64,000 bases of DNA, from NCBI GenBank assembly GCA_945868845.1, contig CAMBMS010000001.1, positions 124,001-188,000 on the forward strand, in the 5' to 3' direction. How positions within the stretch are numbered: position 1 is the stretch's first letter; the number at the start of each line of letters is the position of its first letter. This document shows positions 1-64,000 of the stretch, piece after piece. This DNA comes from Asaia bogorensis. Its GTDB lineage: Bacteria > Pseudomonadota > Alphaproteobacteria > Acetobacterales > Acetobacteraceae. The notes under the pieces were generated by a model. The model saw only the letters and a program-made list of their open reading frames with translations, did no database searches and had not been told where the DNA came from. The position numbers were made by a program, and so were the translations under genes.

Positions 1-483
1 CGCCGACCACCCGAACGGCCCCACCAGCACCCCGGCGATCAGCAGCCCCAGTGCTGCACCGATGCCGAAGATCATCGTGTAAAGCCCCAGTACCCGCGCC
101 CGCGACGCCTCGGGAAACAGCGACGTTACCAAGGCCGGCCCACAGCTCAGCATCAGGCCTGCGCCCACCCCCTGCATCACCCGCGCGAACAGCAGCATTG
201 GGTAGCCTTCGGCCATCCCGCAGAGCACGAACGCCACCGTGCTCCAGACGCAGCCGAACAGGAACACGCGCCGATAGCCCAGCATGTCCGCCACTCGGCC
301 AAAGACGAGCAGCAAGGATGTCTGCGTCAGCACATAGGCGATGACCACCCATTGAATATCCGGCACCGCCAGCGCGAACGCCGCGACGATCTCCGGGAAC
401 CCGACATTGACCGAGGAATCGAGCGGCACCACCAAGGTGCCAAGCCCGACGATGAACACTCGTCTCAGAGCGGTCGCGTTCAT
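1..483 (-). CDS. MFS transporter, DHA2-like, N-terminal part (runs off window)
   Basis: About 161 N-terminal residues are visible; the C-terminus lies beyond the left edge. The sequence has hydrophobic helices and the MFS loop-2/3 signature (GRVADMLGYRR, residues about 62-72), then a helix with RVMQGVGAG and a further one with a GIGAALGLLIAGVL pattern. These are typical of drug:H+ antiporter family carriers with 12 or 14 helices, acting in the inner membrane. The start ATG overlaps the stop of a doubtful short upstream frame (ATGA). Substrate is unknown. It may serve the neighbouring aldolase/kinase/enolase-like cluster, but that is only proximity. Confidence 0.8.
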   Translation of the reverse strand, partial: MNATALRRVFIVGLGTLVVPLDSSVNVGFPEIVAAFALAVPDIQWVVIAYVLTQTSLLLVFGRVADMLGYRRVFLFGCVWSTVAFVLCGMAEGYPMLLFARVMQGVGAGLMLSCGPALVTSLFPEASRARVLGLYTMIFGIGAALGLLIAGVLVGPFGWSA

Positions 484-743
484 CTGTCAAATCCCACGCG
501 GGGGCTTATCGCGAACGGATGTTCGCCCGCTCGCACCGCCATGCGATAATCGGACAAATAGGGCCGGTCTGTCGATATCGTCTCTTTGCCGCGCTCGTCC
601 AACGCTTGCTGTGCGGTCTGCTGGCCGGCGAGATAATATACGATGATATGCTGCTGCATCGGCACCAGGGCATTCACGTCGGGATTGAAGGTGCGGTAGG
701 CGGCGGCCATTTGTTTTGCTCGCACCCCACACGTATCTTTCAT
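480..743 (-). pseudogene. Possible decayed C-terminus of an ABC solute-binding protein
   Basis: A short open frame (starting at MKDTCG) ends in TGA overlapping the MFS start codon. Its middle portion (MAAAYRTFNPDVNALVPMQQ, then a YLAGQQTAQQALD stretch) looks like the last helices of an extracellular sugar-binding protein, but there is no N-terminal domain or signal peptide upstream. I read it as a degraded fragment. It could also be a chance frame; the ATGA overlap is the only hint of translation. Confidence 0.22.
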
Positions 744-800
744 CCTGGCGCGCGAACGCAAGCCGCACAAGGCGGCAATCGCCGCGGCCTAGCCCGCGCA

Positions 801-1370
801 CTGCGCCTGGCGCGAGGCCTGGTTGACCGTCCCGAACCCATAGCCTTGCGTCAGTGGCGCCGCGCCCGATGGCGTTTGAAAAGGAAGATCGCTGGGCATA
901 GATCAGTCGTCCTTCGGCGAATTCATGGTCGCGATGCGCGCGAACCTATCACGCGATCTGTGTTCCCCTATCGGTCGCAGCGCGTGGCTGGATGTGAGAG
1001 CCCCCAGGGGACAAATAGAAACCACATCGGGCTCGTCTTGACCAATCCGCACCATCGCGCCCCCCCCCCGATCTCCATCACTTCCACTTACGCGGGTTGC
1101 CTTTCGCCCATATCGGCCCTCATTCACGCCACGCCCATACAGCAACACCAGGTAAAATCGTCCCTACGGCGGCCGGAAGGATCGGCAAATATCGACCGCA
1201 TGCCCCACCGTGAACCGCATGCTCCAGACGCGTTGCGCCGCAACCAATTATTTCGGCGTGGAACTCCCCGCAACCTCACGGGGCACGGCGGCGAGGAACC
1301 GGTCCAAAAAAGGATGATTGGCCGTCAGAAACATGCCGACGCATGTGCCACACCACTGATTGCCGAACGG
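801..1370. other. Gene-poor stretch, nothing convincing
   Basis: Short frames exist on both strands but none has a recognisable family, a good ribosome-binding site or a neighbour relationship. A 36-codon frame on the minus strand near 790-900 and a 28-codon frame after the aldolase stop were considered and left uncalled. The stretch probably holds decayed DNA plus untranslated sequence. Confidence 0.5.
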
Positions 1371-2138
1371 TTAAGCTTTGAGGGCGGAAATTCCCTGCTT
1401 CAACGCCGCGCGCAACAACCCGACATCGTTATCCACCGCGATGGCGCGGAACCCGCGCGCCAGCCCGTCCTTGCCCGCCGCCGTGTTCCCCGCCAGCCAA
1501 CCCAGCGGCTTGCCCGCCGCCCGCGCCGCCGCCAGGATTTTCGCCACCGCCGCCTGATAGGTCGGATGTTCGAACTGTTCTGTCAGCCCCATGCTGTTGG
1601 ACAGATCGAAATGCCCGATCCAGCCGAGATCGATCCCCGGCGTGGCGAAAATTTCCGCCGCATTCTCCGCCCCCGCGACGGATTCAATCAACGCGATGGT
1701 CAGGATCGCTTCATTCGCCGCCGCCATCTTCGGCACCACCGCCCCCTCGATATAATCGTCATGTGCGAGGCCGAACGCCAGCCCGCGTACCCCCTCGGGC
1801 CGATAGCGGCACCAGGAGACAAACTCCCGCGCCTGCGCCCCGCTTTCCATGAACGGCACCATCACCCCCAGCACGCCGGCATCCAACACGGTGGAGACCA
1901 GATGCCGCTCGCAACGCGGCACCCGCACCAACGGCACAATTCCGGCGGCCTTGGCGTAGCGCACCTGCTGCTTGATGGTGTCGATCCCGACCCCTCCATG
2001 CTCCATGCAGAAAATGACGAATTCCGCCCCCGCCGACGCCAGAATCGGGCACAGGCCGGGGGTGAAGAAATCGAACGCCATAGTGCCGAACACGGTCCCA
2101 CCGGCCAGAAGTTTTTGCCGCACAGGATTCTGGATCAT
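1371..2138 (-). CDS. HpcH/HpaI aldolase/citrate lyase family protein
   Basis: The 255-residue product is a class II (metal-dependent) HpcH/HpaI-type aldolase, a TIM-barrel family that cleaves 4-hydroxy-2-oxo acids to pyruvate or a related 2-oxo acid plus an aldehyde. The motif FCMEHGGVG (near residue 45) matches the DxEH-type substrate site. The VRVP stretch and the LIESVAGAENAAEI stretch (metal-ligand Glu) are also present, and length is normal. The start is ATG at 2138, preceded 5 nt upstream by GGAGG; an in-frame GTG at 2150 lies upstream of that site. It is divergent from the kinase/enolase-like pair across 84 bp, which suggests a shared control region. Confidence 0.88.
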   Translation of the reverse strand: MIQNPVRQKLLAGGTVFGTMAFDFFTPGLCPILASAGAEFVIFCMEHGGVGIDTIKQQVRYAKAAGIVPLVRVPRCERHLVSTVLDAGVLGVMVPFMESGAQAREFVSWCRYRPEGVRGLAFGLAHDDYIEGAVVPKMAAANEAILTIALIESVAGAENAAEIFATPGIDLGWIGHFDLSNSMGLTEQFEHPTYQAAVAKILAAARAAGKPLGWLAGNTAAGKDGLARGFRAIAVDNDVGLLRAALKQGISALKA

Positions 2139-2222
2139 CGTTTCCTCCACATGTCTGTCGCCCTTTCACCAGCACAACGCCACCTTGGCAACCCCGTTGC
2201 CCGCCACAGCTCCGCGCCGTAG

Positions 2223-3245
2223 ATGATCCCCATGCCCGCCGAGACGCCCCCAGCCGAAATCCTCGCCGCCCTCACCCGCATGGGCCTGCCCGCGCCGGCC
2301 AGCACGACAGATGCGGGCGAGCGCCTGACCGGCGGCGTCTCCTCCGATATCTGGCGCATCGATCTCCCCACCGGCCCAGTCTGCGTCAAACGCGCCTTGG
2401 CGAAACTACGGGTTGCCGCCGATTGGCGTGCCCCAATCGAGCGCAACCAGTACGAAGCCGCCTGGATGCGCCGCGCGAACGCAGCGGCCCCGGGTTCGGC
2501 GCCTGCCCTGCTGGGCCAGGATACGGACAGCGGTGCGCTGGCGATGGCATTCCTGCCGCCGGAAAAATACCGCCTGTGGAAAACCGAACTGCGAAACGGC
2601 AACGCCGACCCTATCTTCGCCACCCAGGTCGCGCGAACCCTGGTGCGCATCCACGCCGACACCGCCGCCGACGCCTCCGTCGCGGCGGAATTCCCTACCG
2701 ATAAAATCTTCTACGACATCCGCCTAGAACCCTATCTCATCGCCACCGCCCGCGCGCACCCCGACCTGACGGACGTGCTGCACACCCTCGTCCGGGTCAC
2801 CCAGAGTAACAAGCGCACCCTGGTGCATGGCGATGTCAGCCCGAAAAACATTCTAATCGGTCCCGATGGCCCCGTATTCCTCGATGCCGAATGCGCCTGG
2901 TGGGGCGACCCCGCCTTCGATCTCGCCTTCTGCCTGAATCATTTACTGCTGAAATGCCTCTGGACCCCGTCCGCCCGAAATAAATTCTTCGCCTGCTTCG
3001 ACGTACTGGCCGAAACCTATCTCACCGGCGTCACCTGGGAACCGCGCGACGCATTGCAAACCCGCATCGCGCATCTGCTACCCGGCCTGCTCCTCGCCCG
3101 CGTCGATGGCAAGTCCCCCGCCGAGTACATCACCGAGGAAGCCGATAAAAACCGCGTGCGCCGCACCGCGCGCGCCCTTCTTACCACACCAGTGGCCACA
3201 CTTTCCGAAATTCACGCCGCCTGGTCACAGGAACTGACCGCATGA
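2223..3245 (+). CDS. APH/choline-kinase-family phosphotransferase
   Basis: The 340-residue protein has an aminoglycoside-phosphotransferase/choline-kinase fold. It shows the catalytic loop VHGDVSPKNIL (Asp base and Asn metal ligand, near residue 200) and the following metal-binding LDAEC segment, then the WWGDPAFDLAF helix usual in APH proteins. Such kinases phosphorylate small hydroxyl compounds (sugars, methylthioribose, hydroxy acids, antibiotics). The stop overlaps the start of the enolase-like gene by 4 bp (ATGA), so the two are translationally coupled. Pairing with an enolase paralog and an aldolase points to a catabolic small-molecule kinase rather than antibiotic resistance; this is inferred. 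ATG at 2232 is an alternative start. Confidence 0.82.
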   Translation: MIPMPAETPPAEILAALTRMGLPAPASTTDAGERLTGGVSSDIWRIDLPTGPVCVKRALAKLRVAADWRAPIERNQYEAAWMRRANAAAPGSAPALLGQDTDSGALAMAFLPPEKYRLWKTELRNGNADPIFATQVARTLVRIHADTAADASVAAEFPTDKIFYDIRLEPYLIATARAHPDLTDVLHTLVRVTQSNKRTLVHGDVSPKNILIGPDGPVFLDAECAWWGDPAFDLAFCLNHLLLKCLWTPSARNKFFACFDVLAETYLTGVTWEPRDALQTRIAHLLPGLLLARVDGKSPAEYITEEADKNRVRRTARALLTTPVATLSEIHAAWSQELTA

Positions 3246-4528
3246 CCGACACTACAATCAAGAAAATCATCGGCCGCCGCGTTTGGGACAGCCGTGGCCG
3301 CCCGACGGTGGAGGCCGATGTGCATCTCGCCAATGGCGCCATGGGCCGCGCCATCGCCCCGGCCGGCGCCTCCACCGGCTCGGGCGAGGCGGTGGATTTG
3401 CGCGATCGCGGTAGCGCCTTCGGCGGCTACGATGTTACTCGCGCCGTCGCTAACGTGAACACTGAGATCGCCACCGCTGCACGCGGCATGGACGCCGCCG
3501 ATCAGGTCGCGCTGGATAACAAGCTGATCGCCCTGGACGGCACGCCGAATAAATCGCGCCTCGGTGCCAATGCCGTGCTCGCTGTCTCCATGGCCGCCGC
3601 GCATGCCGCCGCCGCCGCCGCCGGGCAGCCATTGTACCGTTACCTCGGCGGCGATGCCGCAACCCTGATGCCCCTGCCGCAAATCCAGATCTTTGGTGGT
3701 GGCGCGCATGCCGGACGGCGCGTCGATATCCAGGATTTTCTCATCTGCTGCCCGGCGGCGCGCAATTTCGCCGAAGCGTTGGACTGGACCGCCGAGGTCT
3801 ACCGCGCGGCCGGCAGCCTGATGAAGGAAGCCGGCAAACTCGCCGGCGTCGCCGATGAAGGCGGCTGGTGGCCGGCCTTCACCGCCAACGAGGAAGCGCT
3901 CGACATGCTGGTCCGGGCCATCACCCACGCCGGCTTCAAACCACGCGAACAAATCGCCATCGCGCTTGACATCGCCGCCACCGATTTCGGCAAGAACGGC
4001 CGCTACAGGCTCGGCCTGGAAGGCCGTGAATTGTCGTCCGATGACATGATCCGCATGCTGGTCGACTGGATCGACCGCTATCCGATCGTCTCCATCGAGG
4101 ACGCGCTGGCCGAAGACGACCACACCGGCTTCGCCGCCTTCACCCGCGAGGTTGGTAACAAAATCCAGGTCGTCGGCGACGATTACCTAGTCAGCGACGC
4201 CGCCCGCCTGCGCGAAGCTGCAAAAATCGGCGCCGCCAATACTGTGCTTCTGAAACCCAACCAACGCGGCACCTTAACCGAACTTAAAGCCTGTTGGGAC
4301 GCCGCGCGCGAAAACAACTACGCCGCCATCGTCTCCGCCCGCTCCGGAGAGACGGAGGACACCACCATCATCCACCTCGCCGTCGGCTGGAACGTGGGCC
4401 AGTTGAAGGTCGGAAGTTTTACGCGCAGCGAACGCATGGCGAAGTGGAACGAAGCTCTGCGCATCGAGGAAGCCCTTGGTCCCCGCGCCCGCTTCGCCGG
4501 CGGGAAGATGTTCGGACAGTCGCGCTAA
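3242..4528 (+). CDS. Enolase-family paralog with altered active site
   Basis: The 428-residue protein aligns by eye along the whole length of enolase. It keeps the Ser loop (GAST, S44), H156, the general acid E206 (ADEGG), metal ligands D243, E286 and D313, the base K338 (LLKPNQ) and K389. The motif normally ISHRSGETED is VSARSGETED: the active-site His is Ala366, encoded by GCC. In canonical enolases this His helps bind the substrate, so 2-phosphoglycerate may not be the substrate. The 'GSREA' Arg is also Gly48. The abstraction chemistry could persist on another phosphorylated hydroxy acid. Co-translated with an APH-type kinase; probably not the glycolytic eno, which should be elsewhere. Confidence 0.85.
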   Translation: MTDTTIKKIIGRRVWDSRGRPTVEADVHLANGAMGRAIAPAGASTGSGEAVDLRDRGSAFGGYDVTRAVANVNTEIATAARGMDAADQVALDNKLIALDGTPNKSRLGANAVLAVSMAAAHAAAAAAGQPLYRYLGGDAATLMPLPQIQIFGGGAHAGRRVDIQDFLICCPAARNFAEALDWTAEVYRAAGSLMKEAGKLAGVADEGGWWPAFTANEEALDMLVRAITHAGFKPREQIAIALDIAATDFGKNGRYRLGLEGRELSSDDMIRMLVDWIDRYPIVSIEDALAEDDHTGFAAFTREVGNKIQVVGDDYLVSDAARLREAAKIGAANTVLLKPNQRGTLTELKACWDAARENNYAAIVSARSGETEDTTIIHLAVGWNVGQLKVGSFTRSERMAKWNEALRIEEALGPRARFAGGKMFGQSR

Positions 4529-4563
4529 CCCCGCAATCCATCTGGCCGGCAACATCAAAATCG

Positions 4564-4651
4564 CTGTCATTGCGAGGCAGCGAAGCAATCTCCTGCCGGG
4601 GACGTATTACCCAGGAGGATTGCTTCGTTGCTCCGCTTCTCGCAATGACAG
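4564..4651. repeat. Long inverted repeat, copy 1 (TCATTGCGAG...CTCGCAATGA)
   Basis: The arms TGTCATTGCGAGGCAGCGAA and its near complement TTCT-CGCAATGACA enclose a second complementary pair (AAGCAATC / GATTGCTT). The element would fold into one long imperfect hairpin between the convergent enolase-like gene and xseA. A related copy lies at 17221-17310. It resembles the dispersed TCATTGCGAG palindromes of many proteobacterial genomes (REP/MITE-like). It may also act as a bidirectional terminator here. Confidence 0.8.
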
Positions 4652-4691
4652 AGGGGGCGGATCAGTTTCAGCATCGTTATCTCCCGAAAAA

Positions 4692-6143
4692 TTAAAGCGG
4701 CAATGCACCCTGGACATCTGGCTCGCGCTTACCCTCCGTCACCGAGCGCACCTCTCCATCGGCGAAGCGCACGCGGATGATCGCGCCCTTCGGTACCGCC
4801 TCGGCCGAGGTCAAGGGATGCCCTCCCGCGTCAAACACCAGCGCATAGCCACGCTTCAGCACCGCCTCGGGCGAGACGGATTCCAGCCGCGCCGCCACCC
4901 CCTCCAGCCGTGCCCGTGGCTCGCGCAACCCCGCCTGCAACAGAGCCGGGGTCAGCCGCATCAATGTCCGGTTGGCCCGGTTATGCGTCCCCGCCACCGA
5001 TTGCCGCAACGCGCCAGCCAACCGCGTGCCGGCCAGCAGCAACGCGTCGCGGCGCGCGCGCACCAAAGCGGGAAGATCTGGCATCCCACGTTCTGCCCGC
5101 GCCAGCGCCGCCCGCCGCGCCGCCAGCAAGTTGGGCAAGGCCAGCCGCAATCGCTCCCATCGATCATCCAGTCGCTGCCGCGCCGTGCCAACCAGCGCCG
5201 GCAGATCGGGTAACCCCCGCTCCGCGCGGGAAAGCCGCAGCCTCCGCTCCTGCGAAACCCGCCGCACCGCGCCCAGTAGCCGCGCAGAAACCTGCGCCAG
5301 GTCCGCCAGCAGATCGCCCCGCGCCGGAATCGCCATCTCCGCCGCCGCCGTCGGGGTCGGCGCGCGTCGGTCGGAAACGAAATCGATCAGAGTCGTATCC
5401 GTCTCATGCCCCACCGCCGAGATCAGCGGGATCGAACACGCCGCCACCGCGCGCAGCACTCCCTCATCATTAAAGGCCATCAAATCTTCCAGCGAACCCC
5501 CACCGCGCGCCACGATCAGCACATCCGGGCGCGGAATCTCGTCTGTGTCCACCAGCGCATCGAAGCCCCGGATGGCGGCGACGATCTTCTCCGCCGCCCC
5601 CTCCCCCTGCACCGGCACCGGCCACAGCAGCAAGGTGCGCGGGAAACGGCGCAAGAGCGTGGTGCGAATATCCTGGATCACCGCCCCTTGTTCCGAGGTG
5701 ATCACCCCGATTACCGTCGGCAGCCCCGGCAGCGCCCGTTTGCGCGCGGCGTCGAACAGGCCCTCGCCCGCCAGCTTCACCCGCAGCGCCTCGATCCGCG
5801 CCAATAGCGCCCCGGCCCCGGCATATTCCAGCCGGTCCACCATCAACTGGTACGAAGAGCGGTCGCTATAGGCGGAAATCTTGCCGGTGGCGATCACCTC
5901 CACCCCATTCTCCGGCACCATCCCCAGCCGCGGCACCACGGACTTCCACGCCACCGCCGCCAGCTTCCCGCCCTCATCCTTCAGGGAAAAATAGATATGG
6001 CCGGACGGGTAACGCTTCATCTCGGTCACTTCGCCACGCACGCGAATACGCCCGAACTGAGTCTCCAACGTGCTCTTCACCGCCCCGGAAATCTCCGTCA
6101 CGGTGTATTCGGGCGTATTGGTGGCAGCACGGGGTTCGTCCAT
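4692..6143 (-). CDS. xseA: Exodeoxyribonuclease VII large subunit
   Basis: The 483-residue product is the large subunit of exonuclease VII, which with XseB degrades single-stranded DNA to oligonucleotides in repair and recombination. The N-terminal OB-fold domain (about residues 12-110, with GHIYFSLKDE) is followed by the catalytic domain containing VARGGGSLEDL and SAVGHETDTTLIDF, both hallmark motifs. A long Arg/Ala-rich helical region then precedes the C-terminal KRGYALV segment typical of the family. It is divergent from purD. No xseB is visible nearby. Confidence 0.95.
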   Translation of the reverse strand: MDEPRAATNTPEYTVTEISGAVKSTLETQFGRIRVRGEVTEMKRYPSGHIYFSLKDEGGKLAAVAWKSVVPRLGMVPENGVEVIATGKISAYSDRSSYQLMVDRLEYAGAGALLARIEALRVKLAGEGLFDAARKRALPGLPTVIGVITSEQGAVIQDIRTTLLRRFPRTLLLWPVPVQGEGAAEKIVAAIRGFDALVDTDEIPRPDVLIVARGGGSLEDLMAFNDEGVLRAVAACSIPLISAVGHETDTTLIDFVSDRRAPTPTAAAEMAIPARGDLLADLAQVSARLLGAVRRVSQERRLRLSRAERGLPDLPALVGTARQRLDDRWERLRLALPNLLAARRAALARAERGMPDLPALVRARRDALLLAGTRLAGALRQSVAGTHNRANRTLMRLTPALLQAGLREPRARLEGVAARLESVSPEAVLKRGYALVFDAGGHPLTSAEAVPKGAIIRVRFADGEVRSVTEGKREPDVQGALPL

Positions 6144-6198
6144 CCGCGCAGCCTATGCTAGATGGCGCCCCCGCTGAAGATGGGCACTGAAGGAGCAG

Positions 6199-7473
6199 AT
6201 GATGCGGGTTCTGGTAATCGGATCAGGCGGACGCGAACACGCTTTATGCTGGGCCATCGCCGGTAGCCCGATCCTGGACAAACTCTGGTGCGCCCCCGGC
6301 AATCCGGGTACCGCGCAAGTGGCAGAAAATGTCAGCATGGGGGTGCTGGAAATTCCCTCCATCGTCGCCTTCGCCCTGGATAACGCGGTCGATCTGGTCG
6401 TCATCGGTCCGGAAGCGCCTCTGGTTGCCGGCCTCGCCGACGCGCTCGCCAATAAAGGCATCCCCTGCTTCGGCCCCTCCTCCGCCGCCGCCCAGCTGGA
6501 AGGGAGTAAGAGTTTTGCCAAGGACATCGCCGACGCCACCGGTATTCCCACCGCCCGCTGGGAGCGTTTCGAGGACGCCGAAGCCGCGCGCGAATTCATC
6601 CGCCGCCGTGGCACGCCGATCGTGGTCAAGGCCGATGGCCTCGCCGCTGGCAAGGGCGTCGTCGTCGCTTCCACGGAAGCCGAGGCATTGGCCGCCATCA
6701 ACATGATCATGGAGGACAACACCTTCGGCGCCGCCAACACCGCCGTCGTCATCGAGGAATGTCTGACCGGCGAGGAAGTTTCTCTGTTCGCGCTGTGCGA
6801 CGGTAAGCACGCCTTGCTGTTCGGCGCCGCGCAGGACCATAAGCGCGTGGGCGAGGGCGATATCGGCCCCAACACCGGCGGCATGGGCGCCTACTCCCCG
6901 CCCCCCTGCTTCCCGCCGGAGGCGCAGGAAGCCGCGATGGCTAGCATCATCCGGCCGGCCCTAGCGGAAATGGCCCGGCGGGGCACCCCCTTCAAAGGCG
7001 TGCTGTTCGCCGGCCTAATGCTGACGGAAGAAGGCCCGAAGCTGATCGAATTCAACGTCCGCTTCGGCGATCCTGAATGCCAGGCCCTGCTGCTACGCCT
7101 GAAATCCGACCTGCTGCCGGCCCTGCTCGCCGCACATGATGGCGAGCTGCATTTCTTCGATTTGCGCTGGGACGAAACCCTCTCCAGCGTCGCCGTCGTG
7201 ATGGCCGCAGAGGGCTACCCCGGCGAACCGAAACGTGGCGGCGTCATTCGCGCACTGGATGCGGCGGCCGCTTCCCCCAGGGCCCAGGTCTTCCATTCCG
7301 GCACAAGCCAGGACGCGGACGGTACTATCCGCGCCGATGGCGGGCGCGTGCTGACGCTGTGCGCAACAGGGGAAACCATCTGCGCCGCGCGCGAGGCGGC
7401 CTACGCGGCGGTGGACAGGATCGACTGGCCCGACGGTTTCTGCCGCCGTGACATCGGCTGGCGCGCGCTCTGA
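6199..7473 (+). CDS. purD: Phosphoribosylamine-glycine ligase
   Basis: The 424-residue GARS joins glycine to 5-phosphoribosylamine with ATP, the second step of purine synthesis in the cytosol. It has the N-terminal GSGGREHAL motif, the ATP-grasp region, PNTGGMGAYSP and the C-terminal RFGDPECQ metal/ATP motif. Two adjacent ATG codons (6199 and 6202) are available. AGGAG ends 3 nt before the first and 6 nt before the second, so 6202 may be the used start. A single-domain bacterial PurD of normal length. Confidence 0.96.
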   Translation: MMRVLVIGSGGREHALCWAIAGSPILDKLWCAPGNPGTAQVAENVSMGVLEIPSIVAFALDNAVDLVVIGPEAPLVAGLADALANKGIPCFGPSSAAAQLEGSKSFAKDIADATGIPTARWERFEDAEAAREFIRRRGTPIVVKADGLAAGKGVVVASTEAEALAAINMIMEDNTFGAANTAVVIEECLTGEEVSLFALCDGKHALLFGAAQDHKRVGEGDIGPNTGGMGAYSPPPCFPPEAQEAAMASIIRPALAEMARRGTPFKGVLFAGLMLTEEGPKLIEFNVRFGDPECQALLLRLKSDLLPALLAAHDGELHFFDLRWDETLSSVAVVMAAEGYPGEPKRGGVIRALDAAAASPRAQVFHSGTSQDADGTIRADGGRVLTLCATGETICAAREAAYAAVDRIDWPDGFCRRDIGWRAL

Positions 7474-7514
7474 TCCACTACTAGCATCCACGCATCATCC
7501 AGGGGGAATACACC

Positions 7515-8393
7515 ATGGCCACCACCACCTTCAACGTGGGAAACATCACCATCCACCGCATCGTGGAGCAGGAAGGCGGCTTCTTCGATCCGCTCACCTT
7601 CTTCCCCTCGCTCACGCCGGAACTGCTGGCGGAAAACAAGCGATGGATGACCGAGGGCGGCTACCTGGACAAGGATGGCAATATTGTCCTCTGCATCCAG
7701 GCCTATCTAGTGCAGACGCCGCACCACAACATCCTGGTCGATAGCTGCGTGGGCAACGACAAGCCGCGCGCCTCCCGCCCGTTTTGGGACAAGCTGAAAC
7801 TCGATACATTCCAGAAGAACCTCGCCGCCACCGGCGTCACCATGGACAAGATCGACTATGTGATGTGCACGCACCTGCACGTCGATCATGTCGGCTGGAA
7901 CACGCGGCTGGAAAACGGCCAATGGGTGCCCAGCTTCGCCAACGCCAAATATTTATTCGCCGAGGATGAGCTGGCATACTGGGTCGAGCAAGAAAAAAAA
8001 GACCCCGCCAATCACGGCCCCATCACCGACTCTGTCCTGCCCATCATCGCTGCCAAGAAGGAACAGGTGGTCAAAAGCGATTTCGAACTGAACGACATCG
8101 TGAAACTGATCCCGACGCCGGGCCACACGATCGATCATTACTCCGTGCAGGTCGGCAAGCCCGGCGCGGACGCGGTGATCACCGGGGACATGATCCACTC
8201 CCCCTTACAGGCAAAATACCCTGACCTCGGCATGCGCGCGGACTATAACTCCCCGCAGGCCGGCAAATCACGAAGAGAATTGTTCTCCTGCCTATGCGAA
8301 ACCTCCACGCTGGTTTGCACCGCGCATTTCCCTTCGCCCTCCTCGGGGCACATGAAGCGGGATGGCAATGCGTTCCGGTTCGAGCAGGTTTAG
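7515..8393 (+). CDS. MBL-fold metallo-hydrolase
   Basis: The 292-residue protein belongs to the metallo-beta-lactamase superfamily. It shows the di-metal motif THLHVDHVGW (HxHxDH, near residue 118), a second-metal His in PTPGHTIDHYS, the bridging Asp in ITGDMIHSP and a late His in CTAHFPSPSSGH. No signal peptide is seen, so it is likely cytosolic. AGGGGGAA precedes the ATG. Many such proteins hydrolyse lactones, thioesters or organophosphate-type esters; the substrate cannot be set from sequence. Confidence 0.87.
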   Translation: MATTTFNVGNITIHRIVEQEGGFFDPLTFFPSLTPELLAENKRWMTEGGYLDKDGNIVLCIQAYLVQTPHHNILVDSCVGNDKPRASRPFWDKLKLDTFQKNLAATGVTMDKIDYVMCTHLHVDHVGWNTRLENGQWVPSFANAKYLFAEDELAYWVEQEKKDPANHGPITDSVLPIIAAKKEQVVKSDFELNDIVKLIPTPGHTIDHYSVQVGKPGADAVITGDMIHSPLQAKYPDLGMRADYNSPQAGKSRRELFSCLCETSTLVCTAHFPSPSSGHMKRDGNAFRFEQV

Positions 8394-8410
8394 CTTATTG
8401 AAGTAAACTC

Positions 8411-8440
8411 GTAATGACCGGCGATTGCGCCGGTCATTAC
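8411..8440. terminator. Perfect 13-bp inverted repeat between convergent genes
   Basis: GTAATGACCGGCG, loop ATTG, CGCCGGTCATTAC forms a perfect stem just after the MBL gene and before the 3' end of the oppositely oriented Old Yellow Enzyme gene. No strong U-tract follows on either strand. A shared transcription end is the simplest reading; a protein operator is possible but less likely at this position. Confidence 0.6.
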
Positions 8441-8443
8441 GTT

Positions 8444-9523
8444 CTAATGGATGAGCGCCCGCCCATAGGCTTGCGGAAATTCCACCTTCACGCCCAGCGC
8501 CTTCGCCGCGCGCAATGGCCAGGCCGGATCGGCCAGCATGACGCGCGCGACGAACACCAGATCGGCGCGACGATTGGAGATAATTTCGGCAGCATGCTGC
8601 GGGTCCTGAATTAAGCCAACCGCGCCCGTGGCGATGTCCGCGTTGTGCTTAATCGCGTCCGCGAACGGCACTTGATAGCCGGGATGCAGGGATGGTGGGC
8701 GCACATCCGGTGTGATCCCACCGGAAGAACAGTCGATCAGGTCTACATCGCCGCGCGCCTTTAACTTGCGGCAGAGTGTCACGATGTCCTCGATGGTCAG
8801 CCCGCCTGCTTTATAGTCCGAGCAGGAAAGCCGGACGAACAATGGCAGCTCCGCCGGCCAGACCGCGCGCACGGCGTCGAGCGTTTCCATCAGGAAGCGC
8901 GACCTCCCCGACAGATCGCCGCCATAGGCATCGTTGCGCTGGTTGGAAATCGGCGATAGGAAGGAATGCGACAAATAGCCATGCGCCGAATGGATTTCCG
9001 CGATCTTAAACCCAGCTTCCAACGCCCGCTTTGCGGTGGTCGCGAATTGCTGCGCGATACCGGCGATCTGGCCAGTGCTGAGCGCCATCGGTTCGATGCC
9101 GTCGGGATTGAACGCAATCGGGCTGGGCGCCACCGGCCGCCAACCGCCATTTTCCCGCAAGATCGGCATCCCGCCTTCCCAGGGCGGCACGCAGGACGCC
9201 TTGCGCCCGGCATGCGCCAGCTGGATCGCCGGAACCGCGCCTCCCAGCGTGATCACATCGGCCAGGCGCTTCAGCAGCGCGGTATGCTCGTCCTTCCACA
9301 ATCCCAGGCATTGCGGCGTGATGCGGCCGATATCGTCCACCGCGGTCGCCTCCGTCATAACGATACCAGCCCCACCGAAGGAGCGCGCACCCAGATGCTG
9401 GACATGGAAATCGCTGCCGAGGCCGTTATCGGCGGAATACTGGCACATCGGCGCCACGGTGATGCGGTTGCGTGCGGTGACGGAACGGAAGCTGACAGGC
9501 TCGAAAAGCTGTGGGGTGGACAT
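8444..9523 (-). CDS. NADH:flavin oxidoreductase (Old Yellow Enzyme, YqjM-like)
   Basis: The 359-residue FMN enzyme has the TIM-barrel OYE fold. APMCQYSA carries the Cys that marks the YqjM (class II/III) subgroup, QLAHAGRK lies in the substrate region, HSAHGYL supplies the His pair that binds the activating carbonyl, and a C-terminal VFVARVMLADPAW holds phosphate-binding residues. These enzymes reduce activated C=C bonds with NAD(P)H. The chosen start is the ATG before STPQLF; an in-frame codon 60 bp upstream gives an atypical extension. Confidence 0.9.
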   Translation of the reverse strand: MSTPQLFEPVSFRSVTARNRITVAPMCQYSADNGLGSDFHVQHLGARSFGGAGIVMTEATAVDDIGRITPQCLGLWKDEHTALLKRLADVITLGGAVPAIQLAHAGRKASCVPPWEGGMPILRENGGWRPVAPSPIAFNPDGIEPMALSTGQIAGIAQQFATTAKRALEAGFKIAEIHSAHGYLSHSFLSPISNQRNDAYGGDLSGRSRFLMETLDAVRAVWPAELPLFVRLSCSDYKAGGLTIEDIVTLCRKLKARGDVDLIDCSSGGITPDVRPPSLHPGYQVPFADAIKHNADIATGAVGLIQDPQHAAEIISNRRADLVFVARVMLADPAWPLRAAKALGVKVEFPQAYGRALIH

Positions 9524-9621
9524 GAACACGACCTCTTTGACGGATGGGGGCTGGCGGATACTCCCACGCCACCGCGCTGGCAAGTTGGCCCGGTTGCACG
9601 ACGCCCCCTAGCGACCGCGCT

Positions 9622-10482
9622 ATGAATATCCTCTCCATCCAGTCCTGGGTTGCCTATGGCCATGTGGGCAACGCCTCGGCCGTGTTTCCGCTCCAGCGTT
9701 TAGGGGCGGAAGTACACGCGATTCATACCGTGCAGTTCTCCAACCACACCGGCTATGGCGACTGGACCGGCGATGTGTTCCGCGGTGAGCAGGTGCGCGC
9801 GCTGGTCGATGGCATCGCGCGACGCGGGGCTTTAGAACAGTGCGATGCAGTACTGTCCGGCTATATGGGCGATGCGGGAATCGGGTACGCCATCCTGGAC
9901 GCGGTCGCCCGCGTACGCGCGGCAAACCCGCGGTCACTTTATTGCTGCGATCCGGTGATCGGCGACGACGCGCACGGAATTTATGTCCGCCCCGGCATAG
10001 CCGAGCTAATGCGCGATGCCGCTATTCCGGCCGCTGACATCGCCACGCCGAATGCGTTTGAGCTGCGCCAACTGACCGGCTTGCCCGACACCACCCTGGC
10101 GCAGGCAAAGCAGGCTATCGCCGCGTTACAAGCGCGCATGCATCCCGCCGGCCCGCGCACCGTATTGCTGACGAGTCTGCGTACGGATGCTACGCCGGCG
10201 GATTGCCTGGACATGCTGGTAGGGGAGGGGGAAGAGTTTTATTTATTGCGCTCGCCGCTGTTATCCGTGGATCTGAATGGCGCGGGAGACGCTATCGCCG
10301 CCTTGTTCCTGTTCCACCGCGCGATGACCGGCAGTGCGCTGGTCGCGCTGGAAGCGGCCGGCAGCGCGATCTACGGCGTGCTGCGCCGTACGGCGGAAGC
10401 AGGATCGCGCGAATTGTTGAGTGTCGCCGCGCAGGACGAATTCGTGCGCCCGAGCGTCCGGTTGCGGGCGACACCATGCTAA
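9622..10482 (+). CDS. pdxY: Pyridoxal kinase
   Basis: The 286-residue PfkB/ribokinase-fold protein matches the PdxY group, which phosphorylates pyridoxal in the B6 salvage route. Evidence is the N-terminal SIQSWVAYGHVGN substrate/ATP segment, the FSNHTGYGDW loop, CDPVIGDD and the GAGDAIAALF anion-hole motif near the C-terminus. The start is the ATG just before NILSIQS; the frame is open further upstream but the extension is unlike the family. The divergent Old Yellow Enzyme gene starts 98 bp away. Confidence 0.92.
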   Translation: MNILSIQSWVAYGHVGNASAVFPLQRLGAEVHAIHTVQFSNHTGYGDWTGDVFRGEQVRALVDGIARRGALEQCDAVLSGYMGDAGIGYAILDAVARVRAANPRSLYCCDPVIGDDAHGIYVRPGIAELMRDAAIPAADIATPNAFELRQLTGLPDTTLAQAKQAIAALQARMHPAGPRTVLLTSLRTDATPADCLDMLVGEGEEFYLLRSPLLSVDLNGAGDAIAALFLFHRAMTGSALVALEAAGSAIYGVLRRTAEAGSRELLSVAAQDEFVRPSVRLRATPC

Positions 10483-10522
10483 TTGCCGCGTTTTCGCCAC
10501 AGTGCGATGCCAGATTGTGTCT

Positions 10523-12280
10523 ATGCGGTTTCTGAAAACCTATGCGCAGGTGCTGCGCCTGCTGGGGCGCGATCTGCGCATCGCGGCCATGCTGGGTGTG
10601 GCCAATGTCATGCTGGCCGGGCTGCATTTCATCGACCCGCTGCTGTTCGGCCGGGTGATTGATCTGCTCGCGCGTTCCGCCGACATGCCGCGCGCGGCAT
10701 TGTGGCAGGAAGCTATCGTCCTTCTGGGCATCTGGGCGGCGGTCGGGCTGGGGGGGGTCGCCGCCAATATCGCCGTCACCTTACAGGCGGAGCGGCTGGC
10801 GCATCGCAACCGGATTTCTGCCATGGCGCGCTATTACCCGCACGTGCTGGCCATGCCGTTGTCCTTTCACGGCGATACGCATTCGGGCCGGCTGGTCAAG
10901 ATGATGATCTCCGGCACCGATGCGCTGTTCGGGCTGTGGCTGAGCTTCTTTCGCGAACATCTGGCCACGTTCGTATCCACCCTGTTGCTACTGCCGCTGA
11001 CCCTGCTCCTGAACTGGAAGCTGGCACTGGTGCTGATCATCCTGGTGGTGCTGTTCTGTACTCTAACGGTGCTGGTGATCCAGCGCACGGAAGCGGGCCA
11101 GCGCCGCGTGGAAAGCCACAACATCAATCTAGTCGGCACCGCGCAGGATGCGCTGGCCAATGTGGTGGTGGTGCAAACCTTCACCCGCCTGAAAGCGGAA
11201 GCGCGACTGTTCGGCGATATCGCGCGCGCAGTGATCGAGCATCAATTCCCGGTGCTAAACTGGTGGGCGGTGGTGAATGTGCTAACCCGTGCGGCGAGCA
11301 CGATAGCGGTGATGGCGATCGTCATCATCGGTGCCATCCTGCACGTGAATGGCGAGGCTGGAGTGGGAGAAATTGTCGGCTTCATGGGCATCGCCACCAT
11401 GCTGATTGGGCGGCTAGAGGCTGCGGTCTCCTTCGCTTCGCGCGCGGTATTCCTGCGCCCGCAACTGGAGGATTTTTTCGCCGTGCTGGAAGCCGAGAGC
11501 ACGGTACGCGACAGGCAAGGGGCGACCGAACTGGCGGCGCCACGCGGGGAAGTGCGGTTCGAGAATGTGAGTTTTACCTATCCCGGCGGTGCTCCCGTGT
11601 TGAACGGGGTCGATTTCCTTGCTCGCCCCGGCAGCACGGTCGCCCTTGTCGGCCAGACCGGCGCCGGCAAGACCACCGCCATGGCGCTGTTGCAACGGCT
11701 GTGGGATCGGTCATCGGGAAGCATCCGCATCGATGGGCAGGATCTGCGCGACGTGACATTGGACAGTTTGCGCCGACATGTTGGCGCGGTCTTCCAGGAC
11801 AGCATGCTGTTCAACCGCTCCATCCGCGATAATTTGCGCATGGGTCGGCCGGACGCCACCGACGCAGATTTGGAACAAGCCTGCCGATTGGCGGAGGCCC
11901 ATGACTTCATCGCCCGCCAGCCACAGGGTTACGACACGATGATAGGCGAACGCGGAGCCTCGCTGTCCGGCGGACAGCGCCAGCGCCTGGCCATCGCGCG
12001 CGCCGCGCTAAAAAACCCGCCGATCCTGATTTTGGACGAGGCCACCAGCGCCCTTGACGCGGCCACGGAGGCGCATGTCGCGCGCGCGCTGGCCACGCTG
12101 ATGCGGGGCCGCACCACCTTCATCATCGCCCATCGCCTATCCACCGTGCGTAATGCCGACGATATCCTGGTGTTCGAAGGCGGGCGGATCGTGGAGCAGG
12201 GCAATTTCGACGCCTTGCTCGCCCGCAACGGTCAGTTCGCGAAACTCGTACATACGCAGCTTGGATTTGCCCCGCTTTAG
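10523..12280 (+). CDS. ndvA: Cyclic-glucan-type ABC exporter (NdvA/ChvA family)
   Basis: The 585-residue protein is a half-transporter with a six-helix membrane domain (about residues 1-310) fused to an ABC ATPase: Walker A GQTGAGKTT, signature LSGGQRQR, Walker B ILILDEATS and switch IAHRLST. The membrane part resembles NdvA/ChvA, as in ETLFGLWLEF-like DALFGLWLSFF, HLATFV, PVLNWWAVVN and TMLIGRLEA. In rhizobia that exporter secretes cyclic beta-1,2-glucan. No glucan synthase (ndvB/chvB) is nearby, so the exported molecule is uncertain. The ATG before RFLKTY is chosen over an upstream frame overlapping pdxY. Confidence 0.85.
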   Translation: MRFLKTYAQVLRLLGRDLRIAAMLGVANVMLAGLHFIDPLLFGRVIDLLARSADMPRAALWQEAIVLLGIWAAVGLGGVAANIAVTLQAERLAHRNRISAMARYYPHVLAMPLSFHGDTHSGRLVKMMISGTDALFGLWLSFFREHLATFVSTLLLLPLTLLLNWKLALVLIILVVLFCTLTVLVIQRTEAGQRRVESHNINLVGTAQDALANVVVVQTFTRLKAEARLFGDIARAVIEHQFPVLNWWAVVNVLTRAASTIAVMAIVIIGAILHVNGEAGVGEIVGFMGIATMLIGRLEAAVSFASRAVFLRPQLEDFFAVLEAESTVRDRQGATELAAPRGEVRFENVSFTYPGGAPVLNGVDFLARPGSTVALVGQTGAGKTTAMALLQRLWDRSSGSIRIDGQDLRDVTLDSLRRHVGAVFQDSMLFNRSIRDNLRMGRPDATDADLEQACRLAEAHDFIARQPQGYDTMIGERGASLSGGQRQRLAIARAALKNPPILILDEATSALDAATEAHVARALATLMRGRTTFIIAHRLSTVRNADDILVFEGGRIVEQGNFDALLARNGQFAKLVHTQLGFAPL

Positions 12281-12326
12281 TAGAGGGGCATTGCTTCAAC
12301 TGGCGGCCAACGTGCTTCATGCCATT

Positions 12327-12413
12327 GGAAAGCGTAAATTCAAGGCAACGGCGAACTCCAATCACACCCCGCCAGTCTTGCCTAACCTGCTGGAGCGGAA
12401 CTTCAGCGCGCAG
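12327..12413 (+). pseudogene. IS3-family OrfB fragment
   Basis: About 29 codons read GKRKFKATANSNHTPPVLPN then LLERNFSAQ, which matches the segment just before the DDE core of IS3-group OrfB transposases (pattern RRFKATT-SNH-LPVAPNLL-R-F). Nothing of the catalytic domain follows. It lies between the ndvA-like gene and an SDR gene and is a relic only. Confidence 0.75.
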
Positions 12414-12476
12414 CAGACGGAGCATGAGGTGGACAGTCTGAAAGCCTATGTCTCGGCCGCCTGGTTCGCTATTGCA

Positions 12477-13232
12477 CTACATAGCAATCGAAAAGCCACC
12501 GTCGACTGGAATCGCCGTGCCAGTGACGAAGTCCGAAGCCGCGGAAGCAAGAAACACCGCCACCCCGGTCATGTCCGAAGGCGTGCCCCAGCGCTTGGCC
12601 GGCGTGCGCTTTTCCACGCTCTCATGCAGGCCATCGACCTGCTGGCGCGCGCGCTGCGTCAGTTCGGTATCGATCCAGCCCGGCAGCACGCAATTCACCT
12701 GGATATTATCCTTGGCCCACGCCGTCGCCAGAGAGCGCGACAACTGCATGATCCCACCCTTAGACGCGCAATAGGCCGCCGCGTAAGGCGCGCCGAACAA
12801 GGACATCATCGAACCGATATTGATAATCTTGCCGCCACCCGCCTGCTGCATCGCCGGATAGGCTGCCTGGCAGCAATAGAGCGCGGAGGAAAGATTGGTA
12901 TCCAGCACAGTGTGCCATTCCTCCTCCGCCAGCAATTCCGGCATTTTTCGGATAGAGGTACCGGCATTGTTGATCAGGATATCCAGCCGCCCCTGCCTCG
13001 CCAGGGTATCAGCGATCAGATTTTTGCAATCGGCGGATTTGGTGACATTACCGGAGAGAAACACACCGTTGCCACCCAGCGCCGCTAACGCGACCTTTGC
13101 CTTCTCCTGGTTGCGTCCCGCCAGCACCACCATCGCTCCCGCGTCCGCCAATCCCTTCGCCATGCCCAGGCCGATACCGCCATTACCCCCCGTCACCAGG
13201 GCGACACGGCCGCTCAGATCAAATAATTTCAT
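12477..13232 (-). CDS. SDR oxidoreductase, gluconate/2-deoxygluconate dehydrogenase-like
   Basis: The 251-residue classical SDR has the NAD(P) loop TGGNGGIGLG, NNAG, the catalytic Ser (NIGSMMS), YCASK (Tyr/Lys) and a PVDGG C-terminus. Overall pattern resembles KduD / 2-deoxy-D-gluconate 3-dehydrogenase and gluconate 5-dehydrogenase proteins. AGGAG lies 6 nt before the ATG. A sugar-acid substrate is plausible but not proven; the same fold covers many alcohols. Confidence 0.85.
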   Translation of the reverse strand: MKLFDLSGRVALVTGGNGGIGLGMAKGLADAGAMVVLAGRNQEKAKVALAALGGNGVFLSGNVTKSADCKNLIADTLARQGRLDILINNAGTSIRKMPELLAEEEWHTVLDTNLSSALYCCQAAYPAMQQAGGGKIINIGSMMSLFGAPYAAAYCASKGGIMQLSRSLATAWAKDNIQVNCVLPGWIDTELTQRARQQVDGLHESVEKRTPAKRWGTPSDMTGVAVFLASAASDFVTGTAIPVDGGFSIAM

Positions 13233-13250
13233 GTTTTACTCCTGAAGAAA

Positions 13251-13907
13251 TTAACGGTCATCGACCGGCAAATGGGCCTGCACCGAGGGCCTCATATTAA
13301 ACGCTTCATGCCATGCCGTCAGTTTCGGATTTCCGTCGCGCCAGTTCAATTCGGCAAAGCGGAAATCGAGATAGGCCAGCGCAATGCCAATGCCGATATG
13401 GCCGATAGAAAACGCGCTGGCAGAAAGTGCCACCGCTTCCGCCTCCAGCGCAGGAATGCAGGCCATCAGCTTGCCGCGCCAAAGCTCCATATGCGGCTGG
13501 CTTTGCTTATCGGCCGGCCGAGAGCGCTCGCTCAGCAAAGCCAGGCTGATATCCAACATGCCATCGCCCAAGGCCAGCCAGCGCAACGCGGTGATCCGCT
13601 CCGCCCCCGCCGGAAACAGTTTCGGCCCGTGATGCAGCGTGTCTAGATATTCGCACAGCACCGGCGAATCATAGATGATCGTGCCATCCGCCAGAACGAG
13701 GGTGGGAATTTTCCCCAGCGGATTTTCTCGCATCAGCTCCAGATGCGGCGTGGTGCCACCTACCACGGTGCGCACGCAATGCAGCCGATCCTGCAAGCCC
13801 ATCTCGTGCGCCGCGATCATCACCTTGCGCACATATGGCGAGCGCGGCGACCAGTGCAGCAGCATCTTACCGGCTGGCAGTCCAGAGGGGGGGCGAGTTA
13901 CGGCCAT
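13251..13907 (-). CDS. Glutathione S-transferase family protein
   Basis: The 218-residue product has a thioredoxin-like N-domain with the SPRSPYVRKV active-site segment (catalytic Ser as in the zeta/theta-like groups), the NPLGKIPTL cis-Pro loop and DSPVLCEYLD gamma-Glu/Ser binding motif, followed by an all-helical C-domain. The start ATG has a strong AAGGAGGAG upstream; the frame is open 114 bp further but without such a site. It ends 18 bp after the SDR start, so both may share a leftward transcript. It is divergent from a CoA-transferase operon and may isomerise or conjugate a pathway intermediate. Confidence 0.88.
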   Translation of the reverse strand: MAVTRPPSGLPAGKMLLHWSPRSPYVRKVMIAAHEMGLQDRLHCVRTVVGGTTPHLELMRENPLGKIPTLVLADGTIIYDSPVLCEYLDTLHHGPKLFPAGAERITALRWLALGDGMLDISLALLSERSRPADKQSQPHMELWRGKLMACIPALEAEAVALSASAFSIGHIGIGIALAYLDFRFAELNWRDGNPKLTAWHEAFNMRPSVQAHLPVDDR

Positions 13908-14062
13908 GTCTCGTCTCCTCCTTCTTTTCGCCCTTGCCTTGTGCCAGCAAAGCCCGCCCACGGCCAGGGCCGCCGCCGCGACCCCAACCTGACTTGACCC
14001 TCCCCGGAGGGGGACGCACATTCGCCCCGCCGTACACGCCAGAAGGGCGACAGAGGAGGAAC

Positions 14063-14740
14063 ATGGCCATCGACAAACGCGTTGCCTCCGCCGCCGACGC
14101 CATGACTGGCGTGCGAAGCGGCGCCACCGTCTTCGTCTCAGGCTTCGGCGGCGCAGGCTTTCCCAACGTGCTACTGCGCGCCCTGCTGGAATGCGGCCTG
14201 AAGGATCTCACCCTGGTCGCCAATTCGGCGACGCATCGCTATTCCATCACACATGAACTGATCGCCGCCGGCATGGTTCGGCACGTCATCTGCTCCGCCG
14301 CGCGCGGCCACGACAAGGCGGACCTTTCCGCCTTCGAAAAACTCTACAAAGAGGGAAAAATCGGCCTCACGTTACTGCCGCAGGGCACCTTCGCAGAGGC
14401 CATCCGCGCCGGCGGAGCCGGCATCGGCGGCTTCTTCACCCCCGTCGGCTACGGCACCGACCTAGCTAAGGGCAAGGAAACCCGCATCATGAAGGGCCGC
14501 GAATATGTGCTGGAGGAAGCCATTACCGGCGACCTCGCGCTAGTGCGCGCCGATATCGCGGACCGCTATGGCAATCTCCACTTCCGCCACGCGCAGGCGA
14601 ATTTCGGCCAGGCGATGGCCACCGCCGCGGCACTCACCATCGCCGAAGTGCGCGAGGCTACGGAAACCCCGATGGCGCAAACCAAGATCATGCTGCCGGG
14701 CACCTATGTGGATCGCGTGGTCGCGGTAGGAACGCCATGA
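14063..14740 (+). CDS. 3-oxoacid (3-oxoadipate-type) CoA-transferase, subunit A
   Basis: The 225-residue protein is the alpha chain of a family I CoA-transferase. It has the N-terminal SGATVFVSGFGGAGFPN glycine-rich segment, LLPQGTFAE, FFTPVGYGTDLAKGKE and DRYGNLHFR, all matching PcaI/ScoA. The enzyme moves CoA from a donor such as succinyl-CoA to a 3-oxo acid. GAGGAGGA precedes the ATG at 14063; an upstream frame opens earlier but runs through the divergent promoter region. It overlaps the beta-subunit gene by 4 bp. Confidence 0.9.
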   Translation: MAIDKRVASAADAMTGVRSGATVFVSGFGGAGFPNVLLRALLECGLKDLTLVANSATHRYSITHELIAAGMVRHVICSAARGHDKADLSAFEKLYKEGKIGLTLLPQGTFAEAIRAGGAGIGGFFTPVGYGTDLAKGKETRIMKGREYVLEEAITGDLALVRADIADRYGNLHFRHAQANFGQAMATAAALTIAEVREATETPMAQTKIMLPGTYVDRVVAVGTP

Positions 14741-15426
14741 AACCCCTCAACAGATTCCAGATCGCCTGGCGCGCCGCGCAGGACATCCAGGACGGCATGC
14801 TGGTCAATCTCGGTATGGGCATCCCCGTGCTCGCCGCCGACTATGTGCCCGATGGCCGCGACGTATTCGTGCAGGCGGAAAACGGCATCATTGGCTGTGG
14901 CCCGGTGGCGTCGGCCAATGCCGCGGACCCCGATCTCGTGGACGCTTCTAGCCGCCGCGTCACCCTGCGCCCCGGCGGTTCCATTGTGGATTCGGCATCC
15001 TCCTTCGCAATGATCCGCGGGGGGCATATCGACATCACCCTGCTAGGCTGCTTCGAGGTCGCGGAGAACGGCGACATGGCGAACTGGGATAGCCGCGTGC
15101 CAGACAAGGGTCCGCTCGTCGGCGGCGCCATGGACCTCGCCGCTTGCGCCAAGGCCGTCTGGGTGCTGATGGAACACAACACCCGCCAGGGCGAGCCGCG
15201 CCTGCTGCAATGCTGCACCCTGCCGCTCACCGCCGTGCGTTGCGTCACGCGCATCTTCACCGATATCGCCGTGGTGGACGTAGCGCCGCAAGGCTTCCTG
15301 GTGCGCGAAATCCTCGATGGCATGGGCCGCGACGAATTGCAGGCGCGCACCGGCGCCACCATGCATTTTTCCGCTGATTGCGGCGTGTTGCACGCGCCGG
15401 CCTTGGCCCCTGGCCTGGAAGAATAG
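14737..15426 (+). CDS. 3-oxoacid (3-oxoadipate-type) CoA-transferase, subunit B
   Basis: The 229-residue beta chain contains LVNLGMGIPVL and the AENGIIG motif whose Glu forms the covalent CoA thioester intermediate, plus the IRGGHIDITLLG and ENGDMANW segments typical of PcaJ/ScoB. Its start overlaps the alpha-chain stop (ATGA), as expected for a 1:1 heteromer. An alpha/beta hydrolase resembling 3-oxoadipate enol-lactonase follows after 5 bp, which favours a beta-ketoadipate-like or related ring-cleavage pathway. Confidence 0.9.
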   Translation: MKPLNRFQIAWRAAQDIQDGMLVNLGMGIPVLAADYVPDGRDVFVQAENGIIGCGPVASANAADPDLVDASSRRVTLRPGGSIVDSASSFAMIRGGHIDITLLGCFEVAENGDMANWDSRVPDKGPLVGGAMDLAACAKAVWVLMEHNTRQGEPRLLQCCTLPLTAVRCVTRIFTDIAVVDVAPQGFLVREILDGMGRDELQARTGATMHFSADCGVLHAPALAPGLEE

Positions 15427-15431
15427 CCGCC

Positions 15432-16223
15432 ATGGACTGGATCGACGTCAACGGCACCGGCCTGCGCTATGAACTTTCCGGCGACGGGCCGAAAACCCTG
15501 GTGCTGGTGCACGAAATGGGCGGCAGCCTGGAAAGTTGGGACCAGGTGATGCCCATCCTGCAACCGGGCAGGCGCATCCTGCGCTATGACTGGCGCGGTT
15601 CTGGCATGAGCGAGAAGGCCCGCTCGAGGCTCGATTTCGACCTGATGGCGGAAGATCTCGCCGCGCTGCTGGACGCGAAATCCATCACGCAACGCTTCGC
15701 CATCGTCGGCTGCGCGGTGGGCGCCGGAATTTCGCTCCGCTTCACCTGCCGTTTCCCCACGCGCGTCGGCGCCGTGGTGGCGATGGCAGCCGCCACCGGC
15801 ATCACCGAGGACAAGCGCGAAGCGATGCTGAACCGTATCATGCGTATGGAACGCGAAGGCCCGCGCGCCCTGAACGAGGAAGCCTTCGCGGCCTCCTATC
15901 CCCCAGAGGTGCAGCACAATATGGAAGAGTTCCGCAAATTTCGTGCCCGCTGGCTCGGCAACGACCCTAACAGCTACGCCATGATCAATCGCATGCTGCT
16001 GGATACCCGCATCGAGGACAGATTCGGCGAGATCGATTGTCCGACCCTGGTACTAGCCGGCAAACACGACAAAGCCCGCTCGCCCGAGGTGGTGGCAGCA
16101 GTGGCAAAGCTGATTCCCCGCGCGGACTACCGGGAAGTGGATAGCGGGCATTTCATGGCGGTGCAGACCCCGATATTGATCGCGGAGACAATCAACCGGT
16201 TTCTGGCTTCGTCCGGCTACTGA
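15432..16223 (+). CDS. Alpha/beta hydrolase (enol-lactonase-like) lacking the usual Ser
   Basis: The 263-residue protein has the alpha/beta-hydrolase fold of 3-oxoadipate enol-lactonase (PcaD) proteins: oxyanion segment VHEMGGS, RYDWRGSGMS, acid LAGKHD (D213) and DSGHFM (H240). The nucleophile elbow reads G93-C-A-V-G97, so the G-x-Nu-x-G position is Ala95 instead of Ser, with Cys94 next to it. Either Cys94 or another group acts, or the enzyme does not form an acyl intermediate. It follows the CoA-transferase pair by 5 bp and is followed by an SDR after 25 bp, so it is part of that operon. Confidence 0.82.
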   Translation: MDWIDVNGTGLRYELSGDGPKTLVLVHEMGGSLESWDQVMPILQPGRRILRYDWRGSGMSEKARSRLDFDLMAEDLAALLDAKSITQRFAIVGCAVGAGISLRFTCRFPTRVGAVVAMAAATGITEDKREAMLNRIMRMEREGPRALNEEAFAASYPPEVQHNMEEFRKFRARWLGNDPNSYAMINRMLLDTRIEDRFGEIDCPTLVLAGKHDKARSPEVVAAVAKLIPRADYREVDSGHFMAVQTPILIAETINRFLASSGY

Positions 16224-16248
16224 AATTTAATCACTCGGGAGAAACTTG

Positions 16249-17160
16249 ATGGGCTTATTGGATGGCAAGGTCGCGATCGTCACCGGCTCCGGCCGAGGTA
16301 TCGGACGCGCGATGGCACTGGAAATGGCGAAGGCCGGCGCCAAGGTCGTGGTCAATGACGTGGGCGCAGCGGTGTCAGGTGAAGGTCATGACGATGGGCC
16401 AGCGATGCAAGTAGTGAAGGAAATTGATTCACTCTATGGCCAGGGCACGGCGGTCGCAAATACTGATAGCGTAGCGGAATGGGATGCCGCACAGCGCATC
16501 GTGCAGACCGCGATCAGCAAGTTCGGCCGCGTCGATATCGTGGTCAACAATGCCGGTATTTTGCGCGACCGCATGTTTCATTACATGACGCCGGAGGAAT
16601 GGGACGCGGTGATCAAGGTGCACCTCTACGGTGCCTTCTATGTTTCCCGCGCTGCCATCCCGCATTTCCGCAAGCAGCTTTCCGGCGCGTATGTGCACAT
16701 GACTTCCACCTCCGGCCTGATTGGCAGCGTGGGGCAAACCAATTATGCGGCGGCGAAGCTCGGCATCGCCGGTCTGTCGCGCTCCATCGCCATGGACATG
16801 CAGCGCTACAATGTGCGCTCCAACTGCATCGGCCCCCATGCTTTCAGCCGGATGATCGAGAGCATCCCGGGCACACCGCCGGAAGTGCTTGAGGAGCGTG
16901 CCCGCAAGACACGGCCAGACCAGGTGGCAATCCTGGCTACCTTCCTTGTCTCCGACGCCGCGAAGGACTTTTCCGGCCAGATTCTTGGCGCGCGCGGTAA
17001 TGAGGTTTACCTCTATAACCAACCCCGCCCGATCCGGGTGCTGCATCGTTCCGAAGGTTGGACCCCGGACGCAATGGCGGAAGCCCTGCCTGGCGCGTTC
17101 AAAACCAGCCTGACACCGCTGGAACGCACCCGCGATGTCTATGCATGGGAAGCGGTTTAA
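16249..17160 (+). CDS. SDR oxidoreductase, MFE-type hydroxyacyl-CoA dehydrogenase-like
   Basis: The 303-residue SDR has TGSGRGIGRA, a characteristic NDVGAAVSGEG insert, NNAGILRDRMF, Ser in TSTSG, and YAAAK. The insert and the long C-terminal tail match the SDR domain of peroxisomal multifunctional enzyme-2 and bacterial relatives that oxidise (3R)-hydroxyacyl-CoA. ATG at 16249 is chosen; a TTG precedes it directly. Being last in the CoA-transferase operon, it likely acts on a CoA-linked hydroxy intermediate. Confidence 0.85.
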   Translation: MGLLDGKVAIVTGSGRGIGRAMALEMAKAGAKVVVNDVGAAVSGEGHDDGPAMQVVKEIDSLYGQGTAVANTDSVAEWDAAQRIVQTAISKFGRVDIVVNNAGILRDRMFHYMTPEEWDAVIKVHLYGAFYVSRAAIPHFRKQLSGAYVHMTSTSGLIGSVGQTNYAAAKLGIAGLSRSIAMDMQRYNVRSNCIGPHAFSRMIESIPGTPPEVLEERARKTRPDQVAILATFLVSDAAKDFSGQILGARGNEVYLYNQPRPIRVLHRSEGWTPDAMAEALPGAFKTSLTPLERTRDVYAWEAV

Positions 17161-17174
17161 TTTTGCCGCCATCT

Positions 17175-17215
17175 AAAATCCAGCCTGGCACGTAAAACCG
17201 TGCTGGGATTTTTTC
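17175..17215 (+). terminator. Rho-independent terminator after the CoA-transferase operon
   Basis: AAATCC...GCACG, loop TAAAAC, CGTGC...GGATTT followed by TTTTC forms a stem (with an internal loop) 15 bp after the SDR stop on the plus strand. The U-tract is on the plus strand, so it ends the rightward operon. Confidence 0.72.
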
Positions 17216-17220
17216 TTACC

Positions 17221-17310
17221 CCGTCATTGCGAGTGCAGCGAAACAATCTCCCTTAAGCAGCACACGAATCTGGAAATTGCTTCATCACTCTGCTCCTCGC
17301 AATGACGGGG
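17221..17310. repeat. Long inverted repeat, copy 2
   Basis: The outer arms CCGTCATTGCGAG and CTCGCAATGACGGG enclose further complementary sequence (CAGCGAAACAAT / AATTGCTTCATC, imperfect). The outer arms are nearly the same as those of the repeat at 4564-4651, while the centre differs. It sits between convergent genes, like the first copy, so it could form a hairpin in either transcript. Confidence 0.8.
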
Positions 17311-17311
17311 G

Positions 17312-18085
17312 TCAGCGGCCAGTAAATATTGGCTTCCGCTTTTCTTTGAACGCGGCGACGCCTTCGGCGTGGTCGGTGGTCTGGTTCAACTGCGGCTGCA
17401 CCATGGATTCCATTTCCAGGTAATCCTCCAGGCTCGGGCCATCGGCGATATTGAACAATTTCTTCGACAACCCCAGCGCGTAAGTCGGTCCAATCGCGAA
17501 TTGTCGCGCCATTTCCGTGGCTCGTGCCAAAGCCTCGCCCTCCGACGTCATGTGGTTGGCAATACCGAGTTTTACCGCCTCCTCTGCCCCCACGAAGCGA
17601 CCGCCATAGACCAGTTCCTTGGCGAGCGGCGTGCCGATGCGCCGCGACAAAAACCAGATTCCGCCACCATCCGGCGCCAGGCCGATACGCTGGAACACCT
17701 GGGCGAAACGCGCCGTGGCGCCAACCACCATCATGTCACAGGCCATAGCGATGGACATGCCGATACCGACAGCCACACCCTCCACTGCTGCGATCACGGG
17801 CTTTTCGATATTGTGCAGCACACGGATATAGCCGTGGCTGCCCGATTGCAGCATCTGCCGCGCCTTTCGCAAATCCCGCCCACCCATATTCCCGACATCG
17901 GCGCCGGAACAGAACGACCCGCCCGCACCGGTCACCACGATTGCGCGAATGTCATCGTTGAAGCGCAGTTCGGTGAAATATTTCGTCAGCAACTGACGCA
18001 TCTCCCAGGTCAGCGCGTTCTTCCGCTCCGGGCGGTTGATCACCACTGTGGCAATGGGCTTGTCGATGATCAGCTCGATGGTCAT
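17312..18085 (-). CDS. Crotonase-family protein, isomerase-like active site
   Basis: The 257-residue enoyl-CoA hydratase/isomerase-fold protein has the oxyanion segment AGGSFCSGAD and VGIGMSIAMACD. The two hydratase glutamates (rat Glu144 and Glu164) align with Ser and Phe, while an Asp appears in LAPDGGG, the pattern seen in PaaG-type isomerases. A ring or double-bond isomerisation is therefore more likely than hydration. The start has GGGAGG upstream; a longer frame begins 135 bp earlier with unlikely sequence. It is divergent from the CaiB/BaiF gene, so both probably serve one CoA-linked route. Confidence 0.87.
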   Translation of the reverse strand: MTIELIIDKPIATVVINRPERKNALTWEMRQLLTKYFTELRFNDDIRAIVVTGAGGSFCSGADVGNMGGRDLRKARQMLQSGSHGYIRVLHNIEKPVIAAVEGVAVGIGMSIAMACDMMVVGATARFAQVFQRIGLAPDGGGIWFLSRRIGTPLAKELVYGGRFVGAEEAVKLGIANHMTSEGEALARATEMARQFAIGPTYALGLSKKLFNIADGPSLEDYLEMESMVQPQLNQTTDHAEGVAAFKEKRKPIFTGR

Positions 18086-18179
18086 GCACGTTCCTCCCGG
18101 GTTGGGAGGAGTGTGCGGCGGGACTTGAAATTTTTCCAGCCTGGGCGGCAAGATGGCAAAAATATCTGGGGGAATTTCT

Positions 18180-19370
18180 ATGACGCGCGCCTTCGAAGGC
18201 ATCAAGGTGGTGGATATCACGCATGTTCTGGCCGGCCCCTTCGCGGCCTACCAGCTCGCCGTGCAGGGCGCGGACGTGATCAAGGTGGAGCACCCAGGCG
18301 ACCCGGATCAAAGTCGCGGCAGCGGAACGGACCGGCAATTGAACGACACGGATATGGGAACGGGTTTTTTGACCCAGGCCTCCAACAAGCGTTCCATCAC
18401 GCTGGATCTGAAAACTCCGACTGGCGTGGAAATTTTTAAAAAATTAATCACAGGCGCGGATGTTCTGGTGGAAAATTACCGCCCCGGCGCGTTCGAGGCT
18501 TTGGGACTCGGCTATGAAACTCTCGCGGTCCTCAACCCGCGCCTGATTTATTGTTCGATCAGCGCGTTCGGACAAGGCGGGCCACGTGGACAGATGACGG
18601 CGTACGACCATGTGATCCAGTCCACCTCGGGGATCATGGCGACGACCGGGACGGCGGACGTTAGCCCCATAAAATTTGGCTCGCCCGTGATCGATTATGC
18701 CACCGGGACGATGGCAGCATTTGCACTGGCATCCGCGCTGTTCCAACGCGAACGCAAGGGCATGGGGCAACGTATCGACCTTGCGATGCTGGATGTGGCG
18801 ATGATGATGATGTCAAGCCACATCAGCGGTTATCTCCGCAACGGGGCGCACCCGAAGCCACATGGTAACAAGCACGCGCATGCCACCAACTCCTGTTATC
18901 AGACGAAGGATGGCCTGGTCATGCTAGGTGCCAGCAATCTGCGCCAGCAGGCACGGCTATGGCGGGCCCTAGGGCGCGAGGACATGGTGAAAAAAACTAA
19001 CTACGAACGCGATGACGACCATGCGCGCGAGGAAAAATTACTGGAAGACGTTCTCCTAACCAAGACCGCGGATGAGTGGGAAGAATTTCTTCAATCGCGC
19101 CATGTGCCGGCCTCGCGGGTGCGGCAATTACGCGAGACCATCGCTGATCCACATCTCGCGACTCGCGGTGTGCTGCATCGTTTTCCAGATGGCGCGCCTG
19201 GGGTTGCGGGCGCATTCGGCGTGCCGATGGCAGCCTTCAAGTTCGCGCACGGCACGCCGCGCATCGACACACCGCCCCCGCGTTTCGGTGAACATAATGA
19301 TGCGGTTCTGGCGGAACTGGGATATTCCGCCGGCGACATATCTGGCTTCCGGGCGGCGAAAGTAATTTGA
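18180..19370 (+). CDS. CaiB/BaiF (family III) CoA-transferase
   Basis: The 396-residue protein is a family III CoA-transferase. The N-terminus has the LAGPFAAYQLAVQGADVIKVE Rossmann segment split by GDPDQSR, followed by NKRSITLDLK, VLVENYRPGA and the YDHVIQSTSG and VIDYATG regions; an Asp of this type carries the acyl group in characterised members. GGGGGAA lies 6 nt before the ATG at 18180. The family transfers CoA between carboxylic acids in degradation of carnitine, oxalate, aromatics and others; the substrate is not evident. Confidence 0.9.
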   Translation: MTRAFEGIKVVDITHVLAGPFAAYQLAVQGADVIKVEHPGDPDQSRGSGTDRQLNDTDMGTGFLTQASNKRSITLDLKTPTGVEIFKKLITGADVLVENYRPGAFEALGLGYETLAVLNPRLIYCSISAFGQGGPRGQMTAYDHVIQSTSGIMATTGTADVSPIKFGSPVIDYATGTMAAFALASALFQRERKGMGQRIDLAMLDVAMMMMSSHISGYLRNGAHPKPHGNKHAHATNSCYQTKDGLVMLGASNLRQQARLWRALGREDMVKKTNYERDDDHAREEKLLEDVLLTKTADEWEEFLQSRHVPASRVRQLRETIADPHLATRGVLHRFPDGAPGVAGAFGVPMAAFKFAHGTPRIDTPPPRFGEHNDAVLAELGYSAGDISGFRAAKVI

Positions 19371-19428
19371 GATGGTCGACGATCTGGATACGCATTACGC
19401 CAGCGCCAGCATCGCCACGAGCATCTTG

Positions 19429-19659
19429 TGATCTGCCCCCTTCAGAGTAGTCCATAAGCTATTTTAGTCTGGACTTTGCAGGAGAGGAAAAATGGGCAAG
19501 AGAGAGGATCCTGAGGAGATTATTGGAAAGTTGCGCGAGGCCGAGATTGTTATGATGCAAGGTGAGACGACGGGGGATGCATATTGTCCGGTCGCGGTTA
19601 CCGAGCAGACCTATTATCGCTGGCGCAAGGAATACGGTGATCTGAAAACCAATCAGGCC
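19429..19659 (+). pseudogene. IS3-family remnant: left end plus OrfA fragment
   Basis: The start, TGATCTGCCCCCTTCAGAGT, resembles IS3-group terminal repeats. After a leader with GGAGAGG, an OrfA-like frame begins at 19492 (PEEIIGKLREAEIV, then VTEQTYYRWRKEYG and LKTNQA), which is the helix-turn-helix of IS3-group OrfA. It breaks off about 12 bp before the 3' end of xerC, and no OrfB follows. Confidence 0.82.
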
Positions 19660-19671
19660 TCCAATTTAGTA

Positions 19672-20598
19672 TCAGCCGCGCGGGTGCGCGCGGCGCCAGA
19701 CATCCAGCAGCTTGGCTGTGTCGACCGATGTATAGCGTTGCGTGGTGGAAAGGCTGGCGTGGCCTAGCAATTCCTGAATGGAACGCAGATCGGCGCCGCC
19801 GGCCAGAAGATGCGTGGCGAAGGAATGGCGGAGCGCATGCGGTGTCGCGTGCGCAGGCAGGTAGGTTTGCTGGCGGTAGAGGCGCAAAACGCGCTGCGCC
19901 ACCGCCGGATCCAGCCGACCGCCGCGCACGCCGACAAATAGAGGGGATTCGGGCTCGGGTCTGGGGTGGTAGCGTAGCCAGGCCGCCATGGCATCGCGCA
20001 CCACCGGCAGCACCGGGACGATACGTTCCTTCGATCCCTTACCGATGACGCGTAGCATATTGGCCGACCCTGGTAGCGGCGCCTCGCGAATATCAAGGGC
20101 GAGGGCTTCGGCAATGCGCAGGCCGCAAGCGTAGAGCAGGGTGAAGAGGGCAATGTCGCGGGCAATTTTAAACGGGGAATTTTTGTCCTCGATATTCAAT
20201 ATTTCGCCGGTATTTGTTGCGACGTGGCTAGCCTGGATGACGGTCAAAGCTTTCGGTAATGGCGGCTTCGCGCGCGGGCCGGAAATGAGGCTGAGTGCGG
20301 CATTGGTCACCCCATGCCGGCGCGATAAAAATCGAAAAAAAGTTTTCACCGCCGAAAGATGGCGCGCGCGGGTCGCGTTGCCGGCGCCATCCTTGGCCTG
20401 GCTCGCCAGCCAGGCACGCAAGTCGGACGTGTCCACGCGCGTCAGGCTGTCCAGGTCCGGTTCGGCGCCGTGGTGGCGCGCGAGAAATCCGAGAAACGCG
20501 GCAACATCGGTTCCATATGCCTCCACCGTCAACGGCGAGGCACGACGCTCTGCGCCGAGCCAGAGGAGAAAGGCCGTGCGCGCTTTCTCGCCTGTCAT
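19672..20598 (-). CDS. xerC: Tyrosine recombinase XerC
   Basis: The 308-residue protein has an N-terminal SAM-like core-binding domain and a C-terminal catalytic domain with CGLRIAEAL (Arg I), GKGSKER (Lys), HALRHSFATH (His/Arg II), LGH and the nucleophile Tyr in STTQRYT. This is the arrangement of XerC/XerD, which resolve chromosome dimers at dif; similarity of the C-terminus favours XerC. It lies 3 bp downstream of a transaldolase gene in the same orientation and near priA, a chromosome-maintenance context. An IS relic abuts its 3' end but the frame is intact. Confidence 0.9.
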   Translation of the reverse strand: MTGEKARTAFLLWLGAERRASPLTVEAYGTDVAAFLGFLARHHGAEPDLDSLTRVDTSDLRAWLASQAKDGAGNATRARHLSAVKTFFRFLSRRHGVTNAALSLISGPRAKPPLPKALTVIQASHVATNTGEILNIEDKNSPFKIARDIALFTLLYACGLRIAEALALDIREAPLPGSANMLRVIGKGSKERIVPVLPVVRDAMAAWLRYHPRPEPESPLFVGVRGGRLDPAVAQRVLRLYRQQTYLPAHATPHALRHSFATHLLAGGADLRSIQELLGHASLSTTQRYTSVDTAKLLDVWRRAHPRG

Positions 20599-20601
20599 GC
20601 C

Positions 20602-21258
20602 TCAGGCAATCGTCTGCCCTGTCTTCTCCCAATCGGACAGAAAGGCAGAAAGACCCTTGTCGGTGAGCGGATGGTGATAAAGCTGGCGCAGCACGTTGGG
20701 CGGCAGCGTGGCGACATGCGCGCCCATTTTCGCTGCCTCGATCAGATGGATTGGGTGGCGGATGGAGGCGACCAGCACCTCCGTCTTGAAGTCGGGATAG
20801 TTGGAGAAGATGGTGACGATGTCGGCGATCAGATCCATGCCGTTCTGGCCGATATCGTCGAGGCGTCCGACGAAGGGGGAGACGAAGGTGGCGCCGGCCT
20901 TCGCCGCCAGGATCGCCTGGGCGGGGGAAAAGCAGAGGGTGACATTGGTCATCACGCCCTGGTCGGTCAGCGCCTTGCAGGCGCGGATGCCGTCCGGGGT
21001 GAGCGGCAGCTTCACCGTGACGTTGCTGGCGATTTTGCGCAGCACGGCGGCTTCGCGCATCATACCCTCGTAATCCGTCGCGGCCACCTCGGCGCTGACC
21101 GGTCCGGGAACGAGGGCGCAGATTTCCGCCACCACATCCAGGATTTTTCGCCCCGATTTGGCAATCAGGGAGGGGTTGGTGGTGACACCGTCCAGCAGAC
21201 CGCTGGCGGCGAGGGATTTGATATCGGCGGTGTCGGCGGTGTCGACGAAGAATTTCAT
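20602..21258 (-). CDS. Transaldolase, TalC/Fsa (type 3B) family
   Basis: The 218-residue protein matches the short transaldolase / fructose-6-phosphate aldolase group: [27 protein letters not shown], the Schiff-base Lys in VTVKLPLT, and [11 protein letters not shown]. It would run transaldolase in the pentose phosphate pathway. The frame is open far upstream, but the proline-rich extension is antisense to priA and is rejected; the ATG before KFFVDT is standard. It is divergent from priA and 3 bp before xerC. Confidence 0.92.
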
Positions 21259-21320
21259 GATTCTGGTCCGGTTTGCGGCTACGCCTAGGTGAAAATATTT
21301 TTCGAGGCAGACCATACAGG

Positions 21321-23507
21321 ATGGACGGGGCACACAGGAAGGGAAGTCGACGGATCGCGGTGCTGCTGCCGTACCCGTTCGCCGGGCCGTTCGATTATCT
21401 GGTGTCAGGCGAGTTGGACCCGAAGCCCGGCGATATCGTCCTTGTCCCGCTGCACCGGCGCGAGGAGATCGGCGTTGTGTGGGACCAGGGTGGCGATGCC
21501 GCGGTGCCCGCGCGCAAATTAAAGCTGGTGATCGCGGTACTGGACTCTCCGCCGCTGCCGACCGCCTTACGCCAATTCGTGGACTGGATCGCTTCCTACA
21601 CGCTCGCCCCGCCCGGTGAAGTGCTAGCAATGGCGTTGCGGGTTGTGGATCGCGCGCCCCCGGCCGCGCCGGTCGTATACCGTCTGGCGAAGGCGCCGCC
21701 GGAAGCGCGCATGACCCCGGCGCGGCGCGCCGTGCTGGCGGCGCTGGCGGATGGGCTGCCGCGCGACGCAACAACCCTGGCGCAGCTGGCTGGTGTGGGG
21801 GTGACGACAGTGCGGGCCACAGCGCATGCCGGGCTGCTGGTAGCCACGGTCCTGGTCGCGCCGGCGGCCTTCGCGCGGCCCGACCCGGATTTTCCCGGCC
21901 CGGTGTTGTCGGCGGAACAGGCGGTGGCGGCCGCGGCATTGCGTGCGGACGTGGCCCGGCAGAAATTTTCGGTGACCCTGCTTTCCGGCGTCACTGGATC
22001 GGGCAAGACGGAAGTCTATCTGGAAGCGGTGGCGAAGGCTTTGCAGGCCGGGCGGCAGGCGTTGGTGCTGCTGCCGGAAATCGCCCTCTCCTCGCAATGG
22101 CTGGAACGGTTTCAGGCACGTTTCGGCGTTACCCCGGCGGTGTGGCATTCTGACCTTTCCCAACGGGTACGCAAAATCACCTGGCGCGCCGTGGCGCTGG
22201 GGGAAGCGCAGGTGGTGGTGGGCGCGCGCTCGGCACTGTTCCTTCCATTTTCCGATCTCGGCCTGATCGTCGTCGATGAGGAGCATGAGACAGCGTTCAA
22301 GCAGGAAGACGGTGTGATCTATCACGCGCGCGACATGGCAGTGGTGCGCGCGCGGCTTTCGGCGGCGCCGGCGGTGCTGGTCTCCGCCACGCCAAGCCTG
22401 GAGACGGTGGCGAATGTTGAAGCCGGGCGCTATCGCCAGCTTTCCCTCGCCGCGCGTCATGGCGGGGCCAGACTGCCGGAGGTGGCCGCGATCGATCTGC
22501 GGCAGACACCGCCGGAGCGCGGAAAGTTTTTATCGCCGGCGCTGGTGACGGCAGTGAATGAGACTTTGGCGCGCGGCGAGCAGGCGATGCTGTTTCTCAA
22601 CCGGCGTGGCTATGCGCCATTAACTTTGTGTCGCGCCTGTGGACACCGGATGCAATGCTCCGATTGCACAGCCTGGCTGGTGGAGCATCGAGCGCGGCGG
22701 CAATTGCAATGCCATCATTGCGGCCATGCCATTCCCAGCCCCGAAACCTGCCCGAGCTGTGGCGCGGCGCATAGCCTGACCGCCATCGGGCCAGGAGTGG
22801 AGCGCATTACCGAGGAAGCGAGGATTGTGTTCCCGGATGCGCGGGTGCTGGTGATGGCAAGCGATACCATGCCGGGCCCGGAAGCCGCCGCCGGTGCCGC
22901 ACGGGCCATCGCGGCGCGCGAGGTCGATCTCATCATCGGCACCCAGATCATCGCCAAGGGCTGGCATTTCCCGCATCTGATCCTGGTCGGCGTGGTGGAT
23001 GCCGATCTGGGCCTCGCCGGCGGCGATCTGCGCGCAGCGGAACGGACGGTGCAGTTGCTGCATCAGGTCGCGGGCCGTGCCGGCCGGGCGGAGGCGTCTG
23101 GAAAAGTGCTGCTACAGACATTTTCGCCCGAGCATCCGGTGATGCAAGCCCTGGTCGCGGGCGATCTGGAGACGTTTATGGCACGCGAGGCGGCGGCCCG
23201 CCGGCCCGGCAATTGGCCGCCCTATGGGCGGCTAGCGGCGCTGATCGTTTCCGCCGCCTCGGAAGAGCAGGCGGACATATTAGCGCGCGACCTGGGCCGC
23301 GCAGCGCCACGCGGGGCGGGGATCCTCGTCCTGGGCCCTGCACCGGCGCCACTTTCCCTCCTGCGCGGCCGGCATCGGCGGCGACTGCTTTTGAAGACAC
23401 GCCGCGATATCGCGGTGCAGCCTTTGTTGCGAGACTGGCTGGACAAGGTGCCAGTCATGCGCGGGGCGCGGGTGGAGGTGGACGTGGACCCGGTTTCTTT
23501 TCTCTGA
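21321..23507 (+). CDS. priA: Primosomal replication restart helicase PriA
   Basis: The 728-residue helicase restarts stalled replication forks by loading the primosome. It has Walker [10 protein letters not shown], the DEEH box (VVDEEHE), SATPSLET, eight zinc-binding Cys in four pairs (CRACG, CSDC, CHHCG, CPSCG; near residues 440-490) and the C-terminal helicase segment with [12 protein letters not shown] and [11 protein letters not shown]. The ATG before [10 protein letters not shown] is preferred over a TTG 48 bp upstream. Confidence 0.96.
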
Positions 23508-23545
23508 GAAGCTTTCACCCGTCGTCATCCTGAAGGAACCGCCCC

Positions 23546-24307
23546 ATGGCCATCCAGCCCCTTGATCTCAACCCACTCTCCGGCACCCGCGTGATGGTCA
23601 CCGGTGGTGCCTTCGGTCTCGGCCGCGCCACGGCCGAAGCCTATGCCGCGCGTGGCGGACGTATCTGCATCCTAGATCGGGTGGAGGTGAAGGACGCCCC
23701 GGCCGACTGGGTCTGCATCAAGGGCTCCGCCACCAGCGCGGAGGATATCGAGGGCGCCTTCGCGCGCATGGACCGGAGCTGGGGTGGGGTGGATGTCGCC
23801 TTTGCCAATGCCGGTATGGCGTCCAACAAACCAAGCCTCGACCTGACAGAGGCGGAATGGCGGCAGGTGCTCGACCTCAACCTGACGGGGGTGTTCCTGA
23901 CCTGCCAGGCGGCTGGACGGCGGATGGTGGAGCAGAAATCCGGACTGATCCTCGCCACCAGTTCGATCTATGGCCTGACGGCCGGGGCGCGGCGCGCGGC
24001 CTATACGGCGACGAAGGCGGCGGTTGCCAATCTGGTGCGCACCCTGGCCGTTGAATGGGGGCCGCACGGGGTGCGGGTGAACGCGATTTCCCCGGGATAT
24101 GTGGAGACGGACATGCTGCTGACGCTGGTTCAGCGCGGCACGTTGAACACCGACAAGATGAAGGCACGCACGCCGCTACCGCGCCTCGGCCGGCCGCAGG
24201 ATATTGCGGCGATGGCCGCGTTCCTCGGCTCGCCCGGCGCGGCCTGGATCAATGGCGCGATCATTCCGGTGGATGGCGGCTGGATGGCCAATGGCGGGCC
24301 GGAATAG
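23546..24307 (+). CDS. SDR family oxidoreductase
   Basis: The 253-residue classical SDR has TGGAFGLGRA, ANAG in place of NNAG, catalytic Ser in ATSSIYG, YTATK and a C-terminal PVDGGW. It starts 38 bp after priA and may be read through from it. Specificity is not evident; NAD-dependent oxidation of a secondary alcohol is usual for the group. Confidence 0.86.
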   Translation: MAIQPLDLNPLSGTRVMVTGGAFGLGRATAEAYAARGGRICILDRVEVKDAPADWVCIKGSATSAEDIEGAFARMDRSWGGVDVAFANAGMASNKPSLDLTEAEWRQVLDLNLTGVFLTCQAAGRRMVEQKSGLILATSSIYGLTAGARRAAYTATKAAVANLVRTLAVEWGPHGVRVNAISPGYVETDMLLTLVQRGTLNTDKMKARTPLPRLGRPQDIAAMAAFLGSPGAAWINGAIIPVDGGWMANGGPE

Positions 24308-24473
24308 GCCCCGATCCCCACGCACATGGTCCCAATGGTTGCGAGATCGGCGCTACTCGGAATTGCCTTGCCCGCTTTGCCCCCCGTTCCCGTCGTGTAC
24401 GCGTTCGCCAGCCGCAATAACTGAGACAGGCGCGGCCGGAACGTCCCCGATACGAAATGGGTAGAAAATAAAA

Positions 24474-24674
24474 ATGGCAATGAACCTCTGTGTTCTATGG
24501 GGGCTGGCCGCGCTTGCCATTCTGGGTTTGGGGTTAGGTATGCAGCCCGCCACGACGCAGAACACGACCCACCTTGACTACCAGGAACTTCTGTCGAGCC
24601 CCTCGATCGATGTCGGCGATCAGGGATCGAGATGCGGTCCAATGAACTGGATCAGTCGCATAGGTGCAAGATGA
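24474..24674 (+). CDS. Possible short membrane or exported peptide
   Basis: This 66-codon frame starts with a hydrophobic run (residues about 4-23, LWGLAALAILGLGLG) that could be a signal or anchor helix, then a polar tail without recognised domain. There is no clear Shine-Dalgarno site. A strong terminator follows 39 bp downstream on the same strand, which shows that something is transcribed through here; the SDR transcript alone could explain that. Weak call. Confidence 0.25.
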   Translation: MAMNLCVLWGLAALAILGLGLGMQPATTQNTTHLDYQELLSSPSIDVGDQGSRCGPMNWISRIGAR

Positions 24675-24712
24675 AGCGGCGGACAGGCTGAAATGCGACG
24701 GTTCGGATGGAT

Positions 24713-24746
24713 CGGGCAGTCCTGCGTGAGCAGGACGGCCCGTTTT
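24713..24746 (+). terminator. Rho-independent terminator
   Basis: CGGGC-A-GTCCTGC, loop GTGA, GCAGGAC-G-GCCCG then TTTT. The stem is near perfect and the U-run is on the plus strand only, so it ends rightward transcription coming from the SDR gene or the short frame before it, just ahead of a convergent gene. Confidence 0.85.
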
Positions 24747-24749
24747 ATG

Positions 24750-25451
24750 TCAACGCCCGCAGCTGTTCGTCGTGGCGATGACGAAGCCGCGCAGGTCGCT
24801 GTGGGTGATCGTAAAGCGCAGCTCGGTGTTGTCCACGGTCAGGACATACCGTAGCGGAGCGGGGCCGGAAACGACGCTGGACGAGCCACCCAAGCGTGTG
24901 AATGATGCGTTCAAGGGACGCGCCGGATCATCGGCATTGACAGTGACCGAAAGCCCGATCAGGCCGTCGGCGAAGGTCACCCCATCGTCCGTGCCGGGCT
25001 GTCCCGTGGCTCGGACGGCGAAGCGCTTGCTGATTGGCCGGCCTTCACAGGCGGTAACAGGGCGCACGGCGCGCATAGCTTCACCGAGACGTTCGGGCGG
25101 GATGTCTTCCTGGATGCGCTCGCGGGCCTGTTGCAGCAACGCGGCGATGGCGTCCTTCGGTACATCCGCGTCGTAGCGGGATTGCAGGCTGGCGATATGT
25201 TCATTGGCGCGGTTCAGCGCGGCCTGGGCAGTGTCGCCGGCGCCGCGAGCCTTGTCGCGTTCGCGCGTCACCTCCGCCAGGTCACGACGCAGTACCACAA
25301 CCCGCAGCTCCGCCAGGGCCAGACCGGCCTCGTAGGACGCGTAGCCGATGCCGAGGAACACCCCAAGCATGACCACCCAGCGGCCAATGCGCAGGATCAG
25401 GACTTTGCGGCGGCGGGCGCGTTCGCGGCTTCTGCTGGAGGCGTATGCCAT
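24750..25451 (-). CDS. Hypothetical single-pass membrane protein with coiled coil
   Basis: The 233-residue product has a basic N-terminus (RSRERARRRK), one membrane helix at about residues 22-44, a heptad-like coiled coil (about residues 50-95, LRVVVLRRDLAEVTRERDKA) and a soluble C-terminal domain of beta-rich appearance with two Cys residues (TACEGRP and NSCGR) that could form a disulfide in the periplasm. I recognise no family. It is convergent with the terminator at 24713 and stands alone. Topology suggests N-in, C-out. Confidence 0.7.
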   Translation of the reverse strand: MAYASSRSRERARRRKVLILRIGRWVVMLGVFLGIGYASYEAGLALAELRVVVLRRDLAEVTRERDKARGAGDTAQAALNRANEHIASLQSRYDADVPKDAIAALLQQARERIQEDIPPERLGEAMRAVRPVTACEGRPISKRFAVRATGQPGTDDGVTFADGLIGLSVTVNADDPARPLNASFTRLGGSSSVVSGPAPLRYVLTVDNTELRFTITHSDLRGFVIATTNSCGR

Positions 25452-25553
25452 GCGCGGTATAGCCGATTGTTCATCTCATAAGTAATCAGCGTTCCTCGCA
25501 CAGCGCAGGATTCGCGGGCAAGCCTATTCAGGGTCACCCGTTTGCCCCCCCCC

Positions 25554-26723
25554 CTACTCCGCCGCGCGGGTTTCTGCGGCGTGTTTTTCAAACATCAGCT
25601 TCGCCGCCGATTGCCGCTTGGCGGTGAGCGTACCGCGGTTGGCCGTGCACCAGTCGAAGCTTTCCGAGCGGGCTCGGTTGTCGCCGGAAAAATGTGGCAT
25701 CACATAGCGGGCATAGAGTTCGTAGGAGCGCTTCGTCTGTTCGAAATCGGCCCAGTTATGCACCTGTTGCAGCATGGCACCAAATTCGCCCTGCTTGGCG
25801 TAGAGGCGCTCGATCAGCGCAACGGCGTCATCTGGGGTGCCGATCACGCCATATTTGTTCTCGACGAACCAGCGCGCCGGATCCTCGCCCTTTGGCACAT
25901 CAAAACGGAGCTGGTTGTTGTTGAGATAATTTAGGTAGCGCTCCAGTCCGTACTGGACGTTCTCGAACGCCTTTTCGCGGGTTTCGGCTATATGCATCGG
26001 CCCGACCAGGCGCAAGCGCGAGGGGTCCATTTTGCGGCCATCTTTCGCCGCGATGTCATTGGCGATTTTCCAGTTGGCATCCAGCGCATCGAAGCCGAAA
26101 GGATTGGTCGCCGCGATGCAGATCATCGACAGATCGTACTTACCCGCGAGCCGCCCGCCCGAGGGTGTGACGGAACTGACCACCGCAACTTCGGGATGCG
26201 GTTTCGTGTAGGGCGGGATATGGGCGCGGGCATTGATATACTCGTACCAATCTGTTTTCTCCGTCACGAATTCGCCCTTGAACAGGCGAAGGATGACATC
26301 CAGCGCCTCGGCCATGCGGTCCCGCTGGGTATCGGGGTCGATACCCATCATCAGCGCGTCGGATGCTAGCAGGCCGGGACCGGCGCCGAACATCACGCGA
26401 CCTTTCGTCATGTGATCAAGCTGGATGATCCGGTTCGCAGTCATTAACGGGTTGTGGTACGGCAGGGAAATGACGCCGGTACCAAATTTGATATTACGCG
26501 TACGTTCGGCTGCGACGGCGATAAAAAGCTCGGGCGAGGAAATAATTTCCCAGCCCGCCGAATGATGTTCGCCAATCCAGGCTTCATGGAAGCCGAGCTT
26601 GTCGAGATGACACATCAATTCCAGGTCACGGTCGATGCAGGCGGTGGGGTTCTCTTCCATCGGATGGAAGGGGGGCAGGAAGGCGCCATGACGAAGTGGG
26701 ATGCTGGGCAGAGTGCGGGGCAT
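25554..26723 (-). CDS. LLM-class flavin monooxygenase (LimB-like)
   Basis: The 389-residue protein is a bacterial luciferase-like monooxygenase: GAFLPPFHP, the EAWIGEHHSAGWE segment, GTGVISLPYHNPL, LDHMTKGRVMFGAGPG. The order and length resemble limonene 1,2-monooxygenase and related flavin-dependent enzymes that use reduced FMN supplied by a separate reductase. A C-terminal domain of about 70 residues extends the barrel. A second LLM gene starts upstream in the same direction, leaving a short gap. Substrate is not evident. Confidence 0.85.
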   Translation of the reverse strand: MPRTLPSIPLRHGAFLPPFHPMEENPTACIDRDLELMCHLDKLGFHEAWIGEHHSAGWEIISSPELFIAVAAERTRNIKFGTGVISLPYHNPLMTANRIIQLDHMTKGRVMFGAGPGLLASDALMMGIDPDTQRDRMAEALDVILRLFKGEFVTEKTDWYEYINARAHIPPYTKPHPEVAVVSSVTPSGGRLAGKYDLSMICIAATNPFGFDALDANWKIANDIAAKDGRKMDPSRLRLVGPMHIAETREKAFENVQYGLERYLNYLNNNQLRFDVPKGEDPARWFVENKYGVIGTPDDAVALIERLYAKQGEFGAMLQQVHNWADFEQTKRSYELYARYVMPHFSGDNRARSESFDWCTANRGTLTAKRQSAAKLMFEKHAAETRAAE

Positions 26724-26768
26724 TTTTTGGGGCTCGTGTTGCTACTGGAGGTTCAGGATTAAAAGATA

Positions 26769-27836
26769 CTAGGATTGAAAGGCGGGCATCACCTGTTCGC
26801 CGAAGCGACGCATTGAGGCAATGTTATCTTCATGGCTCATATCGCCAAAGCCGGTCTGGCAAAGAAGGTGGTGAACACCGGCATCAAGGATTTCCGCGAC
26901 CTGTTCTTTCACCCGTTTTACCGAGCCATAGATGCAGCCGCTGGCAAGCATGTAATCGAGCGCCGCGTCATCGCCCACCGCCGGATCGCTGAACGGATTG
27001 AGATGGGCGGGATCGATGACGAAATCGGCCGGGTTATAGGCCTCGCGCAAATGCATGATGTGGGCACGTGCGTTGAGCAGCTGGCGGGAGAGCTCATCCG
27101 TCGCCTGTGCATCCGTCCCGCCCACATAGACATTACGCCATAGGGCGGATTGGGCGAGCAGGCGCGCTCGCGTGGCCGCGTCATGGCCGCCCTCGCGCAG
27201 TCCGGCTTCATAGAGCGCCCAGCGTTCCTTCAGGCGCACAACGCCGAGGCGGGACGTGAGAATGGGAATTCCGCGCCGGCCGCAATCGGTGAAGGAGCTG
27301 GGAGATACTACGCTGCGCCACAATGGTGGCCCGGGTTGCTGCACGGGCCGGGGGCGCAGTTGCGGTACATCGATATTATAATACTTACCGCGATAGGAGA
27401 GTGGGGATTCAGTCCAGATTCGGTCCAGGATTTCCAGCGATTCTTCCAGCCGCGCGCGGCTGTCATCGCTGCGCAGGCCATGACCCACAAATTCGTATTC
27501 ATTATAGACCGTGCCCTTGCCGATGCCGACATCGATGCGGCCCTTACTCAGATTGTCCAGCAAAGCCAGTTGCACGGCTAGGCGCACCGGATGGTGAAAC
27601 GGCATTTGCACGACGGCGAAGCCGATGCGGATCTTTGTCGTGCGCATGGCCAGCGCCGCCGCAAAGATCAGGGCGTCATTATAGACGCTTTCGCCGGTAA
27701 AATAATGTTCCGTCAGCCAGATATCGTCAAAGCCGAGCTGTTCGGCGAAGCAGGCTTGTGCAATCTGCTGGTCGATGCGGGCGGCGTCCTCCCCTGGTGA
27801 AGGGGACGCGGCGAGGGTCAGCCAACCGAATTTCAT
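26769..27836 (-). CDS. LLM-class flavin-dependent oxidoreductase
   Basis: The 355-residue luciferase-fold protein has FDDIWLTEHYF, RIGFAVVQMPFHHPVRLA, LDNLSKGRIDVGIGKG and the C-terminal SGCIYGSVKRVKEQ segment that resembles family members using FMN. It lies 45 bp upstream of the LimB-like gene in the same direction and probably shares its transcript. Substrate unknown. Confidence 0.84.
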   Translation of the reverse strand: MKFGWLTLAASPSPGEDAARIDQQIAQACFAEQLGFDDIWLTEHYFTGESVYNDALIFAAALAMRTTKIRIGFAVVQMPFHHPVRLAVQLALLDNLSKGRIDVGIGKGTVYNEYEFVGHGLRSDDSRARLEESLEILDRIWTESPLSYRGKYYNIDVPQLRPRPVQQPGPPLWRSVVSPSSFTDCGRRGIPILTSRLGVVRLKERWALYEAGLREGGHDAATRARLLAQSALWRNVYVGGTDAQATDELSRQLLNARAHIMHLREAYNPADFVIDPAHLNPFSDPAVGDDAALDYMLASGCIYGSVKRVKEQVAEILDAGVHHLLCQTGFGDMSHEDNIASMRRFGEQVMPAFQS

Positions 27837-27884
27837 TTCTTGGCTCCTGCCTGGCTTTTGTTCGGGAGGAGCCGGCTGGGGCGA

Positions 27885-28310
27885 CTATAGACGGGCCGGG
27901 GCGAGGGAACCAAGCCGGGGTGATTTAACGCAGCCCCAGAGCGCGCAGCACGATGCCGTCCAATATGGGCTGGGTCGATGGCGGGCGGGACCGGTGAAAA
28001 CCCATGGGGTCGCCCAACCCCATAGTGCCCAACCGAACCCTTGTGCCTCAAACGCATGCCACGCGGCGATGTGCCAGGCGAGGCGGGCGGTCGCGTCCAT
28101 GTCGTGCTGGCGTGCCCAGACGCCGGCCTGGGTAATGCGGGCACTGAGCTAGGTCTTGTCCCAGGCCTGCGCACGATACAATTTCGCCCCGCCGCGTATG
28201 CGGCCCATTCCGTTGGCGCAGTTGGCAGAGTCGCGAACCAGAAAGGGCAAGGTGGCGAGGGCGGCACGATCCAGGTTCGGCTCGAGCGCGGCCAGTGTGG
28301 TGAGCACCTA
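27885..28310 (-). pseudogene. Possible decayed glycoside-hydrolase-like fragment
   Basis: Minus-strand translation gives LAWHIAAWHAFEAQGFGWAL then WGWATPW, which looks like the C-terminal end of a GH5-type cellulase (pattern a-e-GfgwalWdy). Upstream in the same frame, a segment VLTTLAALEPNLDRAALATL precedes a stop (TAG). There is no catalytic Glu region, so any function is lost. The match is by eye and weak. The following 120 bp to about 28440 is AT-rich and has no gene. Confidence 0.28.
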
Positions 28311-28452
28311 AGGATCGTAGGTATGTACGAATACAGTAATATTCCGATCACGCTACGGTGCATATGCAGATTTTATTTATTCACCCGGCACGGAACGCGG
28401 TTCGTCGCCACGCATGCACTGATCAGATCGGCGAGATGGCGCCGTTTATGTC

Positions 28453-29391
28453 TTAAACCAACGGCATGATCTCCCCCGCAAATCGTTGCAGGCGTTCGAT
28501 GCTGTCGGCAATCGATTCACCGCGAAAATCGAAGATCAGTTCCTGCACGCCAATGGCGCCGAATACGCGGATGTCACCGGCAATTTCATCCGGCGTTCCG
28601 GAAAAATGTTTTCGCTCTCCCACCACGGTCGGCAGGTTGATGTCATAGAGCGGGGCCTTGTAAGAAATGACGATCGCGTTCGGGTCACGTCCGTGGGCCT
28701 CCGTCAAGCGTTTGAGTCTATCGATATGGGCACGCAATTCCTGCGGTGGTAGCGGCATGGCAGCGATTGCGCCGACCGGATGCCAGCCATCGCCATAACG
28801 CGCGGCACGGCGCAAGGCTGCCGGGCTGTGCCCGCCGATCCAGATCGGCGGGTGCGGTTTTTGCATGGGAAGGGGCTCACAATAAATGTCCCGGTAACGA
28901 TAGAACTTGCCTTCGAAGCTGGCCGGCGACATGGTCCAGAGCTGTTTCATGATGCGCAGCCATTCATCCGTCACTGCGCCGCGCCGGGCGAAATCGGGAC
29001 TGCCCAACGCCTCGAATTCTTCCCGCAGCCAACCTGCACCCACCCCCAAGGTCACCCGTCCACCCGACAGCACATCGAGGGAGGAAACCATTTTCGCCGT
29101 CAGCACCGGATTGCGATAAGGCAGCACCAACACCGAAGTCACCAGTCGCAATTTTTCGGTGGCACCAGCGACCACGCCGAGGATGGAGAACGCATCCAGC
29201 GCATCGCGCCCACCCGGATGCTTACCGTTGACAGTGTAGGGATAGGTAGAATCGCTTTCAACCGGGAAGACGATGTGATCCGCGATCATCGCCGAATGCA
29301 GGCCCAGCCGCTCACCTTCGCGCGCGACCGCCAGTACGCCCTCACGGGTTGCAGTTGGACCGCGCGTTGGCAGGTAGAATCCATAACGCAT
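28453..29391 (-). CDS. LLM-class oxidoreductase (F420/FMN type)
   Basis: The 312-residue single-domain luciferase-like protein has MIADHIVFP, VTSVLVLPYRNPVLTAK, LDVLSGGRVTLGVGAG, IWIGGHSPAALRRAARYGDGW. Such TIGR03619-like proteins can bind F420 or FMN; the cofactor is not decidable here. It starts 10 bp after the aminotransferase stop in the same direction, so the two are probably co-transcribed. Confidence 0.84.
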   Translation of the reverse strand: MRYGFYLPTRGPTATREGVLAVAREGERLGLHSAMIADHIVFPVESDSTYPYTVNGKHPGGRDALDAFSILGVVAGATEKLRLVTSVLVLPYRNPVLTAKMVSSLDVLSGGRVTLGVGAGWLREEFEALGSPDFARRGAVTDEWLRIMKQLWTMSPASFEGKFYRYRDIYCEPLPMQKPHPPIWIGGHSPAALRRAARYGDGWHPVGAIAAMPLPPQELRAHIDRLKRLTEAHGRDPNAIVISYKAPLYDINLPTVVGERKHFSGTPDEIAGDIRVFGAIGVQELIFDFRGESIADSIERLQRFAGEIMPLV

Positions 29392-29400
29392 GCTAGTGCC

Positions 29401-30630
29401 CTAGCGATTCGCCACGTTGTCGCTGCGCGGTGGAATGCCGGTATTTTCCCAGCAAACGCGGGCGAGAATTTTTACGCCCTCGTTAATTTCATCCTTAGTC
29501 GCGGACCCGAAGCAGAGGCGCAGATAGGATTTCGTGTTGGTCGCATCGACGGACCATTCTGGGCCAGGGTTGAAAGCAACGCCGACATCGGCGGCGGGCT
29601 TTATCAATTTTGTCACGTCCACTTTATCAGGCAGCTTGACCCATAGAAAAATTCCACCCTGTGGCTTGAATAATTCGGCATGGGAACCGAATTCGCGTTC
29701 CACCGCTTCCACCATTATGTCCAGCCGATCGCGCAACACGGCGGTCAGATGCGGCACATGCGTGTCGAAATGCTTGCCGAAATATTCAGCGACGATCATC
29801 TGGTCCAGCGCGCCGGTACCGCTGTCATTCTTAAGCGAGATGAGCCGCGCCAGTACGTCCCAGCCAGATATGACGTAGCCCAGCCGCACCGCGGGGGCGA
29901 GGGTTTTAGAGAAGGAGCCAATATGAATCACCTGATCTGGCGCTAGCGCATACAATGCCGGCGGCGCGCCACCGGCCCAGACGAGATCAGCGTAGCATTC
30001 GTCCTCGAAAATCGGCACGCTAAATTCCTTCGCCAGCGCAAGCAATTCTTGACGGCGGTGCAGCGGCATCACCGATCCAGTCGGGTTCTGGATAGTCGGA
30101 ATGGCGTAGATAAATTTCGGCCGGATGCCCTGGGCCTTTAGCTTTGCGAGGCTGCCGCGCAGAGCGTCGATGTGGATACCGTCGTCATCGACCTTCATGC
30201 CAACGACGTTTGCCCCCGCACTGCGGAAGCGAGAAATGGAGCCAGCGTAGCAGAATTCCTCCGCCAGGACCGTGTCGCCTGGGTTGATCAGCATACGTAC
30301 GATCATGTTGATTGCTTGGCCCGATCCGGTGGTGATCAGAACATCGTCAGCGCCTGCGTCGATACCGCGATGGCGTTTTACCTTGTCCGCCACGACCGTG
30401 CGTAGGCCGCGATAGCCTTGCGGACCGGTGGCGAGGTTGTACATCGCTAGGCTCGCTCCTTCGCGGCGGATCACGGTGGCGGCGGCTTCCACTAGGCCCT
30501 CAATGGGAATTTCCGAACGGTCGTTATGTCCGCCAATGAAATTGTAGCGCGGCAGGCTGGTGAAGCGCGGTGCCGGCACCGGCAGATCCTTTGCCAGCAA
30601 TTCGGGGTCGAGCAGAAGGGAGGTGCTCAT
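29401..30630 (-). CDS. PLP-dependent aminotransferase, class I/II
   Basis: The 409-residue fold-type I aminotransferase shows the TTGSGQAINMI cofactor segment, IPTIQNPTGSVM, FEDECYADLVW and the PLP Lys in GSFSKTLAPAVRLGY. The pattern resembles LysN / 2-aminoadipate and valine-type aminotransferases. The ATG before STSLL with GAGGAAA 10 nt upstream is chosen; the frame opens 126 bp further. It precedes an LLM oxidoreductase gene, which suggests oxidation of a keto acid or amine derived from an amino acid. Confidence 0.86.
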   Translation of the reverse strand: MSTSLLLDPELLAKDLPVPAPRFTSLPRYNFIGGHNDRSEIPIEGLVEAAATVIRREGASLAMYNLATGPQGYRGLRTVVADKVKRHRGIDAGADDVLITTGSGQAINMIVRMLINPGDTVLAEEFCYAGSISRFRSAGANVVGMKVDDDGIHIDALRGSLAKLKAQGIRPKFIYAIPTIQNPTGSVMPLHRRQELLALAKEFSVPIFEDECYADLVWAGGAPPALYALAPDQVIHIGSFSKTLAPAVRLGYVISGWDVLARLISLKNDSGTGALDQMIVAEYFGKHFDTHVPHLTAVLRDRLDIMVEAVEREFGSHAELFKPQGGIFLWVKLPDKVDVTKLIKPAADVGVAFNPGPEWSVDATNTKSYLRLCFGSATKDEINEGVKILARVCWENTGIPPRSDNVANR

Positions 30631-30797
30631 GAACGATGTTTCCTCGTGTTTTGTCTGTTCAGTCGCAGGCTGCCACGCAGCTGGCGCGAACGGAAGCCGT
30701 GATTGTCCCCCTAAACCATTCGGGTCTCCAAAACACGCTTCTGGGTGCGTTATCAAACGGGCTTGGAGAGTAGGTTGCCGCGGGCTAAACGGCTGGT

Positions 30798-31982
30798 ATG
30801 TTGACTGCGCTTGATCAGGATAGGCTTGCCGTGACCGCTTTTGCTTTTCCCCCTCCGCCCCCCTCGCCGAACGCCGAAGCCCTGCGCGCCGAGGTGCGTG
30901 ATTTTTTGCGCACGGAACTGGCGGCGCGCAAATCCCTGGCGCGGGCCGAAAGCTGGACCGGATGGGACGCGGAATTTAGCGCCAAACCGGGCGCGCGCGG
31001 CTGGATCGGTATGTGCTGGTCCAAGCAGTATGGCGGGCATGAGCGCACCAATATGGAACGCTATGTGGTGCTGGAAGAAACACTCACCGCCGGCGCACCG
31101 GTTTCCGCGCATTGGATCGCGGACCGGCAATCGGCACCGCTGATCCTGCGCGTAGGGTCCGAGACGCAGAAGCGCGATATTTTGCCGCGCGTTGCCGCCG
31201 GGACGTGTTTTTTTTGTATCGGCATGAGTGAGCCCGATACCGGGTCCGATCTGGTGTCCGTGCGCACACGGGCGCAGCAGGTGCAGGGTGGGTTTCTGGT
31301 CAACGGTAAGAAGCTTTGGACGTCCGGTGCGCATCTGCCGCATTACATGATTCTATTTTGCCGCACCGGCGATGCGGGTCCAAATAATCGGCACGAGGGC
31401 GTTTCCCAGTTTCTGGTGGATTTAAAGACGCGAGGTATAAAGATTCGCCCGGTGAATGCGATGTCGGGCGAGCATCATTTTAACGAAGTGTTATTCCAGG
31501 ACGTGTTCCTGCCCGAAACTGCGCTGCTGGGAAAGCAGGGAGATGGCTGGCGCCAGGTGACGAGCGAGCTAGCATTCGAGCGCAGTGGGCCAGAACGGTT
31601 TCTCTCCTTATTCACTTTGCTGGTGGAACTGGTACGCACGCTGGGCGATGACCCCTCCGAGCATGCGGCGATCGCAGTGGGGCGGCTCTCGGCGCATATT
31701 CTGGCGTTGCGGCGGCTTTCGCGATCGGTCGTCGGGATGTTGCAGGCGGGGGAGAGCCCGGCCTTGCAGGCGGCCTTGGTGAAGGATCTGGGCGCCGTTC
31801 TGGAACAGGATATTCCGGAAATTGCGCGCGGGTTGATCGCCGCCGAACCCAATCTTTCCAGCACCCAGAATTTCGCCGCCGTGCTGGCCTATACGATGCT
31901 GCACGCGCCGTCATTCTCCCTGCGTGGCGGTAACAGGGAAATATTGCGTGGCATTATCAGCCGCGGACAAGGTCTTCGTTAA
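30798..31982 (+). CDS. Acyl-CoA dehydrogenase
   Basis: The 394-residue protein has the ACAD layout: an all-alpha N-domain, a beta-domain with CIGMSEPDTGSDL and NGKKLWTSGAHLPHYM (FAD/substrate segments), and the C-terminal helical domain with FERSGPERFLS. It oxidises acyl-CoA to enoyl-CoA and passes electrons to ETF. It is followed after 32 bp by a crotonase gene, the logical next step. An early run of prolines (FPPPPPS) at the N-terminus is unusual but may be a linker. Confidence 0.88.
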   Translation: MLTALDQDRLAVTAFAFPPPPPSPNAEALRAEVRDFLRTELAARKSLARAESWTGWDAEFSAKPGARGWIGMCWSKQYGGHERTNMERYVVLEETLTAGAPVSAHWIADRQSAPLILRVGSETQKRDILPRVAAGTCFFCIGMSEPDTGSDLVSVRTRAQQVQGGFLVNGKKLWTSGAHLPHYMILFCRTGDAGPNNRHEGVSQFLVDLKTRGIKIRPVNAMSGEHHFNEVLFQDVFLPETALLGKQGDGWRQVTSELAFERSGPERFLSLFTLLVELVRTLGDDPSEHAAIAVGRLSAHILALRRLSRSVVGMLQAGESPALQAALVKDLGAVLEQDIPEIARGLIAAEPNLSSTQNFAAVLAYTMLHAPSFSLRGGNREILRGIISRGQGLR

Positions 31983-32014
31983 TTTGTTACTTTCTCTAAG
32001 TTAAGGAATTTCGT

Positions 32015-32815
32015 ATGACGGAGTATGTGATATATGAACAGGATGACTCCATCGTCACCTTATCGCTCAACCTGGCAGAGAAGCGGAATCCGATCTCAGA
32101 AATGGAGATGGTGGACGCCATAATCGCGGCGCTGGAGCGCATTCAAGAAGATAACAGCGTCCGTGTTGCCATTCTGACGGGCAAGGGCAGTGCGTTTTCG
32201 TCGGGCGGCGATATTCGCAAGATGAAAGAAGCGACGGAAGAACGGAAAAATCGCCCGTATCGGACGCCGGCTTATTATAAGAGTGGTATCCAGAGGATTC
32301 CCATCGCGTTTGAACGCGTGGATGTGCCAATTATCGCTGCCGTTAATGGACCGGCCATGGGCGCGGGATTGGACCTCGCTTGCATGTGCGATTTGCGCGT
32401 GGCTGGCGAAAGCGCGCGTTTCGCCGAAAGTTTCGTAAAAGTCGGAATCATTCCCGGGGATGGCGGCGCATGGCTGCTGCCACGCATAGTGGGATATTCC
32501 AAGGCCTGCGAAATGGCACTGACGGGCGACACGTTGACCGCGCAAGAGGCATTGGCCTGCGGACTGGTATCGTCCGTGGTGCCGGATGCTGAGCTCATGG
32601 ACGCGGCACGTGCACTGGCGCAGCGTATTGCAGTTAACCCGCCCTATGCGGTGCGCATGGCCAAGCGGCTGCTAATGGAAGGTCGGCATGTGCGGATGGA
32701 TACATTGCTGGAGATATCAGCGGCGATGCAGGCTTTGGGCCATGCGACAGCCGATCACCGGGAGGCGGTGGATGCCTTCCTTGAAAAGCGCAAGCCCGTA
32801 TTCAGGGGCGATTGA
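32015..32815 (+). CDS. Crotonase-family enoyl-CoA hydratase/isomerase
   Basis: The 266-residue protein has oxyanion motifs GKGSAFSSGGD and GPAMGAGLDLACMCD, and IIPGDGGAWLLPR. At the hydratase glutamate sites it shows Asp (GLDLA) and Phe (ESFVKVG), so classical hydration is not assured; isomerase or hydrolase-like activity is possible. It lies in a rightward series between an acyl-CoA dehydrogenase and an M81 peptidase gene 14 bp downstream, so a CoA-linked degradative role is likely. Confidence 0.87.
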   Translation: MTEYVIYEQDDSIVTLSLNLAEKRNPISEMEMVDAIIAALERIQEDNSVRVAILTGKGSAFSSGGDIRKMKEATEERKNRPYRTPAYYKSGIQRIPIAFERVDVPIIAAVNGPAMGAGLDLACMCDLRVAGESARFAESFVKVGIIPGDGGAWLLPRIVGYSKACEMALTGDTLTAQEALACGLVSSVVPDAELMDAARALAQRIAVNPPYAVRMAKRLLMEGRHVRMDTLLEISAAMQALGHATADHREAVDAFLEKRKPVFRGD

Positions 32816-32829
32816 ACCAGGATTGATCG

Positions 32830-34374
32830 ATGCTTCCGTCACGTATCGCCCTGCTAGGTTTTTCTATCGAGTGCAATCGATTTGCTCCAATTGCGTTGGA
32901 AAAGGATTTTGCAGCGCGCACCTTGATCGGTGGGGCAGCGATGCTGGCGGAGGCGCGATCGGCCGCCCCGCGTATGCTGGGCGAAATGCCAGGTTTCGTA
33001 GCGGACATGGATGGGGCCGGCGCCTGGGAACCCGTGCCCCTGCTGCTCGCCATGGCGGAGCCGAACGGGCCGGTGGACCATGCTTTCTTCCGGCGAATAA
33101 TGGAAGAATGGGAAACCGAGCTGCGCACCGCCGGAAAATTAGATGGTATTTATTGTGTATTGCATGGCGCCGGCCTGACGACCGAGGATCATGATCCCGA
33201 AGGAACGATCCTGGCCATGATCCGCGCGATCGTCGGGCTGGATATACCCTTGGTCGCCAGCTTTGATCTGCATGCCAACGTATCTGATGCCGATGTGGTA
33301 CCGCTTAATGCCTTTATCGGCTATCGCACCAATCCGCATATGGACATGCGCGAGCGTGGTGCCGAATCGGCACAAATCCTGCGGCGGCTCCTGGGCGGGA
33401 CGAGGACGTATTTATCACGGATCCGGCTGCCGATCGTGCCACCCACGGTCACAATGCTGACTGGGCAGGACGCGACTGCGCGACCCTATGGCGAGCTGAT
33501 TGATCTGGGTCAGGCGCGCATGCGAGAGGCGCCGTATGTGGGGCAGATACTGAATGTTTCCGTTCTTGGGGGCTTCGCGTTCGCCGATACGCCGTTCAAT
33601 GGCCTGACGGTTGTTGTGACAGCCACCGACGCGGCGGCAGCGCGTGCCCTGGCGCTAGAAATTTCGGAAGCCGGCTGGGCGCGGCGGAAAGAGTTTCGAC
33701 CGCGATTGACCTCGCTCGATGAGGCCGTGGCAGCCGCGCAGGGCACATCGGATCGTACGCAGCCGGCACTGATTTTCGCCGATGTCGCCGACAATCCGGG
33801 TGGTGGGGGGCGTGGCAACACGATGTGGATCCTTGAAGCCTTCCTGAAGGCAGGAGTGAAGGACGCGATTATCGGTGTCATCTTCGATCCGCCTCTCGCC
33901 GCCGAGGCGACTGCGCTCGGGGTCGGCGCAACATTTACCGCGCGCTTCAACCGCGGGGGCGGCGATGAATTTTCCCAACCCTTTGCCGCGTCGGCGCGGG
34001 TGCACGCTTTACATCCCGGCCCCGTGCTAGCGCGACGCGGGATTTTTGCGGGCGGGACCATCGATTTGAAAATCTCTGCCGCGCTGGAGATCGACGGCAT
34101 CATCGTCGTGGTGATTTCTGAACGCGTGCAATGCGCGGACCCGGCCTTCCTGGAATGTTTTGGCTTGGATATCCGTGCGGCGCGCGTAGTGGCAGTAAAG
34201 TCGCGGGGGCATTTTCGCGGCGGCTTCGATGAGTTCTTCCGCCATGAGCAGGTGGTAGAAGTGGATTGTCCGGGGTTGACCAGCCCTATTCTGTCCCGGT
34301 TCGACTGGCGGCACATGCCGCGCCCCGTGTTACCCATCGACGAGACGGCCCAATGGAGCGCGGAAACAGCATGA
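32830..34374 (+). CDS. M81-family (MlrC-like) metallopeptidase
   Basis: The 514-residue protein resembles MlrC, a zinc enzyme first known from microcystin degradation; most homologs act on unknown peptides or amides. Visible are the N-terminal SIECNRFAP, the metal ligands in ASFDLHANVS (Asp/His, near residue 148) and NPHMDMRERG (His), VADNPGGGGRGNT and the C-terminal VVAVKSRGHFRGGF segment. No signal peptide. It overlaps the DSD1-type gene by 4 bp (ATGA), so they are probably co-translated and act together. Confidence 0.88.
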   Translation: MLPSRIALLGFSIECNRFAPIALEKDFAARTLIGGAAMLAEARSAAPRMLGEMPGFVADMDGAGAWEPVPLLLAMAEPNGPVDHAFFRRIMEEWETELRTAGKLDGIYCVLHGAGLTTEDHDPEGTILAMIRAIVGLDIPLVASFDLHANVSDADVVPLNAFIGYRTNPHMDMRERGAESAQILRRLLGGTRTYLSRIRLPIVPPTVTMLTGQDATARPYGELIDLGQARMREAPYVGQILNVSVLGGFAFADTPFNGLTVVVTATDAAAARALALEISEAGWARRKEFRPRLTSLDEAVAAAQGTSDRTQPALIFADVADNPGGGGRGNTMWILEAFLKAGVKDAIIGVIFDPPLAAEATALGVGATFTARFNRGGGDEFSQPFAASARVHALHPGPVLARRGIFAGGTIDLKISAALEIDGIIVVVISERVQCADPAFLECFGLDIRAARVVAVKSRGHFRGGFDEFFRHEQVVEVDCPGLTSPILSRFDWRHMPRPVLPIDETAQWSAETA

Positions 34375-35474
34375 CACTCGACGAGCTTCCCACACCCTGC
34401 TTGGTACTGGACCGAGGGATCCTGCAACGCAATCTGGATGTGATGGCACGTGCCCTGGCCCGCCATGAAGTACCGCTGCGTCCGCATATGAAGACCGCGA
34501 AGTCAATCGATGTGGCGCGGATGGCGACCGCCGGCCAACCGGGCGGTATCACCGTCTCGACCCTGGCGGAGGCAGAATATTTCGTTGGCTATCGCATCTA
34601 CGACATCCTCTATGCCGCTGGCATCACGCCGCAGAAGCTACAGCGGGTCGTGGACCTTAATCGCTTCGGTGCCGATGTGATCGTGATTACCGATGACCGT
34701 GATATGGCTGCCATTATCGCCGCCTATGGCACACCACCGCGGACCTTGATCGAAGTGGATACGGGCGAGCATCGCGGCGGAATTTCACCCGATGGTCCCG
34801 AATTGATGGATCTCGCCGCGCGGCTCGGCCCGGCCCTAGCGGGCGTGATGACGCATGCGGGGCACAGCTATGCGGGACGTTCCGTCGCAGAGATGGCCGC
34901 GATCGCGGAAATCGAGCGAGCGGGAATCGTCCGCGCCGCCGAGCGCCTGCGCATGGCCGGGTATAAAGCCCCGATCGCTTCCATGGGTTCATCACCGACC
35001 GCGTTGCATGCCGCGCATCTGGGTGGCGTTACGGAAGTGCGGGCCGGCGTCTATATGTTCGGCGATCTGTTCCAGGCAGAAATTCTGACGCACGGCCTAG
35101 ACGATATCGCTGTCACCGTGCTGACCAGCGTGATCGGCCGTCGTCCGAAAGAAAATACTATCCTCATCGATGCCGGGGGGATGGCATTGTCCAAGGATCG
35201 CAGTACGGCGGCGACGGTAATCGATTATGGGTTTGGCCTTGCGCTAAATCTCCTGGGGCAACGTCGCTATGGACGGACGATCGTGGAACGCGCCTATCAG
35301 GAACATGGTGTGATCGTGGGCGATCCAGCGTGTAAGATCGATCTACCGATCGGCAGCAAGCTACGCATCGCGCCCAACCATACCTGCATGACCGTTGCCG
35401 CACATGATCGCTATCACGTTGTCGACGGGTCGGACGACGTGATAGCGATCTGGCCGCGGGTTAACGGCTGGTAG
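34371..35474 (+). CDS. DSD1-family PLP enzyme (D-threonine aldolase / D-serine dehydratase-like)
   Basis: The 367-residue protein has the alanine-racemase fold: the PTPCLVLD start, the PLP Lys in RPHMKTAKS, HAGHSY, and the C-terminal metal site PNHTCMTV (His and Cys as in zinc-dependent D-serine dehydratase and D-threonine aldolase). It would split or dehydrate a D-3-hydroxy-amino acid. Its start overlaps the M81 gene's stop; together with a downstream MFS carrier and peptide ABC importer it suggests use of unusual peptides or amino acids. Confidence 0.87.
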   Translation: MTLDELPTPCLVLDRGILQRNLDVMARALARHEVPLRPHMKTAKSIDVARMATAGQPGGITVSTLAEAEYFVGYRIYDILYAAGITPQKLQRVVDLNRFGADVIVITDDRDMAAIIAAYGTPPRTLIEVDTGEHRGGISPDGPELMDLAARLGPALAGVMTHAGHSYAGRSVAEMAAIAEIERAGIVRAAERLRMAGYKAPIASMGSSPTALHAAHLGGVTEVRAGVYMFGDLFQAEILTHGLDDIAVTVLTSVIGRRPKENTILIDAGGMALSKDRSTAATVIDYGFGLALNLLGQRRYGRTIVERAYQEHGVIVGDPACKIDLPIGSKLRIAPNHTCMTVAAHDRYHVVDGSDDVIAIWPRVNGW

Positions 35475-35641
35475 CAAGGCGCATCAGCGGGGCCGAACAG
35501 GTCCAGGAAAATCAAAAATATCATCGCGATAGAATTGGGCAAGCTGCGCGTCAGGGATTTGTATGGCGATAACCGATTGACAGAAAGGGCGGACGTGCCA
35601 AACGGTGAACCGCTCGGACCTGCGACTCAACAGGACTTTTA

Positions 35642-36910
35642 ATGCACGCGCCGCTGTTTGCCCGTTTGCTGATTCCGCGCCTGCCGTTTTTCTATGGCTG
35701 GGTGGTGCTTGGTTGCGTGTGCCTGGCGGGATTTGCACGCCAGGGGCCGGCCGTGGCGGTACTTTCAGTGTTCGTCACGCCGATGACGGAGGAGTTCGGC
35801 TGGTCGCGCGCGGCGATTTCCGGGGCGGTGTCGTTGGGCGGTGTGCTGGCGGCGATCGTCTCGCCGATGCTGGGACCGGTGCTGGATCGCAGCGGGGCGC
35901 GGTTGGTGCTGTGCCTCGCGGTGCTGGGTACCGGCGTGGCGTCGCTAGCATTGTCGCTCACGCAATCCTTGGCGATGTTTTATCTACTGTTCTGCTTTTC
36001 GCGCATGATCTGGGCGGGGCCATTCGATCTCGGGCTCTATGGCACGGTGAGCAACTGGTTCGTGGCGCATCGCGCTCGGGCTACGTCAATCGCCACGGTG
36101 GCGCAGTTGGCCGGGTTGGTGGCGCTGCCTTTGATCGCGCAATCGGCCATGCACGAGGGGGGTTGGCGCGCCGGTTGGTTGGCGATCGGCGCCACAGTGC
36201 TGGTGGTTGGCTTCGTGCCAGCCTGGCTGCTGCTGGTGCGCCGGCCGGAGGATGTCGGATTGATGCCGGATCGGCTGACCGCCAACGCGAATACCGTCAG
36301 CGCATCCGAGCCGAGCTTCAGCCGGGCGCAGGCCATGCGCATGCCAGCGTTCTGGTTGCTCTCACTTTATACTGTGCTGGTCTATCCGGTGCAGGCAGGG
36401 GTTTCGCTGCATCAGGTGCCGCATCTGCTCGAACGCGGCATCAGCCCAATGCTGGCGGCGACGGTGATCAGCTTTTTCTCCGTCATGTCGGCGGTGGCGA
36501 GTTTTTCGGTTGCCTTCCTGCCGCGCGCCTGGCCGATCCGGTTCGCCCTGGTCCTGTCGGCGCTGGCCTTGAGCGGAGGGGCGTTCGCCTTGACCGGCAT
36601 TACCTCCCTGCCGGGGGCCTATATCGCGGCGGGGGCGTTTGGCCTGGGGATCGGCGGCATTCTGACATTGCTGCCAATCGCCTGGGCGGATTATTTTGGC
36701 CGGGAAAGTTATGGCGCGATCCGCGGCGTGGCATTGTCCCTGCAAGTTCTGGCGCAGGCGATAGGGCCATTACTTTCGGGTGCGTTACGCGACTGGAGTG
36801 GCGATTATGTTTTTTCTCTTATGCTATTCGCCGTTCTGGCCCTTATCGGGGCCGGCGCCGCATTGGCGGCGCGCCCGCCAGGAACTTATACCAAGTTCCG
36901 TGGGGCGTGA
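35642..36910 (+). CDS. MFS transporter, monocarboxylate/oxalate-like
   Basis: The 422-residue protein has about 12 helices: a FYGWVVLG start, RAAISGAVSLGG in helix 2 and GPVLDRSGARLVL (family loop), then a second half from about residue 220 with SRAQAMRMPAFWLL. The start pattern resembles MFS carboxylate carriers of the OFA/MCT type. It lies 167 bp after the DSD1-like gene in the same direction. A long frame on the same strand in another phase is a shadow. Confidence 0.84.
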   Translation: MHAPLFARLLIPRLPFFYGWVVLGCVCLAGFARQGPAVAVLSVFVTPMTEEFGWSRAAISGAVSLGGVLAAIVSPMLGPVLDRSGARLVLCLAVLGTGVASLALSLTQSLAMFYLLFCFSRMIWAGPFDLGLYGTVSNWFVAHRARATSIATVAQLAGLVALPLIAQSAMHEGGWRAGWLAIGATVLVVGFVPAWLLLVRRPEDVGLMPDRLTANANTVSASEPSFSRAQAMRMPAFWLLSLYTVLVYPVQAGVSLHQVPHLLERGISPMLAATVISFFSVMSAVASFSVAFLPRAWPIRFALVLSALALSGGAFALTGITSLPGAYIAAGAFGLGIGGILTLLPIAWADYFGRESYGAIRGVALSLQVLAQAIGPLLSGALRDWSGDYVFSLMLFAVLALIGAGAALAARPPGTYTKFRGA

Positions 36911-37164
36911 CCGGCCGGAACGAAGGTCAGGGCTTTGCCCCCAACCCCGCTAAGGGGCGACGCCGCTTAGAACCCATTCATTCAGTGACGATAAAGAATG
37001 GGGTTGAGGAATTATTTTCAACAGCACCTAAGCTCCCTTATTCATCACCACCATACGGATGGGGGTCCAGAGAGCCTGGATCCACTTATACCGAACATCG
37101 GTAATCTCGCCCATCGAGATGACAATTGGCTAATATATGGTGGTTTTGTCAGGTATACCCCGAC
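36911..37164. other. Intergenic stretch, no gene seen
   Basis: Between the MFS gene and the IS relic there is no convincing gene. A GC-rich piece (CCCCAACCCCGCTAAGGGGC) near 36940-36960 could pair weakly with itself. The region further on to 37497 holds the IS3-type relic listed next and a short leader of the binding-protein gene. Confidence 0.5.
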
Positions 37165-37372
37165 TGGCCGGGTGGCCCTTTTGCCACCCCATCGATCAGG
37201 CGACAGCGGTAGTAGCTCTGCTCGAACACCCCGATCGTCCGGCTGACCTGGGCCTACCACGGCAACCCGATGATCTGCTCTGCCATATATCGTTTCCTTG
37301 GCATCGTACCTCCTCAGTGTGGGGGCCAAATGCTCCCTCAACCAATGGAGCCCTTTAAGGGGGGGGGCAGAC
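37165..37372 (-). pseudogene. IS3-family remnant: left end and broken OrfA
   Basis: On the minus strand an end-like GGTCTGCCCCCCCCCTTAAA, a GAGGAGG ribosome site and the frame MPRKRYMAEQIIG open a typical IS3-group OrfA. It stops after 16 codons (TAG), and the frame then continues in shifted form with IGVFEQSYYRCR, a degraded VTEQTYYRWR helix. No OrfB is left. Its end sequence is like that at 19429, so both come from related elements. Confidence 0.78.
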
Positions 37373-37497
37373 CGCCTCCGCCTGCTACACTGGGAAGTTA
37401 GCCTGACAAAGCCCATCTGGGAAATCTCCGCTAAAATAACTTGCCCGAACAGTCCCTGCTTCCCTAGGTTATTCCGACCAATAGGGAGCATTAGAAA

Positions 37498-39045
37498 ATG
37501 GCACTCAACCGCCGGAAGTTCGGAAAAGCTATGGTTGCCGCAACGGGTAGCCTCGCGCTACCCGGCCTGTTCACCCACCGTGCCGAGGCCCAGCGCGCCG
37601 CCAACACCCTACGCGTGGCTTTGCGGGATGCGGTGCCGAATATCGACCCTTATTTCAACAGCCAGCGCACCGGCATCATCATCGCGCATCAAGCCATGGA
37701 TGGGCTAGTGCACCGCGATCCGGTGACGTTCAAGAACGTCCCGGCGCTGGCCACTGAATGGAAATGGGTGGACACCAAGACGCTCGACTTCACCCTGCGT
37801 CAGGGAGTGAAGTTCCACGATGGCAGCGATTTCAGCGCCGATGACGTGGTCTATACGGTCAATACCGTGGTGCATCCAGATACGCGGCTGGCGACGCCCG
37901 CGAACTATTCCTGGATCCAGGGCGCCGAAAAAACCGGCCCGTTCGGTGTGCGGCTGCATATGAAGCGACCCACCCCGGCGGCGCTCGACTATCTGGCCAT
38001 GGTCACGCCCATCTGGCCGAAGGCCTACCGCGAAAAAGTCGGCCCTGACGGCTATTCGCGCATGCCGATCGCCACCGGCCCCTATCGCTATACTAAAGTC
38101 GATGTCTCCACCGGCATCGAATATGAACGCTTCGACGGCTATTACGCCGGTGGACCAAAGGGAAAGCCAGCGATTCAGAAGATCGCCGTGCGCTACCTCT
38201 CCGAAGCCGCCACCGAACTCACAGAATTGCTGGCGCAAGGGGTGGATTGGATCTGGAACATGAATCCGGACTCCATCGATAACGTGAACCGCTTGCCCTA
38301 TTTGCAGGCCACGCGGCAGGAATCGATGCGGGTCGGGCTGATTCAGCTGGATGCCGCCGGGCGGTCGGGGGCAGGGAACCCGATGACCAAGCAGAAGGTT
38401 CGCCAAGCAGTGTTCTATGCGATCGACCGAGAAGCGCTGGCCAATAAGCTTGTGGGTGGCGGCTCGCGCGTGCCGGCGGCCACCTGCTTTCCGACGCAGT
38501 TCGGCTGCAATGCCGATGCCGCGATGCGCTATGACTACAACCCGGCGAAGGCAAAGCAACTTCTGGCTGAGGCCGGCTATCCGGACGGCTTCGAAATCGA
38601 GCTGACCAGCTACGTGCAGCCGCGCCAATGGTCGGAGGCGGTCCAGAGCTACCTTACCGCCGTCGGCATCCGTGCCCGGCTGAACCTAATGCAGGTAGCG
38701 GCGCAAATCCGCCGCCAGAATGCCGGGGAGCTGGCGATTGGCATGGGGTCCTGGGGCTCCTACTCTATCAACGACGTCTCGGCGATCCTGCCGAACTACT
38801 TCGATGGCGGCGCCACCGACTATGCTCGCGACGAGGCGCTGACGAAGCTGATCCAGGCGGGCGGCGCCACTGCCGACGAGGCGGAACGCAAGAAGGCTTA
38901 TGACGCGGCGATCCGCCTAATCACCGAGCAGGCCTACATGGTGCCCCTACATACTTACGTGAATGTATACGCCTTCCAGAAGCAACTCCAGTTCCCGACC
39001 TTCGCGGATGAACTGCCGCGCTTCTATCTGGCGAAGTGGAAATAA
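37498..39045 (+). CDS. ABC peptide-type substrate-binding protein (family 5)
   Basis: The 515-residue periplasmic binding protein has an N-terminal RRKFGKAMVAATGSLALPG signal, with the Arg pair and hydrophobic core of a twin-arginine-like leader, then the SBP family 5 fold: ATEWKWVDTKTLDFTLRQG, FSADDVVYT, MPIATGPYRY, AVFYAIDREAL. These proteins bind di- or oligopeptides, nickel or other cargo. The rest of the transporter is encoded convergently to the right, so this gene has its own promoter. AGGGAGC lies upstream of the ATG. Confidence 0.88.
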   Translation: MALNRRKFGKAMVAATGSLALPGLFTHRAEAQRAANTLRVALRDAVPNIDPYFNSQRTGIIIAHQAMDGLVHRDPVTFKNVPALATEWKWVDTKTLDFTLRQGVKFHDGSDFSADDVVYTVNTVVHPDTRLATPANYSWIQGAEKTGPFGVRLHMKRPTPAALDYLAMVTPIWPKAYREKVGPDGYSRMPIATGPYRYTKVDVSTGIEYERFDGYYAGGPKGKPAIQKIAVRYLSEAATELTELLAQGVDWIWNMNPDSIDNVNRLPYLQATRQESMRVGLIQLDAAGRSGAGNPMTKQKVRQAVFYAIDREALANKLVGGGSRVPAATCFPTQFGCNADAAMRYDYNPAKAKQLLAEAGYPDGFEIELTSYVQPRQWSEAVQSYLTAVGIRARLNLMQVAAQIRRQNAGELAIGMGSWGSYSINDVSAILPNYFDGGATDYARDEALTKLIQAGGATADEAERKKAYDAAIRLITEQAYMVPLHTYVNVYAFQKQLQFPTFADELPRFYLAKWK

Positions 39046-39069
39046 CTCTGACGGTGGGGCGCGCTGAAG

Positions 39070-40059
39070 TCAGGCCGCCCGCTGGATGAGATGGCATTCC
39101 ACCACCCCGTCCGTATCGGTAAGCGCCGACGGCGCATCGCTGCCGCAGCGTGCCTGCGCGACCGGGCAGCGCGGGTGGAAACGGCAGCCGGGTGGGATAT
39201 TGGTGGGGTCGGGCATGGTATCGCCCAGCCCCACATCCGGCACGCCGAGGCCGGGTTCAGGCGTGAGAACCGAGGCGAGAAGCGCCTTCGTATAGGGATG
39301 GCGCGGCGCGGCGAACAGGCGTTTGGACTCTGTGCGCTCCACGATGCGGCCGAGGTACATCACCGCCACCTCGCTGGCGATATGCTCCACCACCGCCAGG
39401 TTGTGGCTGATGAACAGATAGGTCAGCCCGAGATCACGGCGCAATTCGGCCAAAAGATTCAGGATTTGCGCCTGCACGCTCACATCCAGCGCGCTGGTCG
39501 GCTCGTCGCACACCACGATGCGCGGGCGCAGCACCAGGGCGCGCGCGATCGCCACGCGTTGGCGCTGGCCGCCCGAAAGCTGGGCGGGGAAGCGCAGGCC
39601 CTGGTCGCGTGAGAGGCCAACACGTTCCAGAGCCTCGTTCACCCGGCGAGTGATCTCCTCGCGGTCGATAGCGCCCTGCGCGATCAGCGGCATGGCGACG
39701 ATGTCGCGCACCCGCCGGCGTGGATTGAGCGAGGCAAAGGGGTCCTGAAACACTGGCTGGATCAGCCGGGCACGAGCGCGCCGGTCCATCGCACCCAGGC
39801 GCTGGCCATCGACCAGCACGTCGCCAGCGGTGGGTTCTAGCAGGTTGAGAATCAGCCGCGCCAAGGTCGATTTACCACAGCCGCTTTCGCCCACCACACC
39901 CAGCACGCTGCCGACCGGCACGGCGAAGGAGACATTGTCTACCGCCACCACCCCCGGGCGCGGCGCGAACAGTCCCTGGCGGGCGAGAAATTCCTTCCGC
40001 AGCCCACGCACCTCAATTGCGGGTGCCGCTGCCGGTACTGGGGCCGGGATGGCGTTCAT
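39070..40059 (-). CDS. Peptide-type ABC transporter ATPase (DppF/OppF-like)
   Basis: The 329-residue ATPase shows Walker [10 protein letters not shown], signature LSGGQRQR, Walker B RIVVCDEPTSALD and the C-terminal oligopeptide-transport extension with CRFHPRCPVAQARC. It is the second of two ATPases for the importer, and its start overlaps the DppD-like stop by 4 bp. Order on the minus strand is permease B, permease C, ATPase D, ATPase F. Confidence 0.9.
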   Translation of the reverse strand: MNAIPAPVPAAAPAIEVRGLRKEFLARQGLFAPRPGVVAVDNVSFAVPVGSVLGVVGESGCGKSTLARLILNLLEPTAGDVLVDGQRLGAMDRRARARLIQPVFQDPFASLNPRRRVRDIVAMPLIAQGAIDREEITRRVNEALERVGLSRDQGLRFPAQLSGGQRQRVAIARALVLRPRIVVCDEPTSALDVSVQAQILNLLAELRRDLGLTYLFISHNLAVVEHIASEVAVMYLGRIVERTESKRLFAAPRHPYTKALLASVLTPEPGLGVPDVGLGDTMPDPTNIPPGCRFHPRCPVAQARCGSDAPSALTDTDGVVECHLIQRAA

Positions 40060-41039
40060 GCCGCTGCCTCGCGCCGACCAACCCAGCCGGGGGCGAGCGT
40101 GCAGAGCACCTCATGCTTCTGGCCGATCCGCTGGCGCGGTACACTACCGGCGCAGGCCATTGTCGCCTCGGCGCAACGGTCGCGGAAGGGGCAGCCGATG
40201 AAGCCGGGTGGCATGCGTGGCACTACGCCCGGAATGCTGCCCAACGGCTCACCACGCTTCATCTTGCCGGGCACCGGCACGCAACTCAGCAGGCCACGCG
40301 TGTAGGGATGGTGGGGCGCGGCGAACAATTCGGCAGTCGGCGCGCTCTCCACCACTTCGCCCGCGTACATCACTGACACGTGGTCGGCCACGCGGGCGAC
40401 GATGCCGAGATCATGCGTGATCAGCAAAATGCCGAGGTCGAGATCCTTCTCCAATCCAACCAGCAGCCGCAGGATTTGCGCCTGCACGGTCACATCCAAC
40501 GCGGTGGTTGGTTCATCGGCGATCAGTAGCGCCGGATCACACATCAGCGCCATAGCGATCATCACTCGCTGGCGCAGCCCGCCGGAAAGCTGGTGCGGAA
40601 ACTGACCCATCCGCAGGCCCGGCGCGGTGATTCCCACCCGGTCCAGCAGGGCCACCGCACGGTCCACCGCCTGCGCACGAGTTACGTCACGATGGCGGCG
40701 TAGCACCTCCGTCATCTGCGAGCCGACCGTGTAGGCCGGGTTCAGGCTCGTCATCGGTTCCTGGAAGATCATCGCCATGGCGGAACCGCGCAAGTGCGCC
40801 ATCTCGCGTTCGCCATAGCCGCTGATTTCTTCGCCGGCGAAGCGCAACGAAGTGGTCTCGCGTACCGCACCCTTGGGCAGCAGCCCCATCACCGACAAAG
40901 CCGTGATCGACTTGCCGCAGCCACTTTCACCTACTAAGCAATGCGTCTCGCCCTTGTTCACGGTGAGCGAAGCGCCGCGCACCGCGGCGGTGGCGCCGAT
41001 TGTCACCCGCAGGTCGCGCACTTCCAAAAGCGCGCTCAC
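40056..41039 (-). CDS. Peptide-type ABC transporter ATPase (DppD/OppD-like)
   Basis: The 327-residue ATPase shows Walker [10 protein letters not shown], signature [20 protein letters not shown] and the C-terminal [14 protein letters not shown] extension common in oligopeptide/dipeptide ATPases. It lies 10 bp downstream of the permease C gene and is translationally coupled with the DppF-like gene. Confidence 0.9.
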
Positions 41040-41049
41040 AACGATGCGC

Positions 41050-41916
41050 TCATCGGCTGAGATCCGTGCCCATCATGTCACGCAGCGCGTCCCCCAGAAA
41101 ATTCACCCCTAGCACGAGCACGAACAAGGCCGCGCCGGGGATCATGATCACCCAGGGGCTGAAGAACATGTATTCCTTCGCCTCCGAGATCATCAGCCCC
41201 CACGATGGCAGCGGCGGCGGCACGCCGAGACCCAGAAAGGACAAGGCTGCCTCCAGTAAGATGGCGAGCGCCATTTCCAATGTGGCGACCACAGCCAGAT
41301 GCGTGGCTATGTTGGGCAGCACCTCACGCGTCATTACCCACCAGCGGGAGACGCCGGCGCAATAGGCGGCAGCGACATAATCGAGATTGCGAATCTGCAT
41401 GGTGGTGGAGCGCGCCACCACGGCAAACCGATCCCACAGCAACAGGCCCAGCACCAGCACGACGAGCAAAAAACTGCTGCCGCGCAACGCTGCCACCGCC
41501 AGTGCCACTAGCACCGCCGGGATGGAGAGCCGCGTGGTGATGGCGAACATCACGGCATCATCCACCTTGCCGCCATAGAAGCCACCCAATACGCCCAAGG
41601 TGATGCCGATTAGGCCGGAAGTGATCACCGTCAGTACCCCGATCACCATGGAAATGCGCGCGCCATAGATCAGCCGGGAGAGATAGTCGCGCCCCAACTG
41701 GTCCGTGCCCAGGAAGTTGATGTTCCCACCGCCGTCCAGAAACGAAGGCGGTACCAGCCGCCGCCCGAGATCAATAACGAAAGGATCATACGGCACAATC
41801 CAGGGCGCGAGGATCGCGAGGACCGCGCAGAAGCCAACGATACCGGCGCCGACGATAAAGTCCAAGTTCGATAGCAGGCCACCGCGCCGGCCCACCCGCA
41901 CTGTCACGCCGCTCAT
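41050..41916 (-). CDS. Peptide-type ABC transporter permease (DppC-like)
   Basis: The 288-residue inner-membrane protein has a cytoplasmic N-terminus, a first helix at about residues 17-38, the NFLGTDQLGRDYLSRLIYGAR motif (typical of DppC/OppC, split here), and the EAA-loop near the C-terminus with EAALSFLGLGVPPP. A GTG at 41925 lies in frame, but ATG at 41916, after GGGTGGGCGGT, is chosen. It begins 13 bp after the permease B stop. Confidence 0.88.
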   Translation of the reverse strand: MSGVTVRVGRRGGLLSNLDFIVGAGIVGFCAVLAILAPWIVPYDPFVIDLGRRLVPPSFLDGGGNINFLGTDQLGRDYLSRLIYGARISMVIGVLTVITSGLIGITLGVLGGFYGGKVDDAVMFAITTRLSIPAVLVALAVAALRGSSFLLVVLVLGLLLWDRFAVVARSTTMQIRNLDYVAAAYCAGVSRWWVMTREVLPNIATHLAVVATLEMALAILLEAALSFLGLGVPPPLPSWGLMISEAKEYMFFSPWVIMIPGAALFVLVLGVNFLGDALRDMMGTDLSR

Positions 41917-41929
41917 ACCGCCCACCCTT

Positions 41930-42847
41930 TCATGCGGCGCGCAACCTGGGATCGAGCAGCGCGTTTAGTAAATCCGCCAGCAAGGTGAGACCGATATAAA
42001 GCATCGCCAGCACCAGCACGACCGCCTGCACCACAGGAAAGTCGTTCTTACTGATACTCTCCCATGCCAGGAAGCCCACGCCGTGCAGGGCGAAGACCGT
42101 TTCAATCACTACCGAACCGCCCAGCATGAACCCCAACTGCACAGCGGCGATGGAGACCACGGGGATGGCGGCGTTGCGCAATCCGTGCTTCACCAGGATG
42201 GAAAACCGCGACAACCCCTTGGCGCGGGCGGTGCGGATATAGTCGGAAGCTAGCGCCTCAATCATGCCACTGCGCGTGAGGCGGGTGAGCGAGGGGATGG
42301 CCGAAAAGGCCAGCACGATGCCAGGCATGACGAAATGCTCCCACGACCCCGTGCCCGAGATTGGTAGCCAGCCGAGTTGCAGGCCGAAGACGATCATTAG
42401 CACCAGGCCGAGCCAAAAGGACGGCATCGCCTGGCCAATCAGGACCACCACGCCGACCGCGCGGTCGGCCCACGTCCCCTCCCGCACCGCGGCGATGATG
42501 CCGAGCGGCAAGGAGACCACCAGCGCCAGTGCCAGCCCCACTAGACCCAAGGTCATGGTGATCGGTATGCGATGCGCGATCAGATTGGACACGCGGTCGC
42601 GGAAAAAAAAGCTGTCGCCCAGGTCGCCCTGCAAGGCGCGGAACAGCCAGTCAAAATACTGCACCCAGACCGGACGGTCCAAACCGTAGACCTCGCGAAT
42701 TTTCTCGATATCGGCCTGCGAGGCATCCGCTCCGGCGATAGAGATCGCCAGATCTCCCGAAATGCGTGTCAGTAGGAAGGTAAGTGTCAGCACGGTCAGA
42801 GCCACGAGCACGGCCACTGCCAAGCGGCGAAGGAAAAAATAAATCAT
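41930..42847 (-). CDS. Peptide-type ABC transporter permease (DppB-like)
   Basis: The 305-residue permease has six helices. Visible are the N-terminal FLLTRISGD, the LDRPVWVQYFDWL segment and the EAA-type loop RTARAKGLSRFSILVKHGLRNAA (split), with the C-terminal VIETVFALHGVGFLAWE. It is first in the leftward four-gene set. Its promoter should lie in 42848-43060. Confidence 0.9.
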   Translation of the reverse strand: MIYFFLRRLAVAVLVALTVLTLTFLLTRISGDLAISIAGADASQADIEKIREVYGLDRPVWVQYFDWLFRALQGDLGDSFFFRDRVSNLIAHRIPITMTLGLVGLALALVVSLPLGIIAAVREGTWADRAVGVVVLIGQAMPSFWLGLVLMIVFGLQLGWLPISGTGSWEHFVMPGIVLAFSAIPSLTRLTRSGMIEALASDYIRTARAKGLSRFSILVKHGLRNAAIPVVSIAAVQLGFMLGGSVVIETVFALHGVGFLAWESISKNDFPVVQAVVLVLAMLYIGLTLLADLLNALLDPRLRAA

Positions 42848-43061
42848 ATGTCGACCCTAAGGCCGGGGCTGATTAACGTCATCAAGATTTTTACGACAAG
42901 GAACGTGCTGGTGGCCTACAGGTGGTGACCTCACGACGACCATGTATTCTCCTTTTGAGACACGCGAGTGAGGTAAATTGAGCGACACTATCCAGGCAAC
43001 CTAGCCTCGACTACGGGCAGGCTGTAGTTTGCTGCGGTGCCCAGCTCTGTCAATCCGTAAT
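42848..43061. other. Probable promoter region of the peptide importer set
   Basis: About 210 bp upstream of the DppB-like start, on the minus strand. I see no clean sigma70 hexamer pair and no gene. It lies between the importer and an IS1380 relic, so it is likely a mixture of control DNA and IS debris. Confidence 0.4.
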
Positions 43062-43232
43062 CACCATGCTTTGGCCTACAATTTGGTCAACTGCGTGCGC
43101 ACCTTGGCGTTGCCAGAGGCCGGCGCGCAGTGGTCGCTGACCAGCCTGTGGGAGAAACTGGTGAAGATCCGGGCTAAGGTCGTGCGGCACGTTCGCTACG
43201 CCGTCTTTCAGGTGGTTAAGGCCGTGGTTCCA
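43062..43232 (+). pseudogene. IS1380-family transposase C-terminal fragment
   Basis: The frame reads HALAYNLVNCVRTLALPEAG then WSLTSLWEKLVKIRAKVVRH and VRYAVFQ, which matches the C-terminal part of IS1380-family transposases (pattern ALAYNLGNFMRTLA, WSLTSLREKLIKIGAKVV, GRYVTFQ). The catalytic part is gone. It lies next to the end of an MFS gene. Confidence 0.8.
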
Positions 43233-43307
43233 ACCTCCGGGCGATCTGGCCGCTCACGGCGGGGTTCGACCTTACTTCCGGTCGGCCATGTTCCAGGGCA
43301 CGTAGCA

Positions 43308-44861
43308 TTAAGCGCGGTCCCGGGCTGCGTTACGCAGCAGCCAAGCCAAGGGCACGGCGATAGTTGCTGTGAAGGCGAGCATATAGAATGCGTTCACATA
43401 GCCGATCATCGCGGCCTGGCGCTGGATTTCGTTTGAAAGTCGCATCAGCCCGCTGGCTGTTTCCAGATTCCACGATGCGGGCAGGCCGGGGAATGTCAGG
43501 ATTTTGTTATACGGGGTGATGAATTCGGAAATACGCGCGTAGTTCACGCTGGTAGTGCGCACCAATACGAGAACAGAGAGCGAAATAAACAGGCTGGATC
43601 CGAAGTTCCGCATTAAAGTGAAGACGGCCGAGCCCTCGGTGACCTGATGCGGCGGCAGAGTGGCGAAGGCCATCACGGTCATGGGCGTAAAGGTCACGCT
43701 TTGACCCAGGCCTTGCAGAAAATTACTCCAGAAGACATCGAAATCAGTCATGTTGATGTCGAGCTGTGCCATCCAGAAGGCGGAAAAGGCCTGCAAGGCC
43801 AGTCCCGCGGAGATGGCAAAACGCGGCGCCCAGCGGGTGAGCTGGACGATGAACAGGAACGCCGTCCAGTTACCCAGGCCGCGCGCGGCGATCAGGGTGC
43901 CGATGATACTATCGGGATAGCCACGCAGATCGTGCAGCAGGCTGGGGAACAGTACCAGGGTAGTAAAACTCAGCATACCCATGATGAAGGCGATTGTAAT
44001 ACCGACGGAAAAATTTCGATCGCGCAGCAGGATGGGATTGAGAAAGGGCTGGTCGGATGTCATGCAATGCGCGACGAACACCCAGAAGGCTAACACACCG
44101 ATAAAGGCGCAGAGGGTGATTTCCGTCGATTCAAACCAATCCATGCGCTGGCCGCGATCGAAGATCAGCTGCGCAGAGATAATCGCGATGGAGAGCGCGA
44201 GGAAGCCGATCCAGTCGAATTGAATCGGATTGCGCTTGGTGTGATCGGCCAACGCGAACCAGATGCAGACTAGGGTGCAGATACCCGGCGGCACGATCAT
44301 AAAAAATGCCGCGCGCCAGTTATATGCTTCCGTCGCGATGCTGCCGAGGATCGGGCCGACGACGGGGCCGAACACCGCGCCCACGCCCCACATCACCAAG
44401 GCGGTCGCATGCAGATGGCGCGGGAACGTGCCCAGCAGGATGGCCTGGCCCATCGGCATGATCGGGGCACCGAACGCGCCTTGTAGGACGCGGGCCAGGA
44501 TCAAGGTCTCCAGGCTGTTGGCAATGCCGCACAAAAAGGAGGAAACAGTAAATCCCAGTACGGTGGCGAACATCACCGTCCGCCAACCCAGTCGGCTAGC
44601 GAGCCAGCCCGTCATCGGCGTAACGACAGCGGTGGCGACCAAGTTCAAGGTAATCACCCAGGAAATTTCGTCCTGCGTCGCCGAAAGCGTACCGCGCACC
44701 TGCGGCAGCACCAGATTGGCGAGCGTGATGGTCATGCCAAACAGCATATTGGCGAGCTGTACCATCAGCAGGATCAACCATTGTCGGCCGCTGATGCTGA
44801 AGAGCCCCCCGCGCGTTGGACCAATCGGGGTTGGAGCAATCGCGGCGGTGGTGGCGCTCAT
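43308..44861 (-). CDS. MFS multidrug exporter, DHA2 (EmrB/QacA) family
   Basis: The 517-residue protein has about 14 helices, with the N-terminal NLVLPQVRGTLSATQDEISWV helix 1 pattern split over the family signature, GWLASRLGWR (loop 2-3), and GVGAVFGPVVGPILG motif C of antiporters (near residue 155). These are marks of DHA2 drug:proton antiporters. No EmrA-type membrane fusion partner or TetR regulator is adjacent. Start ATG lies 112 bp from a divergent alpha/beta hydrolase. Confidence 0.88.
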   Translation of the reverse strand: MSATTAAIAPTPIGPTRGGLFSISGRQWLILLMVQLANMLFGMTITLANLVLPQVRGTLSATQDEISWVITLNLVATAVVTPMTGWLASRLGWRTVMFATVLGFTVSSFLCGIANSLETLILARVLQGAFGAPIMPMGQAILLGTFPRHLHATALVMWGVGAVFGPVVGPILGSIATEAYNWRAAFFMIVPPGICTLVCIWFALADHTKRNPIQFDWIGFLALSIAIISAQLIFDRGQRMDWFESTEITLCAFIGVLAFWVFVAHCMTSDQPFLNPILLRDRNFSVGITIAFIMGMLSFTTLVLFPSLLHDLRGYPDSIIGTLIAARGLGNWTAFLFIVQLTRWAPRFAISAGLALQAFSAFWMAQLDINMTDFDVFWSNFLQGLGQSVTFTPMTVMAFATLPPHQVTEGSAVFTLMRNFGSSLFISLSVLVLVRTTSVNYARISEFITPYNKILTFPGLPASWNLETASGLMRLSNEIQRQAAMIGYVNAFYMLAFTATIAVPLAWLLRNAARDRA

Positions 44862-44973
44862 CCGGCGATATTCCCCTTTCGCGGGGGCGGTGGACCCCCT
44901 TCGACCGAGGCTCTATAGCAGATCTTCAGCCAGCACACGCTCGCACTCCATGGGGCAGAGGGGACGAAAACGC

Positions 44974-45924
44974 ATGTATCTGAACATCTTCGCGCCGGGC
45001 GGGCAGCCCCTGGACATGACGCAGACGGATGAATTTCGCAGCCTACTGACCAGCGCGGCGGAGCTGAATATTCCTCACGCACGCGATATCGCCTACCAGT
45101 CCTGCAATATGATTCTTAATCAGCAACGATTTCATTTCCTTGAATGGGGGGCGGCGGATGCGCCGCCGATCGTGCTATTGCATGGCGGGCATCAATCCTG
45201 TCATTCGTGGGATCTGGTGAGCCTGCATCTGGCACAAAAATACCGCGTGCTGGCGCTGGATCAGCGCGGCCATGGCGATAGCGAGTGGGCGCGCGATCTG
45301 GATTATTCAAATCATACCATGTCCCGGGACGCGGAAGCGTTCATCGCCGCAATGGGCTTACGACGCCCGATCCTGATGGGCCATTCGATGGGTGGGCGTA
45401 ATGCCATGCTGCTCACCAAGCGCAATGTCGCCATGCTGCGCGCACTGGTGGTGGTCGATATCGGACCGGAGGTTTCGCCAGAAGGGCGGCAGGCGATCTC
45501 GTCCTTCGTGCGGGCCAACCAGGAATTCGATAATCTGGAGCATTTTGTCGAAAACGTCCGCAAATACGATCCCTATCGGTCGCAAGAGCACATTGAGCGG
45601 ACAGTAAAATACAACATGCTGCAACGCATCGATGGTAAATTCGTAAGCAAGTGCGACTCCAATCCGCGCCGGCTGGGGCTGACGCAGAACAGCAGCCTGC
45701 TGGATAATATTTCCCTCGATGACGCACGCGGCTTCGATCTGCCCACGCTGGTGATCCGCGGTAAGAATTCCAACATTCTAACCGCGGAAGCCGCCGAGCA
45801 TTTTCGCAATACCCTGCCGCGCGGGACGCTGATCACGGTACCGGAAAGCGGCCATAATGTGCATGGCCAGAACACGCTGGGGTTCCTGGATGCCCTGGGG
45901 GCCTTCCTGCCGACGCTGGAATAG
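44974..45924 (+). CDS. Alpha/beta hydrolase with intact catalytic triad
   Basis: The 316-residue protein has the oxyanion segment [15 protein letters not shown], the nucleophile elbow GHSMGG (Ser), and a C-terminal PESGHNVHG (His). The acid is probably in the [13 protein letters not shown] region. The long plus-strand frame upstream is antisense to the MFS gene and is not used; ATG at 44974, with GAGGGGA 8 nt upstream, is chosen, though ATG at 44950 is possible. Substrate unknown; it is divergent from the MFS exporter. Confidence 0.84.
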
Positions 45925-45951
45925 AGAGCTGGCAGGAGGGAAGGAGCCGGA

Positions 45952-46027
<76 letters not shown>

Positions 46028-46044
46028 GTGCCACGGGCGGGCGG

Positions 46045-46073
46045 AACATGCGCATGCGGCCGAGGCGAGTCAA
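46045..46073 (-). promoter_or_regulatory. Probable promoter of the tRNA-Ala gene
   Basis: On the minus strand TTGACT, a 17-nt spacer and CATGTT lie upstream, with 17 nt from the latter to the tRNA 5' end. The -35 match is 5 of 6 and the -10 match is weak (3 of 6). The position supports the call. A similar TTGACT starts the rpsL promoter. Confidence 0.5.
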
Positions 46074-46142
46074 GGCGGGTTTAGGGCAGTTGCGATACGC
46101 CATGCCGACGGCTAGCTTGCGCCCACCAGCGGAGAGCCCTGC

Positions 46143-46460
46143 ATGATCACCATTCTGTTCGACCTGCTGCATCTGCTGATTTCATTGATGAAAATCATAT
46201 TGATCGTGCAGATCGTCTATGGCTGGTTGATCGCCTTCAATATTCTCGATACCCGCAACCGCATCGTGTGGAGTATCGGCGATTTCCTATATCGGGTGAC
46301 CGAGCCAGTGTTGCGCCCCATTCGGCGCTATATGCCAAATCTGGGGCCGGTCGATCTGTCGCCGCTGGTTCTGTTCATCGCATTATGGCTGGCGGATCAG
46401 ATCCTGTATCGGCTGCAGGCGGCCATCACGCTAGGCAGCATGTCGCCGCTGCTGCTGTAA
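46143..46460 (+). CDS. YggT family membrane protein
   Basis: The 105-residue protein has two helical hairpin regions (about residues 5-35 and 70-95), YGWLIAFNI and the conserved VTEPVLRPIRRYMPN segment followed by DLSPLVLFIALW. These match YggT, an integral membrane family whose role in envelope/osmotic fitness and cell-division neighbourhoods is not firmly set. It is divergent from the tRNA. A GC-rich stem (CATGCCC, loop TCGGC, GGGCATG, 46462-46480) follows the stop and may be its terminator, though it lacks a U-tract. Confidence 0.9.
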   Translation: MITILFDLLHLLISLMKIILIVQIVYGWLIAFNILDTRNRIVWSIGDFLYRVTEPVLRPIRRYMPNLGPVDLSPLVLFIALWLADQILYRLQAAITLGSMSPLLL

Positions 46461-46480
46461 GCATGCCCTCGGCGGGCATG

Positions 46481-46978
46481 GCATTCTCGCGTGCTCGCGC
46501 GGATGGGGGGTATTGATCGGGGTAAGCGAGGCGGCCGAGGATGGCCCGGCCAACCGTGCAGCCCGCGCGGCCAACCGAGCCTCGGACTTTGCACGCCGCA
46601 TGGCGTGATGAAATTGCTGGATGAGATTGCCGGCCATCGCCGGCGCCGTGGCGCTCGGGCGTTCGGCGACCGTCGGCCGGCCGGTGGCTGCGCTGCTACT
46701 GGCGGCCAACGCAACCCAGATGGGCATGACTAGACGACAATCCTCTCCGCATCGCGCCCGAACTTTTCGCACCAGCCGTGTTCGTGGCGACGCCATCGCC
46801 GGTCATAGGGAAACAAAACTCTTGCGAGCCGCCCGCGCAAATAGCTACCGGACCTCGAATGGCGATCGAATGGTCGATGCCATACAGGAAATAAAGCTCG
46901 ATTGCATACTCGGTGCGCGATCCGGGGGCTGATCAGCCCCGCGCGTGCTCGGATAAGATTGGCGCCGGCGCGCCCAGC
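46481..46978. other. 500-bp stretch without a convincing gene
   Basis: A 121-codon Ala/Arg-rich frame on the minus strand (46431-46796) has no recognised domain, and its sequence fits a GC-driven shadow. Near the right end, GGGGCTGATCAGCCCC (46925-46940) is a perfect palindrome that could end the ribosomal operon transcript after rplQ, but without a U-tract. Nothing else is seen. Confidence 0.5.
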
Positions 46979-47401
46979 CTATTCCGCGTCGTCGTCGGCC
47001 GCTTTTTCCTGCACCGGTCCGCTATCGAGACCCTTGGCACTCAAATCACGGTCCACCAGCTCGATCACCGCCATATCGGCGGCGTCGCCATATCGCATGC
47101 CGGCCTTCAACACCCGGCAATAGCCGCCCGCCCGCGCCTTGTAACGCGGCGCCAGATCGTCGAACAACTTGCGCACAATCACATCGTCGCGCAGCTGCGC
47201 AAACGCCTGCCGGCGCGCATGCAGCCCGCCACGCTTGCCCAGTGTGATGAGCTTCTCTGCGACAGGGCGCAATTCCTTCGCCTTCGGCAAGGTGGTAGTG
47301 ATCTGCTCATGCTTGAACAACGCCACCGCCATGTTGCGGAACATCGCCGCGCGATGAGTGGAAGTCACACCGAGTTTCCGGCCGGCTACTCCGTGACGCA
47401 T
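46979..47401 (-). CDS. rplQ: 50S ribosomal protein L17
   Basis: The 140-residue L17 has [20 protein letters not shown] and the [16 protein letters not shown] segment, with a family-typical acidic C-terminal tail (AADDDAE). It contacts the 50S subunit near the exit tunnel. It is the last gene of the leftward superoperon, 24 bp after rpoA. Confidence 0.97.
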
Positions 47402-47425
47402 ACTCGCCTCTCCTTAATTCGCCGA

Positions 47426-48445
47426 TCAGAGCGGCCCGTCGAGCCGCTTGATCAGGTCTTCGATGTTTTCCGGTGGCCAGGTCGGCACGGTCATGCCCAG
47501 CGACAGCCCCATGGTAGACAGCACTTCCTTGATCTCGTTCAGGGATTTGCGGCCGAAATTCGGGGTGCGTAGCATTTCCTGCTCAGTTTTCTGCACCAGA
47601 TCGCCAATATAGATGATGTTGTCGTTCTTTAGACAATTCGCGCTGCGGACAGACAGTTCGAGTTCGTCCACCTTGCGCAGCAGATTGCGGTTGAACGGCA
47701 AGTCTTCCACCGGCTCTTCCGTGCGCGCCAGCTGTGGCTCGTCGAAGTTAATAAAGAGCTGAAACTGGTCCTGCAGGATACGCGCCGCCAGCGCCACGGC
47801 ATCTTCCGGCGTAATCGCGCCATTGGTCTCCACGCTAAGCAGCAGCTTGTCGTAATCCGTCACCTGCCCCACCCGCGTCGGCTCTACGCGATAGGACACG
47901 CGGCTCACCGGCGAATAGATCGAATCGACTGGGATTAATCCGATCGGCGCATCCTCGGCCCGGTTGGCCACGGCAGCCACATACCCGCGGCCCAGCTGCA
48001 CGGTGAACTCTATGCCCAGCTTCACGCCATCGTCGAGCGTGCAGATCACCAAGTCTGGATTCATAATGTCGATATCATGCCCCATCTGGATCTGCCCCGC
48101 GCGCACTTCCCCGGGTCCGGTGGCCGTCAGGGTCATGCGCCGCGTGCCCTCATTATGCATACGCAGGGCCAGCTGCTTTATGTTCAGCACGATATCCGTG
48201 ACATCCTCGCGCACGCCGGGGATGGAGCTGAACTCGTGCAGCACACCATCAATTTGCACGGATGTCACCGCTGCCCCTTGTAGGGACGACAGCAAGATGC
48301 GCCGCATCGCATTGCCCAGCGTCATGCCGAATCCGCGTTCCAGCGGTTCGGCGACCATGGTCGCCATCCGCTTCGGGTCGGCACCGGGCTCAACCTGCAA
48401 TTTTTCCGGCTTGATCAGCGACTGCCAGTTTCTCTGTAGTGCCAC
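47426..48445 (-). CDS. rpoA: RNA polymerase alpha subunit
   Basis: The 339-residue alpha subunit has an N-terminal domain that starts the assembly of core RNA polymerase ([20 protein letters not shown] near residue 38, split) and a C-terminal DNA/activator-binding domain with the [12 protein letters not shown] helix. Length and domain spacing are normal. It stands between rpsK and rplQ as in most bacteria. Confidence 0.97.
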
Positions 48446-48526
48446 GTCTCAGCCTCGTTCAAAAAGAGAAGGCCTAGGCGGTAGCGCTATACTGCGCTGC
48501 CTAGGCATATCACAAAAAAAGTTTAC

Positions 48527-48922
48527 TCAGACCCGCCGGCGCTTACGCGGACGGCAGCCATTATGCGGCACTGGCGTCAGATCGCGAATGGAGGTGATGG
48601 TAAACCCCACCGCCTGCAAGGCCCGCAACGCGCTCTCGCGCCCCGTACCCGGCCCGCTGACCTCGATCTCCAACGTCTCCATCCCATGCTCGCGCGCCTT
48701 CTTGCCGGCATCCTCGGCGGCGACCTGGGCAGCATAGGGGGTGGATTTTCGGCTACCCTTGAAACCCTGGCTGCCGGCAGACGACCAAGCGATCGTATTG
48801 CCCTGTGCGTCCGTTATGGTGATCATCGTGTTGTTAAAGGTCGCCGCCACATGCGCCACGCCGGCGATGATGTTCTTGCGTTCCTTGCGCCTAGGGCGCG
48901 CAGAGGCGGCTGGTTTCGCCAT
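48527..48922 (-). CDS. rpsK: 30S ribosomal protein S11
   Basis: The 131-residue S11 has [27 protein letters not shown] and a [11 protein letters not shown]-terminus. It lies on the 30S platform and helps choose the correct tRNA. It is located between rpsM (96 bp upstream) and rpoA (81 bp downstream). Near-canonical sequence. Confidence 0.97.
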
Positions 48923-49018
48923 GTTCTTCTCGATGTCCTGTTCAACTCAAACCGCGACGTAACCCGCCGCGAGGCATCTGACCCCGACGCGCCACCAGGG
49001 ACGCGCCAATGCCGAAAA

Positions 49019-49396
49019 TTACTTCGTGACCTTCTTCTTACCGGCAATCGCCACGGCCTTGCCCTTGCGGGTGCGGGCATTGGTATGGGTACGTTGGCCG
49101 CGCACCGGCAGGCCACGCCGATGGCGCAGGCCCCTGTAGCAGCCTAGATCCATCAAGCGCTTTATATTCATGACGTTGGAGCGGCGCAGATCGCCCTCTA
49201 CCTGGAAATCGCGGTCGACCAGCTCACGGATGCGCAGCACCTCATCGTCGCTCAGCTGGTTCACCCGCCGTTCCGCGGGAATGTGCAGCTTGGTGCAGAT
49301 ATCCTGCGCCTTGGTCGGCCCGATACCGAAGATGTAGCGCAGGCTGATGGTCACCCGCTTATTGGTCGGAATATTCACGCCGGCAATACGCGCCAC
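49019..49396 (-). CDS. rpsM: 30S ribosomal protein S13 (GTG start)
   Basis: The 125-residue S13 has [23 protein letters not shown] and the [22 protein letters not shown]-terminal run (split). The start is the GTG before ARIAG, since homologs begin here and AGGAGAG lies 7 nt upstream. The frame is open for 30 codons more, which are not family-like. It binds the head of the 30S subunit. Confidence 0.94.
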
Positions 49397-49580
49397 TCCC
49401 GTCTCTCCTGTCCCCCTCTTGGGGCAAAAAATGATCCCGCAGGCCATCTGCCCGACGAGTCTGGACTTTCCGCAGATACCCGACAAACCGCAAAAGCCAC
49501 CTCGGGAGATGGGTCGGAGCGGCGGACTTAAGGCACCCTCGCCCCCGAGTCAACGCGCCTAGATCAATTTATCGTGAATG

Positions 49581-50243
49581 TCAGGATTCCACCGTCGGCT
49601 TGTCGAATAAGGCAAACAATTCCGCCGTCACCGCATCGATATCCGCCATCCCATCCACCGCACGCAGCAGCCCCTGGGCCTCGTAATAGGGCAGCAAGGG
49701 CGCTGTCTGGGCGTGATAGGCCACGAGCCGCGCCGCCACCGTCTCCCGGTTGTCATCGGTCCGCCGGGTGAATTTTTCGCCGCCGCAGGCAACGCAGATT
49801 CCCGGCAGCTTCGGCCTCTGGAAATCGTCATGATACCCCGCCCCGCACGCCGCGCATGTATAACGCCCGTCGATACGGTCGGTGAGCACTGAGTCGTTCA
49901 CCCGTAGTTCCACCACGGCGTCCAGCTTTATCCTCTTCTCGGCCAGCATCCCGTCCAAGGCCGCCGCCTGCACCACGGTGCGCGGAAATCCATCCAAGAT
50001 AAAACCCTTGACGCAATCGACCTGCCCGATCCGCCTGCCGAGCATGCGGATCAGGATATCGTCGGAGACAAGTTTCCCCGCCTCCATCACCGCCTTGGTC
50101 TCGCGTCCGACATCGCTGCCCGCCGCCACTTCCGCACGTAGCATGTCGCCGGTGGAGATCTGCGCGATACCATAGCCGTCCATCAGCCGCTTCGCCTGGG
50201 TGCCCTTGCCCGCCCCCGGCGGCCCTAACAAAATCAGGCGCAT
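49581..50243 (-). CDS. adk: Adenylate kinase (zinc-lid type)
   Basis: The 220-residue enzyme converts ATP and AMP to two ADP. It has the P-loop GPPGAGKGT, GFPRT and a long lid with four Cys (CAAC and CVAC, in a GRYTCAACGAGYHDD-type region), that is, the zinc-binding lid of Gram-positive and some proteobacterial enzymes. It starts 5 bp after the secY stop. Confidence 0.96.
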   Translation of the reverse strand: MRLILLGPPGAGKGTQAKRLMDGYGIAQISTGDMLRAEVAAGSDVGRETKAVMEAGKLVSDDILIRMLGRRIGQVDCVKGFILDGFPRTVVQAAALDGMLAEKRIKLDAVVELRVNDSVLTDRIDGRYTCAACGAGYHDDFQRPKLPGICVACGGEKFTRRTDDNRETVAARLVAYHAQTAPLLPYYEAQGLLRAVDGMADIDAVTAELFALFDKPTVES

Positions 50244-50248
50244 GCCGC

Positions 50249-51586
50249 CTATCTCCGTCCCTTAACCCGCGCCTTGCGTATCAACCCTTCATACTGATGC
50301 GCCAGCAGGTGCGACTGCACCTGCGTCACCGTATCCATCGTCACCGACACGATGATTAGCAGAGAGGTGCCGCCAAAATAAAATGGCACGTTATATTTGC
50401 TAATCAGGATTTCCGGCAGCAGGCAGACCACCACCAGATAGATGCCGCCCACCGTCGTCAGCCGCGTCAGCACATAGTCGAAATAGGCCGAGGTCGCGGT
50501 GCCTGGCCGGATACCCGGGATGAACCCGCCATATTTCTTTAAATTATCGGCCGTCTCATCAGGGTTGAACACCACGGCGGTGTAGAAGTAGGCGAAGAAG
50601 ATGATCATCACCGCGTAGGTCAGCATGTAAAGCGGCTGGCCATGCGCCAAAGCCTGCCCGACCGTCTGCAACCAGCCCGGCGAGTCGGCGGCAAACCCTG
50701 CGATCGTCGCCGGGATCAGCAGGATGGAGCTGGCGAAGATCGGGGGAATCACGCCCGAAGTATTGATCTTCAGCGGCATGTGCGACGATTCGCCGCCCAA
50801 CATCCGCTGCCCCACCTGGCGCTTCGGATACTGGATGATGATCCGCCGCTGCGCGCGCTCCACGAACACGATCACCGCGATCACCACCACCGCCACGAGC
50901 ACGAACAGCAGGATGAACAGAGGCGACAGCGCCCCGGTCCGCCCCAGCTCCAGCAAGCTCGCCAGGGCGCCGGGAAGATTGGCGACGATGCCGGCGAAAA
51001 TGATCAGCGAAATCCCGTTACCGACCCCCCGCGCCGTAATCTGCTCACCCAGCCACATCAGGAACATCGTCCCGCCGACCAGAGTGATCACACAGGACAG
51101 GCGGAAGAACATCCCCGGATCGATCACTGCGGCGCCAAACGACCCGCGCATCCCCTCCAGCCCCACTGCAATACCATAGGACTGCACCAGCGCGATGACG
51201 ACGGTCAGATAGCGGGTGTATTGGTTCAGCTTCTTGCGCCCGCTCTCGCCTTCTTTTTTCAGGGCTTCCAGCGCCGGCACCGCCGCCGACATAAGCTGCA
51301 CGACGATGGAGGCTGAAATATAAGGCATGATGTTCAGCGCGAACACGGTCATCCGCCCAAGCGCACCGCCGCTGAACATGTCGAACATGCCCAGGATGCC
51401 GCCGCCATGCTGGGCCAGCATTTCCCCCATCACGGAGGCGTCCACCCCCGGCACCGGGATATAGGTGCCGATCCGGTAAACGATCAGCGCCGCCAGGGTG
51501 AACCAGATTCGTTTCTTAAGTTCGGTCGCCTTTGAAAACACACCGAGATTGAGATTTGCCGCCAGTTGTTCTGCCGCCGAGGCCAT
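50249..51586 (-). CDS. secY: Preprotein translocase subunit SecY
   Basis: The 445-residue, ten-helix protein is the core of the SecYEG channel. It has IPVPGVDAS, GMFDMFSGGAL, the plug region and GGRTMFLMWLGE-like GGTMFLMWLGEQ. An ATG at 51592 is also in frame; AGGAA is 6 nt before the second ATG, so 51586 is chosen. It follows rplO in the spc section. Confidence 0.95.
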   Translation of the reverse strand: MASAAEQLAANLNLGVFSKATELKKRIWFTLAALIVYRIGTYIPVPGVDASVMGEMLAQHGGGILGMFDMFSGGALGRMTVFALNIMPYISASIVVQLMSAAVPALEALKKEGESGRKKLNQYTRYLTVVIALVQSYGIAVGLEGMRGSFGAAVIDPGMFFRLSCVITLVGGTMFLMWLGEQITARGVGNGISLIIFAGIVANLPGALASLLELGRTGALSPLFILLFVLVAVVVIAVIVFVERAQRRIIIQYPKRQVGQRMLGGESSHMPLKINTSGVIPPIFASSILLIPATIAGFAADSPGWLQTVGQALAHGQPLYMLTYAVMIIFFAYFYTAVVFNPDETADNLKKYGGFIPGIRPGTATSAYFDYVLTRLTTVGGIYLVVVCLLPEILISKYNVPFYFGGTSLLIIVSVTMDTVTQVQSHLLAHQYEGLIRKARVKGRR

Positions 51587-51715
51587 AGGCATTTCCTATC
51601 GTTATCAGAACATGAACGGCGCCAACCGGGTCAAGCGGGGCGCCGTTCAGATCGGTCAACCATGCCGCCACACCCCACCTTGAGATAAGGCCCATACACA
51701 AGGCGGGAAAGATTG

Positions 51716-52216
51716 TCAGCCCTCGGCAGCCACTACCTTCACCACCGTGGTCGTCACCGACCCGCCTGCCTTCTCCACCGCCGCGATGGCCGTAGCGGAA
51801 GCACCGGACACCGTAATCCGCACCGCGCGCGTGATTTCGCCATTGCCCAGCAAGCGCACGCCGGAGGTCTTCAGCCCCGCCACCTTGCCCTTTGCCAACA
51901 GCCCCGCCGCGCGCAGTATTTCTTCGGTAATTTCCTGCCCTGAATCGATCTTGCCCGCCGCGATCGCCGCATCCAGGGTGCCCACATTCAACGGCACGTA
52001 CTGCACCCGGAAATGGTTGGTAAAGCCGCGCTTTGGCAAGCGGCGATAGATCGGCAGCTGCCCGCCCTCGAACCCGTTCAGCGCCACGCCCTCGCGCGCC
52101 TTCTGGCCCTTTACGCCCTTGCCCGACGTTTTTCCCTTCCCCGAACCGATGCCCCGGCCGAGACGCTTCGATTTTAACCGTGAACCAGGATTGTCGCGCA
52201 GCTCGTTCAGATTCAT
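51716..52216 (-). CDS. rplO: 50S ribosomal protein L15
   Basis: The 166-residue L15 has [12 protein letters not shown], the Gly/Lys-rich [15 protein letters not shown] and [17 protein letters not shown] (split). The start is the ATG before NLNEL; two further in-frame ATG codons lie up to 21 bp upstream. Slightly longer than the E. coli protein at the C-terminus, which ends in a Val/Ala-rich run. Confidence 0.95.
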
Positions 52217-52247
52217 CGTCATGCCCTTCCGTCCCACCCCAACCAGG

Positions 52248-52442
52248 TCAGGACAATTCCTCCACCTGCACCAGATGGGCCACCTTGCGGATCATGCCGC
52301 GAACACACGGCGTATCCTCCAGCACCTTCGACCCGCGGATCTTGTTCAGGCCTAACCCGATCAAGGTCTCCTTCTGCCCCGGCTTACGCCCAGCCGCAGA
52401 CGCGACCTGCGTCACTTTCACCCGGCGACCCGCATCAGACAT
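52248..52442 (-). CDS. rpmD: 50S ribosomal protein L30
   Basis: The 64-residue L30 has [20 protein letters not shown] and the [19 protein letters not shown] segment. The start is ATG at 52442, overlapping the end of rpsE by 8 bp; a longer frame upstream is out of family. Confidence 0.94.
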
Positions 52443-53040
52443 CGGTTGCCCCCTGACCTGCTGCTTCCGCCGGCGCGGCATCGCGACGGCCCAGGATATC
52501 GGTCACCTTCTTGCCCCGCCGTGTAGCCACCGAACGCGGCGATGCGCATTTCTGCAACGCCGCAAAGGTCGCCTTCACCATGTTATGCGGATTGCGGCTA
52601 CCGAGCGACTTCGCGACCACATCGCCAATACCCAATGTCTCAAACACCGCACGCATCGGCCCGCCGGCAATGATCCCTGTGCCCGCGCTGGCCGAGCGCA
52701 GCACCACGGAGCCGGCACCAAAATTCCCAACCACGTCATGGTGCAGGGTGCGACCTTCCTTCATCGGAATGCGTATCATGCCGCGCTTGGCACGTTCGGT
52801 CGCCTTGCGGATCGCCTCCGGCACCTCGCGCGCCTTGCCGGCGCCATAGCCTACCCGGCCCTTCTGATCACCAACCACGACCAACGCGGCGAAAGCGAAC
52901 CGGCGCCCACCCTTCACCACCTTAGCCACGCGATTGATAGTGACCAACTTATCGATGATATCATCGGCCTCGCCCCGCTCAGGACCGCGATTGCGATCAC
53001 GGTCCCGGCGCTGCCCGCCTTCTCTTGGTTCACGTGCCAT
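52435..53040 (-). CDS. rpsE: 30S ribosomal protein S5
   Basis: The 201-residue S5 has an Arg/Glu-rich N-terminal leader (residues 1-25), [18 protein letters not shown] with its double-stranded-RNA-binding domain, and [13 protein letters not shown]. The C-terminal tail ([11 protein letters not shown]) is Ala-rich. It takes part in translational accuracy. Confidence 0.96.
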
Positions 53041-53051
53041 CGTTCATTCCC

Positions 53052-53414
53052 TCAGAAGGCTAGACCACCCTCGCGGGCAGCCTCGGCCAGGGCTTGCACC
53101 CGGCCATGATAGAGATAGGCGCCACGGTCGAAGACCACGTTAGTGACACCGGCCGCGATGGCGCGCTCCGCCACCAGCTTGCCTACCGCTGCCGCAGCAC
53201 CCTTGTCCGCGCCGGTGCGCAACTCCGCGCGCAAACCCTTGTCCAGGCTCGACGCCGCCGCGAGCGTACGCCCCGCCGCATCGTCGATCACCTGCGCATA
53301 GATATGCTTGCCCGACCGGAACACCGACAGCCGCGGCCGCTCGGACGCCTTGCGCCGGATCTGGTAGCGCAGGCGATCGCGCCGGCGCTCCCTGAGCTCC
53401 TGAATGTTGCTCAC
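53052..53414 (-). CDS. rplR: 50S ribosomal protein L18
   Basis: The 120-residue L18 has [29 protein letters not shown] and a [25 protein letters not shown]-terminus (split), typical 5S rRNA-binding protein. It overlaps the stop of rplF by 4 bp. Confidence 0.96.
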
Positions 53415-53944
53415 TTCTTCTTGCCTTCCTTACGCCGGATAATCTCATCCGAGTACCGCACGCCCTTACCCTTATAGGGTTCAGGGCCACGAAACGCGCG
53501 GATCTCGGCAGCGACCTGACCAACCTGGCGCTTGTCCACGCCCTCCACCTTGACCGCCGTCGGCCGTTCACAGCTGATCTTAATGCCCGCCGGCACCGGA
53601 TAGATCACGTCATGCGAATAGCCCAGGTTCAGCACCAGGTTCTGCCCTTGCACCGCAGCGCGATAGCCCGTGCCTGTGATTTCCATCGACTTCGTGTAGC
53701 CGGTGGACACACCTTTCACGATATTGGCGATCAGCGCCCGCGTGGTGCCCCACATCATCCGCGCCTTCGCCTCACTCGTTCGCGGCACCACGCTGACCTG
53801 GTTGCCCTCGACCTTGGTCTCCACCAAATCGGTCAGCGCCAGGGTCATTTCGCCCAGTTTGCCCTTAGCGGTCAGCACGCCATGGGCAATGGCCACCTGC
53901 ACGCCAGCAGGAATTTCGACTGGATATTTTCCTACGCGCGACAT
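53411..53944 (-). CDS. rplF: 50S ribosomal protein L6
   Basis: The 177-residue L6 starts with [14 protein letters not shown] and has the two-fold domain pattern with [15 protein letters not shown] and [21 protein letters not shown] (split). ATG at 53944 is chosen; the frame extends 45 bp more. It lies near the sarcin-ricin loop on the 50S. Confidence 0.96.
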
Positions 53945-53954
53945 GTCCCGCTCC

Positions 53955-54353
53955 TCAGAACACGCGGCAGAGCACTTCGCCACCAACATTGGCGGCGCGC
54001 GCTTCCGCGTCAGACATCACCCCGCGCGGGGTGGACAGGATCGACACACCGAGGCCCGCATACACGCGCTGCAATTCCTTGATCTTGGAATAAATGCGAC
54101 GGCCCGGCTTGGACACGCGGGTGATTTCCTTAATCACCGGATCGCCCTCGTTATATTTCAGCTCGATCCGCAACTGCGCCACGCCGGGGCGGAGTTCCTC
54201 GGATGCGAAGCCACGAATATAGCCCTCACGCCGTAGCACATCCAACACATTGGCCCGCAACTGCGACGCCGGGGCCACACAGGATGCGTGTCGCGCGCGT
54301 TGCGCATTGCGAATGCGGGTCAGCATATCCCCCAGGGGATCGGATAGAGACAT
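53955..54353 (-). CDS. rpsH: 30S ribosomal protein S8
   Basis: The 132-residue S8 has [14 protein letters not shown] and the C-terminal [20 protein letters not shown]. It binds 16S rRNA helix 21 and in E. coli represses the spc operon by binding at the rplX-rplE message; that site was not looked for here. Confidence 0.96.
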
Positions 54354-54368
54354 GTGTCTGTTCCCCCC

Positions 54369-54674
54369 TTACCAGCTCGCCTTGACCATGCCAGGGATTT
54401 GCCCCTCGCTGGCCAAACTCCGCAACGCAATGCGGCACAGCTTGAATTTACGGTAATTGCCGCGCGAACGACCGGTCAGCTCACAACGCAACCGCACCCG
54501 CGTCTGCGAGCCGTTGCGCGGCAACTGCGCCAGCTTCAACGAAGCCTCGAAACGGTCTTCTACCGGAAGTTCGCGATTCATCACGACCTCCTTCAAGGCC
54601 GCGCGTTTCTTCTTGTCGCGCGCCGCCATGTATTCCCGTTTCGCATTCCGCTTGACCTGAGAGGTCTTCGCCAT
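54369..54674 (-). CDS. rpsN: 30S ribosomal protein S14 (long form)
   Basis: The 101-residue S14 lacks the Cys4 zinc motif and is thus the zinc-independent form. It has [35 protein letters not shown] and [17 protein letters not shown] (split). Standard location between rplE and rpsH. Confidence 0.97.
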
Positions 54675-54774
54675 TCTGTCTCACCCTCCGGAACCTGCCG
54701 GGCGTGCCCGACGGTTTTCCAACAAATCCCAAAAAATTCCGCCGCCCGCGATAGTGCCGGCGGCACCACACGTT

Positions 54775-55332
54775 CTAGTTAACGAACGGTAAGTTAAAGC
54801 CCTTCAGCAACGCCTTGCCCTCAGCATCGGTCTTTGCCGTCGTCACGAAGACAATGTCCATGCCACGGATCGAATCCACTCGGTCGTAATTAATTTCCGG
54901 GAAGATAATCTGTTCCTTGATTCCCATGGCAAAATTTCCCTTGCCATCAAAACCCTTGCCGGTGATACCGCGGAAATCACGCACGCGCGGCAACGCGATG
55001 GTCACGAGGCGGTCGAGGAATTCATACATGCGCGACTTACGCAACGTGACCTTGCAGCCAATGGGCAAGCCTTCGCGGATCTTGAAGCCAGCAATAGCCT
55101 TTTTTGCCACCGTCTTCACCGGCTTCTGCCCGGCGATCAACATCATCTCCGCCAGCGCCGCGTCCAGCTTCTTCTGATCGCCGGTCGCCTCGCCCACACC
55201 CATGTTCAGGACGATCTTTTCCAGCTTCGGCACCTGCATCGGGTTCGCATAGCCAAACTCCACCAGCATCGCCGGGCGCACCTGCACGTTATATTGCTGC
55301 TGCAAACGCGGCATATCGCGTGTTTCGCTCAT
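54775..55332 (-). CDS. rplE: 50S ribosomal protein L5
   Basis: The 185-residue L5 has [21 protein letters not shown], and [26 protein letters not shown] (split). It binds 5S rRNA. The start is 4 bp after the rplX stop; the later MPRLQQQYN start is possible. Confidence 0.95.
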
Positions 55333-55336
55333 TTCC

Positions 55337-55657
55337 CTAACCTTCGATCATGCCACCGCCAGCCTTGGCGATGCGAACCTTGCGCCCATCCTCCAACACC
55401 CGGAATCCGACACGCGTTTTGGTATCGGTCTTCGGGTCCACCAGCATCAGGTTGGACAGATGCACCGGTGCTTCGATCTCCACGATCCCACCCGGCTGGC
55501 CCATCCCCGTCGGCTTGGTGTGCTTGGTCGCTATGCGTACGCCCTGCACCACAGCGCGGTTTTCTTTCGGCAGCACACGCAGAACTGCACCGCGCTTGCC
55601 CTTATCAGCGCCGGTGATCACTTCCACCCGATCGCCCTTACGAATGCGCGCGGCCAT
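55337..55657 (-). CDS. rplX: 50S ribosomal protein L24
   Basis: The 106-residue L24 has a KOW motif ([21 protein letters not shown]), and [14 protein letters not shown]. It starts 50S assembly. It overlaps the stop of rplN by 1 bp. Confidence 0.96.
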
Positions 55658-56025
55658 TACAGCACCTCCGGCGCAAGAGAAATAATCTTCATAAACTTCT
55701 TTCCACGCAGCTCGCGCACCACCGGGCCGAAGATACGCGTGCCAATTGGTTCCAGCTGCTTTGTGATCAGCACCGCCGCGTTGCGATCGAAGCGAATGAC
55801 GGAGCCATCGGGGCGGCGCACCGGATACGACGTCCGCACGATCACCGCCTGGTGCACGTCGCCCTTCTTTACCTTACCGCGCGGAATTGCCTCGCGGATG
55901 GACACCACGATCACATCGCCCACCGATGCAGTGCGGCGCTTCGAACCACCCAGCACCTTAATGCACAGCACCTTGCGCGCGCCGGAATTATCGGCAACCT
56001 CAAGAGTGGATTCGACCTGGATCAT
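55657..56025 (-). CDS. rplN: 50S ribosomal protein L14
   Basis: The 122-residue L14 begins [17 protein letters not shown], has [17 protein letters not shown] and [10 protein letters not shown], and is of standard length. The frame extends 54 bp further upstream, but the family begins here. Confidence 0.97.
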
Positions 56026-56038
56026 CTGATCGCTTCCC

Positions 56039-56308
56039 TCAACCTGCCACAGCGTCTTCGGCGTGCGGCGCCGCGCCATTCCGCTCGATCACCTGCCAGG
56101 TCTTGCGCTTGCTGATCGGGCGGCATTCCTTGATCCGCACGACATCGCCTTCCTTGCAGATATTCTCCTCGTCATGCGCCGCGTATTTCTTCGAGCGGCG
56201 AATGAATTTCTTGTACAGCGGGTGCATTACGCGACGCTCGACAAGAACCGTAATGGTCTTGTCCATCTTATCGCTCGTCACTCGCCCCATCAGGACGCGC
56301 CTCGGCAT
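56039..56308 (-). CDS. rpsQ: 30S ribosomal protein S17
   Basis: The 89-residue S17 has an OB fold: [38 protein letters not shown], and [15 protein letters not shown]. Its C-terminal tail is Ala-rich. It lies 13 bp from both neighbours. Confidence 0.96.
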
Positions 56309-56321
56309 CGCCCTTACTCCT

Positions 56322-56549
56322 CTACGACTTCGCGGCGGAACGTATCTTTTCCGCCGAAATGGTTTTCACACGCGCGATCTCACGCCGAACGTACAGCACA
56401 CGCCCCACGCCTTCCTGCTGGCCCGTGGCTCGTTGGAAGCGCAAGCTGAACTGTTCCTTACGCAGATCAAGCAGCATCGTCGCCAGCTCATCCGTCGATT
56501 TTGCCCGCACATCGGCCGCCTTATTGCCAGTTATCTTCCCCGGGGCCAT
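56322..56549 (-). CDS. rpmC: 50S ribosomal protein L29
   Basis: The 75-residue L29 has [19 protein letters not shown] and [10 protein letters not shown]. The ATG start shares one base with the rplP stop (TGATG). It helps form the exit-tunnel rim where SRP and trigger factor dock. Confidence 0.95.
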
Positions 56550-56965
56550 CACGCGTCTCCGATACGCTGGATAAATTTCACCCGGATCGGCAATTTCGCG
56601 GCGCCCAATGTCAGAGCTTCCTTCGCCAGTTCCGGTGCCACGCCGTCGATCTCAAACATGATCCGCCCCGGCTTCACCCGGCACACCCAGAATTCCGGCG
56701 AACCCTTGCCCGAGCCCATGCGCACTTCCGCCGGCTTGCGGGATACGGGAACATCCGGAAAAATCCGGATCCACACGCGCCCCGCGCGACGCATGGCGCG
56801 CGTAATGGCGCGCCGTGCCGATTCGATCTGCCGCGCCGTCACCCGCTCGGGCTCCAACGCCTTCAGGCCGAACCTGCCAAAATTCAACTCGGTGCCGCCC
56901 TTGGCGAGCCCCTTGATGCGCCCCTTATGGGCCTTTCGATAATTCGTGCGCTTTGGTTGCAGCAT
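56549..56965 (-). CDS. rplP: 50S ribosomal protein L16
   Basis: The 138-residue L16 has a [16 protein letters not shown] start, then [20 protein letters not shown] (split) and [14 protein letters not shown] and [13 protein letters not shown]. It is next to the A-site tRNA. It begins 23 bp after rpsC. Confidence 0.97.
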
Positions 56966-56988
56966 TGTCGTTTGTCCTTACCGCCCAC

Positions 56989-57666
56989 TTACCGTTGCGG
57001 CGCCTGTTCGGCGGCTCGGCGATCCTGGGCCGTCGGGTCGTTAGTCAGAATTTCCCCTTTGAAAATCCACACTTTCACGCCGCATGTGCCATAGGTCGTC
57101 TTCGCCGTCGCAACCCCGTAATCCACATCTGCGCGCAAGGTGTGCAGCGGCACGCGGCCTTCGCGATACCATTCCACCCGCGCGATTTCCGCCCCGCCGA
57201 GGCGCCCGCCGCAATTGATCCGAATGCCCTGCGCGCCGAGACGCATCGCCGACTGCACCGCGCGCTTCATCGCCCGGCGAAACGCCACCCGGCGCTCCAG
57301 CTGCTGCGCAATATTCTCCGCCACCAGGGTCGCATCGATTTCCGGCTTACGGATTTCCACGATGTTCAAGGTCACATCCGCCTTGGCCATGATGGAGAGA
57401 TCCCTCTTCAGAACCTCGATATCTTGCCCACGCTTGCCGATCACGACACCCGGACGCGCGGCATAGACCGTCACCCGCGGCTTCTTCGCCGGCCGCTCGA
57501 TCACCACACGCGATACGCCCGCACCTTGCAGCTTCTTGCGCAGATGACCGCGCAGCTTAATATCGGCATGCAGCAGGTTGGCGTAATCATCGCCCGCAAA
57601 CCAGCGGCTGTCCCAGGTGCGATTGATACCGAGCCGCAGCCCGATCGGATTGACCTTGTGACCCAT
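56989..57666 (-). CDS. rpsC: 30S ribosomal protein S3
   Basis: The 225-residue S3 has [13 protein letters not shown], the KH domain with [19 protein letters not shown] and the C-domain GLRIKCGGRL-like [14 protein letters not shown]. It helps unwinding of mRNA at the entry site. The C-terminus is short after TVWIFKGE. Confidence 0.97.
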
Positions 57667-57669
57667 CGG

Positions 57670-58071
57670 TTACGCCGCCTCCCGTTTCGCGGACGCATCT
57701 TGCGACCGCTCCACCACTACGATCTTCAGATGGCTGAACCATTTCTCGATCTGCGCCGAACGCCCGCGCCCACGCGCATGAAAGCGCCGCATCACCACCG
57801 AACGCCCCACTTCTGCGCGTGAGACCACCAGACGGTCGACATCTAAATTATGGTTGTTCTCGGCATTGGAGATAGCACTTTCTAGCGCCTTCTTCACCTG
57901 CTGCGCGATACGCCGCTTGCTAAAGGTCAAGGTCGCGATCGCGTTCGCCGCCGATTGATTGCGAATCAAACCGACCACTAGGTTTAACTTACGCGGCGAC
58001 ACACGAATGTTGCTGACGATGGCCTCGGCCTCCGTCTCGGACAATGTTCGCGGATGCTTGGGTTTGCTCAT
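57670..58071 (-). CDS. rplV: 50S ribosomal protein L22
   Basis: The 133-residue L22 has NIRVSPRKLNLVVGLIRNQSA (split), KKALESAISNAENN, and RFHARGRGRSAQIEKWFSH. The start ATG lies 1 bp from the rpsS stop; the frame continues upstream without family similarity. The beta-hairpin lines the exit tunnel. Confidence 0.96.
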   Translation of the reverse strand: MSKPKHPRTLSETEAEAIVSNIRVSPRKLNLVVGLIRNQSAANAIATLTFSKRRIAQQVKKALESAISNAENNHNLDVDRLVVSRAEVGRSVVMRRFHARGRGRSAQIEKWFSHLKIVVVERSQDASAKREAA

Positions 58072-58072
58072 T

Positions 58073-58351
58073 TCAGCCCCGCTTCGCCTTTTTGTCCGCC
58101 GTATGGCCGGTAAAGGTGCGCGTCGGCGAAAATTCGCCAAACTTATGGCCCACCATGTTCTCCGTCACCTGCACGGGCAGAAACTTCTTGCCGTTATAAA
58201 CGCCAAACACCAGGCCGACGAATTGCGGCAGGACAGTTGACCGGCGCGACCAGATCTTGATGATCTCGTTGCGGCCCGATGTTCGCGCGGCCTCGGCCTT
58301 GTTCAGCATATAGCCGTCCACGAACGGCCCTTTCCAGACGGAACGCCCCAT
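58073..58351 (-). CDS. rpsS: 30S ribosomal protein S19
   Basis: The 92-residue S19 has [29 protein letters not shown] and [14 protein letters not shown]. It forms a complex with S13 in the 30S head. Standard length. Confidence 0.97.
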
Positions 58352-58352
58352 C

Positions 58353-59183
58353 CTACTTGCCCTTATTACGGCGACGGATGATCAAACTATCCGTCCGCTT
58401 GTTCGTGCGTGTCTTATAGCCCTTGGTCGGCTTGCCCCACGGTGTCACCGGATGGCGACCGCCCGATGTCCGGCCCTCACCACCGCCATGCGGGTGATCG
58501 ACGGGGTTCATCACGACACCGCGGTTATGCGGCTTGAAACCCATCCAGCGCATCCGCCCGGCCTTGCCGAGATGCTGGTTCATGTTGTCCGGGTTGGACA
58601 CGGCACCAATCGTCGCCATGCATTCCCCGCGCACCATGCGCAATTCGCCGCTCATCAGCTTGATCTGCGCATAGCCAGCATCCTTGCCAACCAGCTGTGC
58701 GTAGTTACCAGCGGAGCGCGCAATCTTCGCCCCCGCGCCTGGCTTCATCTCAATATTATGGATAATCGTGCCGACCGGAATGGAGCCCAGCGGCATCGCA
58801 TTGCCCGGCTTGATATCCACGCGCTGGCCGGAAATCACCGCATCCCCCGCCCGCAAGCGCTGCGGCGCGATGATGTAGGCCAGCTCCCCGTCCTGATATT
58901 TTAGCAATGCTAGAAACGCAGTGCGATTGGGATCGTATTCCAACCGTTGCACGACCGCCGGCACATCGAATTTTCGGCGTTTGAAATCGACGATCCGGTA
59001 CGACTGCTTGTGCCCGCCGCCGCGAAACCGGCTGGTAATCCGACCATGGTTATTGCGCCCGCCGGAATGCGACTTACCCTCGGTCAGGCCCTTAACCGGC
59101 TTACCCTTCCACAGCTCCGACCGGTCGATCAAGACCGTGCCGCGCAGGGAGGCGGTAACCGGGTTGAATTGCTTGAGTGCCAT
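58353..59183 (-). CDS. rplB: 50S ribosomal protein L2
   Basis: The 276-residue L2 has [51 protein letters not shown], and [13 protein letters not shown] with the conserved His needed for peptidyl transfer in E. coli L2. Complete. Confidence 0.98.
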
Positions 59184-59198
59184 CTGCCGCCCCCCGCC

Positions 59199-59531
59199 TT
59201 ATGCCAGACCGGCGGTGAAGTCGATGGACTGACCATCGGCCAGAGAAACAAACGCCTTCTTCACATCAGAACGCTGACCCGGGCGACCTCGAAACATCTT
59301 CGTCTTGCCCTTCTGCACCAGCGTGTTCACGCTAGTCACCTTCACGCCGAACAGACCTTCCACCGCCGCCTTGATCTGCGGCTTGGTTGCGGTGCCGGCG
59401 ACGCGAAACACCACCTGGCCCTTTTCCGACAGCATGGTCGCCTTTTCGGTAATCACCGGGGCGCGAATGATTTCGAACATCGCCTCGCGCGACAATAGCG
59501 ACACGCGCTTCTTTTTCGCTGCCTCGCTCAT
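59199..59531 (-). CDS. rplW: 50S ribosomal protein L23
   Basis: The 110-residue L23 has [20 protein letters not shown] (split) and [23 protein letters not shown] 14-residue basic leader precedes the usual start. It overlaps rplD by 4 bp. It is the docking site for trigger factor. Confidence 0.96.
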
Positions 59532-60157
59532 GCCACCGGCTCCCCATTCAAGCGGGCAACCAGGCCATCCACGCCGGCAGAGGTAATCGCCAGCACGTCA
59601 TGCTTCAGAATGTCATAGACATTCGCGCCCACCGTCGGCAGCACATCCACATGCGGAATATTGCGGCTGGCCAGCGCGAAACCGGTATCCACCGCGGCAT
59701 CCATGATTAGCACGGATTTCCAACCTAGCGCCTTCAACTGCTTCGCCAAGGCCGCCGTCTTCGTCGCCCCCGAGGCAACATCCAGCACCACCAGCTTGCC
59801 ATCCGCCTGCTTCTGCGACAGGGCGGAAATCAGCCCTAGTCGGCGTACCTTTTTTGGTAGCGCATATTCATGCGAGCGTACCACCGGGCCATGCACAACG
59901 CCGCCCGTGCGATATTGCGGCGATCGCAAGCTACCCTGGCGCGCATTGCCCGTGCCCTTCTGGCGGAAAGGCTTCTTGGTGGTGCCGGACACTTCGCCCA
60001 TGCCCTTCACCTTGTGCGTGCCCGCCCGGCGCTTGGAAAGCTGCCAGTGCACCACACGCGCCATAATGTCGGCACGCGGTGAGGTGGCGAAGATGCCGTC
60101 CGGCAGCTCCTTCATCCCCGCACTACCCATATCCAGAGTCTTAATCTCGACTTGCAT
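59528..60157 (-). CDS. rplD: 50S ribosomal protein L4
   Basis: The 209-residue L4 has [40 protein letters not shown] and [17 protein letters not shown]. In E. coli L4 represses the S10 operon by binding the message leader. An rpsJ-leader structure of that sort was not resolved here. Confidence 0.96.
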
Positions 60158-60168
60158 TGTCCTATTCC

Positions 60169-60843
60169 TCAGCCGGCCAGTGCGGCCGGATAGGGCGCCT
60201 CGGCGGGGCGCGCGCGCTTCACCGCATCGCTCACCCGCACATACGACCCCTTGGCACCCGGCACGGCGCCCTTGATCATCAGCAGGCCCTTTTCCACGTC
60301 CACCGCCGCCACTTCCAAATTCTGCGTGGTCACGCGCTCGACACCGAGATGCCCGGCCATTTTCTTATTCTTGAACGTCTTGCCAGGGTCCTGGCGGTTA
60401 CCCGTCGAGCCCAGGCTACGATGGCTGATGGACACGCCATGGCTAGCTTCCAGACCGGAGAAATTCCAGCGCTTCATGCCGCCGGCAAAACCCTTGCCTT
60501 TGGTCGTACCGCAGACATCAACCTTATGGCCGACCACGAAATGCGCGGCGGAAATCCCCGCCCCCGGCTCCAGCAGCGCGTCCGTGGCGACACGGAATTC
60601 GCCTAGCTTCGCCTTCGGCTCCACCTTCGCGGCGGCGTAGTGGCCCCGGTTCGGCTTCGACACGTTCTTGACTTTCATCTTGCCCCAGCCGAGCTGGAGG
60701 GCCGTATAACCGTCCCTCTCAGTGGTGCGCGCCGCCACGACCTGCACGTTATCGACATGCAGGACAGTCACTGGCACGTGGCTGCCGTCGTCCTTGAAAA
60801 TCCGGGTCATCCCCAGTTTTTTTGCGAGTAATCCGGTACGCAT
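60169..60843 (-). CDS. rplC: 50S ribosomal protein L3
   Basis: The 224-residue L3 begins [16 protein letters not shown] and has [21 protein letters not shown] and the [19 protein letters not shown]-like [20 protein letters not shown] (split) segment. The frame is open 54 bp upstream, but the family start is here. Confidence 0.97.
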
Positions 60844-60877
60844 GATAATCTTATCCCAATATCTGCCCTGGGTCTCT

Positions 60878-61186
60878 TTAGATCTTGATCTCGACATCGA
60901 CGCCGGCGGCGAGGTCGAGCTTCATCAGCGCGTCCACCGTCTGCGGCGTGGGTTCGACGATATCTAGTAGGCGGCGATGCGTGCGAATTTCGAACTGCTC
61001 GCGGCTCTTTTTATCAACATGTGGCGAACGGTTGACGGTGAACCGTTCGATGCGCGTCGGCAGCGGAATCGGCCCCCGCACCTGCGCGCCCGTTCGCTTG
61101 GCCGTGTTCACGATCTCCTTTGTGCTGTTATCCAGCACGCGGTGATCGAACGCCTTCAGGCGGATGCGGATATTCTGGTTGTCCAT
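60878..61186 (-). CDS. rpsJ: 30S ribosomal protein S10
   Basis: The 102-residue S10 begins with [18 protein letters not shown] and has [20 protein letters not shown]. It is standard in length. The frame is open 57 codons further upstream into the tuf-rpsJ gap, where a hairpin lies; that extension is rejected. Confidence 0.97.
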
Positions 61187-61233
61187 AGGTCGTAAATCCG
61201 GAAATTCGTCGTTCGCGCGTATGCGGGAAAGCC

Positions 61234-61269
61234 GCGCCGGCATCTCGCTCTTCAGCGAAATGCCGGCGC
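61234..61269 (-). terminator. Strong GC-rich hairpin between tuf and rpsJ
   Basis: GCGCCGGCAT-TCGCT with loop GAAG, and its complement, give about 16 bp of stem with one internal mismatch. On the minus strand it is followed by GGCTTTCCC, with only three U. It lies between the tuf stop and the rpsJ start, so it could lower transcription from str into S10, mark an RNA processing site, or protect the tuf message end. Confidence 0.55.
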
Positions 61270-61280
61270 CTTGAGAAGTC

Positions 61281-62471
61281 TCAGGCCTCGATCTTCGCCA
61301 CCACGCCGGCGCCGACGGTACGGCCACCTTCGCGAATGGCAAAACGCAGGCCTTCATCCATGGCGATCGGGTGGATCAGCTCCACATCCATCGACACGTT
61401 GTCACCTGGCATCACCATTTCCGTGCCTTCGGGCAGCTGTACTATGCCGGTCACGTCGGTAGTGCGGAAATAGAATTGCGGTCGGTAATTGGTAAAGAAC
61501 GGCGTGTGACGGCCACCCTCTTCCTTCGTGAGGATATAAGCCTCGGCCTTGAACTTGGTGTGCGGGGTGATGGAACCGGGTGCGGCCAGAACCTGGCCAC
61601 GCTCGATATCCTCACGCTTGGTGCCGCGCAGTAGGGCGCCGATATTGTCGCCCGCCTGGCCCTGGTCCAGCAGCTTGCGGAACATTTCCACGCCGGTGAC
61701 AACCGTCTTGGTGGTCGCCTTCAACCCGACGATCTCGACTTCCTCACCCACCTTGATCACGCCGCGTTCCACGCGGCCCGTGGCCACAGTACCGCGGCCG
61801 GAGATGGAGAACACATCTTCCACCGGCATCAGGAACGGACGATCGATGGCGCGCTCTGGCTGCGGTATATAGTCATCCACCGCCTTCATCAGCGCCAGCA
61901 CGGCCTGCTCACCGATCTCCGGCTGCTTGTCCTCCAGCGCGCACAGGGCCGAGCCCTTGATGATCGGAATATCGTCACCCGGGAACTGGTAGGAGGTTAG
62001 CAGTTCGCGCACTTCCATATCGACCAGCTCCAGCAGGTCTGGATCGTCAACCATGTCCACCTTGTTCATGAACACGACCAGCGCCGGCACGCCGACCTGG
62101 CGGGCGAGCAGGATGTGTTCGCGCGTCTGCGGCATCGGACCATCGGCGGCGGAGACCACCAGGATCGCGCCGTCCATCTGAGCCGCACCCGTGATCATGT
62201 TCTTCACATAGTCGGCATGGCCGGGGCAGTCGACATGCGCGTAATGCCGCGCCGCGGTTTCATATTCCACATGCGCTGTGGAAATGGTGATACCGCGAGC
62301 CTTTTCTTCAGGCGCTTTATCGATCTGGTCATACGCCGTATAGATCGCACCGCCAGACTTTGCCAGGATCTTGGTGATCGCGGCTGTCAGCGACGTCTTA
62401 CCATGATCAACATGGCCGATCGTGCCAATATTGCAATGCGGTTTATTCCGCTCGAATTTTGCCTTGCCCAT
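61281..62471 (-). CDS. tuf: Elongation factor Tu
   Basis: The 396-residue GTPase brings aminoacyl-tRNA to the ribosome. It has GHVDHGKT (P-loop), the switch [19 protein letters not shown], and domains II and III with [13 protein letters not shown] and [16 protein letters not shown]. Full length and canonical. The 45 bp upstream joins it directly to rpsG, with no fusA between. Confidence 0.98.
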
Positions 62472-62516
62472 CGTCTTCTCCGTGCAACCGTTCGGGTTGT
62501 GGGTGTGTCTGTTTGC

Positions 62517-62993
62517 TTACCAGCGGTAATGACTGAAAGCCTTGTTGGCTTCGGCCATCCGATGGGTATCTTCACGCTTCTTCACAGCCGAGCCGCGGTT
62601 GTTCACCGCGTCCAGCAGTTCGTTCGACAGCCGATCTTCCATCGTGTGCTCCCCACGCTTGCGGGCCGCATCGATGATCCAGCGAATGGCCAACGCCTGG
62701 CGCCGCTCCGTCCGCACTTCCACCGGAACCTGATAGGTGGCGCCGCCCACGCGGCGCGAACGCACCTCGATGGCCGGCTTCACGTTATCCAACGCTTCGT
62801 GGAACATCCGCATCGGATCCGCCTGCGCCCCGCCCCGCTTCTTCATCGAGTCGAGCGCGCCATAGACGATGCCCTCGGTGGTGGATTTCTTGCCGTCATA
62901 CATCAGCGCGTTCATGAAACGGCTGAGCACGACATCACCGAATTTTGCATCCGGTAAAATTTCCCGCTTAACCGCGCGGCGACGACGAGACAT
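62517..62993 (-). CDS. rpsG: 30S ribosomal protein S7
   Basis: The 158-residue S7 has [39 protein letters not shown] (split), [18 protein letters not shown] and [14 protein letters not shown]. It starts assembly of the 30S head. It begins 12 bp after rpsL and ends 45 bp before tuf. Confidence 0.97.
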
Positions 62994-63005
62994 ACCAACG
63001 CCCCC

Positions 63006-63377
63006 TTACTTCGGCCGCTTCGCGCCGTACAGCGACCGGCGCTGGCGGCGCTTGGCAATGCCCTGGGTATCCAGCACGCCGCGTAGGATGTGATAGCGCA
63101 CGCCGGGCAGATCCTTCACCCGCCCGCCGCGGATCAGCACCACGGAATGTTCCTGCAGATTATGACCCTCACCAGGAATATAGCTGACCACCTCGTACCC
63201 ATTTGTCAGCCGCACCTTCGCGACTTTGCGCAGCGCCGAGTTCGGCTTTTTCGGGGTCGTCGTATACACACGCGTGCAGACGCCGCGCTTCTGCGGGCAG
63301 CCTTCCAACGCCGGCACTTTATTCCGGCTCTTCTGCGGCTCGCGCCCTTTGGCGATCAGCTGATTGATGGTCGGCAT
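63006..63377 (-). CDS. rpsL: 30S ribosomal protein S12
   Basis: The 123-residue S12 begins [14 protein letters not shown] and has [20 protein letters not shown] and [14 protein letters not shown]. The Lys residues in TPKKPN and GRVKDLP that mutate in streptomycin-resistant strains are of the sensitive type. The ATG before PTINQL is chosen; the open frame upstream is leader. First gene of the superoperon. Confidence 0.98.
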
Positions 63378-63570
63378 AGACCCTTTGTCCCGTATTTTGT
63401 CCGCATGGCCCACCCACGCGAACGCCTCCGATCTCGACCCGCTCCCATGAACGAAACCCACAAGAAGCGGGACAATGCCCACCCTGCGGGGTCCGACCTG
63501 CTTGCGGCCTAGGCCCAACGGAAATCCCCGCCGGCGGCGCCGCGAGCGCCAGGTAACTGCGAAACAGCAT

Positions 63571-63596
63571 CCACCCCGCAAAACCGCACGGGGTGG
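63571..63596 (-). promoter_or_regulatory. Leader hairpin upstream of rpsL
   Basis: CCACCCCG, a 10-nt loop and CGGGGTGG form a perfect 8-bp stem within the rpsL leader, between the promoter-like site and the gene. It has no U-tract. It could affect leader stability or be an autoregulatory target; the position is the only support. Confidence 0.4.
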
Positions 63597-63608
63597 GCCG
63601 AGGGGCGG

Positions 63609-63638
63609 ATAACTAGAAGCCGGGACAGGGTGAGTCAA
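63609..63638 (-). promoter_or_regulatory. Probable promoter of the str-S10-spc-alpha superoperon
   Basis: On the minus strand TTGACT, a 17-nt spacer and TAGTTAT (-10-like, weak). The start would fall about 230 bp before the rpsL ATG, a long leader that holds the hairpin at 63571. No other hexamer pair in the 63378-63743 gap was better. The remaining gap has no gene. Confidence 0.5.
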
Positions 63639-63743
63639 GCACGTTGGCAAAAAAACCGTGCCGATTTGAATGCGCCCACCGGACCCTACCATGCGCCCTG
63701 GCGGTTCCCCTCAAGTCTAGAAGAAGATTGATATTTCAACTAG

Positions 63744-63998
63744 CTATCCGTACCCCGAGCCGGGCGCCTCAACCATAAAGCCTTGCAGCGTCTCGATGCC
63801 TGTTTCCGCCACCCTGACATCCCGCACGGCGCGAAACCGCCGCTCTACAACCCTGGCACCCAAATCCAGCACCGCATCGCCACGCCGCTTCGCATCGGTG
63901 AAGCGAATATGCGGGTCCGCCAGCAGATATTGCCCTGATTGTGCATTACTCCAGCCGCGCGAGGAGATTAAGGAGCCGATGAACACGCTGGCCACCAC
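63744..63998 (-). CDS. C-terminal part of an unidentified protein (runs off window)
   Basis: At least 84 codons are open from the right edge to a TAG at 63744. The visible part begins VASVFIGSLISSRGWSNAQS and ends GFMVEAPGSGYG; it looks like a soluble mixed fold without clear motifs. A GTG at 63998 is possible as a start, but a larger protein beginning outside the window is more likely. It is upstream of, and in the same direction as, rpsL. Confidence 0.5.
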   Translation of the reverse strand: MVASVFIGSLISSRGWSNAQSGQYLLADPHIRFTDAKRRGDAVLDLGARVVERRFRAVRDVRVAETGIETLQGFMVEAPGSGYG

Positions 63999-64000
63999 CG

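Follow-up and report, generated by a model that had tools for sequence, protein, structure and literature searches.

An alpha/beta-hydrolase encoded in a 64,000-nucleotide window of Asaia bogorensis (the window being the whole stretch of DNA that was analysed) has alanine at the position of the nucleophile and is, on balance, probably a working PcaD-like enzyme that lacks an elbow nucleophile and relies on non-covalent base catalysis. Nucleophile-less alpha/beta-hydrolases such as RutD, AqdC, and MKS1 are already known, and the clade of the window protein is a further variant of them. Serine-hydrolase folds that have lost the Ser and kept the base represent natural cases in which an old scaffold has taken on another type of reaction. 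The clade of the window protein keeps a defined set of replacements (A95, E28, and R216), adjoins a Ser-bearing relative in Massilia, and has members that are small enough to assay. A literature search at the level of titles and abstracts found nothing on this subfamily. The locus contains the following features:

13251-14021, minus strand: divergent GST-like protein with GST_N/GST_C domains, start probably too long; nearest model PRK10357 (89.6 bits, below the cutoff of 181)
14066-14740, plus strand: 3-oxoacid CoA-transferase subunit A (TIGR02429, 238.3 bits, cutoff 128.5)
14737-15426, plus strand: 3-oxoacid CoA-transferase subunit B (TIGR02428, 260.9 bits, cutoff 243.55), with an ENG motif
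15432-16223, plus strand: Ala-elbow alpha/beta-hydrolase, 263 aa, with A95 at the nucleophile position, H240 as putative base, D213 as putative acid, E28 in the oxyanion loop, and R216 after the acid
15708-15722, plus strand: elbow codons G93-C94-A95-V96-G97
16249-17160, plus strand: SDR oxidoreductase, 303 aa when counted from its ATG, which closes the apparent operon; nearest model PRK07791 (266 bits, below the cutoff of 373)
17184-17207, plus strand: terminator-like stem-loop after the SDR gene, nine pairs and a T-rich tail; a weak candidate, as the region has four such sites against a shuffled mean of 3.1

The hydrolase gene is a single open frame, and its translation contains the elbow V92-G93-C94-A95-V96-G97, the acid within G-K-H-D213, and the base within S238-G-H240. 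The original prediction had described a GCAVG elbow with Ala instead of Ser and with D213 and H240 present, which is borne out by the translation, codon 95 being GCG. The clean frame, the same residue in homologs of many genomes, and a control protein with a GCSIG elbow (see below) count against sequencing error or chance as the source of A95.

The homologs were compared in an alignment of 82 rows, comprising 50 rows of the window clade, 25 rows of a PcaD-like clade with a Ser elbow (the Ser clade), six rows of a paralog group, and E. coli RutD. Several entries were dropped before the counts, including L002 (the same protein as L019), the fragments L005 and L008, the window itself (L009 and L063), and L069 and L072, which gave no match passing the length filter and both read GLSLGG; the distant Ser-elbow proteins L006 and L007 were used as outgroup only and are not counted. 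Position 95 of the window clade is occupied by Ala in 48 rows and by Gly in two; the other rows have Ser in the 25 PcaD-like sequences and Ala in all six paralogs and E. coli RutD. An alignment of homologs had been proposed as a check on the prediction, and it makes the elbow Ala (or Gly) a conserved trait of the subfamily, present in 50/50 clade rows. Ser in nearly all close homologs, which had been named as the outcome that would speak against the idea, is the opposite of what was found, with Ser in none of the 50.

Other positions are similarly constant. E28, R216, and H240 are each present in all 50 clade rows, and D213 in 48, with Asn in the other two. These two rows (L003 and L004, both Betaproteobacteria MAGs) are the same ones that carry Gly95, and their Asn indicates that the Asp is not strictly needed. 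When both Ala groups are pooled (56 rows), H240 and E28 are each found in 56, D213 in 54, and the nucleophile is absent from all. The E28 column contains Glu in 50/50 clade and 6/6 paralog rows as opposed to Ser in 20/25 rows of the Ser clade, and the R216 column has Arg in 50/50 clade rows, Thr in 22/25 rows of the Ser clade, and Trp in 6/6 paralogs. The clade is further distinguished by R12, G31, S35, K62, P120, Y156, R173, M188, and C203, the window protein itself having Ala at P120. At the level of sequence, the loss of Ser goes together with other changes that are likewise fixed; by the usual layout of the fold, several of these would lie in loops around the active site. L123, a clade member that is not part of the count, shares the HEMGG, GAALG, RPP, and GHVM stretches. 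In two plasmid-borne members (L097, 6001-6783, and L094, 8001-8780), the first elbow Gly is also replaced (VAAAAG and VSLAAG), which indicates a further relaxation of the elbow in the plasmid branch.

It had also been suggested that Cys94 may act in place of the missing Ser. Cys is found at position 94 in just 10 of the 50 clade rows, the others having I, V, A, N, T, M, or L and, in one case, a gap, which rules out Cys94 as the nucleophile. No other Ser, Thr, or Cys is conserved at positions 90-101 of the clade alignment. Outside this stretch, S35 and S60 are each conserved in 49/50 clade rows, S60 being conserved in the Ser clade as well.

The Ala-elbow gene is maintained under purifying selection and is not decaying. 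In 10 pairs of clade members, dN/dS ranges from 0.10 to 0.24 (NG86; the set is without the coding sequences of L003, L079, and L080, and the pair L003/L004 is not included). Codon 95 varies synonymously, with GCC in 27, GCG in 18, and GCT in three of 49 readable rows, in addition to one GGC. Together with the Ala or Gly in the homologs, the dN/dS values rule out a loss-of-function allele or a sequencing error.

With regard to known families, the window protein is a member of Abhydrolase_1 (Pfam, 86.6 bits, cutoff 25.8), but it scores 126.6 bits against the PcaD model TIGR02427, whose equivalog cutoff is 255.85, and 72 bits against the RutD model TIGR03611, whose equivalog cutoff is 238.5 and for which the E. 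coli RutD control scores 411. Filing the protein as PcaD or RutD is ruled out because both cutoffs are missed. A protein annotated as PcaD on a Thioclava plasmid, whose gene lies among pcaC, pcaH, pcaG, and a cycloisomerase gene, served as a control; it has the elbow GCSIG, scores 272.8 bits, and shares 33% identity with the window protein over 243 columns, showing that an elbow nearly identical to that of the window protein does not keep a PcaD from passing. PcaD resembles the window protein in fold and length and in the 3-oxoacid CoA-transferase genes that are neighbours in the window; unlike the window protein, it has the Ser nucleophile in GxSxG that is here replaced by A95, and its clade mostly has Ser and Thr at the places of E28 and R216. 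The earlier description of the protein as enol-lactonase-like holds for its fold and nearest family (PcaD 2xua, TIGR02427) and does not extend to membership, given the PcaD score. E. coli RutD (PDB 3v48) also has an Ala elbow (GHALG) and retains Asp and His, a combination that the window protein shares in the comparison with this one RutD sequence, but the two are 26% identical over 143 residues (BLASTP), and RutD belongs to a pyrimidine operon and has Gly and Val at the places of E28 and R216, respectively.

Two further systems are likened by description, not by sequence. The elbow residue of MKS1, a plant enzyme from tomato, is Ala. As described in PMC10548524, MKS1 decarboxylates beta-keto acids on an alpha/beta-hydrolase fold that lacks the canonical triad and keeps the His as base, whereas it differs from the window protein in its plant origin and in the help of a neighbouring Thr. 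The same source describes HOD, QDO, and AqdC as enzymes in which the nucleophile is not essential, His-Asp deprotonates the substrate as a general base, and Ala is natural at the AqdC elbow; they differ from the window protein in the place of the acid in the sequence and in their heteroaromatic substrates. The feature common to these enzymes, a missing nucleophile with the His kept across a subfamily, is also found here (Ser in 0/50 and His in 50/50 clade rows).

An AlphaFold2 model built from 24 subfamily rows has a mean pLDDT of 94.7 and a pTM of 0.93. Its best PDB match among those listed is PcaD 2xua (Foldseek 1.3e-22; VIA Z 37.1, rmsd 1.5, 255 residues, 25% identity), followed by esterases and haloperoxidases. 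No row named MKS1 occurs among the matches listed, comprising 50 fold-comparison rows and 60 rows of a further list. The strand-turn-helix of the elbow is retained in the model (strand 89-94, helix 96-107), and strand 205-210 precedes D213. By the usual anatomy of the fold, we take the oxyanion hole to be formed by the backbone N of M29 and V96; the placement of E28 and R216 relative to H240 is what we infer from sequence.

Since the nucleophile is absent, an acyl-enzyme at the elbow is excluded by sequence, and the kept His, mostly accompanied by Asp, suggests that catalysis uses a general base, as PMC10548524 reports for HOD/AqdC and MKS1. Acting on either the substrate or water, H240 would most likely serve as this base, with D213 polarising it. 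The vacated elbow and the oxyanion hole may hold an enolate, a carboxylate, or water, and the clade-specific E28 and R216 could bind or protonate a charged substrate, with no acyl-enzyme expected at the elbow. The original prediction that there may be no covalent acyl step is supported at the elbow by the conserved Ala or Gly, by purifying selection, and by His in 50/50 and Asp in 48/50 rows, and its alternative, Cys94, is the part that did not stand. 3-Oxoacid CoA-transferase, GST-like, lactonase-like, and beta-keto-acid-cleavage genes near several members make beta-keto or vinylogous acids, which would arise after opening of a ring or lactone, the likeliest substrates. The likeliest reaction would be C-C cleavage or decarboxylation, which in the window might yield a 3-oxoacid that is then activated by the CoA-transferase.

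It should be considered that a conserved non-catalytic role would likewise preserve the fold, which is a point against base catalysis. Ndr-type proteins are an example of an alpha/beta-hydrolase fold kept without catalysis, and the window protein could similarly be a pseudoenzyme or sensor that retains the fold for binding a ligand or partner; the nucleophile is missing in all 56 rows of the two Ala groups, and there is a weak match to Ndr (21.5 bits, below the cutoff of 23.3). However, mere binding does not need the H240 kept in 56/56 and the D213 kept in 54/56 of these rows, the gene lies inside apparent catabolic operons, and RutD, which shares the Ala-Asp-His set, carries an enzyme annotation, albeit a putative one, all of which makes the loss of catalysis unlikely. 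There is also a small chance that the nucleophile has been displaced, with E28 attacking the substrate to give a mixed anhydride or ester. E28 is the sole acidic residue among the listed clade-specific positions, and the contrast between Glu in both Ala groups and Ser in most of the Ser clade would agree with such a role, but a distant protein of the same genome, L014, has HE in addition to a normal Ser elbow, indicating that Glu and Ser can coexist.

The Ala-Asp-His set shared with E. coli RutD and the similar loops of the two proteins (GLGGS and EMGGS) would fit a RutD-like reaction, in which water activated by His-Asp hydrolyses or deaminates an enamine or carbamate-type intermediate; the score and identity given above stand against it, inspection of the examined loci by eye revealed no rut genes, and we regard this reaction as very improbable. 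Even less probable is a cofactor-free dioxygenase like AqdC in which the Ala elbow holds O2. Its appeal comes from the natural Ala of AqdC and from simulations in which HOD S101A kept O2 at the site for longer (PMC10548524). Yet the same source pairs the HOD His with D126, 25 residues after S101 and presumably after another strand, whereas D213 here follows strand 205-210; in addition, the best PDB matches among those listed are PcaD, esterases, and haloperoxidases, and inspection by eye showed no quinolone genes. Non-covalent base catalysis at H240 is the reading that we prefer.

The genes around the hydrolase provide a view of its possible pathway. An operon with a two-subunit CoA-transferase and an SDR had been predicted, and it is confirmed by the overlap of the CoA-transferase A and B genes and by the short spacing of the others, as the hydrolase starts five bases after B and the ATG of the SDR gene is at 16249. 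The Glu of the ENG motif in subunit B is presumably catalytic. No sigma-70-type promoter match was found in the scanned region of the locus. The subfamily may hydrolyse C-C bonds in, or decarboxylate, beta-diketo or beta-keto acids in a non-covalent manner; in this scheme it works via E28 and H240 in a serine-hydrolase site that has been emptied, and forms, with the GST-like protein and the CoA-transferase, an undescribed ring-cleavage route of isomerisation, C-C cleavage, CoA transfer, and thiolysis, a detailed scheme that we consider distinctly unlikely. The isomerase step in particular is speculative because the GST-like neighbour scores 28.2 bits against the maleylacetoacetate isomerase model TIGR01262, below the cutoff of 171.05. 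The nearest MBL match to the hydrolase in its own genome lies at 7536-8387 (plus strand) of the window, 7 kb upstream; this MBL-fold protein is 33% identical to the MBL neighbour of the relatives (E 1.5e-40). Downstream, an enoyl-CoA hydratase-like ORF (17312-18220, minus strand) and a CaiB-type CoA-transferase ORF (18153-19370, plus strand) are divergent with overlapping listed starts, one or both of which are probably too long.

Of the 21 matching genomes of the order search, own genome included, 15 have a GST-like match no more than 3 kb from the hydrolase, and in 14 the genome's best GST match is this close; an MBL-fold match is found at this distance in eight. The background per genome is two to five GST-like and two to ten MBL matches (E 1e-15). 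As the query proteins for GST and MBL came from such loci, these counts represent conserved adjacency, not unbiased enrichment. Two of the MBL examples score 73.8 and 203.1 bits against the AidB lactonase, both below the cutoff of 360. A gene-call survey counted 30 of 39 loci with a called hydrolase and considered neighbours within six genes, in single-linkage clusters that were not each checked. The loci L122 and L123 come from a single contig. The neighbours in the 30 loci were MBL (12 loci), GST-like (10), CoA-transferase B (7) and A (6), TTT substrate-binding protein (7), SDR (6), LysR (5), the CMD family (4), and enoyl-CoA hydratase-like proteins (4).

Individual loci add to this picture. 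TTT (tricarboxylate transport) genes flank the hydrolase gene on an Aminobacter plasmid, where genes of an MBL, an EthD-type, and a beta-keto-acid cleavage enzyme are also near it, and thiolase, CoA ester lyase, acyl-CoA dehydrogenase, and MBL genes surround it on plasmids of Paracoccus, where there is also a GST, and of Pseudomonas luteola, where CoA-transferase A/B are present. A GMC oxidoreductase, a Ser homolog, and a CMD gene surround the hydrolase on a Massilia plasmid; the Ser homolog (GVSMG) scores 240.9 bits for PcaD, just below 255.85, and its presence in the same gene cluster suggests that it and the Ala protein do different jobs. Within the genus of genome G584, a CMD-family gene adjoins the hydrolase in one locus (L120), and an amidohydrolase nearest to 4-sulfomuconolactone hydrolase (219.9 bits, cutoff 500) is two ORFs off in another (L121). 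These neighbours share a link to lactone opening, to beta-keto acids, and to CoA chemistry, and, as the partners vary by branch, the members may differ in substrate. The GST-like gene, the CoA-transferase, and MBL-fold proteins recur as partners and would place the hydrolase, with its probably different, non-covalent chemistry, on a catabolic route for organic acids. Given that the plasmid records examined name the hydrolase only as an alpha/beta (fold) hydrolase and that the nearest family models are enol-lactonases, current annotation may assign the wrong chemistry.

The clade has a patchy distribution in Alpha- and Betaproteobacteria, plus a plasmid of P. luteola. A genome contig search yielded eight loci, consisting of four full-length clade members, two fragments, and two distant Ser-elbow proteins. 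Matches were found in 21 of 299 genomes of the order, own included (E 1e-30), in 79 of 398 genomes in a profile search of the phylum, own included (1e-35), and in 19 of 117 genomes from the G584 genus (1e-55); most of the phylum loci examined (L063-L092) were Ser-type PcaD-like proteins. Eight of 72,556 plasmid records matched (1e-20), of which six were examined (all but H5 and H7), giving five Ala-type proteins, including two whose elbow is altered further, and one Ser control (H8). In the class of G617, which we take to be Gammaproteobacteria in the GTDB sense, none of 369 genomes matched (E 1e-50) in a set without a positive control; considering this and the plasmid relatives in Massilia, Paraburkholderia, and P. 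luteola, the clade should be regarded as rare, not absent, in that class.

In a quick tree calculated without the trait columns, the 50-row clade falls on one side of a branch with SH-aLRT 94, and a second quick tree of 38 clade rows plus outgroup rows gave the same split (SH-aLRT 96). As regards a possible shared origin of the Ala state with the W216 paralogs, the two Ala groups join with a support of 48 in the outgroup tree, where long branches are flagged, and the 25 Ser rows are not on one side of a branch there (two changes). A constraint placing the Ala_R216 and Ser clades together was not rejected (p-AU 0.214).

Other groups without the nucleophile were also observed. The paralog group, which includes L010 (own genome, C2:159244-160026, plus strand), L039-L042, and L099, has HELGGS, GAALG or GSALG, and Trp at the R216 place, and is a second Ala-elbow clade in the same bacterial family with other conserved residues. 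In addition, a GLGFG group has an HHDIG loop and Gly at the Ser place, and is represented by L018 (own genome, C37:20131-20865, minus strand), L053 (6062-6841, minus strand), and L055 (7037-7816, minus strand). Its gene adjoins an Ala-elbow gene in L053 and lies about 1 kb from one in L055, and monooxygenase-like genes (HpaB-like and flavin-type, by eye) are found nearby.
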